DNA of 64,000 nt from Alteromonas abrolhosensis (GTDB lineage Bacteria; Pseudomonadota; Gammaproteobacteria; Enterobacterales; Alteromonadaceae), in contig NZ_MEJH01000004.1 of NCBI RefSeq assembly GCF_001953635.1, forward strand, positions 124,001-188,000, written 5' to 3'. Position 1 is the stretch's first letter. Every line of letters starts with the position of its first letter. The position numbers and the translations under genes were made by a program. The notes below the pieces were generated by a model. It saw nothing but the letters and a program-made list of their open reading frames with translations, was not told the origin of the DNA and did no database searches. Below, in pieces: positions 1 to 64,000 of the stretch.

Positions 1-616
1 TACCATCAGTAATCCAGTAGATCATGCCTGAGTTATATCCGGCATTCGTGAGAAGCTCTGACGCACTCTCTATGCCTAGGAGTGGGTCGCTGCCCGGCAC
101 GGGCATAATTTCCGGTGAAAGACTTGGGATAAGGGTTGTGATATTTCCTGCGTCTTCGGTTAAGGGGCTAATGACAAACGCATCGCCAGCGTAAGCAACC
201 AAGCCCATTTCTCCTTCACCAATAGCGTTGACTAGGTCTATCGCTTTATATTTAGCGCGAGTTAGCCTGTCTGGCGTCATATCGGTAGCGCGCATTGAAA
301 GCGACATATCTATGACTATAACGTGTCCCATTTTCAACTGGTAAACCGGCTGCGGCAGGCGCTCCCACGTTGGACCAGCGAGTGCTATCACACTTATAAT
401 CCACACAAAAGCAAGCATCCACATTGGAGGTTTTGCGCCCATTTCGGTTTTTCCAATCACCATATATTGATATAGATGAGAAGGGATCACAGATTGCCAG
501 CCAGATTGCTTAGCCGTGGTTTTTCTAATTAAAAACACAAGCAGCATCAGGGGAACGAGCGCGATAAACCATTCGGGGCGTAAAAAATGAAATTGGTTTA
601 AGAAGTCAAATTCCAT
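1..616 (-). CDS. VWA-domain membrane protein, BatB-like (3' part cut by window edge)
   Basis: Only the first ~205 residues lie in the window; the reading frame runs off the left edge. It starts with a hydrophobic segment after FHFLRPEWF, has a second membrane stretch (WMLAFVWIISVIALAGP), then a von Willebrand A domain opening with the MIDAS motif DMSLS. This layout fits the second VWA protein (BatB) of MoxR/Bat operons, which often carries TPRs in the missing C-terminal part. The ATG overlaps the stop codon of the upstream VWA gene by one base (TAATG), so the two are translationally coupled. The role of Bat proteins (envelope assembly or stress tolerance) is not settled. Family call is firm; the BatB label comes from position. 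Confidence 0.85.
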   Translation of the reverse strand, partial: MEFDFLNQFHFLRPEWFIALVPLMLLVFLIRKTTAKQSGWQSVIPSHLYQYMVIGKTEMGAKPPMWMLAFVWIISVIALAGPTWERLPQPVYQLKMGHVIVIDMSLSMRATDMTPDRLTRAKYKAIDLVNAIGEGEMGLVAYAGDAFVISPLTEDAGNITTLIPSLSPEIMPVPGSDPLLGIESASELLTNAGYNSGMIYWITDG

Positions 617-1692
617 TACTTCGTCTCCCTGTTTGTTTGAGCTGCTTGTATAGAATCAGCTGAGTTCGGGTGTTGCTGGGACGAGTTAATTCGTCTTTGT
701 GCGAACCAACGAAATGTTGATAAAAGAACCGTCAAGAATGCCCATAGTGCTGACAGTAATATTGCCGCACCAAGGGGATAGTAAAACAGTGCGCTCAATG
801 GACGCATCTTACGCGTTTCACCTTCAATAGGCTCAAGCGCATCAAGTTGTTGATAAATAGCTTGAAGTTCCTGGGCGTTTCGAGCCCTAAAATATTGGCC
901 GCCAGTGCTAGTCGCAATGTCAGTTAACATGCCTTCATCAAGTTCTTGCGATGGGTTTATTTGTCGGCTACCGAAAAAGCTTTGGATCAGCATCTTATCT
1001 GCGCCCACACCAATAGTGTATACCTTCACACCCTCACTAATTGCCAACTCTTTCGCCTGTTCAGGGGTAATATTTCCTGCAGTATTTTGCCCATCGGTAA
1101 GAAGAATTAATACGTTATTAGACTCTTCCCGTTCGTCAAAGCGCTTCACCGCTAAACCTATCGCATCGCCTATGGCCGTTTGTTCGCCAACCAACCCAAT
1201 GACAGCTTCACTCAGAAGTGTAGAAACCGTATCTCTGTCATAGGTAAGCGGCGCTTGAACGTAAGCAGTATCGGCAAATAAGATAAGGCCAATTCTGTCG
1301 CCTACACGACGCTGAATAAAGTCATAAACCACCGACTTAGTCATGGTTAAACGGTTAACTTGTCGGCCATTTATCTGCATATCATCTATCTTCATACTGC
1401 CCGATAAGTCTACCGCTAACATCATTTCTCGACCTTCGTTTGGTATGCTAACAGGCTCTCCTAACCATTGAGGCCGTGCGGCAGCCGTTACGAGCAGCAG
1501 CCATATCAAGCTACTTACCACTAGCGGAATTTTGGTTTGCTTCAATTGGGTTTGCTCTGACACATCACCAGGTCGCAAACTAGGAACCCGCAAAGCAGCC
1601 ATGGGCGTGTCTTGTGCTTTTTTAGAAAGCAAGCGTACGATAATAGGTAAGGGGAGTACGAAAAAGACCCACCACCAAGCAAAATTAAGCAT
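616..1692 (-). CDS. VWA-domain membrane protein, BatA-like
   Basis: A 358-residue protein with an N-terminal membrane segment (starting MLNFAWWW), a second one near residues 55-70 and one near the C-terminus (the stretch around YYPLGAAILLSALWAF), enclosing a VWA domain with MIDAS motif VDLSGSM. A longer reading frame starts at 1731, but 1692 is preferred: it has AAGGAG seven bases upstream and overlaps the DUF4381 gene by 8 bp, as usual in this operon. The single-metal-site VWA between membrane anchors suggests a periplasmic protein-binding module working with the MoxR ATPase. The substrate is unknown. Confidence 0.88.
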   Translation of the reverse strand: MLNFAWWWVFFVLPLPIIVRLLSKKAQDTPMAALRVPSLRPGDVSEQTQLKQTKIPLVVSSLIWLLLVTAAARPQWLGEPVSIPNEGREMMLAVDLSGSMKIDDMQINGRQVNRLTMTKSVVYDFIQRRVGDRIGLILFADTAYVQAPLTYDRDTVSTLLSEAVIGLVGEQTAIGDAIGLAVKRFDEREESNNVLILLTDGQNTAGNITPEQAKELAISEGVKVYTIGVGADKMLIQSFFGSRQINPSQELDEGMLTDIATSTGGQYFRARNAQELQAIYQQLDALEPIEGETRKMRPLSALFYYPLGAAILLSALWAFLTVLLSTFRWFAQRRINSSQQHPNSADSIQAAQTNRETK

Positions 1693-2320
1693 GATGCGGC
1701 TCCTTGGTTTGCTTATCATGAGCGCTACCATCGTTTAGACCGCCATCATTCACACCGCCGTAAGCCCCCTTGTTTTTTGGCAGTTTGGCTTTTGAAAGCC
1801 AGTTTTTTACTGCCCCTTTGCAGGTTTCAAAATCACTAGGGTTGGGGGTGGCTTGATAAACATTACTTACTAACAAACCTAAATCACTTTCAAGTTTACT
1901 ATCACTACTTTTCAATGCAGAGGTTAAGAACGCTTGCCACTGTTTACCGTATAACCCGGCTACTTGCTGAGTTGGGTAATAGCTCATAGCCGTGCGTTTT
2001 AGAATTGAGTTTAACGCCACGGGCCAATTGCTTTGTTGTGCTGAAATCGATTCAAGTAAGGCTAAAGCTTGCTTGCGCGCCTTGTTGTGACGTATGTGAG
2101 CAGTGATAGTTTTATATAGGCAAAATAGGGCAAGTAAAAACACTGCGATAGCGACCCACCAACCCCAATCTAATGGCCAAATGTTGACCTCTGTAGGTAC
2201 GTGTATATCGCGCAGCTGAGCAAGTGGGTCTTGCTGCTGAGGTGGCACTGGCATTTGATTAGCCGATGTCGTTTGAGCTGAACTGGATAAAAGGCTTGAT
2301 AAAAGATTGTTGCTCTGCAT
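1685..2320 (-). CDS. DUF4381 membrane protein of the MoxR/Bat operon
   Basis: A 211-residue protein with a short proline- and glutamine-rich N-terminus, then the typical DUF4381 stretch LRDIHVP ... WPLDWGWW leading into one membrane helix (about residues 58-78), followed by a soluble helical C-terminal region with many basic residues. DUF4381 proteins sit between the DUF58 and VWA genes of MoxR operons and have no assigned biochemical function. Start and stop overlap both neighbours (TAATG with the DUF58 gene, 8 bp with batA), showing it is a fixed part of the operon. The C-terminal tail is rich in Gly, Asp and Asn and probably disordered. Confidence 0.85.
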   Translation of the reverse strand: MQSNNLLSSLLSSSAQTTSANQMPVPPQQQDPLAQLRDIHVPTEVNIWPLDWGWWVAIAVFLLALFCLYKTITAHIRHNKARKQALALLESISAQQSNWPVALNSILKRTAMSYYPTQQVAGLYGKQWQAFLTSALKSSDSKLESDLGLLVSNVYQATPNPSDFETCKGAVKNWLSKAKLPKNKGAYGGVNDGGLNDGSAHDKQTKEPHHA

Positions 2321-3294
2321 TAATTAAGCTCCAACCGTTGTTCTTGCTGCATACTTTGAAGCTGTTCGTCTAGGGGAAGACCCGCTGAAACACTGAATCG
2401 AGCGATATTGTTTTTGCGCAAGGTGCTATAAATCGCGCTATTGTGTTCGCTGCGCCATTTTTGATAGTGCTGCTGCTCTGTATTGTCGCCTAACACCCAA
2501 CGTTGTTGGTTTCGACCATCAGAAACGCTGACGGTTTGTAATGAACTGGTTTGCGGCAAAGCGTGTTCTATTGGATCGTTAATCACGATAGCCCTCACTT
2601 CACAGTGTCGAGTTAAGTGACTTAAGTGTTGAATAGCTTGGGTACTTAAATGCTGAAAGTCTGACACGAGATAAACCAAGCTCCCAGGTCTTGCTAAACG
2701 TCTTGCCCTAGCACACGCATCGGCAAACGCTTGTTCGTCTTTGTCTTTGTCCGGCTCAGATTGCGCGCTCTGTTCGTGCAATGCCATAAGTTCATGACAC
2801 ACGTGCAACACGGCTTTTTTGCGAGTTAGTGGTTTAATTTCTTTGTGCTGTAGCTGATTAAATACTAGCGCGCCAACTTTATCGCCGCGAGCGGCAGCTG
2901 ACCAGCTAATTAATGAAGATACATGAGCGGCTTGCACCGCTTTAGTAAGCAGTTGCGTGCCAAATGCCATTGACGGTAGGTAGTCACAGAATAGAAAAAC
3001 CGGGCGCTCTCGCTCTTCCCGATACACTTTAGTGTGAGTTTTACCCGTGCGCGCAGTAACGCGCCAATCAATAGCGCGAATATCATCACCAGGCTGATAA
3101 TGACGGGCCTCATCAAACTCCATGCCTCGGCCTTTGTGCTTGGTGAGATAACTCCCTGCAAGTTTAGCTTGTGGCATACGTTTAGGCGCTAAGCTAAAAA
3201 GCTTAGCCAACTGTTGATAGCGAAGTAGCTCCGCGGTAGACAGTGACACCCCGTTACTTTGCAGCTTGTCTAGCTGCGCTTGTACATTCACCAT
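2320..3294 (-). CDS. DUF58 domain protein of the MoxR/Bat operon
   Basis: A 324-residue soluble protein with the DUF58 signature YQPGDDIRAIDWRVTART near residues 68-85, followed by a VWA-like fold. It lacks membrane segments. DUF58 proteins are nearly always the gene after moxR and are thought to act as adaptors of the AAA+ ATPase; the client is unknown here. It begins 3 bp after the moxR stop codon and its stop overlaps the DUF4381 start by one base, so the five genes very likely form one transcript. The region near residues 178-190 (EQSAQSEPDKDKDEQ) looks like a low-complexity linker. Confidence 0.88.
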   Translation of the reverse strand: MVNVQAQLDKLQSNGVSLSTAELLRYQQLAKLFSLAPKRMPQAKLAGSYLTKHKGRGMEFDEARHYQPGDDIRAIDWRVTARTGKTHTKVYREERERPVFLFCDYLPSMAFGTQLLTKAVQAAHVSSLISWSAAARGDKVGALVFNQLQHKEIKPLTRKKAVLHVCHELMALHEQSAQSEPDKDKDEQAFADACARARRLARPGSLVYLVSDFQHLSTQAIQHLSHLTRHCEVRAIVINDPIEHALPQTSSLQTVSVSDGRNQQRWVLGDNTEQQHYQKWRSEHNSAIYSTLRKNNIARFSVSAGLPLDEQLQSMQQEQRLELN

Positions 3295-3297
3295 AAC

Positions 3298-4254
3298 TTA
3301 AGGAACTGCGACAGTTGCAACAATCTTATCAAGTACGTCGTTAATCGTTACGCCTTCAGCCTCGGCTTGATATGACAGAATAATGCGGTGGCGAAGCACG
3401 TTGTGAACCACAGCTTGAATATCATCAGGACCAACAAAGTCTCTGCCGCTAAGCCATGCGTGAGCGCGTGCACAGCGATCTAAGCTTATGGTTGCTCGGG
3501 GGCTTGTTCCCATCGCTATCCACTGGCCTAATTCAGCGTCGAAATTTGCAGGCTGACGTGTAGCCATAATCAATTGAACTAAATACTGTTCTAACTCAGG
3601 CGCCATATACAAAGACAGCGCTTCTTTACGCGACGTAAAAATGTCGTCTTGAGTTAGCGTTGGTGGCGTAACGGGTGGCTCAGAGAGGGCCTCACCTCGC
3701 GTTAAGCGCAATATTTCCAATTCTGTCTCAGCGCCAGGATAATCGATGTCCACGTGCATCAAGAATCGGTCTAGCTGTGCTTCAGGTAGTGGATAAGTTC
3801 CTTCCTGCTCTAGCGGGTTTTGCGTCGCCATTACTAAAAATAGCGGAGGAAGAGGGTAGGTTTTACTGCCCACCGTAATCTGACGTTCGGCCATGGCTTC
3901 GAGCAGGGCCGACTGCACTTTTGCAGGTGCACGGTTGATTTCGTCGGCTAGCACTAGGTTATGAAAAAGCGGGCCTTTTTGAAAAACAAACTCGCCAGTC
4001 TCGGGGCGGTATATGTCTGTCCCAGTTAAGTCGGCAGGCAAAAGGTCAGGGGTAAATTGTACGCGATGAAAGTCGCCGTCAATACCGTTAGCAAGTGCAT
4101 TGATTGCGCGTGTTTTTGCAAGCCCTGGAGGGCCTTCTACCAGAAGGTGGCCGTCTGCCAAAAGAGCGATAAGAAGGCTTTTGGTTAACGCATGCTGACC
4201 AATAATCTGCTGGTCTAAATAAGCGTGTAACTGTTGAAATTGCGCTGCTGCCAT
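3298..4254 (-). CDS. MoxR family AAA+ ATPase
   Basis: A 318-residue AAA+ ATPase of the MoxR subfamily. Walker A is GPPGLAKT at residues 41-48 and Walker B is [11 protein letters not shown] around 100-110 (Asp104, Glu105). The sensor-type motif [23 protein letters not shown], diagnostic of MoxR proteins, follows. The C-terminal lid is complete, so length is normal. It is the first gene of a five-gene leftward operon with DUF58, DUF4381 and two VWA proteins. MoxR ATPases act as chaperones that load cofactors or mature VWA-containing partners; the client here is not evident. The promoter should lie in the 443-bp divergent gap shared with fadI. Confidence 0.93.
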
Positions 4255-4697
4255 AATGCAAAATTTCCGTTTGAGTTCTCGTTATCAGGAAGTGTCATTT
4301 GAGCGATAGATTTATTAAATCTCTTATAAAGTGATCGCTTAGCTAAAAAGTAAACTACATATTAATTTAGATAGCTCTAGCCCGTCACAATGACACAAAA
4401 CAGACTTTCATTTCCATATAAGGTTCATTCTATCTTTCTTCAAGTCGTCAAACAGTAATAAAAATGCGATATGTGGTGGAGGGCGAAACTTGCTTTCCTT
4501 AATCTCAAGCGAATTTAGCTAGCAAGTCTATTGGCTAACTGCACGAACGCTGCAAATTTTAGTTTCATTTATATTGCCCTTAATCCTGCATTATTTGCTA
4601 TTTTGTTCATTGTTTGTAAAAATCGGGTTTATTACAGGTCAGACCACTTCATTGGTAATGAGCTAAAGGTGAAGCTGGTCATAAATTTAGGTGCATT
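4255..4697. other. Divergent intergenic region between moxR and fadI
   Basis: 443 bp without a convincing gene. It is AT-rich and must hold the promoters of moxR (leftward) and fadI (rightward). The one clear site is the FadR-like palindrome at 4633-4649. An open frame of about 95 codons starting at 4531 runs into fadI in another frame and has no coding character, so it is not called. Confidence 0.6.
4633..4649 (+). promoter_or_regulatory. Putative FadR-type operator upstream of fadIJ
   Basis: The 17 bases contain a 9-bp palindrome, GGTC-A-GACC, and match the E. coli FadR consensus (AnCTGGTCnGACCAGnT) at 11 of 14 defined positions. It lies about 50 bp upstream of the fadI start. FadR represses fad genes when no long-chain acyl-CoA is present. 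That this organism uses FadR (rather than PsrA, known from some Alteromonadales) is not shown in the window. The palindrome is seen; the regulator is inferred. Confidence 0.45.
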
Positions 4698-6008
4698 ATG
4701 GCAACAAAACAATCAGTTACTACCCGAGAGGGTGAGCGCATCGCCATTGTCGCGGGGTTGCGTACTCCGTTTGCGAAAATGGCTACATATTTCCACGGTG
4801 TTCCGGCTGTTGATTTAGGTAAAATGGTCGTAAACGAACTTCTGGTTCGCCATGGTGTTCAAAAAGAATGGGTTGATCAGGTTGTTTATGGTCAGGTAGT
4901 GCAAATGCCTGAAGCGCCAAACATCGCACGAGAAATTGTGCTTGGCACTGGCATGAATGTTCATACCGACGCTTACAGTGTATCTCGTGCATGTGCGACG
5001 AGCTTTCAGTCAACGGTAAACATCGCTGAAAGCATGATGGCAGGCACGGTACAGGTAGGTATTGCTGGTGGTGCAGACTCAACATCGGTATCACCTATCG
5101 GTGTGTCTAAGAACCTTGCACGTGCGCTGGTAGATTTACAGAAAACCAAGACCTTGGGTCAAAAGCTGAATATCTTTAAGCGTTTAAGCTTAAAAGACTT
5201 AGCGCCAGTACCTCCAGCTGTAGCTGAGTACTCTACAGGTTTGTCGATGGGACAAACGGCAGAGCAAATGGCGAAAACGCATCAAATTTCTCGTGAAGAG
5301 CAAGATAAGCTTGCACATCGCTCGCACAGCCTAGCGGCTGAAAGCTGGGAAGCCGGCAAGTTGTCTAGCGAAGTGATGACCGCTTATGCAGAACCGTATA
5401 AAGGTGCGCTTGAACGCGACAACAACGTACGTTTCGATTCAAAGCTTGAAGGCTACGCGAAACTTCGCCCAGTATTTGACAAAAAGTACGGCTCTGTAAC
5501 TGCGGCAAACGCCACACCACTTACCGATGGTGCTTCTGCAGTGCTTATGATGACAGAGAGCCGAGCCAAAGAGCTAGGCTACACACCATTGGGCTACATT
5601 AAGAGCTACGCGTTTGCTGCAATCGACGTTTGGGAAGACATGCTAATGGGACCATCGTACGCGACACCTATCGCGTTAGATCGCGCTGGAATGACGCTAA
5701 ACGATTTAACGCTAATTGAAATGCACGAAGCGTTCGCAGCGCAAACCTTGGCAAACGTTAAGATGTTCGCAAGTGACAAGTTCGCCAAAGAGAAACTAGG
5801 TCGCGATAAAGCGACTGGCGAAATTGATATGGACAAATTCAACGTGATGGGTAGTTCAATTGCCTATGGTCACCCGTTTGCCGCAACCGGTACACGTATG
5901 ATCACGCAAATGCTTAACGAACTAAATCGCCGTGGCGGTGGTACAGGTCTACTGACTGCATGTGCTGCGGGTGGTCTTGGTGCCGCAATGATCGTGGAGA
6001 CAGAATAA
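4698..6008 (+). CDS. fadI: 3-ketoacyl-CoA thiolase FadI (beta-oxidation complex beta subunit)
   Basis: A 436-residue thiolase, the same length as E. coli FadI. It cleaves 3-ketoacyl-CoA with CoA to acetyl-CoA and a shortened acyl-CoA. The nucleophilic cysteine is Cys99 (SRACATSFQ); His392 ([10 protein letters not shown]) and Cys422 ([10 protein letters not shown]) complete the active site. FadI rather than FadA is supported by length and by the partner, fadJ, starting one base after the stop codon. The order fadI-fadJ is that of E. coli, where sixA follows; here sixA is 8.7 kb downstream. Likely controlled by a fatty-acid-responsive repressor at the 4633-4649 palindrome. Confidence 0.95.
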
Positions 6009-6009
6009 T

Positions 6010-8169
6010 ATGAGTCAGGAACAAGAAATGACAAATGAAGTTCAGCCGACATCAGGAGCATTTACGTTAACCAAGCAAGATAATGGCGTTGCTATTCTTA
6101 GCATGGACGTACCTGGCGAGAGCATGAATACGCTTAAAGCTGAGTTCGGCGATGAGATATCTGCCATGCTTGATGATATTGAGCGCGACAGCAGCATTAA
6201 AGGTGTTGTACTAACGAGCGGCAAGCCAAGCTCATTCGTAGCAGGTGCCGATATCACCATGCTAGCAGCGTGTAAAACCGCTGAAGACGCCACAACTATC
6301 GCTGCGGGCGGCCAAGCTATTTTCGATAGAATTGAAAATATGAAGGCTACCTTCGTTGCGGCTATCCATGGCCCAGCGTTAGGTGGTGGTTTAGAACTTG
6401 CCTTGGCGTGTCATTATCGCGTATGTACAGATTCACCTAGCACCCAGCTAGGTTTACCTGAAGTGCAGCTTGGCTTATTGCCGGGCAGTGGCGGCACTCA
6501 GCGTCTTCCTCGCCTAATCGGCATTCAGCAAGCAATGAAAATGATGCTTACTGGAGCCCCTGCGCGTGCTAAACAAGCTAAAAAATACGGCATTGTAGAT
6601 GATGTAGTACCGCACAGTGTTTTATTTAAAGTTGCTGAGCAATTTGCGCTTAAACGCAAACCAGAACGTGAAGCGCCGCAGAAGAGCGTAATGGACAAAG
6701 TGCTTGAGAAAACTGGCCCAGGCCGCAGCATGATGTTTAAAAAGGCTCGCGAAGCGACATTTGCCAAAACCAAAGGTAATTATCCAGCGCCGGGTTACAT
6801 AATTGATGTCATCGAAACAGGCATGAACGACGGGATGAAAGCGGGGCTTAAAGCCGAAGCTGAAGCCTTTGGTAAGCTTGTTATGACACCGGAGTCTTTC
6901 CAATTACGCCAGATTTTCTTCGCAACAACAGAAATGAAAAAAGAAAACGGCGTTGAGGGTGTTAAACCCGAAAAGATGAAGAAAGTAGGCGTACTTGGCG
7001 GTGGTTTAATGGGCGGTGGTATCGCCTATGTAACGTCGACCAAAGCAGGTGTACCTGTGCGTATTAAAGACGTACGTGCGGAAGGTATCGCCAATGCAAT
7101 GAAGTACAGCTATGACATCTTAAACAAAAAGGTGAAGAAGCGTTTCATGCGTAACAGCGAAATGCAGAAGCAGTTAGCGCTACTCACTGGTACACTTGAT
7201 TACAGCGGCTATCAAGATGCTGATATCGTGGTTGAGGCGGTTTTTGAAGACCTCGACCTTAAGCAAAAGATGGTGGCGGATATTGAAGAGAACTGCAAAG
7301 AAAGCACGATCTTCGCGTCTAATACATCGTCTATTCCAATCACACAAATTGCAGCTAAAGCAGCACGTCCCGAAAACGTGATTGGTCTGCATTACTTCTC
7401 GCCAGTAGACAAAATGCCATTGGCTGAAGTTATTGCTCACGACAAAACGTCTGATCAAGTTATTTCGTCTACGGTAGAGTTTGCTAAAAAGCAAGGCAAA
7501 ACGCCGGTAGTTGTTAAAGACGGTGCGGGTTTCTACGTAAACCGTATTTTAGCGCCTTACATGAATGAAGCGGCAAACCTCATTCTTGACGGTGAGCCTA
7601 TTGAGCACATCGATAAGTCATTGGTTAAGTTTGGCTTCCCGGTAGGCCCTGTGAAACTACTTGATGAAGTGGGCATTGATGTTGGTACTAAGATTATCCC
7701 ATTCCTTGTAGAGGCGTTCGGCGAGCGCTTCACTGCCCCAAGTGCTTTCGATAAAGTACTTGCAGATGGCAGAAAGGGTAAGAAAAATCAAAAAGGGTTT
7801 TATTCTTATGAAGGTAAAAAGCCAGGTAAAGAAGTGGACGAGTCAATCTACGAATTACTGGGTCTTTCACCTTCTGCTAAGTTAAGCGAAAAAGAAGTAG
7901 CGGAACGCTGCGTATTAATGATGCTTAACGAGGCGGCACGCTGTTTGGATGAGGGCGTTATCCGCAGTGCCCGTGACGGCGATATCGGTGCTATCTTTGG
8001 TATTGGTTTCCCTCCATTCTTAGGCGGTCCATTCCGCTACATGGATACGCTGGGAATTAAACACGTTGTTGCTCGTTTAAACCATTATGCTACTGCTGTG
8101 GGCGATAAATTTGCACCTGCGGAAGTGTTAGTGAAAATGGCGGAAAATGATCAGAAATTTTATAATTAA
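6010..8169 (+). CDS. fadJ: Fatty oxidation complex alpha subunit FadJ
   Basis: A 719-residue trifunctional protein (E. coli FadJ is 714). N-terminal crotonase domain (about 15-200) has both catalytic glutamates, Glu129 in GGGLELALAC and Glu151 in LPEVQLGLLPG, for enoyl-CoA hydration and isomerisation. The NAD-binding domain of 3-hydroxyacyl-CoA dehydrogenase starts at about 325 (VGVLGGGLMGGGIA), with catalytic His461 in LHYFSPVDKMPLAEV. It pairs with FadI into the FadIJ complex. The start at 6010 lies one base after the fadI stop, with GGAGA upstream; an alternative ATG at 6028 would remove six residues. A strong terminator follows at 8186. Confidence 0.95.
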   Translation: MSQEQEMTNEVQPTSGAFTLTKQDNGVAILSMDVPGESMNTLKAEFGDEISAMLDDIERDSSIKGVVLTSGKPSSFVAGADITMLAACKTAEDATTIAAGGQAIFDRIENMKATFVAAIHGPALGGGLELALACHYRVCTDSPSTQLGLPEVQLGLLPGSGGTQRLPRLIGIQQAMKMMLTGAPARAKQAKKYGIVDDVVPHSVLFKVAEQFALKRKPEREAPQKSVMDKVLEKTGPGRSMMFKKAREATFAKTKGNYPAPGYIIDVIETGMNDGMKAGLKAEAEAFGKLVMTPESFQLRQIFFATTEMKKENGVEGVKPEKMKKVGVLGGGLMGGGIAYVTSTKAGVPVRIKDVRAEGIANAMKYSYDILNKKVKKRFMRNSEMQKQLALLTGTLDYSGYQDADIVVEAVFEDLDLKQKMVADIEENCKESTIFASNTSSIPITQIAAKAARPENVIGLHYFSPVDKMPLAEVIAHDKTSDQVISSTVEFAKKQGKTPVVVKDGAGFYVNRILAPYMNEAANLILDGEPIEHIDKSLVKFGFPVGPVKLLDEVGIDVGTKIIPFLVEAFGERFTAPSAFDKVLADGRKGKKNQKGFYSYEGKKPGKEVDESIYELLGLSPSAKLSEKEVAERCVLMMLNEAARCLDEGVIRSARDGDIGAIFGIGFPPFLGGPFRYMDTLGIKHVVARLNHYATAVGDKFAPAEVLVKMAENDQKFYN

Positions 8170-8185
8170 GTTTATAAAATGTTAA

Positions 8186-8210
8186 AAGCCGGGCTTTGCC
8201 CGGTTTTTTT
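8186..8210 (+). terminator. Rho-independent terminator of fadIJ
   Basis: A 9-bp stem (AAGCCGGGC / GCCCGGTTT) with a TTT loop and a seven-T run, 16 bp after the fadJ stop codon. Confidence 0.92.
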
Positions 8211-8375
8211 ATGCCTAATGCTTATTTTAGCTGGTTTATTGTTCGATTTTGGGTAAAATCCCTCCGGTTAAAAAGTGGTCATGTCAATTTATTGACATAA
8301 GTAATCAATGACTTAAAGGAGGTTATTGGTTAGTGCCATCTTTAAATTTATTTTGTTACTGCAAATGGGGGCCAT

Positions 8376-8573
8376 GTGATTTCACTCGTTGTATTAAGCG
8401 TTCTCTTTTCTCTCTATTTTTATGTTGAAGCGTTTAAATGGGGAATGAATGCGAAGAAGTGGGCGATTGCAGGGTTAGTATTCGGCCCTATATTACTTCC
8501 TATGTTCTCTATCTCTCGCCATATCCACTGGCGCAATGCAGTTGGGTTTAACAATCTTTATATCGCCGCGTAG
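8376..8573 (+). CDS. Small membrane protein, unknown function
   Basis: A 65-residue protein starting at a GTG, with a GGGGG stretch a few bases upstream as ribosome site. It has two hydrophobic segments (about 2-18 and 29-46) separated by a short basic turn (WGMNAKKW), then a basic tail (SRHIHWR). The pattern is that of a two-pass inner membrane protein. I do not know a function for it. It stands alone between the fadJ terminator and a bidirectional terminator at 8627. A stronger Shine-Dalgarno (AAAGGAGG, 8315-8322) lies further upstream and fits a different, overlapping frame; see findings. Confidence 0.65.
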   Translation: MISLVVLSVLFSLYFYVEAFKWGMNAKKWAIAGLVFGPILLPMFSISRHIHWRNAVGFNNLYIAA

Positions 8574-8626
8574 CCCCTTTAAAGCGCTTTGGTGAAGAGT
8601 GTAGGTAAAAGATAGGTTACAGGTAT

Positions 8627-8655
8627 AAAAAAAGAGAGCGTTGCTCTCTTTTTTT
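8627..8655. terminator. Bidirectional terminator between two small genes
   Basis: A GAGAGC / GCTCTC stem (8634-8639 with 8643-8648) flanked by seven A on the left and a T run on the right, so it can end transcripts from both sides. It separates the rightward 65-residue gene from the leftward 55-residue gene. Confidence 0.88.
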
Positions 8656-8674
8656 GGAAATTCTAGGGTATCTA

Positions 8675-8842
8675 CTAAAGACCAATTCCCATGCCACTGC
8701 CACCAGTCTTAGGGCGAACTGTTTGTGGCTGGGTTACCGTTTCTTTTTGCGACTCAGGAGCTTGCTTAGCGCCGTCTTGTTTGTCGGCAGCAACTGGGGT
8801 AGCGGTAGAAAGTACAAGTGCAACTGCGTACTCTTTTAACAT
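8675..8842 (-). CDS. Small secreted protein, unknown function
   Basis: A 55-residue protein. The start has a good ribosome site (AGAGGAAAT). The first 19-20 residues form a short signal peptide (a lysine, then AVALVLSTATPVAA) with a likely signal peptidase I cut before DKQ. The mature part of about 36 residues is hydrophilic (Lys, Gln, Glu, Thr, Pro) and ends in a Gly-rich tail (TGGSGMGIGL). The gene sits directly in front of the bidirectional terminator, which supports it being expressed. No family recognised; likely periplasmic. Confidence 0.65.
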   Translation of the reverse strand: MLKEYAVALVLSTATPVAADKQDGAKQAPESQKETVTQPQTVRPKTGGSGMGIGL

Positions 8843-9143
8843 GTTAATTTCCTCTGATTATTTTGAACGAACAAACAAAACCGATTTTTTATATTTGTCA
8901 TCGGTATCTATTACATAGCCAGATGCATGCCAGAAATAAAAATTTTTTAAATGTTTAATATAATCAGTTGGTTACAATTTTTTGTTATAGCTTTTGTTGT
9001 TGAGGGGGGGGGCGGCGCCATTTTAATGGCACTAAAGTCTAATACACTAAGGTTGAATAGGCAGAACTTTGCCAAGCGCTTCAGTTAACGACGTTTAACA
9101 GAGGAATGTAGATGCCCTATACGCGTTGCACAGGTTAGGGCGA
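8843..9143. other. Intergenic region with G9 tract
   Basis: 301 bp without a convincing gene. The left part is AT-rich and should carry the promoter of the leftward 55-residue gene. A run of nine G lies at 9004-9012, followed by a small palindrome, GCCATT-TT-AATGGC (9018-9031). The right part ends at the stop of the large sensor gene. Confidence 0.5.
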
Positions 9144-12100
9144 TTAGAAATTAGAGTGGCCAAGTAGCGTGTGAAGCTTTTGGTTTTCGGTGAGAAGCTT
9201 CTCGAAACGCTCGGCATTTAAAGGTCGGCTGTATAAGAAGCCTTGCAGCATTTCGCAATCGTAGCGACGCAAGATATCCAACTGAGCTTCTTCTTCCACC
9301 CCTTCTGCTACTACTTTCAAGCCCAAATTGTGGGCGATATTTATAATAGCGGCTGCCATGTGACGGTCGACATTACTCTTTGCAATATCGTCAATGAATG
9401 CTTTGTCTATTTTCAGCGTGTTTAGTGGGAAACGCTTTAAGTACGCCAAAGATGAATAACCTGTTCCGAAATCGTCAAGCGCGAGGTGAATACCCCTTTC
9501 TCGGAGACGAGTCATCATTTGAAGGCCATTCTCAGGGCTTTCCATTAACGTGCCTTCAGTTATTTCGCACTCAAGGTGTAGTGGAGACAAGCCTATGTCA
9601 TTTAGGATCTTATTGATTCTGTCATCTAAGTCGGGCAACTCGAACTGCTTAGCAGATATGTTTACAGCTACGCGGCCACTAAACAGCCCTTGGTTTACCC
9701 AACGTTTCGTATCTGCGCACGCTTTTCTGAGCACTTGCTCACCAATTTCTATAATTTGCCCAGTCTGTTCAGCAAGAGGAATAAATTGCCCTGGGCTAAC
9801 GATGCCTTTTTGCGGATGTTCAAAGCGCACTAAAGCCTCCATACTGACTAGCTTACCAGAGGCGATATCTACCTTCGGCTGGTAATAAACCGTAAAGAGG
9901 TCGTCTTTAATACCTTGTCTAATAAGGTTTTCTATTTGAAGCTGTCTAACAGCATTTTGATTCATCTCACCGCTAAAGAACTGATAGCTATTGCCGCCAT
10001 TATTTTTAGCAAAGTACATGGCAGTGTCGGCATTCTTAAGCATTTCCTGAGGCGATGCGCCATCGTCAGGGAAGAATGCAATTCCAATACTGGCACCTAA
10101 CACAAACTCTTGCTTATTAATGATGAAGGGGCGAGATAACGTGTCTAAGAGGTTTTGCGCGTAATGTGTCACCGTGTGGATATCGGCATTGTCTTCCATT
10201 AAAACACTAAATTCATCACCACCTAAACGGTAACAGGTAGCACTCTTTCCGGTGATTCGTTGTAAACGCTTTGCTATTTGTTTAATTAAAATATCACCGG
10301 TTTGGTGCCCCAAAGAGTCGTTAATCTTTTTGAAGTTATCCATATCCAAGCAGAGCAGGGTATGCTGAGCACCTTTTCGAACAAGGTTTTGGTGGCTAGC
10401 TTGGAAAAACGAACGATTTGGAAGCTCGGTAAGAGGGTCGGTATTAGCCAGTTTTAACAGCTCTTTTTCGGTACTTTTTCTTGACGTAATATCACTAAAT
10501 ACGCCAACGAAATGACTTATCTTGCCGTCGTCATCATGTACGGCATCAATATTCAATTCCATCTCATAGCGTTCGCCGTTTACGCGCACGCTTTCTACTT
10601 CGCCCGACCAGTTACCTTTTGACTTAAGGGTTTTCTTAATCTCTTCCGTAAAGGCGTCCGGGTACAAATGGAAATGCATATAGCTAGCTAAAGCTTGATC
10701 ACGGGTCTCACCCGTGTACCCACAATAAGCGTTGTTAACACTAATGAATTTAAATTGGGTATTCGTGATAAAGACACCTTCAGAAATATTCTCGATTGAA
10801 CGCTTAAATAGATTAAGCTGCTCTTCTGCCTCTTTTAAGTGATGAATATTTTTAAGGGTTCCTGTCATTCGCACAGGCTGGTCATTATGGTCTCTTTCAA
10901 CGACTTTTCCGCGATCCAATATCCAAATCCATTGATTTTTAAATGTCTTGGCACGGTAAGCAAGTTCATAGAAGTCGCTATTTCCTTCAAGATGTTCTCT
11001 TAACGCAGTCTTGACTCGGTTCACGTCGTTAGGGTGAATATTCGCGTCGTAGGCGCCGGTAGTGCGGATATCATCTTGTGGGAAGTCTAATGTGCCCCAG
11101 GTATTAGCACGGTACACCTGACCTCGATACACATCCCAGTCCCACAATTCGTCGCCTGAACTCCAAAGCGTAAGTTTGAGGCGCTCTTCTGACTCTTTGA
11201 TGGCTAGCTGATTGGCTTTTCTAATTTGATATTGTCGGACGATAAAAGCAAAAATGGCAAATGCAACAATACAGTAGAAAACAATAGCAACGGTATGAAG
11301 CCAAGGTGGCCTAGCAATGTGCACGGAAATTCTTTTGCTGTCAGACCATAGCTTTCCTGGCGCTTTAGCTTGGACCTCAAAAATATAGCTTCCAAAATTT
11401 ATATTATTAAATTGGGCAACTCTGTCATCTCCATTATCGATCCAATTATCATCAAACCCTAACAATCGATATCGATAAACTACGTGCTGCGGATAGACTG
11501 AATTAAGTAAATTGAAGGAAATGCTGAATCTAGATTCGTTATACTCGAGATAAATAGCATCCTTGTAATTGATATTTTGAGCGGATGAAAAGTAACTTTT
11601 TTCCGTTCCATACTCTCGTTGTACGATATTTGACTTGTTGTTTGAAACGCCAAAGACTTTCAACTCAGAAACCTCAGGTGTGAGAGTTGTTAACAAGCCT
11701 TTCGCAGTCTTCAGGTGATTTCTATTTACGACGTTGTAGCCTGTCATCCCACCAAAGTAAATACTAGAGTCGGAAGATACGAATATGGAACTTTCACCCA
11801 GTGAATTAAAATTTAATTCTGAGTTCGGTATTGTGATTAATTCCGTTAGATCTGGTAGATGAATTTGATGAACACCTGCGGTATCTGCATACCAGATTCT
11901 GTCATTCACGCCGACTGAAGAGATAATCTGTCCTGAGTTTTCTTGACGACTTTGCCTTTTTGTTATTTCCCAGGTATTTTTATCTACACCAATTATTCCT
12001 TTTGATCTGGTGGTCAGCCAATAGGTATTGTCTGATTCGTAAACTCGGTAAACTTGAGAATCGAATCCATTAGATTGTTCAAGTGAATAGACTTGTCGCT

Positions 12101-13697
12101 TTTCCGCTAATGAATAGATGCTAACTCCAGACTCACTTCTTAACCAAAGCCTGTTATTTGAATCTTTGAAGATAGGGACAAGAAGTGAATAGTCTATTTT
12201 AACGTCTATTTTCTCTTTTGTGATTTGATTTGATTTAGGATCAAAAGTCAGTTTGTGGGGCCCTTTCGTATCTACCCATACCCAAATTTCATCATTGTTT
12301 CGATAAAAGAAATCGATAAAAATCCCTTCAAAAAAATGGCTAGTAATTTCCAGTGAATTATTCACCTTATCAAGAACATAAATGCCATTTGATGATGCGA
12401 GCCAAAATTTACCATATGGGTCTATTTCCAAGTCCCAATATGTTATTGACTTTGGTAAATTGCTAAAAGCTTCAATAAATTTGACGTCACCTGAGCTTGA
12501 GTCGAGCTTACCTAGACCTCTCTGCTGAGCAACCACAAAAATATCTTGATTCTTATCTTCTGCAAACCCCCATATTGCAGAGTAATCATCTTCAGCTGCA
12601 TTTGGTGAGTTATATACAGACTTATACCTTGTCGTGGCATATTCAGGATGAAATCTGAATGCACCGCTTTTTATTGTTGTGACCCATACACCGCCAAGTC
12701 TATCTGATACTAGATTCATGATAGTTGCCGTAGGAAGGCCTGTTAGCTCTTGGTTGCTGTGAGCTAAAAATAAAGTCTCTGGATGAAAATTGGAATCTAT
12801 ATCAGTGATAGCAGCTTCGCTGAAAATGAAGAGACCTGCTTGGGTTCCTATCCAAATGTCATCTTCCTTTTCGAAAATCGTAAGTGCATTTAATGCTTCA
12901 CTAGACTCTGAAGTAAATTCGTCTTTTATGTGCTGTAATATCTTGCCGGAAGCCGACATTACATAAATGCCTTCATTGGTTGCAAGCCAGTAATTTCCGT
13001 TTATCACTTCGATGTCGTGAAGGGAGCGAACATCCAAGTTGATACCCCACGGGTTCACCTTAGTTGCTGAGTAGAGAGACTCGTCAGATTTGTCAATAAG
13101 CGAAAGACCAAATTCGTTTGATCCTAACCAGGTACGATTCGCTTCATCATGAATGACTTTAATAAAACTCTGATCTCTGTATATCTGTTTTACAACTTCA
13201 ATTTGATGGGTGTCTTTCGATAATTTGTAAAGAAACTTCAAGTCGGCAAATAGGATGTCTCCTTCGTATGACTCTCCAATACCAGTAATAAAGTCAACTT
13301 TAATTACGCTATTTTGTCGATTAAAAATTTTAAAGTTGTCGCTTTCTGATTGATATTTAGCGAGTCCTGCTTGCGTACCTATCCACAAATCTCCCCGGGA
13401 GTCTAAGAACAAATTCTGAATGTAACCAGTTGGTAGTGAGTTAGGATCGACGTCTGAAGGGTGGTATTGCTTTACTTCATAACCTGAATATCGGTTGAGC
13501 CCATTAGAGGTAGCGAGCCAGATGTAACCTTTGTTATCTTCGACAATGTCCAATACTGCAGTGTCAGATAATCCCTGCTGCTTATTTAATTCTGTAAAAT
13601 GAAGATCAGAAACCTCTATCGCCTTTGCAGAAGAAAAGAAAAGCTCTGACAAAGCCAACAAAAGAAGAGAAATTGAATAAATTAGGGTTGAGCGCAC
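9144..13697 (-). CDS. Two-component-propeller sensor with PAS, GGDEF and EAL domains
   Basis: A 1517-residue membrane protein for cyclic di-GMP turnover. Order: signal peptide (1-27); periplasmic part of about 770 residues with repeated motifs of the type GYIWLATSNGLNRY and GDLWIGTQAGLAKY (regulator propeller repeats) and a Y_Y_Y-type domain (RYRLLGFDDNW); one membrane helix (about 802-824); two PAS/PAC regions (about 835-1080); GGDEF near 1158 (YRLGGDEFS, intact); EAL near 1286 (SMEALVRFEH, intact, with DDFGTGYSSL). The start is GTG with AAAGG upstream. Both enzymatic motifs look active, so the net direction is unknown. The propeller probably senses a periplasmic ligand. It stands alone. Confidence 0.9.
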   Translation of the reverse strand: MRSTLIYSISLLLLALSELFFSSAKAIEVSDLHFTELNKQQGLSDTAVLDIVEDNKGYIWLATSNGLNRYSGYEVKQYHPSDVDPNSLPTGYIQNLFLDSRGDLWIGTQAGLAKYQSESDNFKIFNRQNSVIKVDFITGIGESYEGDILFADLKFLYKLSKDTHQIEVVKQIYRDQSFIKVIHDEANRTWLGSNEFGLSLIDKSDESLYSATKVNPWGINLDVRSLHDIEVINGNYWLATNEGIYVMSASGKILQHIKDEFTSESSEALNALTIFEKEDDIWIGTQAGLFIFSEAAITDIDSNFHPETLFLAHSNQELTGLPTATIMNLVSDRLGGVWVTTIKSGAFRFHPEYATTRYKSVYNSPNAAEDDYSAIWGFAEDKNQDIFVVAQQRGLGKLDSSSGDVKFIEAFSNLPKSITYWDLEIDPYGKFWLASSNGIYVLDKVNNSLEITSHFFEGIFIDFFYRNNDEIWVWVDTKGPHKLTFDPKSNQITKEKIDVKIDYSLLVPIFKDSNNRLWLRSESGVSIYSLAEKRQVYSLEQSNGFDSQVYRVYESDNTYWLTTRSKGIIGVDKNTWEITKRQSRQENSGQIISSVGVNDRIWYADTAGVHQIHLPDLTELITIPNSELNFNSLGESSIFVSSDSSIYFGGMTGYNVVNRNHLKTAKGLLTTLTPEVSELKVFGVSNNKSNIVQREYGTEKSYFSSAQNINYKDAIYLEYNESRFSISFNLLNSVYPQHVVYRYRLLGFDDNWIDNGDDRVAQFNNINFGSYIFEVQAKAPGKLWSDSKRISVHIARPPWLHTVAIVFYCIVAFAIFAFIVRQYQIRKANQLAIKESEERLKLTLWSSGDELWDWDVYRGQVYRANTWGTLDFPQDDIRTTGAYDANIHPNDVNRVKTALREHLEGNSDFYELAYRAKTFKNQWIWILDRGKVVERDHNDQPVRMTGTLKNIHHLKEAEEQLNLFKRSIENISEGVFITNTQFKFISVNNAYCGYTGETRDQALASYMHFHLYPDAFTEEIKKTLKSKGNWSGEVESVRVNGERYEMELNIDAVHDDDGKISHFVGVFSDITSRKSTEKELLKLANTDPLTELPNRSFFQASHQNLVRKGAQHTLLCLDMDNFKKINDSLGHQTGDILIKQIAKRLQRITGKSATCYRLGGDEFSVLMEDNADIHTVTHYAQNLLDTLSRPFIINKQEFVLGASIGIAFFPDDGASPQEMLKNADTAMYFAKNNGGNSYQFFSGEMNQNAVRQLQIENLIRQGIKDDLFTVYYQPKVDIASGKLVSMEALVRFEHPQKGIVSPGQFIPLAEQTGQIIEIGEQVLRKACADTKRWVNQGLFSGRVAVNISAKQFELPDLDDRINKILNDIGLSPLHLECEITEGTLMESPENGLQMMTRLRERGIHLALDDFGTGYSSLAYLKRFPLNTLKIDKAFIDDIAKSNVDRHMAAAIINIAHNLGLKVVAEGVEEEAQLDILRRYDCEMLQGFLYSRPLNAERFEKLLTENQKLHTLLGHSNF

Positions 13698-13922
13698 CTA
13701 CACACCTTTGGCATACGCCATTTATTATTTTTGTATTTCACTGGCGGTATCCCTAACAGCCAGAATAATAAATATGCCGAATTAACTAAGCCTCTACAAG
13801 GACTTTTTAGAAATAACAAGTATGATGGTTTACTTATTGACCAACCTTGTCCGTGAATACCTTTGTTTATCGGCAGATTGACGAAATTCTTAACGCGGCT
13901 GGAGGGTTTTATTGTATCGCTC

Positions 13923-16670
13923 TTAATAGTAGGGAATTTCCTTCTTAAACTCAGAGATGCTGTTAATGGTTCGCTTTTCTTGCGTTGAAATGCTCTCAAA
14001 CTTTCCCCGTGAAAAAAGTACCAGTTCGCCGCAGCGTTCTCTTTTAGCCAGCTGGTGTGCGAATTCTTGAATTTCTTCGAAGCTCAGGCCTTTAATTCGT
14101 TCGGCTAGCTTAGCATTACGGTTGAACCCTAAATCTTGGGTTCCCAAGCTTACCCATAAACGTTGTGATTTCATCGAGAGAGTAAGATCTCTTTCTTCTA
14201 GTTGCTTGATAAGATTCTGTTGAATGGTAGGCCAATAAAAGCGGTAAAACTCAATTTCATTTAGCTGCTGGAATAAAAATTCCGTCATTGCATCCAACAG
14301 TTTCTTGGGGCTGCACTGAGGACTTTGAATATAAAAAGCCATTCCAGGGTGTTGATTGTGTGGTACGTAGCCTGTTCCCACAATATACCCAAGCTGCTGT
14401 TCTGTTCTCAATGAATTGAAGAATGGTGCGGCCAGCATTTGTTCTAGGACCATACACAACGCTGTATCAGTAAGGCTAGGTGAGGGGGCTTGTAAATAAA
14501 GTACAACAGCGGAGTCATCGTGATTACACAAAACCTCGTGATAGAGTGTTCCTCCCACGGGAAGTTTTGATACTGCACGAGAAAGTGGTGCTCCCCCCGC
14601 ATTTTTGCAATGGTTACGGAGTTCCGTTGAGAATGCCTTTGCCTCTTCACTTGCCCAGTTACCATGCATAAATGCTTCTACAAAATAATGTTCAAAAGCA
14701 TTGTTTCGACAACTTAACATCTCTTGATAAGAGATATTTTCTATCACATCCAGCAGTTCCACAGGCGCTTGTGTATTGCGTTGAATCAGAACGCTTAACC
14801 GTGAGAACAAACGGTTAGTCGGCTTGTTCAGCAGTGAGTTGTGGAGGCTTTGAATTTGAAGCGCTTTGTGATGTTCAAACACTCTTTCGTCGGGAGTGAA
14901 CCCAAGAACAGCATCAAGAAGCTGGCTGGCTAATAAGGTTTGTTGATTAGTAAAACCACGTGTATGCAGCGTAAACCCTGCTTGATGCCCATAAATTCGA
15001 TAGTGAAGACCAGCAATTTCTGCACGATAATATTTCGCTTGAAGGTGGTCATTCAGAGCTCCCAACCAAATTCTCTTTGCTGCGACTGAGGTCAGTGAGT
15101 CAGAAAAACGAGCAGCGTCGAAGGAAATATAAATATCTCCTTTAGGGCTATGAAACTGCTGATCCTGAGCGAACCAAAAACGATAGCCACCGTCGTCGAC
15201 TAATTTGTTAGGAATGTTAAACCCTGTTTCAGGTAGTATCAGGGTGTATTCACTTGCCAAATAAGGATTAGGCGGTGGAAGACGTAATGCAGAAATTCTT
15301 TTTGCAGACTCAAGAGAGCGCAATAGAGAGTCATCGATATTTTCGACACTATATTCAGCTTCATAAAATGCACATACTTGAGTAGTTTTTACGTCTTTCG
15401 ATATTACTTTTAAGCGAAGATTTTTCGGTGTAAAAAACGACAGGGCATGCTCAATAACGCTTCTGTCATAACTACCAATAGTGGAACGTAGCCTATTTAA
15501 TTCTTCCGGCTCAAATATAAATTGATGCTGTGCATACTCGGTTATGATCCCAAGTGGCTTCACATTTTCTTCGTACTCTAGTGCCAGCGCATTAAGCTGC
15601 GATTTCTCGTGAAAGCGCCATTCTTCAGTGGATGCTTCTTTTATTAATTCTATATAACTAAACAATGCCTCTAACACTTGCGCTTTATGTTTAAGGCCTT
15701 CCTGAGTGAGCTGAAAGCTCACATTAAAGTCTTTAAATTTATCGCCCTCTATACCTGAACCGGCGATTAGATTTAGTGCCCAGTCTTTTTCTTTCAAATA
15801 GGCAAGTAGGCTTCCTTCGCCTTCATCACCAATCAAATGGCTGATGTAGTTCAGTGGTTTGGTTTTGTAGTCGTTCTGTAAAGCGGGTAGGGCAAACGTT
15901 ACTATCATCCGTCTAGCAGATTGCAGAGGATGTATATTGATCTGAATGCCTAGCTCATTTTCAGTATATAGTTCAGGCCAGTCGTCAGAGGCTAACTGTC
16001 CGCTTGGTAACGTACCAAAGCATTGATGCACTAATGCCTCGAGTTGTGGTATTGGCATAGGGCTGGCTACACACAGTCGCATGTTCTGAGCACAATAATA
16101 AGATTGGTGGAGTGCCTTAAGGCGACGCTTCAGTTCTGCACATTCATGTTGGGAAAATGTATCGCTATTGCCCACCGAAAATTTTGCAAAAGGATGCTGG
16201 GGGTTACAAGTTTCTTTGTGTATTTGATAAAGACGTCGAAGGTCGTCCTTTTTCTTAAACTCAAACTCTGAATGAATATTCTTTATTTCATTAGTCAGTG
16301 CGTCCTCCTCAAAGAGAGGCTGCCTTAGCATATCAGCAAACGCAGGCAACGTTTGCGCAATGGTGTCTCCACTGCAACTGAAATGATAATTAGCGTATTC
16401 AGTTCCCGTCCACGCGTTTATTGTGCCTCCGTGCTGTTCAATGAATCCATTAATCGCATTGGGCTTAGGTAAGTGACGGCTTCCCATAAAAAGCATGTGT
16501 TCAAGAAGGTGGGCTAGCCCTTGACAATCGGTAGGGTCGTAAAAGTGTCCAGCTTTTACCGCCATAGAAACAAACGACTCACTCGCTTCTGGCGTGTGGC
16601 ATAACATAGCACGCAACCCATTTGGTAAAGTGACGTGATATGCGTTTTCTAAGTTTATGGTGTTGTTCAC
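13923..16670 (-). CDS. Insulinase family (M16) zinc peptidase
   Basis: A 915-residue four-domain M16A-type peptidase related to pitrilysin (PtrA) and insulysin. The inverted zinc motif HxxEH is His54-Leu-Leu-Glu57-His58 (LAHLLEHMLFMGSRHLP) and the third ligand is Glu135 (NIHSEFEFKKKDD), 77 residues after the last His, the insulysin spacing. Unlike E. coli PtrA there is no signal peptide (MNNTINLENAYHVTL), so a cytoplasmic role in degrading small peptides is likely. The start is a GTG with only a weak ribosome site. It is transcribed away from sixA. Confidence 0.9.
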   Translation of the reverse strand: MNNTINLENAYHVTLPNGLRAMLCHTPEASESFVSMAVKAGHFYDPTDCQGLAHLLEHMLFMGSRHLPKPNAINGFIEQHGGTINAWTGTEYANYHFSCSGDTIAQTLPAFADMLRQPLFEEDALTNEIKNIHSEFEFKKKDDLRRLYQIHKETCNPQHPFAKFSVGNSDTFSQHECAELKRRLKALHQSYYCAQNMRLCVASPMPIPQLEALVHQCFGTLPSGQLASDDWPELYTENELGIQINIHPLQSARRMIVTFALPALQNDYKTKPLNYISHLIGDEGEGSLLAYLKEKDWALNLIAGSGIEGDKFKDFNVSFQLTQEGLKHKAQVLEALFSYIELIKEASTEEWRFHEKSQLNALALEYEENVKPLGIITEYAQHQFIFEPEELNRLRSTIGSYDRSVIEHALSFFTPKNLRLKVISKDVKTTQVCAFYEAEYSVENIDDSLLRSLESAKRISALRLPPPNPYLASEYTLILPETGFNIPNKLVDDGGYRFWFAQDQQFHSPKGDIYISFDAARFSDSLTSVAAKRIWLGALNDHLQAKYYRAEIAGLHYRIYGHQAGFTLHTRGFTNQQTLLASQLLDAVLGFTPDERVFEHHKALQIQSLHNSLLNKPTNRLFSRLSVLIQRNTQAPVELLDVIENISYQEMLSCRNNAFEHYFVEAFMHGNWASEEAKAFSTELRNHCKNAGGAPLSRAVSKLPVGGTLYHEVLCNHDDSAVVLYLQAPSPSLTDTALCMVLEQMLAAPFFNSLRTEQQLGYIVGTGYVPHNQHPGMAFYIQSPQCSPKKLLDAMTEFLFQQLNEIEFYRFYWPTIQQNLIKQLEERDLTLSMKSQRLWVSLGTQDLGFNRNAKLAERIKGLSFEEIQEFAHQLAKRERCGELVLFSRGKFESISTQEKRTINSISEFKKEIPYY

Positions 16671-16829
16671 ATTGTCTCGTTTTTGGTCAAGAGCACCTTA
16701 CTGCTGGAGCATCTATAAAGAGGAACTTCACAAAACGTTAAATAATGTACGAAAATTCTCACTATTCGCCGTTTAGCGCTAGGCGTAGTATCAGCTCTCT
16801 GATATCGTTAGCATACTTTCATTAATACT

Positions 16830-17357
16830 ATGCGCAATGTTATGTCAGGTCAAAGTAGCAACGACGACATTTATCTTTTCATTATGCGTCACGGTGAAGC
16901 AGAAGCGCCCAGACTCGATGATAAAAGTAGGCAACTTACACCGTTAGGTAGGGAACAAGCCAAAACCGCAGCTTTATGGTTAAAAGACCAATATTGCGAG
17001 AAAGGTAGTGTGGATTTAGCGCTTGTTAGTCCATATCGTCGAGCGAAGCAAACCCACGATATGGTATCGCTTGATATCGTAGCGGACAAAGTTGAAAGTA
17101 ACGAAGATATTGTTCCGGAAGGCTCGCCACGACTTGTGAGTGATTATATTGATGGACTTCTTCACGCCGCGGTAAATTCAAAAAAGCCGATCAAAAAACT
17201 CCTTGTCGTCAGCCATATGCCGCTAGTGAGCTACTTGGTTGATGAACTTTGTCAATCTTACACTACCAGCTTATTTTCCACTGCGTCTATTGCTGTTATC
17301 AAATATTCATTAAGGGAACATAAAGGTACGTTAGTTACGCATTATCAAGGCCTCTAA
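16830..17357 (+). CDS. sixA: Phosphohistidine phosphatase SixA
   Basis: A 175-residue histidine phosphatase with the catalytic motif FIMRHGEAE (His21 forms the phospho-enzyme) and the second histidine in VVSHMPLVSYL. SixA in E. coli dephosphorylates the HPt domain of ArcB or, as later shown, acts on the nitrogen PTS. The N-terminus is about 12 residues longer than E. coli SixA; an in-frame ATG at 16842 (MSGQSS) is an alternative start and neither has a clear ribosome site. In E. coli sixA adjoins fadIJ, so its presence 8.7 kb from fadJ is a remnant of that order. Confidence 0.88.
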   Translation: MRNVMSGQSSNDDIYLFIMRHGEAEAPRLDDKSRQLTPLGREQAKTAALWLKDQYCEKGSVDLALVSPYRRAKQTHDMVSLDIVADKVESNEDIVPEGSPRLVSDYIDGLLHAAVNSKKPIKKLLVVSHMPLVSYLVDELCQSYTTSLFSTASIAVIKYSLREHKGTLVTHYQGL

Positions 17358-17479
17358 ATCGTCCTTTTTCCTTGCTGCGATTTATTTCCGAAATTGCACA
17401 ATTAATCGTTAAGTATATTTCCCCTCGGTCGATAGTATCTTTGAGAGTGTCAAAGTTTATTCTATTGAAGGGTTGGGAA

Positions 17480-17674
17480 ATGGACAGCAAATCTATTCCT
17501 GAGCTCCTTAAACGTTCATTGCAATCGCATATGGCGGAGGCTGATTTACGTGAAGATGAGGAGACGCAGGATATTATTGCCAAATTATCTGAATTGTCAG
17601 ATAAGGTCGCCGCTGCGAAAGCTAGAGCACTGGCGAATAGAGCACAGCGTCTAGCTGACGAAGCGAAAGGTTAG
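17480..17674 (+). CDS. Small helical protein, unknown function
   Basis: A 64-residue hydrophilic protein starting at an ATG preceded by GAAGGG. It is predicted almost wholly helical: an acidic middle (AEADLREDEETQD), then an alanine- and lysine-rich heptad-like tail (SDKVAAAKARALANRAQRLADEAKG), as in a coiled coil. No family recognised. The open frame extends further upstream to 17372, but that part has no ribosome site. It lies 122 bp after sixA and converges with corB. Confidence 0.6.
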   Translation: MDSKSIPELLKRSLQSHMAEADLREDEETQDIIAKLSELSDKVAAAKARALANRAQRLADEAKG

Positions 17675-17711
17675 CTAACAAAGCAAAAGGGAAGATTAGC
17701 TAACCAAGGCT

Positions 17712-19007
17712 TTAGTGGTCGTTACTCGACTCTCTGGGAGCGATATAGTATTCCGGCAATATTCTGACGGTTTTTATCATGTTCTCTGAAATATCTACTA
17801 TTTCAAGCGGATAACCCGCCAAACGTACGCTTACCTTGTTCTCAGGAATTTCCTCGAGATACTCAAGTAACAAACCATTAAGGGTTTTAGGACCTTCCGT
17901 CGGCAAGTTCCAATCCATTTCTCGATTCAACTCACGTACGTTAGCACTTCCGTCAACCAGTACTGACCCATCTTGCTGAACGTGGGCTTCTTTACTGTGA
18001 TCAGGAACCATACTCGTTGTAAAGTCACCAATAATCTCTTCAAGAATATCTTCTAAGGTAACCAAACCCATGATGTCACCGTATTCGTCCACAACTAGCG
18101 CAATACGCTCTTTCTCAGCTTGAAACTTGTACATCAGAGTATGCAACGGGGTAGATTCAGGTGTGTAATAAATCTCACGAACTGCGCGAAGCAAGCTTGA
18201 TTTAGTAAACTGGTCTTTTGATAGAAGACGCAGGGCGTCACGCACATGCACAAAGCCTACAGCATCATCAACACTGTCGCGGTATAACAAAACACGAGTG
18301 TGCTGAGCATGGGTCAACGCTTTCTGAATTTTTTTCCAATCGTCGTTAATGTCGATAGCAAAAATTTCAGCACGCGGCACCATGATGTCTTCGGCAGTTA
18401 CGCTCTCTAAGTCTAGAATACTAACCAACATATCTTGGTGTCGCTTAGGGATCATGGCACCGGCTTCGAAAACCACGGTTCTTAATTCTTCTCGACTTAA
18501 CGAGTCGTCACTTCCATTCGCTGGACTAATTCTTAGAAGCGCAAGAATACCGTTGGTAATACCGTTTATAGCGGCTACGAAAGGGTACAGTAGCGTAAGT
18601 AATGGAAGCAGAATGATAGAGCTAGGGAACGCCACTTTTTCTGGGTAAAGTGCAGCGAGTGTTTTAGGTGTTACCTCTGCAAAAATAAGTAACACTAGCG
18701 TTAGGCCAAATGTGGCAGCAAAAAGCCCCCAATAATCACCGAATAAACGAATACAAAGTATGGTTGCAAGCGAGGATGCCGCAATGTTTACTAAGTTGTT
18801 ACCGATGAGAATAAGGCCTATAAGGCGATCAGGTCGTTCTAGAAGTTTAGCAACGCGTATAGCTGAGCGGTTGCCTTCTCCTTGCAAGTGCTTGAGTCGA
18901 TAGCGGTTTATCGACATCATGCCAGTTTCTGAACTGGAAAAATACGCAGATAGTAATATGAGTACGCCGAGCGCGATAAACAGCGTACTCGTTGATATGT
19001 CGTCCAA
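17712..19007 (-). CDS. corB: HlyC/CorC-family CNNM/CBS transporter, CorB (YfjD)-like
   Basis: A 431-residue inner membrane protein. A CNNM/DUF21 domain with about four membrane segments covers residues 1-190, with SSSETGMMSINRYRLKHL and LILIGNNLVNIAASSLAT typical of the family. Two CBS domains (about 200-330; VPRAEIFAID and DEYGDIMGLVTLEDILEEIIGD) and a CorC/HlyC domain (about 345-425) follow. E. coli CorB (YfjD) is linked to magnesium and cobalt resistance. The gene keeps its E. coli neighbours ypjD and ffh. The start is TTG with AGGAA eight bases upstream. Confidence 0.88.
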   Translation of the reverse strand: MDDISTSTLFIALGVLILLSAYFSSSETGMMSINRYRLKHLQGEGNRSAIRVAKLLERPDRLIGLILIGNNLVNIAASSLATILCIRLFGDYWGLFAATFGLTLVLLIFAEVTPKTLAALYPEKVAFPSSIILLPLLTLLYPFVAAINGITNGILALLRISPANGSDDSLSREELRTVVFEAGAMIPKRHQDMLVSILDLESVTAEDIMVPRAEIFAIDINDDWKKIQKALTHAQHTRVLLYRDSVDDAVGFVHVRDALRLLSKDQFTKSSLLRAVREIYYTPESTPLHTLMYKFQAEKERIALVVDEYGDIMGLVTLEDILEEIIGDFTTSMVPDHSKEAHVQQDGSVLVDGSANVRELNREMDWNLPTEGPKTLNGLLLEYLEEIPENKVSVRLAGYPLEIVDISENMIKTVRILPEYYIAPRESSNDH

Positions 19008-19182
19008 TTAATGGGTTCCTGTCTTAACTTAGGCTTCAAATGTATTGATTTGAAGTGCGAGTTTCAAGGGAAAATTGCTGATATGCCCCTAATTAACTAG
19101 ATAACACCAAAAAGTGACAAGCGCCGCCGAGCCGCCTAAAAAGCCAGCCCGGCAGCGAGCTTAGCAATAAATACAGGGAGTT

Positions 19183-19974
19183 TTAAAGAAGAAACTCGCG
19201 AACTAGCTTGCTACCAAAATACGCAAGAGACAATAAAGTCACGCCCAACACTGTCATTACAATGACCTGTCGTCCGCGCCACCCTCGAAGCTTTTGGCCT
19301 ATAAGAAGGATAAGAAATACCACAAGCGCTGCAGCGGAAAGCACTGTTTTGTGCGCATAGGTTTTATTAAACATATCCTCTAAAAAAACAAACCCGCTAA
19401 TAAGCGAAACTGTCAATAAACAAGTGCCCGCAAGTAATAGCTTAAATAAGATATTTTCTACCAGCATTAGAGGGGGCAGCGATGAGTGTAGTAACGCCGC
19501 GCCTTTTTGCTTTAACCGGTAGGTAATGTAGGACATTTGCAGCGCGTATAAGAATGCAATGACCAAAGTGCAGTAAGCAAACAACGACAAACTAATATGG
19601 ATAACCAAACCAGGCTGCAACTCTATGTGCATGATGTAGGACACGGGAATAAACTGCGATGCGAGCACCGTTAGGCTTGCAAAGCCAAATACAACAGGAA
19701 GTAAAATCAGGTTAGGAATGGCGCGGGCAAAAATAAGCATGGAAACGGTGATTATCCACGACACTAATGACAGCACATTGGTTACGCTCATGTCTTGCCC
19801 AGGCGCGACAATAATAACCTTAGTAAGAAAAGCGATATGTGCAATTGCCCCAAGACTAGCGATGGATAGCCCTAATCGCTTATTCGGGCCGTCTTGGTGT
19901 ACGAATTTGCCAATAAGTACTGCCGCAGCTAATGCGTAGAGTAAAGCAGCAGAAATGGCGAAAAGGGTGTTCAT
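19183..19974 (-). CDS. ypjD: CcsA/YpjD-like integral membrane protein
   Basis: A 263-residue protein with about eight hydrophobic segments, matching YpjD of the cytochrome c assembly (CcsA) superfamily. The family is related to haem-handling proteins, but E. coli YpjD (also called CorE) has been connected with CorA function rather than cytochrome c. The start has AGGA six bases upstream. It is divergent from ffh and 175 bp upstream of corB on the same strand, the same arrangement as in E. coli. Confidence 0.85.
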   Translation of the reverse strand: MNTLFAISAALLYALAAAVLIGKFVHQDGPNKRLGLSIASLGAIAHIAFLTKVIIVAPGQDMSVTNVLSLVSWIITVSMLIFARAIPNLILLPVVFGFASLTVLASQFIPVSYIMHIELQPGLVIHISLSLFAYCTLVIAFLYALQMSYITYRLKQKGAALLHSSLPPLMLVENILFKLLLAGTCLLTVSLISGFVFLEDMFNKTYAHKTVLSAAALVVFLILLIGQKLRGWRGRQVIVMTVLGVTLLSLAYFGSKLVREFLL

Positions 19975-20272
19975 GATGCGTCCTGTAATAGGTAGGTGAT
20001 GTCTTCACCGACTGAGTCGGTATTGATACTGCAACTTGCAAGTAAATTCAACCATCTCCTTGATTTTGTTTGTTTCACACCCACTTTTAGTGTGGGTATA
20101 GGTTCATGGACAGCCAATTATTACTCCATGTTGAATTCGAAATTTGTACATCAAAGTTCGACAGCCCTTAGCGCAAAAGTTTAAAAATTTAACCGCAATT
20201 GTGGGTACGTTACCGTTCGCTTTTACGTTACAATGCGGGCATTACGTCTGAAATAAAAAGAAGTTTCATACT

Positions 20273-21712
20273 ATGTTTGAGAATTTATCAGAACGCTTAG
20301 GCCAGACATTACGAAATGTCAGCGGTAAAGGGCGTCTTACTGAAGACAATATTAAAGAAACGCTACGCGAAGTGCGTATGGCGCTACTTGAAGCCGACGT
20401 TGCGCTACCCGTAGTAAAAGCGTTTGTTGCACAGGTAAAAGAACGTGCAGTTGGTACCGAAGTAACCAAAAGCCTCAAGCCTGGCCAAGTATTTATCAAA
20501 ATCGTTCAGTCTGAACTAGAGTCGGTGATGGGGGAGGCGAACGAAAAGCTTAACCTCGCAACTCAACCTCCAGCTGTTGTGCTTATGGCGGGCTTACAAG
20601 GTGCGGGTAAAACCACGTCTGTAGGCAAACTTGCCAAGTACTTAACCGAGCGCGAGAAAAAGAAAGTGATGGTAGTGAGTGCCGACGTATACCGTCCGGC
20701 CGCTATCAAGCAGCTTGAAACACTCGCCGGTGAAGTGAACGTAGCTTTCCATCCGTCTACGATTTTACAAAAGCCCATTGATATCGTTAACGACGCTATT
20801 GTTGAAGCGAAGAAAAATTTCTTCGATGTTCTACTAGTAGATACCGCGGGTCGTTTGCATGTCGACAACGACATGATGGACGAAATTAAAGAGCTTCACG
20901 CTGCAGTTAAGCCAATTGAAACTCTGTTCGTGGTTGATGCCATGACCGGTCAGGATGCTGCGAATACGGCAAAGGCGTTTAACGATGCACTGCCTTTAAC
21001 GGGTGTAATACTGACCAAAGCTGATGGTGATGCACGAGGTGGTGCTGCACTGTCGGTTCGTCACATCACGGGTAAACCTATCAAGTTTATCGGTATGGGC
21101 GAAAAAGTTGATGCACTTGAGCCTTTCCACCCTGAGCGTATTGCGTCTCGTATCTTGGGCATGGGCGACGTACTTAGCCTTATCGAAGAGGTTGAGCGTA
21201 AGGTTGATAAGTCGAAAGCGGAAAAGCTGGCCAAGAAGGTACAGAAAGGTAAAGGCTTCGACCTGCAAGACTTTAAAGATCAGCTAGAGCAAATGAAGAA
21301 CATGGGCGGCATGATGGGGATGCTTGATAAGCTGCCTGGCATGGGCGGTATGTCTGATAAAATCAAAGATCAGGCAAACGACAAGCAGTTCAACCAAATG
21401 GAAGCCATCATTAATTCAATGACACCGGCTGAACGTGCGCGCCCAGATATGATTAAAGGGTCGCGTAAGCGCCGTATTGCAGCAGGCTCAGGTACGCAAA
21501 TTCAAGACGTAAACCGTTTGCTTAAACAGTTTACGCAAATGCAGAAAATGATGAAAAAGATGTCTGGCGGCGGCATGAAGAAGATGATGCGCCAGATGAA
21601 AGGCATGATGCCTCCGGGTGGCGGTTTTGGAGGCCCTGGTGGTCCAGGCGGGCCAGGTGGATTCGGCGGTCCTGGCGGGTTTGGCGGAGGCGGTGGCTTC
21701 CCACCACGTTAA
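20273..21712 (+). CDS. ffh: Signal recognition particle protein Ffh
   Basis: The 479-residue SRP GTPase that binds signal sequences and 4.5S RNA and delivers ribosomes to FtsY. Domains: N (1-95), G with P-loop GLQGAGKTT (107-115), DTAGR and TKADGDARGG, and the methionine-rich M domain with the RNA-binding stretch SRKRRIAAGSGT. It is about 25 residues longer than E. coli Ffh (453) because of a C-terminal glycine- and proline-rich tail of about 35 residues built from GGPGG and FGG units. Divergent from ypjD; a terminator follows at 21742. Confidence 0.97.
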   Translation: MFENLSERLGQTLRNVSGKGRLTEDNIKETLREVRMALLEADVALPVVKAFVAQVKERAVGTEVTKSLKPGQVFIKIVQSELESVMGEANEKLNLATQPPAVVLMAGLQGAGKTTSVGKLAKYLTEREKKKVMVVSADVYRPAAIKQLETLAGEVNVAFHPSTILQKPIDIVNDAIVEAKKNFFDVLLVDTAGRLHVDNDMMDEIKELHAAVKPIETLFVVDAMTGQDAANTAKAFNDALPLTGVILTKADGDARGGAALSVRHITGKPIKFIGMGEKVDALEPFHPERIASRILGMGDVLSLIEEVERKVDKSKAEKLAKKVQKGKGFDLQDFKDQLEQMKNMGGMMGMLDKLPGMGGMSDKIKDQANDKQFNQMEAIINSMTPAERARPDMIKGSRKRRIAAGSGTQIQDVNRLLKQFTQMQKMMKKMSGGGMKKMMRQMKGMMPPGGGFGGPGGPGGPGGFGGPGGFGGGGGFPPR

Positions 21713-21741
21713 AAGGCTGTCGCATTACTTAGCAATGCTTA

Positions 21742-21777
21742 AAAACCTCAATCGCAGCAATGCATTGAGGTTTTTTT
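21742..21777 (+). terminator. Rho-independent terminator of ffh
   Basis: An 11-bp stem (AAAACCTCAAT / ATTGAGGTTTT) with an 11-base loop and a T run, 30 bp after the ffh stop codon. Confidence 0.88.
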
Positions 21778-21899
21778 ATTTTTTTGCATCCAGTATCACT
21801 CATCAATCGTTTGGCTTGTTGAACAGGACGTGAGCAGTACTTATCGCATCGCGCGTTTAAGTGACGTCTCTTCACGAATCAACAAGTACGGAGATGAGG

Positions 21900-23966
21900 A
21901 TGGAATTCAATAAAACATCACAGCAAAAATTAAAACTGTCACTGTTGGCGACGGCAATGGTTCTCGCGCTAAGTGCCTGCGACGGTGACGACGGAACAGA
22001 TGGTGTCGATGGGACTGATGGCGCGCCTGGCCAAGATGGTGCACCGGGTCAGGATGGAACCCCAGGCTTTGCGTCAGCGACTTTCTTGGTCGCAAACAAT
22101 GGCGATGACAACCGCAATACGGTTACCTCGATTGACCAAAACGCGAACGCCTTATCCACGGTAACCACAGGAGCCAATGAGGGTATTGTATTCACGCAAA
22201 GCGGAAGCTTGGTACAAGCTGGCGACAGTGATTTACCGTTATTAAGAACGCTTTGTAATTTTGAAGCTCAAACCGACTACATGATGAGTACAGGGCACGA
22301 GATAACGGGCGCAACTACGGAGCTTGTTAACCCGAAAGGTATTGCCTTTGCTGAAAATGCAGGCTTAGTTATGGTGGCAGACTTTAATGGTCAAAAGGTT
22401 AGCGTATTCGGTGGCCAAGCAGCAGGCAATGTTGCACCGATTGCAGAAATAATGACGTCAGCAAAACCGTGGGATTTGGCCTACGACGAACAAAGCGATA
22501 GGTTATTTGTTGCACTGACCGATGGGACACTTGCGGTTTACGATAATGTCGCTGGTTCTGATTTTTCGCCCACAGTTATGCGTTCAGTGGTGCCTTCAGA
22601 TGCAGACGGAAATCAAATATCGATTAATCTGCACGGTATTGTCTATGAGCCTATGTCCAATCGTATGGTGTTATCTGACGTAGGTGACGCTGCTACTGCT
22701 GATGATGGTCAAATTTTTGTTTTAGAAAATGTCTCTACGGCTGATGGGGCTGTGGTACCAAGCAGAGTGATTGGCGGCGCATCGACCCAGCTCGGTAATC
22801 CGGTAGACATTGTCTTAACCGGTTCTGATCTTCGTGTGGCGGAAAAATCCAATGACGCCATTTTGGTGTTCTCAAACATATTCAACGGTGCTAGTGGCGA
22901 CGTTGCACCAACGCTATCAACGCCTTCAGTAAAACCAGAGTCGTTGGCCGAGTTAACTCAACTGAACGAGATGAAAGACGCATCGGACGATGGCATAACA
23001 ACCATGCCTATTATGGGCCTTTCGGTATCAAGTAACCCTGCAAGCGAAGGTGCAACCACGGGGCAAGTAGCGCAATACAGCGCAGTACTTTCCAGTGAGC
23101 TAAGCACCTTTGACGCTGGTATGAGCATTGAGAGTGCCGCTTTCACCGCAAGTGGTGATGGTGTTATCACCTTTGATGATGTGGATAGCTCAACAGGTGG
23201 CTTACTAGTAATCAACCGCTTGAAAACTATGCGCAATGGAATGACGTACAGCGATAGCTACGACCACATGATTATGGGTAGCGATACCGGACTGATTGCA
23301 CCTAAAGGGTTAGACATTGCCTCAGAAGCAGGTGTGGTATTTGTGGCAGATGTCAACGAAGCTACTCCTGCCGTTCGCGTATTTTCGCCTTGTGCGTCAG
23401 GCAATGTTGCGCCTCTATTAACACTTGAAGCGGCCAACGGGGCGCGCCCTTGGGATGTGGATTACGACCCATCGACTGATAGCGCCTATCTGGCGTTAAC
23501 TAACGGTTCGGTTGCCGTGTTTGAAGAAGTGATGCGCAAAATGGAAAGCGGTGAAACCGTAATTACGGGTGAAGACAGGCTGATTGTTCCTGCAAGTGGT
23601 GGGACAGCATTTGCCGCGCCGACCAACATCCATGGCATAGACTATGATAGCCAAAGCGATAGCTTGGTCATTTCCGATGTAGGCAGCGCAGCGGATGCTA
23701 CTGACGGTAAATTGTACTTGATTCCTGGCGCAGGCAGTGCCGATGGCATAACTGATGTATCGGTTAATATTGCAGGACCGAACTCAATGTTGGGTAATCC
23801 GGTAGACTTGATGCTCAGCAATGGTCATGTATATGTTGCTGAAAAATCAAATGGCATGATCCTGCGCTTCGACAATATTCTAAATGCAACCTCGGGTGAT
23901 ATTACGCCCAGCTTTAGCATGATGTATCCCGCACCAGAGTCGGTAAATGTATTGTCAGTGAAGTAA
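21900..23966 (+). CDS. Lipoprotein with collagen-like spacer and duplicated beta-propeller
   Basis: A 688-residue lipoprotein. The lipobox LALSAC places the lipidated Cys at residue 27, followed by Asp. Residues 28-57 are a Gly-X-Y collagen-like run (repeats such as DGTDG and APGQDG). The rest is two related halves of about 210 residues, each with the same series: PKG[IL], PWD[LV].YD, HGI.Y, SDVG.A, LGNPVD, VAEKSN, FxNIxNxxSGD, PES. These look like NHL or lactonase-type propellers. No catalytic signature was recognised. The start at 21900 has GGAG six bases upstream; longer frames are possible. Asp after Cys would favour inner-membrane retention if the E. coli rule holds. Confidence 0.75.
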   Translation: MEFNKTSQQKLKLSLLATAMVLALSACDGDDGTDGVDGTDGAPGQDGAPGQDGTPGFASATFLVANNGDDNRNTVTSIDQNANALSTVTTGANEGIVFTQSGSLVQAGDSDLPLLRTLCNFEAQTDYMMSTGHEITGATTELVNPKGIAFAENAGLVMVADFNGQKVSVFGGQAAGNVAPIAEIMTSAKPWDLAYDEQSDRLFVALTDGTLAVYDNVAGSDFSPTVMRSVVPSDADGNQISINLHGIVYEPMSNRMVLSDVGDAATADDGQIFVLENVSTADGAVVPSRVIGGASTQLGNPVDIVLTGSDLRVAEKSNDAILVFSNIFNGASGDVAPTLSTPSVKPESLAELTQLNEMKDASDDGITTMPIMGLSVSSNPASEGATTGQVAQYSAVLSSELSTFDAGMSIESAAFTASGDGVITFDDVDSSTGGLLVINRLKTMRNGMTYSDSYDHMIMGSDTGLIAPKGLDIASEAGVVFVADVNEATPAVRVFSPCASGNVAPLLTLEAANGARPWDVDYDPSTDSAYLALTNGSVAVFEEVMRKMESGETVITGEDRLIVPASGGTAFAAPTNIHGIDYDSQSDSLVISDVGSAADATDGKLYLIPGAGSADGITDVSVNIAGPNSMLGNPVDLMLSNGHVYVAEKSNGMILRFDNILNATSGDITPSFSMMYPAPESVNVLSVK
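22329..23942 (+). repeat. Diverged tandem duplication inside the lipoprotein gene
   Basis: Two units (about 22329-22944 and 23298-23942) encode the same ordered motifs, separated by a unique linker of about 118 residues. They are alike at protein level and clearly diverged at DNA level, so the duplication is old. Confidence 0.75.
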
Positions 23967-24317
23967 AACAGCTGATAGACAGCCTTGTAGAAACAGTTCA
24001 TTCCATCGCTGTTCTATGAAAGCTCAATGCTTTCGCTAAAGCGGCACGTACCTAATCAGTACGTGCCGCTTTATATTTATGTGGCGTTATTTAGGTATCA
24101 AAAGCGTTGTTAATGAAACTTCTAAATAATAGTGCGCTTTATAACCAACAAGTCACCGCGCATCTGTGCAAATTCGTGAATTCATAATACACTGACGGGC
24201 TACATCGTGCGCATGTGCTCGCTTTCTTTCAGGTAGGCAACTTTTACCCTATCAAAGCAGGTACAGTTTTGTGCTGTGTGAGCGTTCACGCGGCAGAGTT
24301 ATTGATACAGGAACACT
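23967..24317. other. Intergenic region before the SMC-like operon
   Basis: 351 bp without a gene. It holds the long hairpin at 24038-24072 and then about 245 AT-rich bases that should contain the promoter of the SMC-like operon. No operator was recognised. Confidence 0.55.
24038..24072 (+). terminator. Terminator-like hairpin after the lipoprotein gene
   Basis: A perfect 14-bp stem (AAAGCGGCACGTAC / GTACGTGCCGCTTT) with a 7-base loop, 72 bp after the stop codon. The T run is short but AT-rich on both sides, so it may act in both directions. Confidence 0.75.
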
Positions 24318-27300
24318 ATGGCAGGCTTAAAACGTATTATTCTTATCGACACGCATTTACCAGGCGTAGTCGAACTAAAGCTTGATGGACACACCAATAT
24401 TTGTGGTACCAATGCGTCGGGTAAAACCACGCTTCAACGACTTATTCCCGTGTTTTACGGCGAGTACCCAAGTCGCGTGGTACCGGCAACCCGTGACAGC
24501 TTTGAACGCTGGTATTTGCCTCGTTTGTCTAGCTTTATTATCTATGAATACACGCGTGCTGAAGGTGACCTGTGCCAAGCAGTGTTAAGCTCAAGTGGTA
24601 CCGGCGTTAATTACCGTTTAATCGGCAAGCCATTTGAAATCAGTGACTACTTAATAGAGCAAAAAAACGGCAAACACGCCAGTGTAAGCAGCGCCGAGCT
24701 TGCACGTGCCATGAAGCGTAACAACATATTGGTTACGAGCTTACTTAATACGAAAGACTTCCGCGCAATCATCCAAAACGATCACGGTGTGCTTAACCAG
24801 AGTAACAATGCCCGTGAGTTATTAGGCTACGCTAAAATCTTTAGCCTTTGCGAACCGTCGAAACACATGCGCCACATTGAGAAGTTGGCTAAAGCGGTTC
24901 ACTCTAAAGAAGGCAAGATGGAAACTATCAAGGCCATGATTGCCGCCATTTTAGAAGAGGATGGCGTTACGCCACCTACTTCAGGCCTAAGCCGCCACCG
25001 CGTCGATGACTGGATTAAAGAATGTCATTTAATTAAACAATTCGACAAAATTCGCCCTGAGTTTTCTAAACTCGAACAAGCTGACATGGCGCTAACCACA
25101 ACAGAGCAAGTGCTTGCTAACCTTAAGCATAGCTTCGAGCTTGATAAGACCTACTTGGCTGCGCGCGTTGAAACAACAAAGAATGAACTGGATGAGAATA
25201 GCTTCCAGCGCAAACAAACGGACAGCGAGTGGGGTGATACCCGCGATCACCTAAATCAGGTTATCTCATCTGCTCGCGCCGATGTTGAGAAGTTCACCAG
25301 TGAACTTGATACGGTAGAGCGTGAATTCGATAAGTGGCAAGACCAAAATATTGAGCAGCTTAAAGAAGATGTGGCAAATTTGTCGCAGTGGCAAAATGAA
25401 AAGGCCATGGCCGATAGTCGCTATGTGCTGCTTACTGAAAAACACCAAGATATTGAGTCGGCCTACAACAAGCGCTTAGCTGAGCTAGGTGAAAAGCTGT
25501 CAATTACCCTGGAAGAAATGTCAGCTGCACGTCAAGAAGCTGCAGAGAATAAAGCTGAGCAGCAGCAGAGCGAGCGTGAAGCATTAAGTCGCATTCAGAG
25601 CGACTACAATAGCCAGCTAAGCGCGCTTCAGAACGATTACCAAAATAGTTTGAATGAGCTAAAAGTTGCTGAAGCTGAACTTAAAGCGTCACTTAGCAAT
25701 GCAGGTTACAACGAGTTTGAACAATCTCAGCTAGATATTCTTGATGCGGCCATCAAAGAAGCATCTATCAATGAAGATGCAGCGCGCGGTGAGCTGCGAC
25801 AAGCGCAACAGGCGCACAGTAAATCAGTTGAGTTTCGCAAAGGATGTTCAAATGCGTTAGATAAAGCGCGCAACGCCTTTCAACAAGAAGAAAAAGCGGT
25901 TAACAAAATTAATGCGCTTCTTTACCCTGGCGAAGGCTCGCTACTTGAGTTCTTGCGTGCCAACGTTGATGACTGGGAGTTGTCCTTAGGTAAAGTTATT
26001 CGACCTGAGCTACTAGAGCGCACTGATTTAGCACCTTTGATGGCAAAGGATGCACAAGGCGACAGCCATACCTTTATGGGTGTTAAGTTAGCACTTACTG
26101 AACTTGATACCCCAGATTACGCTTTTACCGAGCAAGCGCTTAAGCAGCAACTGCAAGAAGCTGAAATTCGTCAAGCCGCTGCCCTAGCCGCGCAAAACGA
26201 ATGTGAACAGCGCTTGGCGAAAGCGAACGAAGATGTGCGCAACGCCGAGCTTGTGGTTACCCAAAAAGACAACGCTGTTAAAAGTGCCGAAGCCAGCCGT
26301 AAACGCTCACAGCAAGACCGCGATACGGTACTTAGCGAATATCAGCAGGCGCTTTCTGCACGTAAGCAAAAAGCCAAAACTAAGCTTGAAGCGAATCAAC
26401 AGTCGCAAAAGCAAGCGAAGGCACAATTTGAGCTTAGTCGTGACGAAATCAAAGATCAGCAGCGCGAAGCGGAAACCGAACACAAATTCCATTGGCAGCA
26501 GCTTATCGCTGATAGTGAAGCACGTATATCTCAGCTTGATAGCGACATGCGTAAGGCGAAAGACAACGCTGCACAAGACCGCAAAGATATGCAGAGCTGG
26601 CTGGAAAGCGAATTAAGTAATCGCGGCGTGGATGTTGATGAAATAGGTCAGCTTAAAAAGCAAATCAATAAGCTTAAAGAAGACATTACTCGCACTGAAA
26701 CCCATCGTCATAAAGTGGCCGACTACGAACGTTGGTACACTAACGTGTTTACTAAGCAAAAAGTGGTATGGCAGGAAGGCTTGTCTAAGTCGCGTAAGTT
26801 ATTGGGCGAATCTGAGCGTAATTTAGCCAGTAAACAAGCAACCTATAAAGCTAACCGCGAACAGCTTCAAGAGCAGCACGGGCAGCTTGAAACTACGCTT
26901 AAAACTGCCAGTGAGCACCTGGAACAGGTTAAAACCTTAAGTAAATCTCTCGCCAAGCTTACGCTTCAAGCGGGTGATGAAACGGCTGAAATTAAGCATG
27001 ACGATGTAAGTATTGGTCAGCGTATCTCAGAAGTGCAAAGCCAGCTTCAAGAGCGTGAAAACTTACTAAGCGATATTCGCGCCTATGTAGAAAGATTCGA
27101 TCAGCTTATTGCCGCGCAAGCGGGCACAGGTTTGTCGGATACGTGGGAGCGCGCCCGTGAAGAGTGCGCAACGTTGAACGCCCACGGCGTGAAGAGCTTT
27201 GATCACCGCCGTATGGTGTCGCATTTAGCACAGCTTTTAAACGTGATCGTTCCGCAGAAGCTACAGGGCTTGCGTGAGCAAGGCCGTATCTTTGGTGCCG

Positions 27301-28040
27301 ATCTTTCGCAATACTACTTTGTACTTGCCGATATCGACAAACGCATTGTGTCGCAAAGCCGCCGTATTACCCAAGAGGTCGACGGCGACCTTTCTCTTGA
27401 TGGTGTATCAGACTCGGCTGTTAAAATTCGCTCACGTATTAGTGAACTTGAATTCTGGCCCGAACTTGAGCAATTCAGAAAACTCTATGAGCACTGGATG
27501 GAAGAGGGGGCCAACGAGTTACCAGAGGAAGAGTACGGTCAAAGTATGCGCCGGGTTCTTGATATTCTTGGCCGTGCAGCGCTTACGGGCGGCATTAGCA
27601 AGCTACTTGATATCGAGCTACACCTTCGTGAGGGTAAAAGTGACCTTGTCATTCGTACTGACCGCCAGCTTAACGAGTCATCAAGCCACGGTATGGCCTA
27701 CCTTATTCTGTGTAAATTCTTACTCGCTTTCACCCGTCTGCTGCGCGGCGATGCCGACGCCACAGTGCATTGGCCTATCGATGAACTCGGTACACTTCAC
27801 CAAAACAACGTGAAGAAAATCTTTGAAGCGTGTCAAAACAATAACATCAGCGTAGTTGGCGCATTCCCTAACCCAGAATCAGAAGTATTGACGCTTTTTG
27901 AAAACCGCTACTTAATAGATAAGGTAACCCGCCAACTGCAGGTGGTTCAGCCAAAAGCAAGCTCAATAGTGGCGCGTATTAAACTGAAAAAAGAAGCAGA
28001 AAAGAACAGTAAAGTAGCAGGTGAGGAGGCATCAGCATGA
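24318..28040 (+). CDS. SMC-like ATPase (MukB/MksB/JetC-like, DUF3584-type)
   Basis: A 1240-residue SMC-type protein. The N-terminal head has Walker A GTNASGKTT (30-38). Long heptad-rich coiled coils cover about 250-525 and 600-1000, interrupted by a globular hinge-like part (about 533-600, starting LLYPGEGSLLEFL). The C-terminal head has a signature-like motif (SSSHGMAYLI, about 1120) and Walker B (VHWPIDELGTL, about 1150). It is the first gene of a coupled three-gene operon with MukE-like and kleisin-like partners, ATGA overlaps joining them. Likely a condensin-type DNA-loop motor for chromosome organisation or plasmid defence. The SMC assignment is strong; the subfamily is inferred. Confidence 0.82.
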   Translation: MAGLKRIILIDTHLPGVVELKLDGHTNICGTNASGKTTLQRLIPVFYGEYPSRVVPATRDSFERWYLPRLSSFIIYEYTRAEGDLCQAVLSSSGTGVNYRLIGKPFEISDYLIEQKNGKHASVSSAELARAMKRNNILVTSLLNTKDFRAIIQNDHGVLNQSNNARELLGYAKIFSLCEPSKHMRHIEKLAKAVHSKEGKMETIKAMIAAILEEDGVTPPTSGLSRHRVDDWIKECHLIKQFDKIRPEFSKLEQADMALTTTEQVLANLKHSFELDKTYLAARVETTKNELDENSFQRKQTDSEWGDTRDHLNQVISSARADVEKFTSELDTVEREFDKWQDQNIEQLKEDVANLSQWQNEKAMADSRYVLLTEKHQDIESAYNKRLAELGEKLSITLEEMSAARQEAAENKAEQQQSEREALSRIQSDYNSQLSALQNDYQNSLNELKVAEAELKASLSNAGYNEFEQSQLDILDAAIKEASINEDAARGELRQAQQAHSKSVEFRKGCSNALDKARNAFQQEEKAVNKINALLYPGEGSLLEFLRANVDDWELSLGKVIRPELLERTDLAPLMAKDAQGDSHTFMGVKLALTELDTPDYAFTEQALKQQLQEAEIRQAAALAAQNECEQRLAKANEDVRNAELVVTQKDNAVKSAEASRKRSQQDRDTVLSEYQQALSARKQKAKTKLEANQQSQKQAKAQFELSRDEIKDQQREAETEHKFHWQQLIADSEARISQLDSDMRKAKDNAAQDRKDMQSWLESELSNRGVDVDEIGQLKKQINKLKEDITRTETHRHKVADYERWYTNVFTKQKVVWQEGLSKSRKLLGESERNLASKQATYKANREQLQEQHGQLETTLKTASEHLEQVKTLSKSLAKLTLQAGDETAEIKHDDVSIGQRISEVQSQLQERENLLSDIRAYVERFDQLIAAQAGTGLSDTWERAREECATLNAHGVKSFDHRRMVSHLAQLLNVIVPQKLQGLREQGRIFGADLSQYYFVLADIDKRIVSQSRRITQEVDGDLSLDGVSDSAVKIRSRISELEFWPELEQFRKLYEHWMEEGANELPEEEYGQSMRRVLDILGRAALTGGISKLLDIELHLREGKSDLVIRTDRQLNESSSHGMAYLILCKFLLAFTRLLRGDADATVHWPIDELGTLHQNNVKKIFEACQNNNISVVGAFPNPESEVLTLFENRYLIDKVTRQLQVVQPKASSIVARIKLKKEAEKNSKVAGEEASA

Positions 28041-28672
28041 TGACAGAACAAGGCCGTGTACTGAGTGCACTTTTACAAGGCGCGTTTATTTGTCAGGTGA
28101 CCGATGAAGAGGCATGGCGTTTTCTTAAATCAAGAGACAACGCTGCTCAGTTAGAACCTCATTTAGCGTTATTAAATCGTACATTATCGACCACCGCTGA
28201 GGGTGACGTATTCTTTGCCAGCTTCCTCACTATTGGTGAGAACGAGCGCAAAGTGCTTACACAGCAGTTCCAAGATACAGCATCTAACCTAGTGCCTCTG
28301 GTAGAGTGGTTGCTGCTAGTTCAGCAAGCCAATGAATCCGATATGCCCATTACCATGGGTAGCGCGATTCGATTAAACGAGCTGCAAACTACCATTGAAG
28401 ACACCCCCGCCTATGCTGAGCAGTTAGAGAAAATATCGCGCTATCGCATGTTTGGTTCTACCAGTGTGAATTTGGATGGTCAGCTAAAGCAGGTATTTAA
28501 ACGCTTAACTGAAATGGGTTATCTGATTAAGCCAAACCCAGATAAACAGATTTATTTGGGCACTGGCAAAATTGAACACCTTTACGAAATGCTACGTTTC
28601 ATTGATGAAACTGAAGCGCTGAGCTTATCTGAGCAGGCGGAGGCCGCTATTTCGCAAGGTAGCTTGATATGA
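28037..28672 (+). CDS. MukE/MksE/JetB-like winged-helix subunit
   Basis: A 211-residue protein coupled to the SMC-like gene (ATGA, with GAGGAGG upstream) and to the next gene (ATGA). The N-terminal part (LSALLQGAFICQVTDEEAWRFL ...) and C-terminal part (about 145-195, KQVFKRLTEMGYLIKPNPD) read as two winged-helix modules, the plan of MukE/MksE. In condensins of this kind the E subunit binds the kleisin and DNA. The assignment rests on size, predicted fold and position, not on a strong motif; an unrelated family is possible. Confidence 0.6.
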   Translation: MMTEQGRVLSALLQGAFICQVTDEEAWRFLKSRDNAAQLEPHLALLNRTLSTTAEGDVFFASFLTIGENERKVLTQQFQDTASNLVPLVEWLLLVQQANESDMPITMGSAIRLNELQTTIEDTPAYAEQLEKISRYRMFGSTSVNLDGQLKQVFKRLTEMGYLIKPNPDKQIYLGTGKIEHLYEMLRFIDETEALSLSEQAEAAISQGSLI

Positions 28673-29886
28673 GCCAGGTGTTAATTCAGGCAGGAACTAA
28701 ACTATTAAACGCATTGGGGCGTCACAGCGACCTTATCATGCAGGCGTACGTTAATGGTTCAGTAAAAGAGCGTGATCACAGCCCTAAGGTATTAGAACAG
28801 CTTATTCAATTAGGTGTGCTGTGGCGCCCAGAAGCGCAAAGCGAACTGCGTTTGAAAAGCGCGGTGAGAACCCTTTTAGAGGGGAGCTTACAAGACGAGC
28901 GCAACCGAACTATCAACGCCAATATTGGTGCGTCGCTGGCAAGCCTTAAAACCCTAACCGAGCACTATAAAGAAGCCCTTCACTACAACAAGTACAATGA
29001 AGCGGCAGCCCACATGGGCGATTTGACCGAGCATGTCTATCAACTTTCAGAATCATTGAGTAATAGCGTGCGTGTCATGTTTGGCCGTATTAACAATGAG
29101 TTTGGCTACGTGTCTTCGGTTGAAGCTAAAATTCGCGAAAATGAGCTAGCGCAAGGACAGGTAACCGACTTACTTGCCCAGCTTGAGTGTTTCCGCTTCG
29201 ATGAGTTAAGTGAACTGGCGGGTTCTAACCGTGAACTTCGTCACTTGCTGGTGGTGTCGCTACAGCAGCGCTTTGCCAAGGCCGCACAGGAGTTATCAGT
29301 AGTACAAGCACGCTTATTAGATTTGTTAGGCCGGTTTAGAGAGTTCCAAGGCCGTACACGCTTGCTTAAAGGTTTCTTGCTACATATGGAGCAGCAGCCT
29401 GATTTTGCGCCTGGCAACTACGCCAACCTGACTAACGTACCTGTGTTGTTTAATCAATCGGACACGATTATTGCTAACGCAGCACCAGACGTGAACAACG
29501 TTGAGCATGAAGCCGATTATCAAAATATTGTGGCGTCGTTAACCCACGTACACAAACGTCAGACTAAGCACGAAGACACGAAACCGGTCGACATTGATGT
29601 GACTGAGCAATCAACTTTGTCGCTTGAAAAAGATCCATTGCAGCAAGCGGTAGAAGCGTATTTCTGTGAAGTCATCGATTCCGGTCAGCCTAAAACGGCG
29701 CTGGATTACTTTGACGAACAGGCTTTAGACTTTGACCCTGAAGTGTGGATTTATCAGGTGATCGGGGGGTATCAAGCCCTGAACGATGAAGATAAGCAGT
29801 TTTTTGCATTAGAATCTCACGGTAATAACGATAAAGTCTATACGGGTAATTTTTATATAAACGATATCACGTTAGGCTTGCGTTAA
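28669..29886 (+). CDS. MukF/MksF/JetA-like kleisin subunit
   Basis: A 405-residue mostly helical protein, last in the SMC operon. An N-terminal wHTH-like stretch (about 30-75, SPKVLEQLIQLGVLWRP) is followed by helices with coiled-coil character (about 85-250), a Gln- and Asp-rich linker (about 290-330) and a C-terminal domain (about 335-405). This is the general plan of MukF/MksF kleisins, which bridge the SMC heads. It lacks recognisable enzyme motifs. Assignment is mainly by context. No JetD/MksG nuclease gene follows; the next gene is a TerB-like protein 460 bp away. Confidence 0.58.
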   Translation: MSQVLIQAGTKLLNALGRHSDLIMQAYVNGSVKERDHSPKVLEQLIQLGVLWRPEAQSELRLKSAVRTLLEGSLQDERNRTINANIGASLASLKTLTEHYKEALHYNKYNEAAAHMGDLTEHVYQLSESLSNSVRVMFGRINNEFGYVSSVEAKIRENELAQGQVTDLLAQLECFRFDELSELAGSNRELRHLLVVSLQQRFAKAAQELSVVQARLLDLLGRFREFQGRTRLLKGFLLHMEQQPDFAPGNYANLTNVPVLFNQSDTIIANAAPDVNNVEHEADYQNIVASLTHVHKRQTKHEDTKPVDIDVTEQSTLSLEKDPLQQAVEAYFCEVIDSGQPKTALDYFDEQALDFDPEVWIYQVIGGYQALNDEDKQFFALESHGNNDKVYTGNFYINDITLGLR

Positions 29887-30345
29887 CGGGTCTTTTTAAT
29901 CTTACCTATCGACTACAAATTGGGTCTGGCCCACGTGTACAAAGGTGTGCCAGACTTTCATCTTATTCTAGCGGTTTTAACTAATCCCTCTGTTACCCTA
30001 ATTAATCACTGACTTTCTAATCAATTGTTTGCCATTTTTTGCGATATGTGACACTTGGAACCTGTTGAAAAAGACCTATAATGCAATAGGTGTTTACACT
30101 TATTTAACATTGTGAACTAAAAGCTTCATCGCTGCGTAACACTACCGTCAATTCAGCGGTCTACATTGTTAGTTCCTTAAGCCTTTACACTACCAGTGAA
30201 GCTTTCTGGTACTAATGCTGTTAATCAGCGGCTTTTATTATTCCGGTGTTGAATATCTTAGTGTAGACACTGAAATTTATCGCTACTGCTAGGATGCAGA
30301 GCATGTTGTGGTACTGCCGCGTACAGTACGAAGAGGAAGAGTGTT
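29887..30345. other. Intergenic region with hairpin and sigma-70-like promoter
   Basis: 459 bp without a protein gene. A hairpin with arms GTCTGGC / GCCAGAC (29924-29930, 29949-29955) followed by a T-rich stretch may end the SMC operon. A good promoter-like sequence is at 30055-30082, 264 bp before the next start codon, leaving a long leader or a possible small RNA. Confidence 0.5.
30055..30082 (+). promoter_or_regulatory. Sigma-70-like promoter upstream of the TerB-like gene
   Basis: TTGGAA (30055-30060), a 16-base spacer and a perfect TATAAT (30077-30082). It points right, toward the gene at 30346. Confidence 0.5.
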
Positions 30346-30738
30346 ATGCAATTATCAGAACAACAAAGTTTTAACCAAGCCCTTATCAAGCTTTCAGTAT
30401 TACTTTATCAAGTCGACGGAATGGTTACGTTGTCGGAACAAGACTACCTCAATGCGATGGTGGAGTCGTTGGACTGGCAAAGTCCAATTTGCCGCGAAGC
30501 GTTTCTAAACGATACGATTTATCAAACTCGGAAGGCCATCGACACAGGTGGTGCAATTACGTTTTTACGTAGCTTAAAACAGGACCTGTCGTTTGACGCC
30601 GAGAAAACGCTAGAGGTAGCGATGGCTATTACGGGCGTTGACGGCGAGCGAAGCGAAGAAGAAACCGAGCTTCTATCATTACTTACCCATAAATTACTCG
30701 CCAAGGCACTGGTTTCGGGTAAAGATACTCTGCAATAA
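30346..30738 (+). CDS. TerB-like protein, unknown function
   Basis: A 130-residue protein made of helices, with the pattern of TerB-type domains: an acidic N-terminal repeat (LYQVDGMVTLSEQDYLNAMVESL) and a second acidic helix pair (ITGVDGERSEEETELLSLL). In TerB the acidic helices bind metal ions. The ribosome site AGAGGAAGAG precedes the ATG. It is followed within 33 bp by the esterase-like lipoprotein gene and could share its transcript. A distant relative is encoded at 56814. TerB homology is judged by pattern only. Confidence 0.6.
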   Translation: MQLSEQQSFNQALIKLSVLLYQVDGMVTLSEQDYLNAMVESLDWQSPICREAFLNDTIYQTRKAIDTGGAITFLRSLKQDLSFDAEKTLEVAMAITGVDGERSEEETELLSLLTHKLLAKALVSGKDTLQ

Positions 30739-30771
30739 TCGTTTTTATAGTCATAGATCTTTATATACATA

Positions 30772-32028
30772 ATGCCAAACTTTCTAATCAAAGCGGCACA
30801 CCTATGTGCTGCTTCTTTTGCGCTGTTCTTATTGAGCGGTTGCCATTCGTCACACAGTTCTCAGTTCAGTGCCAGTGCACAGGCCTTCCCGGTTGGTGTG
30901 CAGCCTTTCGATAATTACCTAAATGAAGTTGAACGTTACTTGCTTGAACATCGGGCGTTTATTACTGACAATAAAGTACAAGAAATGTCCATGAACATGC
31001 CGTTTGAATGTGGAACACAATACCGCAACATCGGCGTCTTGCTAGTTCATGGATTAGGTGATTCACCTTACTTTTTCAGTGATGTAGCCAACGCCATGTG
31101 TAATGAGGGGATTCACGTAAGAACCATCTTGTTGCCGGGACATGGCTCGAAACCTGGAGACATGTTAAACGTTAGCTATCAGCAGTGGCAGGCAGAAACT
31201 AATCATCACATACGACTATTTTCCGAAGAAGTAGACAACCTCTACATTGGCGGCTTTTCTACGGGCGCTAACTTGACCACTATTGCAAGCTTCACGATGG
31301 CCGAGGAGATTGAAATAAAGGGGTTAATGCACTTTTCTCCAGCCTTTAAGTCACGCTTCTTTGTATCTCGTTTAGCACCCTATATCGATTCATTATTTCC
31401 CTGGCCTAATGTAGAAGAGGAAGATAACCCAAGTCGCTATAACTCCACCGCAATGCCGGGTTTCGCTGCCTATCAAGAAAGTGTAAATGTGCTTCAAGAT
31501 TTATTTTCTCAAACGGAGTTAGCTAAGCGAACATTGAACTTACCTGTACTTATGGTGGTGGCAGAAAAAGACAGTGTAGTTGATACCTTAAAAGTAGCTG
31601 CGCAGTTCAGAGATAATTTTACTCATCCCCATAAGTGTCTATTGTGGCAGGGTGAGGATACACCTGATGTGCCTGAAAATACGCTCATCATGCAAACCAT
31701 GAATGTTCCCGAACAGCGAATTAGCGCAGCCTCTCATATGAGTACACTTTTTTCAGATAAGAACCCGCTATATGGTACTGCGAGTGACTTTCGCATATGT
31801 GATAACGGGCAGGGTAATGAAGCTGAAGCGCGCTGCAAAGCGGGCGAGGAAGTGTGGTACGGGCCGTGGGGATTTAAGCCCGACAAAACTGATGAAACGG
31901 TGGCATATAGCAAGCATGAAAAAGTGTACGCAAGGCTAACTTATAACCCTTACTTCGGCAGGATGGTCGACCAACTGCTGGCGTTTACCGGTAAAGCCAA
32001 AGTCAAAGCGTTCTGTAAAACTTACTAG
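30772..32028 (+). CDS. Alpha/beta-hydrolase lipoprotein (esterase-like)
   Basis: A 418-residue protein with a signal peptide ending in lipobox LLSGC (Cys24), so lipid-anchored in the envelope. The hydrolase core has an oxyanion motif LVHGLGDSPYFFSDVA, nucleophile elbow GGFSTGANL (Ser163), and plausible acid and base in VVAEKDSVVD and SAASHMSTLF. The fold resembles monoglyceride lipases or carboxylesterases (LLPGHG follows the core strand). The natural substrate is unknown. The C-terminal 100 residues, with YGPWGFKPDKTD, are an extension beyond the typical core. The start ATG has no clear ribosome site. Confidence 0.8.
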   Translation: MPNFLIKAAHLCAASFALFLLSGCHSSHSSQFSASAQAFPVGVQPFDNYLNEVERYLLEHRAFITDNKVQEMSMNMPFECGTQYRNIGVLLVHGLGDSPYFFSDVANAMCNEGIHVRTILLPGHGSKPGDMLNVSYQQWQAETNHHIRLFSEEVDNLYIGGFSTGANLTTIASFTMAEEIEIKGLMHFSPAFKSRFFVSRLAPYIDSLFPWPNVEEEDNPSRYNSTAMPGFAAYQESVNVLQDLFSQTELAKRTLNLPVLMVVAEKDSVVDTLKVAAQFRDNFTHPHKCLLWQGEDTPDVPENTLIMQTMNVPEQRISAASHMSTLFSDKNPLYGTASDFRICDNGQGNEAEARCKAGEEVWYGPWGFKPDKTDETVAYSKHEKVYARLTYNPYFGRMVDQLLAFTGKAKVKAFCKTY

Positions 32029-32083
32029 ATGCTAAGGGGCTAAGTTAGGTTCATTTTCAAGTGTACCCTTTCCAAGCTATTAC

Positions 32084-32148
32084 AAAAAAGCCCAAGCCAC
32101 AAAGCGTGTAACAGCGTTGATGGCTGTTAACACTCGGTTGGTTTGGGC
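32084..32148. terminator. Large hairpin terminator between convergent genes
   Basis: A composite hairpin with outer arms GCCCAA / TTGGGC (32090-32095, 32143-32148) and inner arms around AACAGC / GCTGTT. On the minus strand it is followed by six T (32084-32089), so it mainly ends the leftward efflux operon. Confidence 0.7.
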
Positions 32149-32247
32149 GTATTTCTAATGCTCGAAGCAAATTAAGCTGTACTATGACCACTTTAGTCGA
32201 CACAGCGGCTATTAAGCCAGCATAGTGCCAACTAAAGCGGCGCAATA

Positions 32248-35200
32248 CTATGAGTGCTGTGCGTTTGCTTCTTCCATTTCCCTTTCAAGTTTAGCGCTTT
32301 CGTCTGCACGAGGCTTGGTAAAGCGGGCAAGAGCGAGATATAACACTGGCGTGAGGTAAAGGGTAAATACCACGGCTATACCCAATCCACCAAATACGAC
32401 CCAGCCAATAGCATTGCGAGCTTCTGCGCCAGCGCCAGTAGATAGAATGAGCGGTAGACCGCCTAAAATTGTTGAAACCAACGTCATCATTATAGGGCGC
32501 AAACGCACTTTACCGGCCTCAACAATAGCGTCGTAAATATCATAGCCTTTATCGCGAAGCTGGTCGGCAAATTCAATGAGTAGGATAGCGTTTTTAGCAA
32601 GAAGACCTATCAACATTACTAAGCCAATTTGAGAGTAAATGTTGATACTGGTGCCCGTTAAAAACAGGGCGTAGACCGCGGCAGCAATACCGAAAGGAAC
32701 GGTAAGCATAACCACCACCGCACTGTTCACACTCTCAAATTGTGCAGCTAATACAAGCAGTACGATAACGAAAGCCAAGACGTAGGTTAGTGCTACTTGC
32801 TTAGACGTTTCTTCATAAGTTTGCGCCTCACCAAGAAACACAAGTCCTATACCACTAGGTAACGACTCGGCAGCTAAATCGCGGATATTCTCGACCACAT
32901 CACTAAGTGCTATGTCTTCAGGTAACTCCATTTCCAGTTTAATTGCGCGGCGCTGCGCCTGACGCTCTAATTCAGCAGCAACCCCTTCTTCACTAATAAA
33001 CGCAACGCTTGAAAGGGGCACCAAATTTCCATCGGTACTTTTCACATACAAGCTAGTAAGCTCGGATGGATCTAATGTACTGCGGTTATTGGTTTGCAGC
33101 ATGATAGGGATAGATTGGTCGCCTACATTTAAGTCAGCGATATCATCACCATTTACAGCAGCGCGCAGGGTGCTTGCTATGTCGGTAAGCGGCACGCCGA
33201 GTTCTTCAGCGCGACGCCTGTCAATATTTACCCTCATTTGAGGTTGGGTAGGGTCGTAACTTATTCTCGGTCTACCTAGCTCAGGTAGTGCTTCTTCAAT
33301 CTGACGAGAGAATGCTTGTGAAGCTTCGAAAATATTTTCATAAGTATCGCCGGTTAACGCTATTTCAAGTCCGCCGCTTTGACCGCGCAGATTTAAGCTG
33401 TTGCCGCCAAAGGCACTACCTGGCGCTCCAGGAATTTGCTGAAGCTTAGGACGTATTTCATTAACCACGTCTTGAAGGGATTTATCTCGGTCATCCCAAT
33501 GCTTCAAAGGCGCTGTGATAAAAACGATATTGGGATCCCATGAGCCAACCACGGTATAAATTGAATCTATAGTGCCATTGTCTACATAGGGAAGCAGCAG
33601 CTCTTCCATTTTCTCGGCTTGTCTGTCCATAAAGTTAAGGCCTGCACCGTCTGGTCCACGTGCAAAAATACGAATTGTGCCTCTGTCTTCACTTGGCAGT
33701 AATTCATTATCGATATTTTGCGATAAAATATAAGCGCCTCCGCCTGCTGCCAAACTTAATATACCGACTACCCAGCCATATTTGAGCGCTTTTAATAGTG
33801 AGGCTTGATACAGGCGTAAACAAGCATTCCCAAAGCGCCCGAAAGTTTTGCTAAACAGACCACTTTCTTTCGCTTCTTTCACTTTAAGGCGAGCGGTCAG
33901 CGCCGGTACCAGTGAAAGTGCGACAAAGGAAGAAATAACAACGGCGCCAGCTAACACGCCACCAAATTCCCTAAATAAACGCCCTGCAGTTGATGGAAGA
34001 AAAGCGATGGGAATGAACACCGAGGCGAGTACTGCGGTTGTTGCTACCACTGCGAAGAAAACTTCGCGTGTGCCCACCACGGCTGCGGCACGAGCGCCTA
34101 AACCCATACTTCTGCGACGCTGAATATTTTCAGAAACCACAATAGCGTCGTCCACTATCATGCCAGTAGCTAATACAAGGGCAAGAAGGGTAAGGATATT
34201 AATGGAAAATCCCATACCCCAAATAATTGCCAGTGCGCCTGCAAGTGATACAGGAATTGAAAGTGCAGGTACGATGGTGGCGCGCCACGAACCGATAAAT
34301 ACTAACAATGTAACAACAACCAGCGCTACGGTAAGGCTGAGAGAGACAACCACCTCTTTTACTGAGTCGCGGATAAACTCTGCGTCATCTGCGGTGACTA
34401 CGATGTGCATATCAGTGAAGCGCTGGTCGAGGTCTGCGACCATGGCCAGCACTTCGTCTGAAATTTCTATAGTATTGGAGCTAGCCTGACGGATAACACC
34501 AACGCCTATTACCGGTGTTCCATCTAAGCGAACTACGCTGGTGGTGTCGGCTGGACCAAAGTACACGCTCGCGACATCATTAATGCGAATGTCGCCGCTA
34601 ACAACAATGTTGCCCACATCCTCTGCAGATACCGAAGTCGCATCTGCACGTACTATGAGTGCTTGCTCGGCAGACTGAATACTGCCCGCAGGCACGTCAA
34701 AGGGAGCAAGCGACAGCGCATTCGCAATATCACTCATTGAAAGACCGAAACTGGTTAGTCGCAGAGGGTCTACCGAAACACGTAGCACACGTTCTCTGTC
34801 TCCATCTAACGTAACATCGGCAACGCCTGGGATACTTAAGAATAAAGGTGCAACGTCGGTATCGACGCGCTCGGTGAGGGTTTCCATGTCCAATGTATCG
34901 CTTGAAATAGCAAGGCTGACAACAGCCTGAGCGTCGCTGTCGGCTCGGATAATAGAGACTTGTTCGACATCTTCTGGAAGTTGTCGCTGTATTCGACTGA
35001 CCGACTCTCGCACTTCATTAGCCGCGTCTTCCAAATTAACGCCGGGACGAAATTCAACGCGGACGCGGGCTGAGTTTTCTTCACTTTGCGCGTATATGTC
35101 TTTCACTCCACTTACGCGTGCAACAGCACCTTCAAGACGGCCAGTAACTTCCGCATCTACCGTTTCAGGAGACGCGCCTGGAAATTCCGCAGTCACTGTA

Positions 35201-35364
35201 ACGCGAGGAGTGTCTACATCAGGTAATTCACGAACTTCAAGACCACTTAATGCAGCTAAACCGGCTATCGCAATAAGCAGGTTTAATACAACAATCAGTA
35301 CAGGGCGTCGGATAGATAGAGACGGTAAGTCGCTAACTGAAGAAGATAGGTTAGGATCACTCAC
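32248..35364 (-). CDS. RND (HAE-1 type) efflux transporter permease
   Basis: A 1038-residue inner membrane pump, of full length for the AcrB/MexB class. It starts SIRRPVLIVVLNLLIAIAGL, has a large periplasmic loop after TM1 and another after TM7. The proton-relay aspartates are in ATGMIVDDAIVVSEN and the matching lysine in LLAKNAILLIEFADQL, so proton-driven export should work. Start is GTG, with GGAGGG seven bases upstream and an 8-bp overlap with the adaptor gene. No outer-membrane channel gene is near, so a TolC-type protein from elsewhere is expected. Substrates cannot be read from the sequence. Confidence 0.93.
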   Translation of the reverse strand: MSDPNLSSSVSDLPSLSIRRPVLIVVLNLLIAIAGLAALSGLEVRELPDVDTPRVTVTAEFPGASPETVDAEVTGRLEGAVARVSGVKDIYAQSEENSARVRVEFRPGVNLEDAANEVRESVSRIQRQLPEDVEQVSIIRADSDAQAVVSLAISSDTLDMETLTERVDTDVAPLFLSIPGVADVTLDGDRERVLRVSVDPLRLTSFGLSMSDIANALSLAPFDVPAGSIQSAEQALIVRADATSVSAEDVGNIVVSGDIRINDVASVYFGPADTTSVVRLDGTPVIGVGVIRQASSNTIEISDEVLAMVADLDQRFTDMHIVVTADDAEFIRDSVKEVVVSLSLTVALVVVTLLVFIGSWRATIVPALSIPVSLAGALAIIWGMGFSINILTLLALVLATGMIVDDAIVVSENIQRRRSMGLGARAAAVVGTREVFFAVVATTAVLASVFIPIAFLPSTAGRLFREFGGVLAGAVVISSFVALSLVPALTARLKVKEAKESGLFSKTFGRFGNACLRLYQASLLKALKYGWVVGILSLAAGGGAYILSQNIDNELLPSEDRGTIRIFARGPDGAGLNFMDRQAEKMEELLLPYVDNGTIDSIYTVVGSWDPNIVFITAPLKHWDDRDKSLQDVVNEIRPKLQQIPGAPGSAFGGNSLNLRGQSGGLEIALTGDTYENIFEASQAFSRQIEEALPELGRPRISYDPTQPQMRVNIDRRRAEELGVPLTDIASTLRAAVNGDDIADLNVGDQSIPIMLQTNNRSTLDPSELTSLYVKSTDGNLVPLSSVAFISEEGVAAELERQAQRRAIKLEMELPEDIALSDVVENIRDLAAESLPSGIGLVFLGEAQTYEETSKQVALTYVLAFVIVLLVLAAQFESVNSAVVVMLTVPFGIAAAVYALFLTGTSINIYSQIGLVMLIGLLAKNAILLIEFADQLRDKGYDIYDAIVEAGKVRLRPIMMTLVSTILGGLPLILSTGAGAEARNAIGWVVFGGLGIAVVFTLYLTPVLYLALARFTKPRADESAKLEREMEEANAQHS

Positions 35365-36415
35365 CTTGAGGCCCTCCGGCCAGCTCGGTGGTAATTTCTT
35401 GTCCGGTACGTAAGCGCTGTACGCCTTCGGAAATTAGTGTGTTACCCTCTTTAATGTCACCCGAAACAAGAATAGTACCTCTAAGACGTTGGTGAACGCT
35501 CACATCTACGCGCTTGGCCTTACCGTCCTCAGCAAGCCAAATATAAGCGCCCGTAGCACCCCACAATAGTGCAGCTTCAGGAATAGCAGCAAAGCGATCG
35601 CCTTCAATGCTTAAGTTAACTCGAAAGCTCATACCAGGACGGAACTGATCAGAAGAGTTATCCAGTAGGGCTCTTGCGCGAAGGGTTCTGTCAGTTTCAC
35701 TAATACGTGAATCGACCTGTGCTATTTCAGCTTTCACTACTTTCTCTTTATCACTCCAAGGCTCCAGCGTTACATTTGGCGCGTTAAGTAACACAGGCAA
35801 TGCAGCTTCAGGCGCTTTGAAGTTAATAAAGAGTTTACTTCTGTTGTCCAAGGTGGTGATCACCGTTTGTTCGTTTATTCGGTCGCCTACTTCAACGTCG
35901 GTAATGCCCACCACACCGTCAAACGGTGCAACAATGTGTCTGTCTTCTAAATCTGCCTGAGCTTCTTCCAGAGCAACTTCTGCAAGGTCGCGTTGAGTGC
36001 GAGCTAAATCTAATTCGCTAACCGGTACTGCGCCTTGTTTGTAGCTTGAAGCTAATCGTTCTACAGTGCGCTGCGCATCTTCCAAAGTGAGTTTTGCGCG
36101 TTTTAACGCCGTTTGCTGTCGTCTGTCGTCAAGGCGAACAAGTACTTTGCCTTTTTCCACCGCTTGGCCGGGTACAAAGTTAATTTCTGTAACTTCGTCG
36201 GAAACGGCAGGGTATAACACGATTGAACGAACGGCTTCTGCACTGCCTACAGCTTCCACTTTGCGCGTTTCGTTCATAAATTCAATGGGCTTGGTTACAA
36301 CAAGTTTAGCTTGTCTGTCCCCCATAAATTGTGCATTTGCAGTTGGCACCATCACCAAAAGAAGAGCGCAAAGAACTGTCCATGTCTTCGATGCACCATA
36401 GAATGAATTTTTCAT
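35357..36415 (-). CDS. RND efflux periplasmic adaptor (MFP) subunit
   Basis: A 352-residue membrane-fusion protein with a signal peptide (about 1-28, ending VPTANAQ). Order: a lipoyl-like half (FVPGQAVEKGKVLVRLD), helical hairpin (LTLEDAQRTVERLASSYKQG ...), second lipoyl half (IVAPFDGVVGITDVEVGDRI), beta-barrel and membrane-proximal domains. There is no lipobox. It is the first gene of the pump operon and overlaps the permease gene by 8 bp. It links the permease to an outer membrane channel. Confidence 0.92.
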   Translation of the reverse strand: MKNSFYGASKTWTVLCALLLVMVPTANAQFMGDRQAKLVVTKPIEFMNETRKVEAVGSAEAVRSIVLYPAVSDEVTEINFVPGQAVEKGKVLVRLDDRRQQTALKRAKLTLEDAQRTVERLASSYKQGAVPVSELDLARTQRDLAEVALEEAQADLEDRHIVAPFDGVVGITDVEVGDRINEQTVITTLDNRSKLFINFKAPEAALPVLLNAPNVTLEPWSDKEKVVKAEIAQVDSRISETDRTLRARALLDNSSDQFRPGMSFRVNLSIEGDRFAAIPEAALLWGATGAYIWLAEDGKAKRVDVSVHQRLRGTILVSGDIKEGNTLISEGVQRLRTGQEITTELAGGPQGE

Positions 36416-36547
36416 TTTAAACCCGTAGCGTTATTAGAACCGGTACAGAAAAAAATCTGCTGGCCCTTTATTTTTGTTTTACCAATACGTATGTTTTGTA
36501 GTCGATTGGCCGACCCGTTATTTGTACCGTATAGCACCACAGGCGGT

Positions 36548-38356
36548 TCAGCTAAGCAATTGCAGTTCAGCGTATTCCCTGTACAAGGTATCGCTTTTCA
36601 TTAATGATGCGTGATCGCCGCTACCCACAACCTGTCCTTTATCCATAACTAATATGCGATCGGCGTGCTGCACTGTCGCAAGTCGGTGAGCAATGACAAT
36701 ACTTGTTTTGCCCACCATAAGCCTATCTATGGCTCGCTGAACCATACGCTCACTCATCGCATCAAGCGCACTGGTTGCTTCGTCAAGGAGTAAAATTGGG
36801 CGGTCAGCCAAAATAGCGCGAGCAATAGCAATACGTTGTTTTTGACCGCCAGAAAGTTTTACGCCTCGTTCGCCTAATTGTGTGTTGTAGCGCTCATCTA
36901 GGTTATCGATAAACTCGTGGGCAAATGCTTGCTTCGCCGCATTAATCACTGCGTCGTCACTTGCAAGTGGGCTGCCGTAGCGAATGTTTTCCAACACGGT
37001 ATCAGCAAATACCACGGGCTCTTGGGTAACTATGGCAATATGTTGGCGCAGAACATCTACAGGCATTTTGTTGATTGGTGCTCCATTGAACAGTATTTGT
37101 CCTGCACTTGGGTCGTAGAAGCGCATTAATAATTGAAACAGCGTTGTTTTTCCTGCTCCACTTGCACCCACTAAAGCAAGGCGTTCTCCCGCTTGAATGT
37201 TAATGTTCAAATTATTAAACAAAGGTTTGCTGTTGGGGTAAGCAAAGCTGACATTTTCCAGTTCTATTTTTGGTGCTGCTTTGGAAATTATCGGTTTAGC
37301 GCTTGCTTCTTTTAATGTTGGGTATTTTGAAGAAGTAGAGGCTTCAGCTGTGTCAGCATTCAAAGAGCGAATAGCAGGCTCAGTAGTGAATAGCTCGTAC
37401 AAACGCTCACTTGCACCAACACCTCGCTGTACTTCACCAATGACTTCGCTGATTGTGGCCACACTGCCGCCTGCCATTACGGCATAAAAAAGGAAAGCGG
37501 AAAGTTCACCCACTGTCATAGTGCCGTCTAATACTTGTCTTGCCCCTACCCAAGCAATAAAGATGATTGCCGTCATACTGATGCACATGATGCAGCCGAT
37601 AAGTAGTGAGCGATAGTGAATACGCTTTTTAGCCACATCCATGGCAAGCTCTACTTTTTTGGAAAAATGTAGTCGTTCGGCATTTTCAGCGGTATAGGCC
37701 TGTACAGTCATAATTTCATGAAGACTTTCATCAATTCGTGCGCCCAAGTCTGCCACTTTGTCTTGGCTCTCTTTGGCATAACGGCGCACCTGAGGCGCAA
37801 GTACCTTGATAGGAACCAATACAGCTGGAACTGCGACAATTACACAGAAGGTAAGTAGGGGACTGGAAAACGTCATAAGCGCCAGTGCACCAACGAAAGT
37901 TACAACCGAGCGAAGGGTCATCGACAAACTCATTCCCACCACGGTCTGTATAATTGTGGTGTCGCTGGTAAATCGAGAAATGACTTCGCCAGTTCTAAGT
38001 TCCGCAAAAAATGAAGGCGGAAGAGACAGCAAGTGCGCATATACCTGGTTTCTGATATCAGCACTAACCCGCTCGCCAAGCCAAGTCATTAAGTAAAAGC
38101 GCGCGTATGTTGCTAAACAGGCCACGATAGTAATGGCTAGCACTAATACTGTGGCTTTGTTTAACGTATCCGCTGCGTTTTCTATGAAGCCGCTGTCGAT
38201 AGCGTACTTAATGCCTTGCCCAAGTAAAAGCCATGCAACTGCGGCCGTAAAAAGTGCTATAACCGCACCTACAACGCGCATTTTGTAGCGAAGCAAATGT
38301 GAGCCAATCCACTGTAAGACTTGTTTGGTTGATACACTGGCGAGTGGTGTTGTCAA
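36548..38356 (-). CDS. ABC exporter, fused membrane and ATPase domains (MsbA/LmrA-like)
   Basis: A 602-residue half-transporter that should work as a homodimer. The membrane domain covers about 20-310 with six hydrophobic segments; the nucleotide-binding domain starts near 365. Walker A is VGASGAGKTT, signature LSGGQKQRIAIARAIL, Walker B ILLLDEATSALD, and the H-loop is in VIAHRL; all intact. Residues 330-360 are a Ser/Ala/Lys-rich linker. Likely an exporter of a lipid or hydrophobic compound; the specific substrate is unknown. It lies 132 bp downstream of the pump adaptor start on the same strand but has its own upstream gap. Confidence 0.9.
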   Translation of the reverse strand: MTTPLASVSTKQVLQWIGSHLLRYKMRVVGAVIALFTAAVAWLLLGQGIKYAIDSGFIENAADTLNKATVLVLAITIVACLATYARFYLMTWLGERVSADIRNQVYAHLLSLPPSFFAELRTGEVISRFTSDTTIIQTVVGMSLSMTLRSVVTFVGALALMTFSSPLLTFCVIVAVPAVLVPIKVLAPQVRRYAKESQDKVADLGARIDESLHEIMTVQAYTAENAERLHFSKKVELAMDVAKKRIHYRSLLIGCIMCISMTAIIFIAWVGARQVLDGTMTVGELSAFLFYAVMAGGSVATISEVIGEVQRGVGASERLYELFTTEPAIRSLNADTAEASTSSKYPTLKEASAKPIISKAAPKIELENVSFAYPNSKPLFNNLNINIQAGERLALVGASGAGKTTLFQLLMRFYDPSAGQILFNGAPINKMPVDVLRQHIAIVTQEPVVFADTVLENIRYGSPLASDDAVINAAKQAFAHEFIDNLDERYNTQLGERGVKLSGGQKQRIAIARAILADRPILLLDEATSALDAMSERMVQRAIDRLMVGKTSIVIAHRLATVQHADRILVMDKGQVVGSGDHASLMKSDTLYREYAELQLLS

Positions 38357-38547
38357 AATTACCTCTTTATGCGCATAACTTATTCATAGCGTTGATTTCG
38401 CTACGCTTAATATAATTCGTTGTTTGGATTATACGGTAAAGCATGTACATTGGACGTAAGCAATGCGATTACAGCGGCAGTATTTAAGCTGGGATGAAAG
38501 TTAGTGTGGCTGAAACGAAGCAAAATAGTTAAAACGGGAAAATAACG

Positions 38548-39222
38548 ATGAGTGAAACACGTACTTTGTATTATGTTCATGATCCAATGTGCAGTTGGTG
38601 TTGGGCATTCGTTCCTACTTGGGAGCAAATACAGCGTGAGTTACCCAACGACATTGAGGTTGTCTACTTGCTTGGCGGGCTCGCACCGGATAGTGATTTA
38701 CCTATGCCGGAACAAATGAAACTTACTATTGCAGGCTATTGGCAAACTATTCAAGATCGTGTGCCTGGAACACAATTCAACTATGATTTTTGGACGCAAT
38801 GTCAGCCTCGTCGTTCAACCTATCCTTCTTGTCGCGCGGTTCTTGCAGCAAAAGCGCAGGCTAAAGATAGTGATGAAGCAAAAGTATTAGAGCAAGCAAT
38901 AATCAAGGCAATTCAAGAAGGGTATTACTTGAACGCAAGAAACCCTTCGGATTTTGATACCTTGATAGCATTTGCTAGAGAAATAGGGCTTGATGCTAAG
39001 CGTTTTGAGTTAGAGCTTAATAGTGAAAGTACGATTGAGAAATTAAAAGAAGAAATTCAGTTATCACGCAGCATCGGTGCACAAGGCTTTCCCAGTTTAA
39101 TACTCAACTCGAACAAACTTGCCGAGGCAGACGGTGTTAAAGCAAAAAACGTAAAAAGCGCCCAATGGCAAAACGTTCCCTACGATTATAATGACGCAAG
39201 TGTAACCCTGCGGAGTCTTTGA
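38548..39222 (+). CDS. DsbA/FrnE-family thioredoxin-like protein
   Basis: A 224-residue DsbA-fold protein without signal peptide, hence cytoplasmic. The active-site motif is CSWC in DPMCSWCWAFVPTW near residues 14-17, and the cis-proline loop is QGFPSLIL. A helical insert between them matches the DsbA/FrnE (2-hydroxychromene-2-carboxylate isomerase-like) family. The redox or isomerase substrate is unknown; a role in disulfide handling or glutathione chemistry is possible. It is divergent from the ABC exporter and precedes the ribosomal operon. Confidence 0.82.
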   Translation: MSETRTLYYVHDPMCSWCWAFVPTWEQIQRELPNDIEVVYLLGGLAPDSDLPMPEQMKLTIAGYWQTIQDRVPGTQFNYDFWTQCQPRRSTYPSCRAVLAAKAQAKDSDEAKVLEQAIIKAIQEGYYLNARNPSDFDTLIAFAREIGLDAKRFELELNSESTIEKLKEEIQLSRSIGAQGFPSLILNSNKLAEADGVKAKNVKSAQWQNVPYDYNDASVTLRSL

Positions 39223-39378
39223 AATTTCCTGAGATTACCTTTCTCAATACGAATACAACAAATATCCTGCTGTTAATTGTTTATTTGTTGAGCCTGGCTT
39301 GTTGTGGTGCTGCTATCGGCAATGATTAAGGCAATGCCACCGAGCACGCGCTAATTATAAGTTAAGCAAGACTTTTAC

Positions 39379-39406
39379 TTGCATTGAGTGGCGATATCCG
39401 TATAAT
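39379..39406 (+). promoter_or_regulatory. Promoter of the rpsP operon
   Basis: TTGCAT (39379-39384), a 16-base spacer and a perfect TATAAT (39401-39406), about 85 bp before rpsP. A small hairpin CGTCTAA / TTAGACG (39426-39442) lies in the leader. Confidence 0.7.
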
Positions 39407-39493
39407 TCGGCGGCCTTCTAATTGGCGTCTAATTTTTAGACGTGAGTTGAAGGCTTAAGTTAACGGTAACGCTACAACGAGTTTGAGGCATTT

Positions 39494-39745
39494 ATGGTTA
39501 CTATTCGTTTACAGCGTGGTGGCGCGAAAAAGCGTCCATTTTATCAACTAGTGGTGGCTGATAGCCGTCGTGCAAGAAACGGTCGTTTCATTGAAAACAT
39601 CGGTTTCTTCAACCCAACTGCACAAGGTCAAGCGGAACGTCTTCGCGTAGATCTAGAGCGTGTTGAATACTGGGTTGGCGTAGGCGCGAGCTTATCAGAT
39701 CGCGTTTCTAGCTTGGTAAAAGAAGCGAAAAAATCTGCAGCGTAA
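39494..39745 (+). CDS. rpsP: 30S ribosomal protein S16
   Basis: An 83-residue protein matching bS16 from its first residues ([25 protein letters not shown]), with the usual length. It is a component of the 30S body. GAGG precedes the ATG. First gene of the rpsP-rimM-trmD-rplS operon, whose order is that of most Gammaproteobacteria. Confidence 0.98.
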
Positions 39746-39768
39746 GCTGCTATTAACTGGTGGTATAG

Positions 39769-40290
39769 ATGAGTCTAGCGTCTGACAAAGTGATTGTTGG
39801 CAAAATTGGCGCACCGTACGGTGTTAAAGGTTGGGTCAAAATCAACAGCTATACAGAAACGCCAGAAGGTATTTTTGAGTACGCGCCATGGTTTCTTGGC
39901 GATGAAAAAGAATACCAAATTGACCAGTGGCGACCGCACGGTAAAAATCTCGTTGCAAAAATTGTGGGCGTTGATAGTCGAGATGATGCCGAGCGTATCA
40001 AAAACTTGGATATCAACATAAACGCTTCACAGCTGCCTGATTTAGGCGACGAAGGGGTTTATTGGCGTGAGCTCACCGGCATGAAAGTGGTAACAACGCA
40101 AGGTTACGACTTGGGTCTGGTGAAAGAAGTGTTTAATACAGGTGCTAACGACGTGATTCACGTTAAAGCGAATGTAGGCGATGCTTTTGGTCAAAAAGAA
40201 AGACTATTGCCTTTTGTGTTCGACGAAGTCGTACAAGAGGTGGATAAGGAAGCGAAGGTCATTAAAGTTGACTGGGACCCGGGGTTTTAA
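39769..40290 (+). CDS. rimM: Ribosome maturation factor RimM
   Basis: A 173-residue 16S rRNA processing factor that assists maturation of the 30S head around S19. The N-terminal RimM domain has VGKIGAPYGVKGWVKI and the C-terminal PRC-barrel has DLGLVKEVFNTGANDVIHV, both family hallmarks. It starts 23 bp after rpsP and ends directly before the trmD start. Confidence 0.97.
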   Translation: MSLASDKVIVGKIGAPYGVKGWVKINSYTETPEGIFEYAPWFLGDEKEYQIDQWRPHGKNLVAKIVGVDSRDDAERIKNLDININASQLPDLGDEGVYWRELTGMKVVTTQGYDLGLVKEVFNTGANDVIHVKANVGDAFGQKERLLPFVFDEVVQEVDKEAKVIKVDWDPGF

Positions 40291-41052
40291 GTGACACCGG
40301 AAAAGTGGTTCGGCGTTGTTAGCCTGTTTCCAGATATGTTTGCCCCTTTTACCCAACAGGGTGTGATAGGTCGAGCAGTTAAGTCTGGAACGTTATCGGT
40401 TGACACCTTCAACCCCCGTGACTTTACACATGATCGCCATCGTACAGTAGACGATCGCCCCTATGGAGGCGGACCCGGTATGCTGATGATGGTAAAACCG
40501 CTAACCGACGCAATACAAGCTGCCAAGAAAGTTGGTGGCGAAAAAAGTAAGGTGATCTACTTATCACCACAAGGGAAGCCCCTTGACCAAGCAGGCGTAC
40601 AGCGCCTTGCTAATATTGACCGCACAATTTTAATTTGCGGCCGATATGAAGGCATCGACGAGCGAGTAATCGAAAGCCATGTAGATGAAGAAGTCTCTAT
40701 TGGTGATTACGTGCTAAGCGGCGGTGAACTGCCAGCAATGGTCCTTATGGACGCGGTTGCTCGATTAGTTCCTGGCGTGTTGGGGCATAAAGCCTCAGCA
40801 GTTGAAGATTCTTTCACTGACGGTCTTTTGGATTGTCCGCACTATACGCGGCCCGAAATACTCGATGGTCAAAAGGTACCTGATGTGTTGTTAAGTGGGG
40901 ACCATGAAAAAATTAGGCAGTGGCGATTGATGCAATCATTAGGTAGAACCTGGCAGCGTCGCCCTGAATTGTTAAATCACCTAGCTCTGACTGAGGAGCA
41001 GCAGCGTTTGCTTGAATTATTCCAAGCGCAACTGCAGCAAGATGACAGTTAA
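40291..41052 (+). CDS. trmD: tRNA (guanine-37-N1) methyltransferase TrmD
   Basis: A 253-residue SPOUT-class enzyme that methylates G37 of tRNAs using SAM, preventing frameshifting. The knotted SAM site includes [12 protein letters not shown] and [12 protein letters not shown]; the catalytic Asp is in the stretch after AVEDSF. The start is GTG, immediately after the rimM TAA. Length is normal. Confidence 0.97.
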
Positions 41053-41070
41053 CTAGGACGAGAGGATATG

Positions 41071-41430
41071 ATGAGCAAAGTCAGTCAAGATATCATCAAA
41101 AAAATCGAAGAAGCACAGCTAAAGACTGATGTTCCTGCGTTTGGTCCAGGTGACACAGTAGTTGTTAAAGTTCGCGTTACCGAAGGTGACAAAGAGCGTC
41201 TTCAGGCTTATGAAGGTGTTGTTATCGCTAAACGTAACCGTGGTCTGCACTCGTCTTTTACCGTGCGTAAAATTTCTAGCGGCGAAGGCGTTGAGCGTGT
41301 GTTCCAAACACACAGCCCGGCAGTTTCTTCAATTGAAGTTAAACGTCGCGGTGCGGTTCGTCGTGCTAAGCTTTACTATCTACGTGAGCGTTCAGGTAAA
41401 TCTGCACGTATCAAAGAGAAGCTTAACTAA
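41071..41430 (+). CDS. rplS: 50S ribosomal protein L19
   Basis: A 119-residue bL19 with the typical [26 protein letters not shown] region and basic C-terminus. Two adjacent ATG codons (41068 and 41071) are possible; 41071 is preferred because AGAGG sits five bases upstream of it. Last gene of the operon; a strong terminator follows at 41463. Confidence 0.96.
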
Positions 41431-41462
41431 GATTACTAATCCTTGCGTTATTGTTAACTTCG

Positions 41463-41490
41463 AAAAAGCCCGCTTCAAGCGGGCTTTTTT
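41463..41490 (+). terminator. Terminator of the rpsP-rplS operon
   Basis: A GC-rich stem (GCCCGC / GCGGGC within AAGCCCGCTTCAAGCGGGCTT) with six T after it; A-rich on the other side, so it may also end the convergent gene at 41501. Confidence 0.92.
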
Positions 41491-41500
41491 GTGTTTGAGA

Positions 41501-42385
41501 CTAATAAAGCTCAATTATGTACTTTGTCATATCGTACATTGGTGTAGGCGTAGTCAACGGTATGTAGTCCCCTAAGTCGGGAAGCTTGGCTACTCGCTTG
41601 ATAAGCTTCTCAGCTGTGCGACAATGCGCTAACAACTCTTCTGATATGGTAACGGTTTGTCTAGTAATACCACTTTGGGGATGCGTAAACGACCAACTAA
41701 TTTCTTCACCCTCTTCAAAAAGTTCACTTTTTAAAATCATTGGTATCGTTGGAAAAGCTGGGTACAGCCTCTGTGTAAGACCTTGCATTCCCGTAGAGTC
41801 ATCAAAAATAATGTATTTAAGACCGTAGCGTTGAGATTGAATAATTCTTCTGGCTGAATCAATGTGATCATCAAAGTAGGCTAAAGAATTACTAGGAAGG
41901 TTATTGAAGCTCAACTCGGAAAAATCTTTGTCATCGATCAATGTAAACTTTTCGCCCTTTGCGAGTGGAAGTTTTAGTTTTGACAAGTCCGGGTCTATCG
42001 CTACTACTTTTTTAAGAGATTCATTATCTATAAAAGCATGTAATGAGCTACCTATAAATACACCTGACTCTACATAAAAATCAGGGTTTAGCACTTTACT
42101 TAAGCACCAAAAATTTAAATGGTCCTTTTCTCGAACTCCCCCCTTTTTAAATAGCCCAAGTTGTATTGCTTCAGAGTGGTAGTGATTATAGGCTTCACAT
42201 AACTCATGTACATTCAGTGCTCTTTTGTCCACAGAAAAAAAACTGGAATAAAAGCAAATAGCCTCTTTTACTGCTTCAGCACGCAATCGTTGAAGCAATG
42301 TTTCACTTAGTTGTGTTTCGCTAAATCGACCATCGCTTGCCCTTGAGATCCAAGGATTTTTTTCCATCAGAAATTGTTCTTTCAT
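41501..42385 (-). CDS. Unknown protein with methyltransferase-like Rossmann motif
   Basis: A 294-residue soluble protein. The centre has a motif resembling SAM-binding motif I (YVESGVFIGSSLHAF), followed 15 residues later by VVAIDPDL, as the acidic strand of class I methyltransferases, and by LAYFDDH and YIIFDDS further on. The rest shows no family I can name. The start ATG has AAAGAG upstream; a second ATG six codons later is an alternative. It is notably AT-richer than the ribosomal genes beside it and is convergent with rplS. Enzyme class is tentative; a carbohydrate or antibiotic-type methyltransferase is one option. Confidence 0.6.
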   Translation of the reverse strand: MKEQFLMEKNPWISRASDGRFSETQLSETLLQRLRAEAVKEAICFYSSFFSVDKRALNVHELCEAYNHYHSEAIQLGLFKKGGVREKDHLNFWCLSKVLNPDFYVESGVFIGSSLHAFIDNESLKKVVAIDPDLSKLKLPLAKGEKFTLIDDKDFSELSFNNLPSNSLAYFDDHIDSARRIIQSQRYGLKYIIFDDSTGMQGLTQRLYPAFPTIPMILKSELFEEGEEISWSFTHPQSGITRQTVTISEELLAHCRTAEKLIKRVAKLPDLGDYIPLTTPTPMYDMTKYIIELY

Positions 42386-42540
42386 TATTTTTCTCTTTGT
42401 AATTTATAATCAGTCTATCGGCAACTCAGCATTTTCGTTTAACAATTAGTTTGAATTGAGGCTATCTGAAGTTGATCGACTTTTTGAACTTCTCTGTTAC
42501 TACTACTACATTAAGATTAAATTTTCGCATTGAGTAGACT

Positions 42541-43179
42541 ATGAGTTCTGACTACTTTCTATTTTTAAATATCGTTGGCGTCGCATTTTTTGCTGTATCG
42601 GGCGCATTGCTGGGGCATGACAAAAGTATCAATGGGTTTGGCATTGTTGTTGTCGGCGTAATGACAGCCCTTGGCGGAGGTACTTTAAGAGACCTCCTAT
42701 TAGGAAAACCAATTTTCTGGGTCGAAACCTCAGAGTATCTGCTAGCAACTTATTCAGCTATATTCGCGACAGTCTTATTCATTCGCTATATGCCTTCACC
42801 TTCCAATTTTTACTTTATACTTATCGACACCATAGGGCTTGCTATTTTTAATGTCGTAGGCATCGAGAAAGCACTCATTAGTGGAACCGGAATGATTGTC
42901 GCCTTAACGATGGGCATGACAACCGGTATCTTCGGGGGCTTGATGCGCGATGTGGTTTGCAGAGAAGTACCTTACGTTATGCGTGGAGATGTTTATGCAA
43001 GTGCATGTTTTGCAGGTGGTCTCACCTACGCCGCCTTGTTTGCCCTAGACATCCCTTACATTTGGTGCATTTTAGGCTCTATCTCTGTAACAGTTTTACT
43101 GAGAATTGCATCGTTGCATTGGGGGGTTAAAGTCGATCTTTTTAGGAAGAGAACACCAAGACCTAAAAAAACAGTATAG
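42541..43179 (+). CDS. TRIC-type channel family protein (UPF0126, YicG-like)
   Basis: A 212-residue membrane protein with seven hydrophobic segments and an internal repeat: the glycine-rich motifs ALGGGTLRDLLLG and GIFGGLMRDVVC are equivalent halves. This is the signature of UPF0126/bacterial TRIC proteins, which form trimeric potassium-permeable channels. The C-terminus is basic and cytoplasmic. The gene is alone, divergent from the methyltransferase-like gene. Confidence 0.88.
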   Translation: MSSDYFLFLNIVGVAFFAVSGALLGHDKSINGFGIVVVGVMTALGGGTLRDLLLGKPIFWVETSEYLLATYSAIFATVLFIRYMPSPSNFYFILIDTIGLAIFNVVGIEKALISGTGMIVALTMGMTTGIFGGLMRDVVCREVPYVMRGDVYASACFAGGLTYAALFALDIPYIWCILGSISVTVLLRIASLHWGVKVDLFRKRTPRPKKTV

Positions 43180-43268
43180 AGCCCAACATTGATATGCCCG
43201 TGAAGAGTCTTATTAGCAAATATCGGTGAAGCGTCTTAAGTGACGCTTCACCAAAGCGCCTATTATTC

Positions 43269-43985
43269 TTATGCCATTAGGGCAAGCGCTTCAATTAAAG
43301 GCTTATTCTCGCTATCGATAATGTGGATAATATGTTTGTGCAGACGCTTTTTGTGTTCGCCAAAAATACCTCGCTTTTTATCAAAGGTCTTAGCGTAATT
43401 CAGCGCACCTTCTAGCAGTGTTTCTTGTGTGTCGTACGCCTTTTCTACGACATGGTCTTGCTCTAACTCTTTGCCGGAAACACGTCTCCCGGATAGCTTC
43501 ATTTCGTTGAACCTATAATATGGCATCGCTTTTTTAACGAATTCAATCATGCCGGGTAGGAAAGGAATGGAGAGATCCACTTCAGGGAAGCAGAAGAACC
43601 CTTTGTCAGCGCGCATGAATCTGAAGTCGCAAGCACACGCTAAAATTGCACCATTGCCGAAGGCGTGACCATTGATAGCAGCAATAACAGGAAGAGGGAA
43701 GAGAAGAAGTGTTTTAAATACCTCGTCCATATCGTGCATGAATTGCTTTATTTCTTCAGTACGGCCGGTTTTCATTGCCGGCATCAACCAATCTGTATCT
43801 ATGCCTAAACTAAAGCATTTCTCGTCGTTCGATGTGATCACTAGCGCTTTGCAGTTTTCATTACTTTTGATGGTATTTAAAGCCGATAGCATTTCTTTAG
43901 CGAAAAGAGGGTTATGGCGGTTTTCACCATTTTGCATGGTTAAAAGGGCGACATCGCCAGTGTAGGTAATTGCTAGATTTTGCAT
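43269..43985 (-). CDS. Enoyl-CoA hydratase/isomerase family protein, probably isomerase-type
   Basis: A 238-residue crotonase-fold protein. The oxyanion-hole region is INGHAFGNGAILACACDFRFM. The position of the first catalytic Glu of hydratases (Glu129 in FadJ) is Ile here, while the second is kept (CFPEVDLSIPFLPG). That pattern is typical of delta3-delta2-enoyl-CoA isomerases, which use one Glu. It may help with unsaturated fatty acids together with FadIJ, but it is not linked to them. Another acyl-CoA reaction remains possible. Confidence 0.78.
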   Translation of the reverse strand: MQNLAITYTGDVALLTMQNGENRHNPLFAKEMLSALNTIKSNENCKALVITSNDEKCFSLGIDTDWLMPAMKTGRTEEIKQFMHDMDEVFKTLLLFPLPVIAAINGHAFGNGAILACACDFRFMRADKGFFCFPEVDLSIPFLPGMIEFVKKAMPYYRFNEMKLSGRRVSGKELEQDHVVEKAYDTQETLLEGALNYAKTFDKKRGIFGEHKKRLHKHIIHIIDSENKPLIEALALMA

Positions 43986-44412
43986 TATTTTCTCGTTTTT
44001 ATTCCATTACCGCAATGATACAAAATCCTGTCACCGAAAGAGAAATTTAGCTTATTTATGTTGGCCAATTATTTTTTTATTTTTGCTAAGCAAAAAAAGC
44101 ACGCGAGCGAGTTACGTAGACGAAGGCTTCTGCGCTAGAGGTTTCTACGTATAAGCCTCACTGCCGATTAAAAATTGTGCTATTAATGCGTGCTATTGAC
44201 ATTCAGTCATGCTCATATCCTTCGAATCTAGCCTAGATTAAAGTATTATTCGTTATTACTTGCGCTATTACGCTTTAGTTGCTAAAAAGTCAACGACGTT
44301 AAAGAAATATAGAAAAGCTGGTTGTACAATAAGGTTTACATGCAGATTGCACACTCTTTTGGCGTTTTATTTTCCGTTTTTTATTTGTAGTTAAGAGAGT
44401 AAGAGAGCTCCC
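43986..44412. other. Divergent intergenic region upstream of aroF
   Basis: 427 bp without a gene. It contains an inverted repeat TACGTAGA / TCTACGTA (44113-44120, 44144-44151) and the TyrR box at 44323-44340. The rest is AT-rich and must hold the promoters of the isomerase-like gene and aroF. Confidence 0.55.
44323..44340 (+). promoter_or_regulatory. TyrR box upstream of aroF-tyrA
   Basis: TGTACA, six bases, TTTACA: this matches the TyrR consensus TGTAAA-N6-TTTACA with a single mismatch. It lies 73 bp before the aroF start, suited to tyrosine-dependent repression of aroF-tyrA as in E. coli. The site is seen; TyrR itself is not in the window. Confidence 0.75.
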
Positions 44413-45501
44413 ATGATCAAGGACACCGTAAATAATGTTCACGTAAGTACAGAAGATGTACTTATAACTCCAGAAGCGCTTAGTGCTGAATTGCCTGTGT
44501 CAGACAAAGCGTTAGCGGCTATCTCAGAGTCTAGAAAAATTGTTTCAGACATCATTCATCGCCGCGATCATAGATTACTTGTTGTGTGTGGACCGTGCTC
44601 TATACACGATGTTGAAGCAGCGAAAGAATATGCGCTTAAGCTCAAAGAGCTTCATGAATCATGCAAAGACACGCTATTTATTGTTATGCGCGTGTACTTC
44701 GAAAAGCCGCGCACTACAACTGGGTGGAAAGGTTTAATCAACGACCCGCATATTGACGGTACATTTGATATCGAAACCGGTCTTCGTAAAGCAAGAGAGC
44801 TGTTAATTTGGCTTGCTGAATTAGAGCTGCCTGTTGCCACTGAAGCACTAGATCCAATTAGTCCGCAATACCTTGCAGAGCTATTTAGCTGGGCTGCGAT
44901 AGGTGCGCGCACCTCTGAATCGCAAACACACCGTGAAATGGCCAGTGGTTTGTCTATGCCAGTGGGTTTCAAAAATGGTACTGACGGAAGCTTGGATATT
45001 GCTATCAATGCGCTTAAATCTGCCGCATCGGGTCACCGTTTTATGGGAATTAACAAGCAAGGCCAGGTTAGTATTATCGGAACGAGCGGTAATCCAGATG
45101 GTCATATTATTCTTCGCGGCGGAAAGCAGCCAAACTACGACTCGGTATGCGTGTCAGAATGTGAAATTGAGCTACAGGATGCAGGTTTGACGGCGGGCTT
45201 GGTAGTGGATTGCAGCCATGCAAACTCATCGAAAGATTATCGCCGCCAGCCATTGGTTGCTCAGAACGTGGTTAATCAAATCCTAGAAGGCAATCAGTCT
45301 ATCATTGGCGTTATGTTGGAAAGTCACTTGAAACCCGGTAATCAAAAAGCTGAAGGTAAAAAGCCAGAAGAACTTGAGTATGGCGTTTCAATTACTGACG
45401 GATGTATTGATTGGGAAACCACAGAGAACTTAATATCTCAAACCAGAGATAAGTTGATAACTGTGTTACCCTTACGCCAAAATAAGCGCACGGTGGCATA
45501 A
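44413..45501 (+). CDS. aroF: 3-deoxy-7-phosphoheptulonate synthase (DAHP synthase, class I)
   Basis: A 362-residue enzyme that condenses phosphoenolpyruvate and erythrose 4-phosphate, the first step of aromatic amino acid synthesis. Metal ligands are recognisable: Cys in VVCGPCSIHD, His in VDCSHANSSKD, Glu in GVMLESHLKPGNQ and Asp in SITDGCIDW. Class I AroFGH isozymes are feedback-inhibited; the AroF (tyrosine-sensitive) label rests on the downstream tyrA and the TyrR box, not on allosteric residues. Confidence 0.92.
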   Translation: MIKDTVNNVHVSTEDVLITPEALSAELPVSDKALAAISESRKIVSDIIHRRDHRLLVVCGPCSIHDVEAAKEYALKLKELHESCKDTLFIVMRVYFEKPRTTTGWKGLINDPHIDGTFDIETGLRKARELLIWLAELELPVATEALDPISPQYLAELFSWAAIGARTSESQTHREMASGLSMPVGFKNGTDGSLDIAINALKSAASGHRFMGINKQGQVSIIGTSGNPDGHIILRGGKQPNYDSVCVSECEIELQDAGLTAGLVVDCSHANSSKDYRRQPLVAQNVVNQILEGNQSIIGVMLESHLKPGNQKAEGKKPEELEYGVSITDGCIDWETTENLISQTRDKLITVLPLRQNKRTVA

Positions 45502-45577
45502 GTACAAGTAACGCCCATAGAGGCAATTTAGTTATTGCCTCTAAGCACCGTGCCATTTGATTCAAGGATAAGACAGA

Positions 45578-46732
45578 ATGGCCGATTTATCGCAGCACTT
45601 AAAAAAGTTAGATACGCTGCGTGAAGGTATCGACGAGCTGGATACCCAGCTTGTGGAATTACTCGCAAAACGCAATCAAATTACAACCCAGGTCGGCCAA
45701 ATTAAGGCTGAAGCTGGCATGCCCGTTTACGTACCAGAGCGCGAAAAAGCGTTGATCGCCTCCCGCCGTGCTCAGGCAGAAGCGCTAGGGGTGTCTCCCG
45801 AACTCACCGAAGACTTATTACGTCGAGTAATGCGAGAGTCTTATCATACGCAAAACAACAAATATCGCTGTGTGAAACCTGATGTCGACAACGTTGTTGT
45901 AATTGGTGGAGCAGGGGCGCTTGGCCGTGTGTTCGTGAGCTTGTTCGAACGCAGTAATTACAATGTTTCGGTTGTGGAAAAAGATGACTGGGACAATGGA
46001 AGAGCAGTATCTCTATTAAGTAGTGCTTCATTGGTTGTAGTTGCAGTTCCAATTAACTTAACAGAAGCTGTAATAAGCAAGCTCACTATGCTGCCAAAAG
46101 ATTGTGTGCTTGCAGATATAACCAGTATTAAAGCTAAGCCGCTTGAAGCGATGCTTGCCGCGCACGCTGGCCCCGTTGTTGGATTACACCCCATGTTCGG
46201 TCCTGATGCGCCCGGAATGATTAAACAGGTAGTGGTAGTGTGTGATGGGCGTGGCAGTGAGAAGTACAGCTGGCTGATTGAGCAAATGCGAATTTGGGGA
46301 GCTACAATTCATGACTCAAGCGCACAAGAACATGACCAAGCCATGGCTTACATTCAGGTAATGCGTCACTTCAACACGTTTGTGTACGGGCAGCACCTAA
46401 AAGGTGAAGATCCCAATCTTGAATCACTCACCATGTTTAGCTCACCTATATATCGCTTAGAACTCGCGATGGTAGGTCGACTGTTCGCTCAGTCACCACA
46501 ACTATACGCAGATATTATCTTCAATAATCCCGACAATTTCGCGCTTCTACGCCGCTTTTATGAACGTTTTGGGATTGCATTGTCATTACTTGAAAATGGC
46601 GATAAAAAAGGGTTTGTCGAACAGTTCATGAAGGTTGGCGCATGGTTTGGAGACTATGCCAAAAAATGCTTGGTAGACAGCAAACAGATGTTGTTAAAAG
46701 CGGACGATGGTCAGCTTTTAAGAGATAAGTAG
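45578..46732 (+). CDS. tyrA: Bifunctional chorismate mutase/prephenate dehydrogenase TyrA
   Basis: A 384-residue fusion making 4-hydroxyphenylpyruvate for tyrosine. The N-terminal AroQ mutase (about 1-90) has [23 protein letters not shown]; the NAD-binding dehydrogenase starts near 105 with [21 protein letters not shown] and continues with [10 protein letters not shown], typical of enteric-type TyrA. AAGGATAAG precedes the start. It is 76 bp after aroF, probably in one TyrR-controlled transcript. The pepsin-like gene starts only 45 bp later. Confidence 0.96.
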
Positions 46733-46777
46733 TTGTAACAGGCTGTTAAGAGCCAAAGCTAATTTAAGGTAGCCAAC

Positions 46778-48061
46778 GTGACTCGCTCTCTTCGATTGCC
46801 AATTACCAATACTTTCGCTGATGGCGGCTATAGTGTGAGAGCACATGTAGGCGCGGATCAGCAAGCAGTTCATCTGATTCTAGATACGGGAAGCGCTACG
46901 CTTGCTTTGGGCCACGCGCACTATCATGTAGAAAAAGATAATTATGTTGAGTTTACCTACTACTCTCAATCCATAAAATATGCAGAAGGCAGTTGGCACG
47001 GCCCTGTGGTCAAAACGACAGTGCGCCTTGGCATTTTTGGTCACAGTGTGACGCTACCTCAAACTTTCGTCGCGATTGCAAAAGAGCCAAATTCGCCCGA
47101 ACAACCTTGCTTTAAGAAAGCTGACGGAATTATGGGGTTGGCGTATCAACCACTAAATCACGCTTATCGCTACTGTGATGAAACCAAAGAAAAACTAAGT
47201 GAGTATGATCTTTATAGTGTTTTACTCTCGGATTCTGTAGAAACTGAACAAGCTGAACTAAACGTAGATAAGCCGATTGCCACAACGTTGCCCAGTTATT
47301 TTTCATATCTTGAGCAACAACATATAACAGCGAATAAGTTTGCGTTCTGGTTGCATCGTTCAAGTATTTATAACGTCGACAGTAACTGTCTTACCGCTGC
47401 GCTAGCTCATCGAACAAATTATGGGCTATTTGTGGTTGGTGAACCCCTATTTCACAAAGACTTATATTCGCCTCCTTTGTTGAATGCGAAAGTACTTCAC
47501 GACAAGTTTTATAACGTCACGTTGAAAGCTATAGAGTGCGAGGGTGTGGCCACTAATGCGCCGGTGTTGAAAGCTTCCGATCAAGCTCGCTGGTGTTCAA
47601 ATGCTATTGTCGATACAGGTGCTACTGTCATAGGCTTACCGGAGTCGCTGTATGATGATGTGATGGGGCAGATTCACGCGTGCGTTAGAAATGCCGATGT
47701 GTTGCTCGCGCCATTCACGGCTTTTTCGTTTCAAGAGCAAGGTATTCCATTAACGGAATTAGATCTTACAAAATGGCCAACGCTAACGTTTATACTTGAG
47801 GGGGAGCACGGGGAAGACATAGCGCTAAGGCTTCCTCCTGATGCATATTGGCAGATACACGCGCCGTCATACAACGAAGCGTCCTTTAAAATGTTTCCCT
47901 TAAAACACTGGCCAAATCAAACTATTCTGGGGCTTCCGCTGATTTCTCAATACTATACAATTTTTGACAGAGCACGAGGTGAATTTGGCGTGGTGTCCTT
48001 CGCACACAAAGTCACTGCTGGCCAAACAGTTGAAACACTAAAGCAAATTTTTAAAAAATAA
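46778..48061 (+). CDS. Pepsin-like aspartic peptidase (family A1, shewasin-like)
   Basis: A 427-residue bilobal aspartic protease with both catalytic motifs, DTGSA (Asp36) in ILDTGSATLALG and DTGAT (Asp279) in AIVDTGATVIGLP. The C-terminal ILGLPLISQYYTIFD matches the last conserved element of pepsins. There is no signal peptide and no obvious propeptide, so it should be cytoplasmic, as in the bacterial pepsin homologues described from Shewanella (shewasins). Start is GTG with AAGG seven bases upstream. It lies 45 bp after tyrA and 36 bp before a borosin-type methyltransferase gene, suggesting it may process that enzyme's peptide product. Substrate unknown. Confidence 0.88.
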   Translation: MTRSLRLPITNTFADGGYSVRAHVGADQQAVHLILDTGSATLALGHAHYHVEKDNYVEFTYYSQSIKYAEGSWHGPVVKTTVRLGIFGHSVTLPQTFVAIAKEPNSPEQPCFKKADGIMGLAYQPLNHAYRYCDETKEKLSEYDLYSVLLSDSVETEQAELNVDKPIATTLPSYFSYLEQQHITANKFAFWLHRSSIYNVDSNCLTAALAHRTNYGLFVVGEPLFHKDLYSPPLLNAKVLHDKFYNVTLKAIECEGVATNAPVLKASDQARWCSNAIVDTGATVIGLPESLYDDVMGQIHACVRNADVLLAPFTAFSFQEQGIPLTELDLTKWPTLTFILEGEHGEDIALRLPPDAYWQIHAPSYNEASFKMFPLKHWPNQTILGLPLISQYYTIFDRARGEFGVVSFAHKVTAGQTVETLKQIFKK

Positions 48062-48097
48062 TAACTGACATCAAATAACAACAATAAGGGAATTTTA

Positions 48098-48880
48098 ATG
48101 CAGCGGGGTAGTTTGGTTTGCGTGGGAACTGGCATGATGGTTGGCGCGCACATGTCGCCATTATGTCAAAGTCATATAGAACAGGCAGACGTCGTATTTG
48201 TATGCGTAGCCGAACACTATATGGAAGCGTGGATCACGTCTTTGAACAATAATACCGTCAATCTTCAATCATTCTATGAAGATGGAAAAGACCGTCACGA
48301 AACGTATGCCCAGATGACAAATGCGATGCTAGATAAGGTGCAACAAGGCCAAAAAGTTGTTGGGGCGTTTTACGGTCACCCCAGTGTATTTGCAAAAGCG
48401 CCGCTAGATGCAATAAACAGAGCCAAACAAAAAGGCTTCGAAGCATACATGCTACCTGGTATTTCCGCGGAATCGTGCCTGTATGCTGATTTGGGCGTCG
48501 ACCCTGGGGCAGTTGGTTGCCAGCATTATGAAGCAAACCAATTCCTTAAATTCAAACGGGAAATAGATACCGCTGCATACTTAATTTTATGGCAAGTGGG
48601 TGTTGTCGGCGACTTTTCAAGCGCTGTATATACTTCAACGCCACTTCAGCGAAAAAAGCTCACAGATAAATTACTGTCAATTTATAACGCCGAGGATACT
48701 GCTATTTTGTACGAAGCAGCAACGTTACCTATTGAAGGTTTCAGAGCAGAAAGTATTGCTATTGGTGACTTGCATGAACACGAAATTAATCAACATACAA
48801 CGCTGGTTATTCCACCGATAAAAACACTGAAGCTTGATGATACTGACTACTCCGCAAATAGTAATTTATGCAATTCGTAA
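48098..48880 (+). CDS. Borosin-type peptide backbone N-methyltransferase (SonM-like, TP-methylase fold)
   Basis: A 260-residue SAM-dependent enzyme of the tetrapyrrole-methylase fold. It starts RGSLVCVGTGMMVG and has the SAM-site segment FYGHPSVF (91-98) and PGISAESCLYADLGVDPG (120-137). Instead of tetrapyrrole-methylase features it carries the motif Tyr60 ... Arg66-His-Glu-Thr-Tyr70-Ala-Gln-Met73, equivalent to the R-x-x-T-Y-x-Q-M motif of borosin alpha-N-methyltransferases (fungal OphMA, Shewanella SonM). Those enzymes methylate backbone amides of a ribosomal peptide. No precursor is fused, so a split substrate is expected. It overlaps the following GNAT gene by 13 bp. Confidence 0.85.
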   Translation: MQRGSLVCVGTGMMVGAHMSPLCQSHIEQADVVFVCVAEHYMEAWITSLNNNTVNLQSFYEDGKDRHETYAQMTNAMLDKVQQGQKVVGAFYGHPSVFAKAPLDAINRAKQKGFEAYMLPGISAESCLYADLGVDPGAVGCQHYEANQFLKFKREIDTAAYLILWQVGVVGDFSSAVYTSTPLQRKKLTDKLLSIYNAEDTAILYEAATLPIEGFRAESIAIGDLHEHEINQHTTLVIPPIKTLKLDDTDYSANSNLCNS

Positions 48881-49380
48881 CGCATCGTTTTACTTGCGAA
48901 CTGCTTGACGCTAAGTGGGCTGCAGAGGCGGCAGCTCTGTATCAAGATGAGAAAGTAATGCGGTTAATTGGCACGCCCCTGACTAAAGCCGAAAGTGAGC
49001 GAGTGACTAGTGGGTTCATTGAAGCAAACCGTCAGCCTTGGCCAACGCAGAAAGTCTGGGTAATAACATGCAATTACACAAAAGCATTTTGCGGTATTCA
49101 GATGTTACGTAAACATACTCACAAGAATAGTGCAGAGATTGGCATAATGTTAGCTCGAAAGATGAATGGCAAAGGGGCTGCTCGGGAAGCGATGGGAGCC
49201 TTGGTTGACTACGGTATTTCACATGTAAATCTCGACCGCATCGTTGCTCAGTTCCAAATACGCCATTTGGCAACACGGCGATTAGTTACTCAATTGGGCT
49301 TTGTTAAGAAAAACGACAGTTTATCAACGGGAAGCAAAAGCGAACTAACAACCTATACTTTTGAACGTCTTTGTAACTGA
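48868..49380 (+). CDS. GNAT family N-acetyltransferase (RimJ/RimL-like)
   Basis: A 170-residue GNAT protein. The acetyl-CoA-binding segment is EIGIMLARKMNGKGAAREAMGALVDYGI, followed by the usual ALxRIVAQF-type strand (LDRIVAQFQIRHLATRRLVTQLGFVK). RimJ/RimL-type members acetylate N-termini of proteins or small amines. Its 13-bp overlap with the borosin-type methylase gene points to a shared role; acetylation of the same peptide is an attractive but unproven idea. Confidence 0.82.
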   Translation: MQFVTHRFTCELLDAKWAAEAAALYQDEKVMRLIGTPLTKAESERVTSGFIEANRQPWPTQKVWVITCNYTKAFCGIQMLRKHTHKNSAEIGIMLARKMNGKGAAREAMGALVDYGISHVNLDRIVAQFQIRHLATRRLVTQLGFVKKNDSLSTGSKSELTTYTFERLCN

Positions 49381-49545
49381 GTTATCGTCAACCGACCGAT
49401 TAACCATAAGTTGCCCTTAAACGCGACGCGTGTGTCCACTCGCACTGGTATTATATGTCAAAAAGACTATACGTAATTGATTAACATCCCATCAATTTGT
49501 TGATAATCTAGTATTAACTAAAAATTATAAGCTGAATACACACTC

Positions 49546-49758
49546 ATGAAGGCGCTAAAAGAATTACTAGCAATTGCACAAGATGCATCTAAACAAAGCA
49601 ACTCCGACATTATTGCTCAGTTCAAGGCTGATCACGCTGATGAACTTTCAAAAGACAAAGAAAAAATGTGGTGTCTTTTGATGCCAGAAGACGAAGAGCA
49701 AGAAGCGCCAGGAGATGCACCAGACAGTGGCGAAAAGAACCAAGTTTCAATTCACTAA
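49546..49758 (+). CDS. Small acidic protein; possible borosin precursor
   Basis: A 70-residue protein. Residues 1-50 are predicted helical (KALKELLAIAQDASKQ and ADELSKDKEKMWCLLMPED), the last 20 are acidic and disordered (Asp, Glu, Gly, Pro) and end NQVSIH. Split-borosin precursors such as SonA have a helical recognition domain followed by a short C-terminal core with aliphatic residues; layout and size fit, and a few short patterns (QDA, L-S/T-x-D/E) look alike, but there is no decisive homology. It has its own AT-rich upstream region, 165 bp after the GNAT gene. The ribosome site is weak. Alternative: an unrelated small cytoplasmic protein. Confidence 0.5.
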   Translation: MKALKELLAIAQDASKQSNSDIIAQFKADHADELSKDKEKMWCLLMPEDEEQEAPGDAPDSGEKNQVSIH

Positions 49759-49773
49759 CCGTGATAGTTGAAA

Positions 49774-51537
49774 ATGCTGTCTAGATTATTAATAGGGGCG
49801 TTAATTTGCCCCTTTTTCATATTCCCCCTTGCTGCAGACGAAATAGATCAACAGCTACAGCAAGCTGACACACTTCGTAGTCAGGACGTTACTGCGTTTC
49901 GTACTTCATTATCTGAACTTTCTGCAAAATCACGCTCATTCTCTCCTGCCCAAGTTCAATACTTTAACTATCTCAATGCTTATAGTTTGTCGTATTCAGG
50001 AAAGTTGATAGAAGCGGTTCCACTTTATGAAAGTGTTTTTCAAAGTGCTACAGATAAATCTCTACAGCTACGGGCTAAAAACTCTATTCTTAACAACTTC
50101 GCATTAGTCAGAGATTTTCCCAAAGCGCTTCAGCAAATTCCTGACATCGTCCCTCTTCTTTCGTTGGCTAAAGACAAAGATAAGCACCTATCGATTTTAA
50201 CGATTGCGCTTTTCTATAATCAGCTCGAAGAATTTGAACAGAGTTTGCAATACAGCAATCGCGTGATTGGACAAAACCTTTCTCCCCGCAACGAGTGTTT
50301 GGCTCACAACCTGCGTAGTGAGTCTTTGCATAATTTGGGGCGTCTTGACCGTGAGACGTTAATGACAACTATTGCAGTGTGCGAAGCGAGTAAAGAGCCT
50401 ATTGCTCTGAACCTAGCAAAGTTATGGCTTGCTCAATTAATGTTAGCCTCGCCGGATGGGGTAGCAGGGGCATTAGACGCTTTGCTTGTCATTCAAAAGG
50501 ATGTGGAAAGTACTAACTATCCACGATTAACGTCGGAATATTATACAGTTTTAGCCCAGGCTTACCTTGCGAACAAACTCTTTCACAACGCCCAGGAAAG
50601 TGCCCTGAAAGGCGCTGAGCTCGCAAAGGGTATGGGTTACTCTAAACCAAGAAAAACGGCGTATCACACTCTTTATCAATCGGCGATTGAGCAAGGGAAC
50701 AATGTAAAAGCGTTAGAGGCGTATATACAGTACGCTGAAGCCGACAAGGCGTATCTGGATGAGTACAACGTTAAGCAAATGGCTATTCAACAAGCCAAGT
50801 TCGATAACCTTGAAAAGAATATTGAAATCCAACTGCTGGACAAAGAAAACAGCCTATTAAAAGCACAAGCTGCCCTGTCGAGAGAAGAAAAGCAAAATCA
50901 CAGGCTGTTGATAACATTGCTTGCTTCCACAACCATACTTGTTCTTATGTGGGCAATAATAAATCGCAAGTTACATGCTGCGCTAAAAGAAAAGGCGCAA
51001 ACTGACTCGCTGACAAAGGTGGCCAATCGTCACTACTTTACTGAGTTAGCGACGAAAGCACTAAAGCGAGCAGCAGACCACCAAGAAATATTGTCTTTTG
51101 TAATTTTCGACCTTGATCATTTTAAAGCAGTTAACGACAGCTACGGTCATCCAACCGGAGATTGGGTGCTTAAGGCAGTGGTTAGCGCAGTGAAGAAGCA
51201 TTGCAGAAAGGAAGATGTTTTTGGTCGCTTAGGTGGCGAAGAGTTCGGTTTGCTTTTACCAGGGTGCTCAGAGCAAAAGGCGAAAGAAATAGCGGAAAGT
51301 ATGCGAAATAGTATTCGTCAAATCGATACAAGGGAAAGTGGCTTTACCTTCGATGTTTCTGCAAGCTTCGGTATTTCTAGTACTGCGTCGTCAAAGTATC
51401 AATTCGAGGCGCTTTATGCCAATGCCGACGAGGCTTTATATGGTAGTAAAAAGCATGGCCGCAATAGAGTATCTGTCTATCATATTAATGGTAAAAGTGA
51501 TGTTGCCAGTGTCGGGCAAGCCTTTCAGCCTGCCTAA
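49774..51537 (+). CDS. Periplasmic-TPR diguanylate cyclase (GGDEF)
   Basis: A 587-residue protein (a TTG at 49768 would add two residues, MKM; neither start has a clear ribosome site). Order: signal peptide or anchor (about 1-20), a periplasmic helical region of TPR type (about 25-340), a coiled coil, one membrane helix (about 378-398) and a C-terminal GGDEF domain with active-site RLGGEEFGLLL near 488. GGEEF variants are active, so it probably makes cyclic di-GMP. TPR-GGDEF proteins sense envelope or peptide signals. It follows the small acidic gene with a 15-bp gap but may be independent. Confidence 0.85.
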   Translation: MLSRLLIGALICPFFIFPLAADEIDQQLQQADTLRSQDVTAFRTSLSELSAKSRSFSPAQVQYFNYLNAYSLSYSGKLIEAVPLYESVFQSATDKSLQLRAKNSILNNFALVRDFPKALQQIPDIVPLLSLAKDKDKHLSILTIALFYNQLEEFEQSLQYSNRVIGQNLSPRNECLAHNLRSESLHNLGRLDRETLMTTIAVCEASKEPIALNLAKLWLAQLMLASPDGVAGALDALLVIQKDVESTNYPRLTSEYYTVLAQAYLANKLFHNAQESALKGAELAKGMGYSKPRKTAYHTLYQSAIEQGNNVKALEAYIQYAEADKAYLDEYNVKQMAIQQAKFDNLEKNIEIQLLDKENSLLKAQAALSREEKQNHRLLITLLASTTILVLMWAIINRKLHAALKEKAQTDSLTKVANRHYFTELATKALKRAADHQEILSFVIFDLDHFKAVNDSYGHPTGDWVLKAVVSAVKKHCRKEDVFGRLGGEEFGLLLPGCSEQKAKEIAESMRNSIRQIDTRESGFTFDVSASFGISSTASSKYQFEALYANADEALYGSKKHGRNRVSVYHINGKSDVASVGQAFQPA

Positions 51538-51579
51538 ACACGTTAGCACTACAAAACAAATAATGAGTCGCGGGCTGGC

Positions 51580-52761
51580 TTAATCAGCCAGCGCGCTCGC
51601 CGCAGCCACTTTGGTCGGGCTAATCTCTTCACTTGGGTAGCATCCCAATACTTTGATGTAGCGCGTAATACTGCGCAACGCATCAAGGGCATTTTGCACA
51701 GGGCCGTCTTCAACATTGCCTTCTACGTCAATGTAAAACATTTCTTCCCACGGGTTACCTGGAATAGGGCGCGACTCAAGCTTTGTCATATTAATGCTGT
51801 TTTCTCGAAGCACTAAAAGGGCCTCAACAAGTGCACCTGGCTTTTGAACGGTAGACATTACAAGGGTTGTTTTAGCCGGCACTTGAAGTGGAACCACTAC
51901 TGGATTGCGCGCAACAACGATAAAGCGGCTATGGTTTTCTTTTTGGTTTGCCAAGTTACTCTTTATTGCCATTAGGCCGTACAAGTTACCACCCGCTTCG
52001 CTGCCTATAGCTGCTACGTCATCACGTTTGAGCTCACTAACTGTCAACATGGCCGACGAGGTGCTGTCCATGGTTTTCACTTCTACGTTCCCCAGTTCTG
52101 CTAGGAAATGGCTACACTGAGTGAACACTTGAGGGTGAGCGTAAAGCGTTTTGATTTTATCGATACTGGTATTGGTGCCAACTAACAAGGTATGGCGGAT
52201 AGGGTGGGTGAGTTCACCGATAATACTGAGCTGGGTGTGTTGGAGCTGGTCATACACTTCATTGATACTACCAGACGTTGTGTTCTCAATAGGCAATACC
52301 GCGTAATCGGCTTCTGTGCTTTCCACTTTGTGAATAATTTCAGCAAAGCTCTGACAGCCAATTTCCAGCAATTCACCGGGGCGACGAGAGAAGTACTTTT
52401 GGGTTGCCAGATAAGAGTAAGAACCCTTGTCGCCCAAGAATGCCACTCGGTTTAACGGCAACGTACTGCCAGGGTTTGCGCGCTCAGCAAGCATAGCCTG
52501 CTGGTTTAAAACAGAGTCTTCAATAATGACGTGGAAAATTTGTGTCACGTAATGAGGGTCTAGACCAATGTTTTGGCCTTCTTTAATTAGTCGTACTAAT
52601 AGCTGCTCTTCACGCTTTTGATCTCTCACCGGAATGTGATGCTTTATTTTCGTCTCAGCCACTTCGTTGGTTAACTTTCTGCGCTCTGAGAGTAGAGTAA
52701 GTAATTCACTGTCCAGAGCGGTAATACGCTCTCTAACAGTATCTAATGCATTGTCTGACAT
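51580..52761 (-). CDS. pheA: Bifunctional chorismate mutase/prephenate dehydratase PheA
   Basis: A 393-residue fusion (E. coli 386). Domains: AroQ mutase (1-90; VRERITALDSELLTLLSERRKLT), prephenate dehydratase (about 103-280; VAFLGDKGSYSYLATQKYF, ENTTSGSINEVYDQL) and an ACT regulatory domain with the phenylalanine-binding ESRP element (TKLESRPIPGNPWE). The start at 52761 is chosen although the frame runs open to 52911: that upstream part overlaps the leader peptide and attenuator. Expression is controlled by phenylalanine-dependent attenuation at 52798-52907. Confidence 0.96.
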   Translation of the reverse strand: MSDNALDTVRERITALDSELLTLLSERRKLTNEVAETKIKHHIPVRDQKREEQLLVRLIKEGQNIGLDPHYVTQIFHVIIEDSVLNQQAMLAERANPGSTLPLNRVAFLGDKGSYSYLATQKYFSRRPGELLEIGCQSFAEIIHKVESTEADYAVLPIENTTSGSINEVYDQLQHTQLSIIGELTHPIRHTLLVGTNTSIDKIKTLYAHPQVFTQCSHFLAELGNVEVKTMDSTSSAMLTVSELKRDDVAAIGSEAGGNLYGLMAIKSNLANQKENHSRFIVVARNPVVVPLQVPAKTTLVMSTVQKPGALVEALLVLRENSINMTKLESRPIPGNPWEEMFYIDVEGNVEDGPVQNALDALRSITRYIKVLGCYPSEEISPTKVAAASALAD

Positions 52762-52797
52762 ATCATTCCCGTAAGTATCGAATAAGAAAATTCTGCT

Positions 52798-52826
52798 AAA
52801 AAAAAACCTCCCAGTTGGGAGGTTTT
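52798..52826 (-). terminator. pheA attenuator (terminator arm)
   Basis: On the minus strand AACCTCCCAACTGGGAGGTT forms a strong stem followed by nine T, between pheL and pheA. An alternative partner, AGGGAGG at 52849-52843, directly at the leader stop codon, can pair with the CCTCCC arm (52822-52817) and so act as antiterminator. This is the classical layout of amino acid attenuators. Confidence 0.9.
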
Positions 52827-52847
52827 CATGCATGTAGCCGCGCCTCC

Positions 52848-52907
52848 CTAGTGAAAGGATGTAAACGCAAAAAAGAAAAGTGCTACGTGCATTATGTTCT
52901 GTTTCAT
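52848..52907 (-). CDS. pheL: pheA leader peptide PheL
   Basis: A 19-residue peptide, MKQNIMHVALFFFAFTSFH, with five phenylalanines in the last eight codons before its final His, ending 21 bp before the attenuator. Stalling on Phe codons would free the antiterminator, so pheA is expressed when Phe-tRNA is short. An internal ATG at 52892 would give a 14-residue version and is more plausible if the promoter at 52915-52943 is the real one, since that would leave almost no leader before the first ATG. Phe codons and the hairpin are visible; the mechanism is inferred from E. coli pheL. Confidence 0.85.
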   Translation of the reverse strand: MKQNIMHVALFFFAFTSFH

Positions 52908-52914
52908 ACACTCG

Positions 52915-52943
52915 AATGTATGTTGAACACCCCAGTGTGTCAA
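52915..52943 (-). promoter_or_regulatory. Promoter of pheL-pheA
   Basis: On the minus strand TTGACA (52943-52938), a 17-base spacer and TACATT (52920-52915). The -35 box is perfect. The predicted start of transcription falls only a base or so before the first pheL ATG. Confidence 0.7.
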
Positions 52944-53184
52944 CCCATTTTTACAAATTGGATAGTCATTTTTGATATGAAGGGCTTGAAAAAGTGCTAA
53001 AAATGCGCGTGTGGGTTTTCGATAAGAAGCGAAGAGTAGGTGAAAGAAGGTTGTTTTTACGTTAAAAGAACAATTTTCGGTATTAACACAGTCTAATGGG
53101 TTGAGAGTCGAAGCAAGCGCTTCCGAGCATGGTGATCCTGCAAGGCAAGATCACCATTACTTTTTGGTCAGCGCATCCAGTCAA

Positions 53185-53985
53185 TTAGTTACCCAATAAC
53201 GCCGACAGCATCTGTCTTACTTCATTAGGCTCAAAAGGTTTGTCACACAAAGCGTTCACGCCAGTTTGCTGAATATTGGCCATATGTGCACTGTCAGCCG
53301 ACTCTGACGTTACCATAATAATTGGTATATGCGTGGTTTCAGGATTGAAGCGAATAAACTCCGATAGCTCCCTGCCGTCCATTTCAGGCATGTTGTAATC
53401 GGTAACTACTAAATCAAAAGGCTCGTCTTTTATCAGCGTTAACGCCATGGCGCCGTTTTCAGCTTCTTTGATACGCTGCAAGCCCATACCCTCTAACACT
53501 CGTCTGATATGATTTCGTGCTAGTTTGCTGTCATCGACAAGAAGTACACGTACGTCGTGAACGTCAAACAACTCTAGCTCGAGTTCGTCATGATTTATTA
53601 AGTCTAAGCTTGCATTCAATGCGCGAGACAAATGAAGCGGCTCAAATGGCTTAGGAAGAATTGCCGCCACACCAGCCTGTTTAAACTCTTCCAGCTTGCT
53701 CAGACGGTTTTCGCTTGAAACCAGCATAAAAGGAATTGTTTTAAACTCATCGTCTTCTTTGATGAATTTTAGTAGCTCTAATGCTGTACCATCTTCGTAA
53801 TACATTGCGCTTACAATTAAGTCAGCACCGTGAGCTTTTACTGCAGAACGAGCTTCGGAAAGGGTACTGACAGGGTCAATTTCCTTAACGTGCTCTTTCA
53901 ACAACAAAGTGGTAATGATCTTCCTTTGTGTGTCAGAAGGCTCAACTAAAATAATATGTAAATCAGAAATTGACAGCTTTTCCAT
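53185..53985 (-). CDS. Double-receiver response regulator
   Basis: A 266-residue protein of two receiver domains and no output domain. The second (about 145-264) is complete: DD in VLLVDDSKLAR, phospho-acceptor Asp in LVVTDYNMPEMDG, Thr/Ser switch in MVTSES and Lys in CDKPF. The first (about 9-130) keeps Lys (PKPF) but the acceptor position in LIVSAMYYEDG is Ala instead of Asp, so it is a pseudo-receiver. Such proteins act as phosphate relays or protein-interaction switches. It is leftward and alone, between pheA and yciH. Confidence 0.85.
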   Translation of the reverse strand: MEKLSISDLHIILVEPSDTQRKIITTLLLKEHVKEIDPVSTLSEARSAVKAHGADLIVSAMYYEDGTALELLKFIKEDDEFKTIPFMLVSSENRLSKLEEFKQAGVAAILPKPFEPLHLSRALNASLDLINHDELELELFDVHDVRVLLVDDSKLARNHIRRVLEGMGLQRIKEAENGAMALTLIKDEPFDLVVTDYNMPEMDGRELSEFIRFNPETTHIPIIMVTSESADSAHMANIQQTGVNALCDKPFEPNEVRQMLSALLGN

Positions 53986-54048
53986 TTCAGACTCTTTTTG
54001 TTATATGTTTATGAAAAAGTGAGAGCGTACTAGATAACTAGCGTTTCA

Positions 54049-54381
54049 TTAGCCCCCAGCAAGCTTAACTTTGTACCCTTTATCGGTAAGCAGTGCGCGG
54101 AGTTTTTCCCTGTCATCGGTTTGTACTTCAATGACACCGTCTTTCACTGCGCCGCCGCAACCACATTTTTTCTTTAGCTCTGAGCCTAGTTTTTTCAACT
54201 CATCAGCTGCAAGGTCTAACCCTTTAATCAGAGAAACTCCTTTTCCTTTGCGACCCTTGGTTTCTCTGTGAATACGAACAATGCCGTCGGAGGATACCGA
54301 CCGGGGCTGTTCTTTTTGCTCAGGCTTTATTTTGCCGCTCTCAGTACTATAGACCAAAAGTGCGTCTTGCCAATCTTGCAT
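54049..54381 (-). CDS. yciH: SUI1/eIF1-like translation factor YciH
   Basis: A 110-residue protein with the SUI1/eIF1 fold. The C-terminal two thirds carry the family pattern GVSLIKGLDL ... LGSELKKKCGCGGAVKDGVIEVQTDDREKL. In E. coli YciH discriminates against aberrant initiation complexes and affects stress-related translation. The N-terminus is variable. Single gene, divergent from the STAS operon. Confidence 0.93.
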   Translation of the reverse strand: MQDWQDALLVYSTESGKIKPEQKEQPRSVSSDGIVRIHRETKGRKGKGVSLIKGLDLAADELKKLGSELKKKCGCGGAVKDGVIEVQTDDREKLRALLTDKGYKVKLAGG

Positions 54382-54552
54382 AAATACCTCAATAAATTGC
54401 GTCTTTCCATCTAAATGGCGATAAAAAAAGCGTTTCCATACGAAAGTTTAAGATGACTTTCATGGCGATGTTTAAAAGTTCAACTAGTATAAGAATAGCA
54501 AAGTTAAAAGCATGTGATGAAGCATTTCTGCGTACATTTTTAAGGAGCGAAT

Positions 54553-54858
54553 ATGGAAATAACGTCAAGCTATCAAAATCAAGGGAAAGTACTGGTGGTA
54601 GATGTAGGCACTAAGTTTGACTTTAGCAAGGTTGAAGACTTCAGAAATGCCTACGGCGAACTAAATGCCGATGTCTCACATATCACAATAGATTTATCGC
54701 GTACTGAATATATGGATAGCTCTGCTCTAGGCATGCTGTTAAACATGCAAAAGTCACTCGCCGAGAGGGAGTTAACCTACAGTATCGAAAATGCCCGCCC
54801 TCAGGTCGCTAAAATCCTGAAAATATCTCGATTCGATAAAAAGTTCGAAATTAAGTAA
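54553..54858 (+). CDS. STAS domain protein (anti-sigma factor antagonist type)
   Basis: A 101-residue single STAS domain. The phosphorylatable serine is in EYMDSSALGMLLNM, as in SpoIIAA and RsbV. Such proteins are switched by phosphorylation from a kinase and dephosphorylation from a PP2C phosphatase. Both activities are encoded in the next gene, 43 bp downstream. The sigma factor or other target is not visible in the window. AAGGAG precedes the ATG. Confidence 0.9.
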   Translation: MEITSSYQNQGKVLVVDVGTKFDFSKVEDFRNAYGELNADVSHITIDLSRTEYMDSSALGMLLNMQKSLAERELTYSIENARPQVAKILKISRFDKKFEIK

Positions 54859-54901
54859 ATAGAACAAGTAGTTAAATTAAGATTTTATCGAAGAGATATA
54901 C

Positions 54902-56578
54902 GTGAAGATCCTCATTGTTGATGACGAGGCTATCAATCGTACATTGCTGACTAACATGCTTTATAACGCAGGGTATAAAGAGTGTATCGAAGCGGTGGAC
55001 GGCGTTGAAGCTATTAAGCAGTTTACGAGCGAAAAGCCTGACTTGGTCTTATTGGATGTCGTGATGCCTGGGCTGAGTGGCTTTGATGTTGCACCTAAAA
55101 TACGGCAATTGGCTAAAGGGCCGTATCTCCCTATTTTATTTATTACCGCGTTAGAAGACAAAGAAAGTTTGGTGAGGTGTCTTGAAGTTGGGGGAAATGA
55201 TTTCGCTACCAAACCGTTTGACCGTCATATTCTTATCGCGAAGATTCGCGCTCACTTAAAAATACGCGCATTAAGCGAATATGTAGAACAGCAAAACAAA
55301 ACCCTTCGCTTATTTAACCAACGGGTGGCGAGAGAGCATGCGATCGTAGAGCATATATTCAGTCATGCTATCGTTAATCGACCCGAGGTTATGGCACATT
55401 TCGACTGTTTTCTTAGACCGGCAGAGACCTTCAATGGCGATCTGTTTCTCTGCGAGTCTAGTCCAAGTGGAGGTATCTATTTTGTAGTGGGAGATTTCAC
55501 CGGCCATGGTCTAGCGTCGGCAATTGGTGCGCTACCAGTAATGCGTGCATTCCAAGAATTAAGCCAGCAAGGGGTCTCTATTGCTGAGATTATTTCAGAG
55601 CTAAATCGAATCCTAATTAAGTTTTTACCCAGCGATATGTTTATGGCTGCGGTAGTGGGTGAGATAAACGCTGGAGGTAATAGAATTAATTTATGGCAGG
55701 GCGGCATGCCAGCCGTGATTGTTCCTGCTAAAACAGATCTGGCACTTCGCTGTATTCCCTCGCGCCACATGGCACTTGGGATCCTAGATGAACATGAACT
55801 CAATACCGATTGTGACACCATTCAACTCGGAGTTAATGAGCAGTTAGTTATTTGCAGTGACGGACTCATTGAGAGTACCAATGAAGACGGTGAAATGCTT
55901 CTTGAAGAGGGCTTGGTGAGAATAGTAAAGGAGCAAATGCAGACCTTCGGCAAAATAGAATCTAACGCATTGTTTCTCGAAGCTAAAGCGCACTGTGCCT
56001 CATCTTCATTTCACGATGACGTAACCTTAGTCATTTTTAATTCGCAACCCATTAAAATTCCTGTATCGCAAAAAATGGACTTGGGGTTGCCGTCGGTCCA
56101 CGAAGTGGCGCTTGACGCCGAGCACTTAAAGCAGCCGGACATTCTCCAGCGTGTGCTGCAACTCGCGGGGCAATGTGAAGGAATTCAAGCCGTTCGTTCG
56201 ATAATTTATACCGTATTGTCTGAGCTATTTAATAATGCGTTGGAACATGGAATTTTAAAGCTAGACTCGAAGCTAAAGGCAGATAGTTCTGGGTTTCATC
56301 AGTATTATGAAAACCGCGAAGCTTCACTTAAGGCGCTAAGTCATGGAAGAATTAATATCAGGGTAGAGTCTCTGCCGCTTAAAGGTAAAGTGCTGATTTC
56401 GGTTGAAGATAGTGGTGAGGGCTTCGAATGGAATAGAGCGAGCAGTTTAAGTAGAGGTCACTCTGTTCAAGATGAAAGTTATGGGCGAGGACTTCCTTTA
56501 CTTAACGCCTTATGTGAACGCGTGTGGTTTGAAAAAGGCGGCAGTAAAGTCATTTGTTTACTTGATACCAAGATATAA
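54902..56578 (+). CDS. Response regulator with PP2C phosphatase and HATPase kinase domains
   Basis: A 558-residue partner-switching regulator. Receiver domain (1-120) with LIVDDE, acceptor Asp in LVLLDVVMPG and Lys in TKPF; SpoIIE/RsbU-type PP2C phosphatase (about 165-385) with VGDFTGHGLASAIG, CSDGLIES and HDDVTL; then a GHKL ATPase (about 430-556) of the RsbW anti-sigma kinase type with LSELFNNALEHG, VEDSGEGF and GRGLPLLN. The protein can thus phosphorylate and dephosphorylate the STAS partner encoded just upstream, its receiver presumably setting the balance. Start is GTG with GAAGAGA upstream. Confidence 0.9.
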   Translation: MKILIVDDEAINRTLLTNMLYNAGYKECIEAVDGVEAIKQFTSEKPDLVLLDVVMPGLSGFDVAPKIRQLAKGPYLPILFITALEDKESLVRCLEVGGNDFATKPFDRHILIAKIRAHLKIRALSEYVEQQNKTLRLFNQRVAREHAIVEHIFSHAIVNRPEVMAHFDCFLRPAETFNGDLFLCESSPSGGIYFVVGDFTGHGLASAIGALPVMRAFQELSQQGVSIAEIISELNRILIKFLPSDMFMAAVVGEINAGGNRINLWQGGMPAVIVPAKTDLALRCIPSRHMALGILDEHELNTDCDTIQLGVNEQLVICSDGLIESTNEDGEMLLEEGLVRIVKEQMQTFGKIESNALFLEAKAHCASSSFHDDVTLVIFNSQPIKIPVSQKMDLGLPSVHEVALDAEHLKQPDILQRVLQLAGQCEGIQAVRSIIYTVLSELFNNALEHGILKLDSKLKADSSGFHQYYENREASLKALSHGRINIRVESLPLKGKVLISVEDSGEGFEWNRASSLSRGHSVQDESYGRGLPLLNALCERVWFEKGGSKVICLLDTKI

Positions 56579-56813
56579 TCAATTCAAGTAAGTCTTTCAA
56601 TCATTAATAATTATTTCGGTCTTTTCTCCCTAAAGTTCAACGCAGAATACAATATTCAAATTGACATTACATATTTACTCAGTCATTGCCGCAACTCTGT
56701 CTAACTAATCAAGCAACTAATCGAATTTAGCTTCTATCGAGTAAAAGTTTTATCGATACTCAAATCTCATTGTCGTAGACGTATCTGCGGTGACACAAAG
56801 AAGTAGAGGCCCC

Positions 56814-57254
56814 ATGCTTAAATCATTTCTTAAACTATTTGAAGACACACAAAAGAAAACGGAACCGACGTATACCGTTGAACTTGCAACAGCGGCATTA
56901 CTTAGTGAAATCGTTAATGCAGATAATGAGGTGACGGAAAGTGAAAGAAGTGAATATGAGAAACAGCTCAGGAAGCATGTAAAGGTAGAAGAAGACGCTA
57001 TGTCGCTACTGCTTGAACGAGGTCATGAAACCGCAGATGACTCAATCGACCTGGTGCGTTTTACACAGGTGCTGAACAAGCATTGTAGCGCGGAAGAGAG
57101 GAGGGATGTGATCAAAAGCCTTTGGGCTATTGCATACGCTGATGAATCTCTTGCTCCACTTGAAGAGAGTACGATTCGCCAAATAGCAGACTTGCTGTAT
57201 GTGCCTCATAGCCAATACATTAAAACTAAACTTGAAGTGGCTGAAAGAATGTAG
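56814..57254 (+). CDS. TerB family protein
   Basis: A 146-residue helical protein of the TerB (tellurite resistance) type: two acidic repeats, AALLSEIVNADNEVTESERSEYE and LWAIAYADESLAPLEESTIRQIADLL, the second being the usual TerB motif. The acidic helices may bind metals. The start at 56814 is favoured over GTG 56790, since AGAGG precedes it. Function in this organism is unknown; it follows the partner-switch genes by 235 bp. Confidence 0.8.
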   Translation: MLKSFLKLFEDTQKKTEPTYTVELATAALLSEIVNADNEVTESERSEYEKQLRKHVKVEEDAMSLLLERGHETADDSIDLVRFTQVLNKHCSAEERRDVIKSLWAIAYADESLAPLEESTIRQIADLLYVPHSQYIKTKLEVAERM

Positions 57255-57435
57255 CTATTGCAAAAACAAGCAGGCGTTTTTCATATTAGCTGAAAAAATG
57301 GATTCAAATTTTCCGACCTGTACCTTACTATTGAACGCAAATAATAATAAAAGCTTGGCGGTGACAGTGCTGTTTTAGGGCCTTCGGCATCACTTGCTTA
57401 CAACAGCTTGCAGTACTGAAGTAAGGGTTAGTTGA

Positions 57436-59508
57436 GTGTTAAGAACGTTGAAAACTCCAATTGGGCTTGTCATTGCATTGGCGATGTCTGTGCTGGCACT
57501 CTCTGTGGTAATCATTAATAAGTTAGAACACAACGCTTCCGTTGTGGATGTGGTAAAAGAAAATACCGCCACGATGAGCAATGCCCTGTCACTTCAGTTA
57601 TCGGTGGTAATGGAGCGTAGTCCGGGAGATAGTGCTTTGTTCTCCTCTCTTTTTCAGCCTATGAAAGAGCACGATAATCTACTCTCAGCCACGCTATACG
57701 ACAATGATTACCAAGTTATATCCACTATTCAACCTGAATCCTTAAACCAGCTTTCCGGTAAATCTGTTCCCATAGACCCTGCAAAAATTCCGTTTGGCGT
57801 TACGCAGTACGATAATATTATCACCGCTCACCAAATTGTTGGCAGTAGCTTATATCCTCTTGGTCATGTCGTTATTTATGTAGACATAGAAGATACTATA
57901 ACAGAAGGTTCAGCTCGCCAGCTCATCAAGCAAATTCCTATCGTATTGGCAGTTTGGCTGTTGTGTACTGGCATTTGTGTCTTCATTCTCTATCGTTTAA
58001 TTTCTCCTATTGGGTCGCTAAAGCAGTTTACGCAAGAGGTTTTTGAGTCAAAAGACTATGCGCTGCGCAGTTCGCTTGATACATCTAACGAAATTGGACA
58101 ATTATCGAATAATATTAATAGCTTACTAGATACCATTGAAGTTGAATTACTTATCAACTTTGAACAAAAACAAACGTTAGTTGATCAACAAGAGACCATG
58201 TCTCGTCTTGCAAACTTCGACAGTTTAACCGGCCTGCCTAATCGACAGTTTGTGCTAGATAACCTAAGGCTTGAGCTAGCCAGAGCTAAACGAAACGATG
58301 AAGATTTGTTACTTCTGTTTTTTGATTTAGATGGGTTCAAAGGAATTAACGATTCGTTGGGGCACGAGACCGGAGACCTTATACTCATCGAGGTTGCTGA
58401 CAGAGTTCAATGTTTATTGCGCGATGGCGACTTGTTTGCGCGCTTGGGCGGAGACGAGTTTTTGGTACTACCAGATAGAGACGTGTCGACCGACCAAGCA
58501 CAAAGTTTGGCAACGCGACTCATTACAGCGTTTGATGAACCTTTCGAACTTAGAGGTTTATCGCTTACGGTTGGGTTAAGTGTGGGTATTGCGACTGCCT
58601 CTGATGCAGGCTACGACCTTAGTGAGCTTATGAGCAACGCAGATTTGGCGATGTACCGCTCAAAGGCGAGAGGGCGTGGCAGTTATACACTGTTCACCCC
58701 TGACATGGTTGAATCGCATAAGCGTAAACTGCACTTGGCTAACGGCATTGAACAAGGCCTAATAAATGATGAGTTTGTTGTTTATTATCAGGTTAAAGTT
58801 AATAACGAAGGAAACGTCATAGGCGTAGAAGCGCTTATTCGTTGGCAACACCCTGAATTTGGATTGGTTATGCCGAACGAGTTTATTCCCATTGCAGAAC
58901 AGGGCGGCAAGATAACCGCAATTACTCAGTGGGTAATAAAACGAGTTTGCATCGATATGCCAGACTTAAAACAATGGGCTACGTCGCCTTTTAGAGCCTC
59001 TATTAACTTGTCTGGTCACGACTTACGTAGTTCACAGTTATTCGACTACATTTACAACACTTTCAAGCTTTACGACATCAACCCAGAAAACATTGAATTT
59101 GAAGTGACTGAAAGTGCATACCTTGAAAACTTTACCCTTTCAAATAAGTTCTTCAGGCGGATAGGAAACATGGGATGTGCCATAGCGCTAGACGATTTTG
59201 GTACAGGATACTCTTCTTTGAGTTACCTCACTCAAATCAATATCGATACTCTAAAAGTCGACAGACAATTTGTTATGGAGATTCAGACTTCAGAGCGAAG
59301 TCGACTGGTAACAGGGGCGATTATCGATTTGGCAAAACGACTTTCTCTTTCGGTCTGTGCTGAAGGAATTGAAAACCTCGAACAGTGGAATTATCTCAGG
59401 GCGCACGGTTGTGACAATGTGCAAGGTTTTATGTTTAGTAAACCTATTCCCTTGGCTGAACTAATCCATTCTCCCTACCATTACAGCGACAGCAGTTTCT
59501 CTGTTTAA
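57436..59508 (+). CDS. Membrane GGDEF-EAL protein (cyclic di-GMP turnover)
   Basis: A 690-residue membrane protein. Two membrane helices (about 9-28 and 170-190) enclose a periplasmic sensor of about 140 residues; a HAMP-like linker (about 190-245) leads to GGDEF near 338 (RLGGDEFLVL) and EAL near 464 (GVEALIRWQHPEFG). DDFGTGYSSL, needed for metal binding by EAL, is intact. Both enzymes appear functional by motif, so it may switch between synthesis and hydrolysis. Start is GTG with AAGGG upstream. One of three such genes in the window. Confidence 0.88.
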   Translation: MLRTLKTPIGLVIALAMSVLALSVVIINKLEHNASVVDVVKENTATMSNALSLQLSVVMERSPGDSALFSSLFQPMKEHDNLLSATLYDNDYQVISTIQPESLNQLSGKSVPIDPAKIPFGVTQYDNIITAHQIVGSSLYPLGHVVIYVDIEDTITEGSARQLIKQIPIVLAVWLLCTGICVFILYRLISPIGSLKQFTQEVFESKDYALRSSLDTSNEIGQLSNNINSLLDTIEVELLINFEQKQTLVDQQETMSRLANFDSLTGLPNRQFVLDNLRLELARAKRNDEDLLLLFFDLDGFKGINDSLGHETGDLILIEVADRVQCLLRDGDLFARLGGDEFLVLPDRDVSTDQAQSLATRLITAFDEPFELRGLSLTVGLSVGIATASDAGYDLSELMSNADLAMYRSKARGRGSYTLFTPDMVESHKRKLHLANGIEQGLINDEFVVYYQVKVNNEGNVIGVEALIRWQHPEFGLVMPNEFIPIAEQGGKITAITQWVIKRVCIDMPDLKQWATSPFRASINLSGHDLRSSQLFDYIYNTFKLYDINPENIEFEVTESAYLENFTLSNKFFRRIGNMGCAIALDDFGTGYSSLSYLTQINIDTLKVDRQFVMEIQTSERSRLVTGAIIDLAKRLSLSVCAEGIENLEQWNYLRAHGCDNVQGFMFSKPIPLAELIHSPYHYSDSSFSV

Positions 59509-59566
59509 GCATATGGTAACAATAGAACCGCTTTGACGCGCAGTGTTTCAAAGTGGTGTTTCTTTT

Positions 59567-59608
59567 TTGCTACATACCACTTGTGTGTAGCAATTGGCTT
59601 GGTATGTA
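59567..59608. repeat. Two overlapping, mutually exclusive inverted repeats
   Basis: Within the 300-bp gap upstream of the EF-hand gene (59509-59811; otherwise no gene or site seen). Arms TTGCTACA / TGTAGCAA (59567-59574, 59586-59593) and TACATACCA / TGGTATGTA (59571-59579, 59600-59608) share bases 59571-59574, so only one hairpin can form at a time. Neither is followed by a good T run. Confidence 0.5.
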
Positions 59609-59811
59609 AATTTGGTTAAACCTCTGTTTTTATTGATATTTTAAGTTTTGGTCTGAAAATCGCATAGGCAGATTGTATGCAATTATGATAGTGGTTAATT
59701 GAAGACTAGTGGTAGTATCCATGAGCTTTATTCGCGCCGCGCTTTAATTGAGCGGTCTGTTAATAAAGTGGATTGAGAAGGATTTTAAAAGCGTTTAGCG
59801 GAGGATTCATG

Positions 59812-60090
59812 ATGAAACGTCTCGAAAAAGTTTTCTTAGCACTTTGTGCTGTTGCTGCAGTACAAGCCATTTCAGTAGCGGACGCGTACGCAAGTCCGGC
59901 GCGCTCGTTGATGCAGGAATTAGACACAGACAAAGACGGTTTGATATCACTTAAAGAAGCAGTTCGACATACAGGTTTACTGCGTAACTTTGGGCTGATT
60001 GATGACAACGAAGATGGCAAACTTTCTGAAGCCGAGTTGGCAAAAAGTAAGTTAACGCCAGGCAATGAAAAGCTCACAGCAAGTGAGTAG
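59812..60090 (+). CDS. Secreted EF-hand protein
   Basis: A 92-residue protein with a signal peptide (about 1-28, ending DAYAS) and two EF-hand loops: DTDKDGLISLKE and DDNEDGKLSEAE, both with the usual Asp/Asn ligands and a final Glu. Likely a periplasmic calcium-binding protein. GGAGG lies seven bases before this ATG; the ATG at 59809 would add one Met. It is 60 bp upstream of glrK and could be in that operon. Its partner is unknown. Confidence 0.8.
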   Translation: MKRLEKVFLALCAVAAVQAISVADAYASPARSLMQELDTDKDGLISLKEAVRHTGLLRNFGLIDDNEDGKLSEAELAKSKLTPGNEKLTASE

Positions 60091-60150
60091 ATAAAATAAT
60101 ATATTGAAGAGGGTAAGGTTCTGATAAACAAGGTTTCGTTTGGTGAACGC

Positions 60151-61548
60151 TTGGTACAACTTGGTTCACTAAGGCAGTTGACGTTAGGTAGTTTTGTACT
60201 GGCCCTTATCCCTCTCATTGCGCTACTTTGGCAAAGTCAAAGCGACTTAGCCAAAGTAGGTCAAATGACCACCCTCGAAACTCGGTTCGTGGTCGATGTT
60301 GTTAGCGACATGCAAAGACTCGACAACGCTGTCGTTGATGTAGAGCGCAGCATTCGACAATTTGCCGTGCTAAGAAACGATAGAGTGGCGTCCCTTTCTG
60401 ACAACGCTATCGACCAGTTTGCAGTGGCTGCTGACAATCTATGTCAGGCTCTCTCTGTACCCTCTACCTGCACACGACTTTCAGAACAGTTAAACCAGTT
60501 AGCCGAATATCGCGCCATTGAAGATCAGCTGCTGCTTAATGCTTATCTTGCGTCGGTAGGCGATAGCGTTGACCAACTGCGGGACGACGTCGAATCCGCA
60601 ATTACTGAACGGGTTAAAGTCCAACAGGACGACCTGAATGCCATGCAAGCAAAGCAAGCTTGGTCCACCGCTATGCTTGTGAGTGTGTCGTTATTACTTA
60701 TCTTGATGGGAAGCCAACTGATTGTTAACCCCGTTAATAACTTAAAAAAGATTATTAGGATCATGGCGCACAGCGATGGTCAGCTTCCACCGCTTTCAAG
60801 GCAAGCGCCAAAAGAACTCATTGATGTCGAGAAAGACTTACACTGGCTTTATGATCGTTTACAGCAGTTAGAGCATATTAGGACCGCACTGTTGAGACAT
60901 GCGGCGCACGAACTCAAAACACCGCTTGCCAGTATTAAAGAAGGCTGCAGCTTGCTGTCTGAAAACGTGGTGGGCGAGTTGAATAACGGTCAACGAGAAG
61001 TGCTTTCTTTACTTACTGCCAGCACCCAGCGACTTAACACGCTGGTGGAAAAGCTGCTCGACTACAACCTGCTATTGCAACAGGCTCAGCCGAAAATGGT
61101 GCAAAGTGATGTGAGTAAGTTGGTATCTGCATGTTTAGAAGATTACGCGCTTGCTATTCAAGACAGAGAAGTGGAGGTAAAGATAACAGCGTCTGATGTA
61201 CGTGTGGACGAGGAGCTATTTAGAAGAATACTTGATAATCTGGTGTCCAATGCAGTAGCACATGGTGCTGTTGGAAGACCGATAAATATAAGCCTTTATA
61301 ACGAAAACGATAATCTTGTACTAGATGTTGCCAACCGCGGAAAGCGCATTGCACCTGAATCAGTACATACTTTATTTGAACCTTTTATCCGAGGAACCGA
61401 GCCAAGAAACGACAATGTTATTGGGACGGGTTTAGGGTTATCAATTGTTGCCGATTGTGCTCGACTGATGCATGGTGATGTACGCGTTGTAGATGTAGAC
61501 TATGCCGATGTTTGCTTTAGAGTGACCATTGGGCAACAGGAAAAATAA
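60151..61548 (+). CDS. glrK: Sensor histidine kinase GlrK (QseE)-like
   Basis: A 465-residue kinase. One membrane helix near the N-terminus (LTLGSFVLALIPLIALLW), a periplasmic helical sensor, a second helix (about 172-192), a HAMP-like stretch, and the kinase core with His253 in RHAAHELKTPLASIKEG, N-box RILDNLVSNAVAHG and G-box GTGLGLSIV. The N-terminus resembles E. coli GlrK (SLRQL ... LP-L-W). Partner GlrR is encoded two genes on. Start TTG at 60151 is conservative; upstream in frame there is a CTG (60121) with GAGG eight bases before it that would add ten residues. Confidence 0.88.
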   Translation: MVQLGSLRQLTLGSFVLALIPLIALLWQSQSDLAKVGQMTTLETRFVVDVVSDMQRLDNAVVDVERSIRQFAVLRNDRVASLSDNAIDQFAVAADNLCQALSVPSTCTRLSEQLNQLAEYRAIEDQLLLNAYLASVGDSVDQLRDDVESAITERVKVQQDDLNAMQAKQAWSTAMLVSVSLLLILMGSQLIVNPVNNLKKIIRIMAHSDGQLPPLSRQAPKELIDVEKDLHWLYDRLQQLEHIRTALLRHAAHELKTPLASIKEGCSLLSENVVGELNNGQREVLSLLTASTQRLNTLVEKLLDYNLLLQQAQPKMVQSDVSKLVSACLEDYALAIQDREVEVKITASDVRVDEELFRRILDNLVSNAVAHGAVGRPINISLYNENDNLVLDVANRGKRIAPESVHTLFEPFIRGTEPRNDNVIGTGLGLSIVADCARLMHGDVRVVDVDYADVCFRVTIGQQEK

Positions 61549-61549
61549 A

Positions 61550-62134
61550 ATGAGAATAAGTGGTTTAATTGTCGCCTTACTGGTGCTGACAGGATGTCAG
61601 AGTTTAACCAGAAACAACGACAACGCAGGAGAACCCGAAAAGGTTACCCCTGTAGCTAAAATAGAACGCGATTTATGTTTGTTTGATGAGGCTCCCCAAG
61701 GCTTCGAGCACAATTGTGATGCTGTGTATTGGCTAAACACGTGGATTTCTTCAGCTAATCAACCTTGGTTAGAGCGAAAGCAGGCATTAAAAGCATTGGG
61801 CGACTCGGCTTTCGATACGCTGCATGCCTACATTCTAACCCTACCTACTGATACCCCTTATCAAGACAGGTTACGCGCGCAATTGGCCTTAGACGATATC
61901 GCTAATAAATTCACACCAACAGCTCAGGAAGTAATTAACGTTATTGCTGGGTCGCACAACAACCAGATTATGCAGCTTGAGTCTGCCATGGTGGTATTAG
62001 AGCAGGAAAATACTTCTCGTGGTGAGAAAGTAAAAGCACTTGAAATTGAAGCAGTTAACCTGCGCAAAAAACTAGAAGAATTGTTGCAGATTGAAGCAAC
62101 ACTGATGGACAAAAACAGGAGTACACAACAGTGA
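61550..62134 (+). CDS. qseG: QseG-like outer membrane lipoprotein
   Basis: A 194-residue lipoprotein with lipobox VLTGC (Cys16). A helical middle and a long C-terminal coiled coil (about 145-190, LEQENTSRGEKVKALEIEAVNLRKKLEELL). It sits between glrK and glrR, where E. coli has qseG (yfhG). QseG activates the GlrK (QseE) kinase by contact in the periplasm. Homology at sequence level is modest; position, lipobox and size carry the call. Its stop overlaps the glrR GTG (GTGA). Confidence 0.75.
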   Translation: MRISGLIVALLVLTGCQSLTRNNDNAGEPEKVTPVAKIERDLCLFDEAPQGFEHNCDAVYWLNTWISSANQPWLERKQALKALGDSAFDTLHAYILTLPTDTPYQDRLRAQLALDDIANKFTPTAQEVINVIAGSHNNQIMQLESAMVVLEQENTSRGEKVKALEIEAVNLRKKLEELLQIEATLMDKNRSTQQ

Positions 62135-63471
62135 GCGAAAAGGCGAATAGTAACCCTAACTTATTGTTGGTTGATGATGATAAAAGCTTATTGCGCTTGC
62201 TAACCATTCGTTTGGAAGGCGAAGGTTACCACGTGACCGCAGTGGAAGACGGTCAATCAGCGTTAAGAAAACTTCAAAACGACAACTACGATGTTGTATT
62301 AAGTGACTTGCGTATGCCGGGTTTAGATGGCTTAAGCTTGTTTGAAGAAATTATGGGGATTAGAAAAGACATTCCTGTAATTCTGATGACGGCGCACGGC
62401 ACCATTGCTGATGCAGTTGCTGCCACGCAGCGCGGCGTATTTGGTTTTCTACCTAAACCAGTGGATCACGACGAGCTACGTGCGCTGCTGCAAAAAGCAC
62501 TTAGCCAGTCTCAAGCTGCACAGCCTGGAGATTGGGCGAAAGACATCATTACGCGTTCTCCTGAAATGCTAAATGTACTAGACCAAGCCTTCCGCATTGC
62601 GCAGCGTGAAGTATCTGTACTTATTAGCGGCGCAAGTGGAACCGGTAAAGAGTTACTCGCTAATGCAATTCATAAAGCCAGCAACCGCAGTGATAAGCCA
62701 TTTGTAGCTATTAACTGTGGAGCATTGCCTGAAAATTTACTTGAATCTGAGCTATTTGGTCATGCTAAAGGTGCGTTTACCGGCGCTGTAGCTGCTCACC
62801 CAGGTCTGTTTAGAGAAGCCGACGGCGGTACGCTGTTTTTAGATGAAATTGGCGACATGCCAATGACGCTTCAAGTGAAGCTATTGCGCGCGCTACAAGA
62901 GCGTCAAATTCGTCCAGTAGGTAGCAGTAAGCACGTAGACATCGATGTGCGTATCATTTCTGCAACGCATAAAGACTTGCACAAAGAAATGGAAGAAGGC
63001 ACCTTCCGTGAAGATTTATATTATCGTCTAAACGTGGTGAACCTAAAACTTCCGTCGCTAAAATCGCGTAGTGAAGATATACCGCTGCTTGCGCGATCTT
63101 TGCTACAACAAAGTGCGCAGCGTCATGGTGTAAATGTAAGCCAATTTTCTGATGACGCAATGCAACAGCTAGTAACCTCGTCTTGGCCTGGCAACGTACG
63201 CCAGCTTGTGAACGTGGTTGAGCAGTGTGTTGCGTTAACGCAAACGCCGGTTATCCCGCTTCACTTAGTAGAGCAAGCCTTGTCAGCCACTAAGCAAAGC
63301 TGGCCAACGCTTACAGAAGCGCGCGATGCCTTTGAACAGCAATACTTGCACAAACTTCTTAAAATGACCGACGGCAATGTAACGCGCGCGGCGGAGCTTG
63401 CAGGTAGAAACCGTACAGACATGCATAAACTTATGAAAAAGCATGAATTAGACGCAGCTGATTTCAGATAG
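62131..63471 (+). CDS. glrR: Sigma-54-dependent response regulator GlrR
   Basis: A 446-residue NtrC-class activator. Receiver (about 10-125; LLLVDDDKS, acceptor Asp in VVLSDLRMPG, Lys in LPKPV), AAA+ domain (about 150-370) with Walker A GASGTGKE, the sigma-54 contact loop GAFTGA intact, Walker B GGTLFLDEIGDMP, and a C-terminal Fis-type HTH (GNVTRAAELAGRNRTDMHKLMKK). In E. coli GlrR drives glmY; targets here are unknown. GTG start with AGGAG upstream. Confidence 0.93.
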   Translation: MSEKANSNPNLLLVDDDKSLLRLLTIRLEGEGYHVTAVEDGQSALRKLQNDNYDVVLSDLRMPGLDGLSLFEEIMGIRKDIPVILMTAHGTIADAVAATQRGVFGFLPKPVDHDELRALLQKALSQSQAAQPGDWAKDIITRSPEMLNVLDQAFRIAQREVSVLISGASGTGKELLANAIHKASNRSDKPFVAINCGALPENLLESELFGHAKGAFTGAVAAHPGLFREADGGTLFLDEIGDMPMTLQVKLLRALQERQIRPVGSSKHVDIDVRIISATHKDLHKEMEEGTFREDLYYRLNVVNLKLPSLKSRSEDIPLLARSLLQQSAQRHGVNVSQFSDDAMQQLVTSSWPGNVRQLVNVVEQCVALTQTPVIPLHLVEQALSATKQSWPTLTEARDAFEQQYLHKLLKMTDGNVTRAAELAGRNRTDMHKLMKKHELDAADFR

Positions 63472-63496
63472 ACACAGTCGAGCTTAGAGAGTTATT

Positions 63497-63527
63497 AAAC
63501 GCATCACTTTTTAGTGATGCGTTTTTG
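63497..63527 (+). terminator. Terminator of the glrK-qseG-glrR operon
   Basis: A 10-bp stem (ACGCATCACT / AGTGATGCGT) with four-T loop and a T run, about 28 bp after the glrR stop codon. Confidence 0.9.
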
Positions 63528-63557
63528 TTTTGCGATACGCAAAGCCTAGCGCTGGGG

Positions 63558-64000
63558 TTATGCTGGAAGGTGTTTTGAAAAAATAATAGCTTCAACTGTG
63601 CGGGCGTGGTTTTTTAAGCTTTCTATCTCAACGTCTAAAAAGTCACGAGGTTCATCAAATAGAAGGCATAACGTACCCAATTCATAGCCATCTTTGTTGC
63701 GCAAGATAGCACCTGCGTAACCTCTTATGTAAGGGCTGCCAGTAACCAGCGGGTTATTAGCAAATAGCTTATCGGCTTGAGCGTCGGGAACAATCAAGTA
63801 TTCTTCTTCGGCTATCGCGTAGGTGCAAAACGAGATATTACGCGGTGTTTCGGTAGCATCCATACACTGGCGGGACTTAAACCATTGGCGATCTTCTGCT
63901 ACAAGGCTTACCAAGCAAGTTTTAGCATTAAACTCTTCTTGTACGGTTTTGGTAAGTTCGTCAAGCTGTTCGCTTGGGGAAGTATCTAAAATATCTAACG
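63558..64000 (-). CDS. GAF domain protein (5' end outside window)
   Basis: The reading frame is open from its stop at 63558 to the right edge, giving at least 147 residues: ...LDILDTSPSEQLDELTKTVQ is the usual opening of free-standing GAF proteins, followed by LVSLVAEDRQWFKSRQ, CTYAI, LIVPDAQADKLFANNPLV, IRGYAGAILRN and LGTLCLLFDEPRDF, all family motifs. Such GAF domains bind small ligands and often precede GGDEF or kinase domains, but here the protein ends with the GAF. The start codon lies beyond the window. Confidence 0.85.
   Translation of the reverse strand, partial: LDILDTSPSEQLDELTKTVQEEFNAKTCLVSLVAEDRQWFKSRQCMDATETPRNISFCTYAIAEEEYLIVPDAQADKLFANNPLVTGSPYIRGYAGAILRNKDGYELGTLCLLFDEPRDFLDVEIESLKNHARTVEAIIFSKHLPA

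Follow-up and report, generated by a model that had tools for sequence, protein, structure and literature searches.

Among the closest described relatives of the locus analyzed here is SonM-SonA of Shewanella oneidensis, a type IV (split) borosin (PMC8429565). Its methylase belongs to the same family and has the same catalytic residues as the one reported below, and its precursor is likewise a separate protein, about 70 aa long, whose helical leader is related. Bacterial pepsins, the other proteins relevant here, have been on record since 2009 (PMC2761423, PMC4814920). Their descriptions give as features of these shewasins two catalytic aspartates, a flap tyrosine, an alanine after the second DTG and hydrophobic-hydrophobic-Gly motifs (PMC2761423), and describe the enzymes as mainly cytosolic, with neither signal peptide nor prosegment (PMC4814920). 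When shewasins cleave, hydrophobic residues flank the cut, Pro or Asp is favored at P4', Leu and aromatic residues are preferred at P1, and Leu is under-represented at P1' (PMC4814920).

A link between such proteases and borosins is probably already known. In 2024, Lee et al. reportedly found that shewasin A has a native inhibitor in a borosin precursor, which would be the same system, with the same protease-peptide relation, as the one in our window; their study is not known to treat the TPR-GGDEF partner described below. A literature search whose scope stopped short of the main borosin papers returned no paper on borosin together with shewasin or pepsin, with diguanylate, or with acetyltransferase and Shewanella, and no report linking borosins to the kind of sensor described below. 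A further point of comparison is provided by the Rap receptors of the RRNPP family of peptide-pheromone receptors.

The window is a stretch of 64,000 nucleotides from Alteromonas abrolhosensis (contig NZ_MEJH01000004.1), in which five genes on the + strand form a unit at 46778-51537 (Table 1). An earlier note, made from the letters alone, had described four of them (an A1 protease, a methylase, an overlapping GNAT and a 70-aa open reading frame), and all four are present where it had placed them. Its end of the cluster did not hold, as it had missed the fifth gene, for a TPR sensor with a GGDEF domain, which starts 9-15 bp behind the precursor gene depending on the start codon chosen. Neither sigma-70 promoters (10 versus 9.3 in shuffled sequences) nor terminators (6 versus 5.2) are in excess, so we draw no claim about the transcription unit from these counts. 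Judged by sequence, the system looks like a split borosin with an A1 protease, a GNAT and a sensor as partners, and the unit probably makes a small backbone-methylated peptide. We assign the locus to the type IV (split) borosins, as an operon linked to a shewasin, with a probability of roughly 0.6 that covers this assignment jointly with the whole mechanism proposed below.

Table 1. Features of the five-gene unit, in positions of the window
Feature	Position	Strand	Remarks
A1 aspartic protease, shewasin type	46778..48061	+	427 aa, GTG start
Putative split-borosin alpha-N-methyltransferase, SonM family	48098..48880	+	260 aa
GNAT acetyltransferase, Acetyltransf_3 type	48868..49380	+	170 aa, 13-nt overlap with methylase
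Putative borosin precursor	49546..49758	+	70 aa; residues 1-36 a BBD-like helical leader, then core and acidic tail
Putative core MWCLLMPEDE	49666..49695	+	precursor residues 41-50
TPR-sensor diguanylate cyclase	49768..51537	+	589 aa from TTG 49768; alternative ATG 49774

The methylase is a stand-alone protein without fusion that matches Pfam TP_methylase (PF00590, E 3.4e-16). Its best PDB relatives are the SonM chains (7ltc, E 1.9e-63), followed by OphMA-type enzymes, in agreement with the earlier assignment to the SonM/OphMA type. In an alignment in which SonM is represented by a near-identical protein (from locus L142), SonM residues Y58, R67, Y71 and Y93 pair with Y60, R66, Y70 and Y92 of the window methylase; the motif reading of the earlier note, which had singled out R66 and Y70, was therefore correct. 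The enzyme looks like a split-borosin backbone N-methyltransferase acting on its own precursor.

The 70-aa protein has no match in Pfam, and its sequence alone finds only weak matches in the PDB (best E 0.32), SonA not among them. Its small-ORF family adjoins the methylase in 29/29 neighborhoods examined, and a profile of 45 precursors that contains no SonA-type row (A5) ranks seven SonA chains at the top (E 0.0015-0.0022). Another profile, A3, matched SonA at 2e-12; as 5 of its 57 rows are SonA-type, this match was set aside and A5 used instead. These results support the 70-aa protein as a putative borosin precursor with a SonA-related leader, and with it the earlier proposal of a split-borosin cluster. 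A structural model of moderate confidence (pLDDT 68) has helices over residues 2-36, then a loose core and tail. The core is hydrophobic and is followed by P-x-D/E, C43 and P47 are at least 90% conserved in the aligned family, and a hydropathy scan of the precursor detects no hydrophobic signal segment. A precursor between the protease and methylase genes was considered and rejected, most relatives having the GNAT in that gap. Compared with SonM-SonA, the window has a methylase of another clade, a shorter leader, a core that is hydrophobic and leads into an acidic tail, and the GNAT and A1 protease in addition.

The protease (Pfam Asp, PF00026, E 1e-18) keeps D36 (D36-TGS), the flap tyrosine Y68 and D279 (D279-TGA), the last followed by the alanine typical of shewasins. 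Both hydrophobic-hydrophobic-Gly motifs are present (I118-M-G120 and I383-L-G385), and a simple hydropathy scan of all 427 aa reveals no hydrophobic signal segment. With shewasins A and D placed at their loci by published coordinates (PMC4814920 and PMC2761423), the protease there is an ortholog of the window enzyme, and each of the five gene types of the window recurs in their neighborhoods. GNAT, methylase, precursor(s) and sensor stand behind the protease gene of both and of the homologues in S. loihica and S. sediminis, although the order is protease-GNAT-methylase-precursor-sensor for shewasins A and D versus protease-methylase-GNAT-precursor-sensor in the window. The S. denitrificans shewasin locus has three tandem precursors, unlike the single one of the window. 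Given this arrangement around the shewasin A gene and the reported inhibition of shewasin A, the remark of the earlier note that it knew of no borosin pathway with a pepsin-type protease has probably been overtaken.

The GNAT matches Acetyltransf_3 (E 2.9e-19). The fifth gene product has an N-terminal hydrophobic segment, a helical-repeat sensor at about 41-308 with C177 and C205, a hydrophobic segment at 379-400 and a GGDEF domain (PF00990, E 5.9e-44) with an intact GGEEF signature; the protein appears to be membrane-bound, with its sensor domain in the periplasm. In S. denitrificans the signature is GGEEI rather than GG[DE]EF, so not every member of the family can be assumed to be an active cyclase. 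Foldseek with the sensor protein returned only GGDEF-bearing chains among the 50 matches listed, none with the sensor's own fold.

The earlier note had set beforehand, as a check, whether the genes occur together beyond this strain, and they do. The sample from this order comprised 394 genomes; the protease was present in 39, and every one of these has the methylase as well (Fisher p 6e-28, kinship ignored), which rejects a chance neighborhood. The two genes lie within 3 kb of each other in 23 of the 39. In the methylase tree (134 sequences including the window, built without about 10 listed methylase places, the duplicate locus L166 and the fragmentary L090), the window enzyme belongs to a clade of 51 members (support 0.952) other than that of SonM. 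This clade is represented in 38/39 protease genomes, and the remaining one retains part of a methylase gene, next to its protease where the contig ends. The GNAT is near 44/51 methylases of the window clade versus 4/83 of the others. Genes on either strand were counted as near within 2.5 kb for protease and precursor, 1.2 kb for the GNAT and 3 kb for the sensor. Among the best 80 of 111 named protease loci, 45 have all five genes (on either strand) and 27 have none of the other four, so the enzyme has further functions, or its partners are encoded elsewhere. The neighborhood profiles were trained on open reading frames of loci L066-L105 and the window; matches in those loci are thus not independent, and several named loci (e.g., L216, L224, L227) come from the same genomes as training loci. 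By sequence comparison, then, the genes, their intact catalytic residues, the SonA-related leader and the five-gene conservation are in place, and overall we regard the earlier interpretation as partly supported.

We propose that an N-methylated peptide inhibits the cytosolic pepsin of its own cluster and reports to c-di-GMP. The methylase would bind the helical leader of the precursor and N-methylate amides of the hydrophobic core. The methylated core would then occupy the cleft of the protease in the manner of an uncleavable substrate, and the precursor, with a gene of its own, would on that account be a prosegment-like inhibitor that stands in for the prosegment this pepsin lacks; the role is taken from the inhibition reported for shewasin A in 2024. 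The GNAT may further modify the precursor or peptide, and the membrane TPR-GGDEF protein may pass on to c-di-GMP whether the peptide is free, bound to the protease or processed. Of these steps, we are least sure of the one that leads from the peptide to the sensor. The sensor domain seems to lie in the periplasm, whereas the precursor lacks a hydrophobic signal segment and no exporter is found among the five genes.

It is highly improbable that the methylase acts on a non-peptide such as a tetrapyrrole, with unrelated neighbors. The Pfam name and weak NCBIfam matches to tetrapyrrole and related methylases would suit this reading, but these (E 2.7e-11 at best) are all far below cut-off and far from the value for SonM, and the catalytic residues and precursor are conserved. 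Neither outcome by which the earlier note would have counted itself refuted, methylase homologues acting on tetrapyrroles or genes together in this strain only, has turned up. That note had the protease release or trim the core. In its fuller form (an A1 protease cutting the N-methylated core from the precursor, a GNAT capping it, and a released natural product), we consider this unlikely. The co-location of the genes and the tie between core and protease, both of which speak for the proposed inhibitor, suit an enzyme-substrate pair equally well: the motif PA[EDKR][DEP][DE] occurs in 34/38 precursors of protease genomes versus 4/12 from genomes without one (p 3e-4, in a post hoc test of a motif defined after looking, and not phylogenetically independent). 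The motif tracks the protease even where the two are unlinked, in 11 Kangiella-type genomes whose clade precursors all keep it (11/11). Against our proposal, the window core departs from the PAEDD motif with LLMPEDE, as do three other precursors from genomes scored protease-positive, one of which (G213) has only a protease remnant. The shewasin habit of cutting between hydrophobic residues, with Pro or Asp at P4', also matches a hydrophobic core followed by P-x-D/E. With C43 at P1, P47 would fall at P4' and fit the published preference there, in line with our proposal, but C43 would miss the P1 preference, and P1' in the window would be the under-represented Leu, which both count against it. 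N-methylation, moreover, normally hinders proteolysis. Eleven of 49 window-clade genomes (two of them fragmented or incomplete) have no detected protease yet keep methylase, precursor and sensor (the GNAT not always), which leaves the release step as first written unsupported. Outside the clade, only 1/83 methylases is near a protease, itself near a clade member; in the Kangiella-type genomes the protease is unlinked to the methylase; and the 2024 study reportedly describes an inhibitor.

A stronger contender, possible although we put it at less than even odds, is that the unit serves peptide signaling: the methylated peptide would bind as a ligand to the TPR sensor in the periplasm, which would work as the Gram-negative equivalent of a Rap/RRNPP receptor and drive GGDEF or, at other loci, a histidine kinase, and the protease would be an accessory that tunes peptide level. 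The most constant partner of precursor and methylase is indeed the TPR sensor, ahead of the protease. It is near 125/134 methylases (50/51 in the window, or shewasin, clade and 75/83 elsewhere; 96/103 outside the profile-training loci) and stands within 600 bp behind 137/149 precursor matches (126/138 distinct ones; 98/107 distinct ones outside the training loci). Precursor-sensor pairs are repeated in Colwellia-type loci, the output at the window genome's second borosin locus is a hybrid histidine kinase instead of GGDEF, and HisKA occurs in 9/36 scanned sensor partners (a set chosen to include unusual ones). In the window genome, the TPR-GGDEF profile has 51 matches, of which four cover the sensor part, and two of these four adjoin its two borosin methylases. 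The sensor model also aligns with five Rap-peptide entries across 302-310 residues, with VIA-align Z values, taken for these entries alone, of 23.0-23.6. However, one TPR fold looks much like another and having a fold in common does not establish a function, identity to Rap is only 8-11%, the window sensor is apparently membrane-bound with a C-terminal GGDEF, and at some loci the TPR proteins, about 354 aa long, lack an output domain. The missing exporter and signal segment count against this reading as they do against the peptide-to-sensor step of the proposed inhibitor mechanism.

A broader idea, which we offer tentatively and hold to be rather doubtful, is that gammaproteobacterial split borosins, SonM-SonA included, are N-methylated peptide signals rather than orphan natural products, each precursor being encoded together with a Rap-like TPR receptor of its own that feeds into c-di-GMP or a histidine kinase, and that in the shewasin branch the peptide also restrains a pepsin. 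If so, protease state and c-di-GMP would be read from one molecule in that branch. Shewasins A and D both gain an immediate partner to test, now that a borosin precursor is seen to belong to the conserved set of genes around them, and since nearly all precursors found have a receptor-like TPR protein right behind them, a signaling role becomes testable. A sensor-GGDEF gene also follows at L142, whose methylase and precursor are almost the same as SonM and SonA. Our order and phylum samples are drawn subsets; in the latter, the methylase occurs in 15/398 genomes, of which the order sample had already included 11. One of the others (G416, of another class, with the methylase inside a 1177-aa open frame) has neither precursor nor sensor, and the three new genomes of the same class have both.

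All four genes claimed by the earlier note are present, and a gene for a GGDEF-domain protein follows them (see table). The setting of this five-gene unit is a housekeeping one, since genes for DAHP synthase and chorismate mutase-prephenate dehydrogenase lie upstream and the opposite-strand gene downstream is one that we take to encode a chorismate mutase-prephenate dehydratase.

Coordinates of the genes and loci discussed (first five rows, window positions; other rows, positions within the named locus)
Feature	Position	Strand	Remarks
Protease	46778-48061	+	
Methylase	48098-48880	+	
GNAT	48868-49380	+	
70-aa ORF, predicted borosin precursor	49546-49758	+	
GGDEF-domain protein, 589 aa	start TTG 49768 or ATG 49774	+	9 bp or 15 bp behind precursor; PF00990 E 5.9e-44
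Second split-borosin locus of window genome, L106 (C13:689000-697000)	3378-7704	+	methylase, small ORF, TPR hybrid histidine kinase
Short N-terminal protease remnant, L099 (G213, Shewanella group)	3133-3447	+	open frame 112 aa
Precursor genes and sensor gene, L292 (S. denitrificans by coordinates)	6464-8560	+	three tandem precursors, differing cores, then a single sensor
Borosin-type methylase in a genome of another class, L289 (G416)	4384-5166	-	within 1177-aa open frame; possibly a fused architecture

The reading of the methylase as borosin-type held up: the top match in a PDB search is SonM, from the type IV split borosin of Shewanella oneidensis (E 1.9e-63), with OphMA-type fused enzymes second, and Y60, R66, Y70 and Y92 preserve all four of the SonM residues Y58, R67, Y71 and Y93 that were probed by mutation (PMC8429565). 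A tetrapyrrole-methylase identity was discarded, as NCBIfam tetrapyrrole models fall far under their cut-offs for this protein. We put the probability that the window gene set is a split borosin at about 0.97.

The 70-aa ORF by itself has no family match, and its best PDB chain reaches only E 0.32. However, a profile of 45 precursors, built without any SonA-type row, ranks the seven chains of SonA (the S. oneidensis precursor) at the top (E 0.0015-0.0022; next match no better than 0.46), and in 29/29 neighbourhoods examined the stretch between the methylase and GGDEF genes includes a small ORF. Judged by sequence, the ORF is the borosin precursor, as had been proposed. In the family alignment, a helical N-terminal half precedes a hydrophobic core and an acidic tail; C43 and P47 of the core (MWCLLMPEDE in the window) are conserved at 90% or more. 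The window precursor is modeled with moderate confidence (pLDDT 68) as helices 2-12, 14-17 and 20-36, unstructured beyond.

The split-borosin gene set is real and widely conserved. In a sample of 394 genomes of the order, the methylase occurs in 95 (E up to 1e-20) and the protease in 39 (E up to 1e-5), all 39 of which also carry the methylase (Fisher p 6e-28, with no correction for phylogeny), the two being at most 3 kb apart in 23. In a genus-wide search (E up to 1e-20), 39 of 129 Shewanella-group genomes had a protease match. The earlier note had proposed searching for the genes together beyond this strain: among the best 80 of 111 named protease loci, 45 contain all five, 27 have the protease alone and 8 are partial, including some truncated at a contig end. 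The commonest order in these 80 places the GNAT ahead of the methylase (23 loci); the window order recurs in six (L207, L208, L210, L211, L265, L271) and is shared by Bowmanella, Alteromonas and Salinimonas. The methylase tree, of 134 sequences, puts the window in a 51-member clade (support 0.952). Protease-positive genomes account for 38 of these 51; a GNAT lies near 44, and a recognised precursor and a TPR sensor near 50 each. For the remaining 83, the corresponding counts are 1 (protease nearby), 4, 42 and 75.

The protease belongs to the shewasin type: D36-TGS, flap Y68, D279-TGA and the two hydrophobic-hydrophobic-Gly motifs are all there, and no hydrophobic N-terminal segment was found in it. 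Protease matches in S. amazonensis (Sama_0787; 969066..970403, complement), S. denitrificans (Sden_0804), S. loihica (Shew_2996) and S. sediminis (Ssed_3567) coincide with published positions (PMC2761423, Table 1), and in 4/4 a GNAT, a methylase, one or more precursors and a TPR sensor come after the protease. The S. denitrificans sensor carries GGEEI instead of the GG[DE]EF signature. The main text of PMC4814920 makes no mention of gene neighbours, gene clusters, genomic context, an operon, a methylase or an acetyltransferase. Separately, A1 pepsin-type proteases occur in six loci from which the other four genes are absent (L238, L242, L243, L276, L284, L285), in records labelled Solibacteraceae, Acidobacteriaceae, Planctomycetales, Synechococcus (MAG) and Tahibacter, where MAG binning errors are possible. 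A borosin precursor has reportedly been described as the native inhibitor of shewasin A, by Lee et al. in ACS Chem Biol in 2024; the pairing of protease and borosin has probably been published before.

Within the methylase clade, the core motif PA[EDKR][DEP][DE], picked post hoc after inspection, is present in 34/38 precursors of protease genomes versus 4/12 without protease (p 3e-4); three of those four come from fragmented genomes (G013, G058). The window precursor (PEDEE) is among the four protease-positive exceptions, as is G213, which retains only a protease remnant beside a GNAT, a methylase and two precursors, both with cores lacking PAEDD. In the 11 Kangiella-type genomes, where the protease is encoded far off or on a separate contig, the motif is kept in 11/11 clade precursors; in G082, where the protease is likewise unlinked, it is absent. 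Because the motif tracks the protease even when unlinked, a direct relation in trans, as inhibitor or substrate, is suggested, and we consider it probable that the core acts directly with the protease.

As to which of the two, PMC4814920 describes shewasins as lacking a prosegment, with shewasin D mostly cytosolic, and gives preferences for Pro or Asp at P4' and for Leu or aromatic residues at P1, with Leu under-represented at P1'. Fitting the core to the P4' preference would set the conserved Pro at P4' and the conserved Cys at P1, and a methylated amide in the core would resist cutting. An inhibitor role fits the missing prosegment, the mainly cytosolic location of shewasin D, the P4' register and the expected resistance of the amide. 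The register itself is disfavored by Cys at P1, which conflicts with the published P1 preference, and by the Leu that the window has at P1'. The protease may instead release the core, as the earlier note proposed, a relation that the motif would equally accommodate. On balance, we lean toward the core acting mainly as a protease inhibitor.

In the fifth protein, the TPR sensor, a helical-repeat domain lies between an N-terminal hydrophobic segment and a second one (379-400), and the GGEEF signature is intact; GGDEF is the protein's sole Pfam match. The repeat domain is probably periplasmic given these two segments, both of which a simple scan detected in only 28/44 sensors. C177 and C205 are invariant across 44 aligned sensors, window included, a set selected for high similarity. 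The model is confident (pLDDT 92.5, pTM 0.63), and by VIA-align its residues 20-344 superpose on peptide-complexed Rap structures at 8-11% identity and rmsd 4.0-4.8: 8rsv (Z 23.6, 309 residues), 4gyo (23.3, 306), 8rtc (23.2, 302), 8rst (23.2, 309) and 4i9c (23.0, 310). As repeats resemble each other, a common fold is no proof of function, and other TPR proteins might score alike; the predicted Rap likeness is a strong lead rather than a test.

A sensor lies directly behind the precursor, on the same strand and within 600 bp, for 137/149 precursor hits (median gap 56 bp), for 126/138 distinct precursors and for 98/107 outside the training loci that supplied the profiles. GG[DE]EF is present in 126 of the 137 partners and absent in 11, some cut by contig ends. 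The arrangement recurs in L142, behind near-identical versions of SonM (methylase, E 1.3e-170) and SonA (precursor, E 1.8e-38). In Colwellia-type loci (L232, L235, L237, L240, L241, L252) the precursor-sensor pair is repeated, in several of them with an intervening GNAT, as though each peptide were served by a dedicated sensor. In the window genome, 51 places match the sensor profile, nearly all through GGDEF; four matches cover the sensor, and two of these adjoin the genome's two borosin methylases. At the second (L106), the precursor (68 aa, SonA-like by eye) was missed by the precursor profile, and a hybrid histidine kinase (HisKA, HATPase, two receivers, Hpt) replaces GGDEF. Among 36 partners chosen to include unusual members, and hence no census, TPR_12 occurs in 25, GGDEF in 19 and HisKA in 9.

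A constant sensor with swappable outputs and a constant small peptide alongside would look like a ligand-receptor pair; that the TPR sensor reads the peptide is a tentative idea, which we hold somewhat doubtful. The literature searched, which did not include the main borosin papers, describes no coupling between a borosin and a Rap-like TPR sensor whose output is c-di-GMP or a kinase. TPR-only proteins of ~351-374 aa without the GGDEF signature occur in Kangiella-type loci (L128-L132, L134-L137, L141, L146), mostly in tandem and adjoining a different methylase clade.
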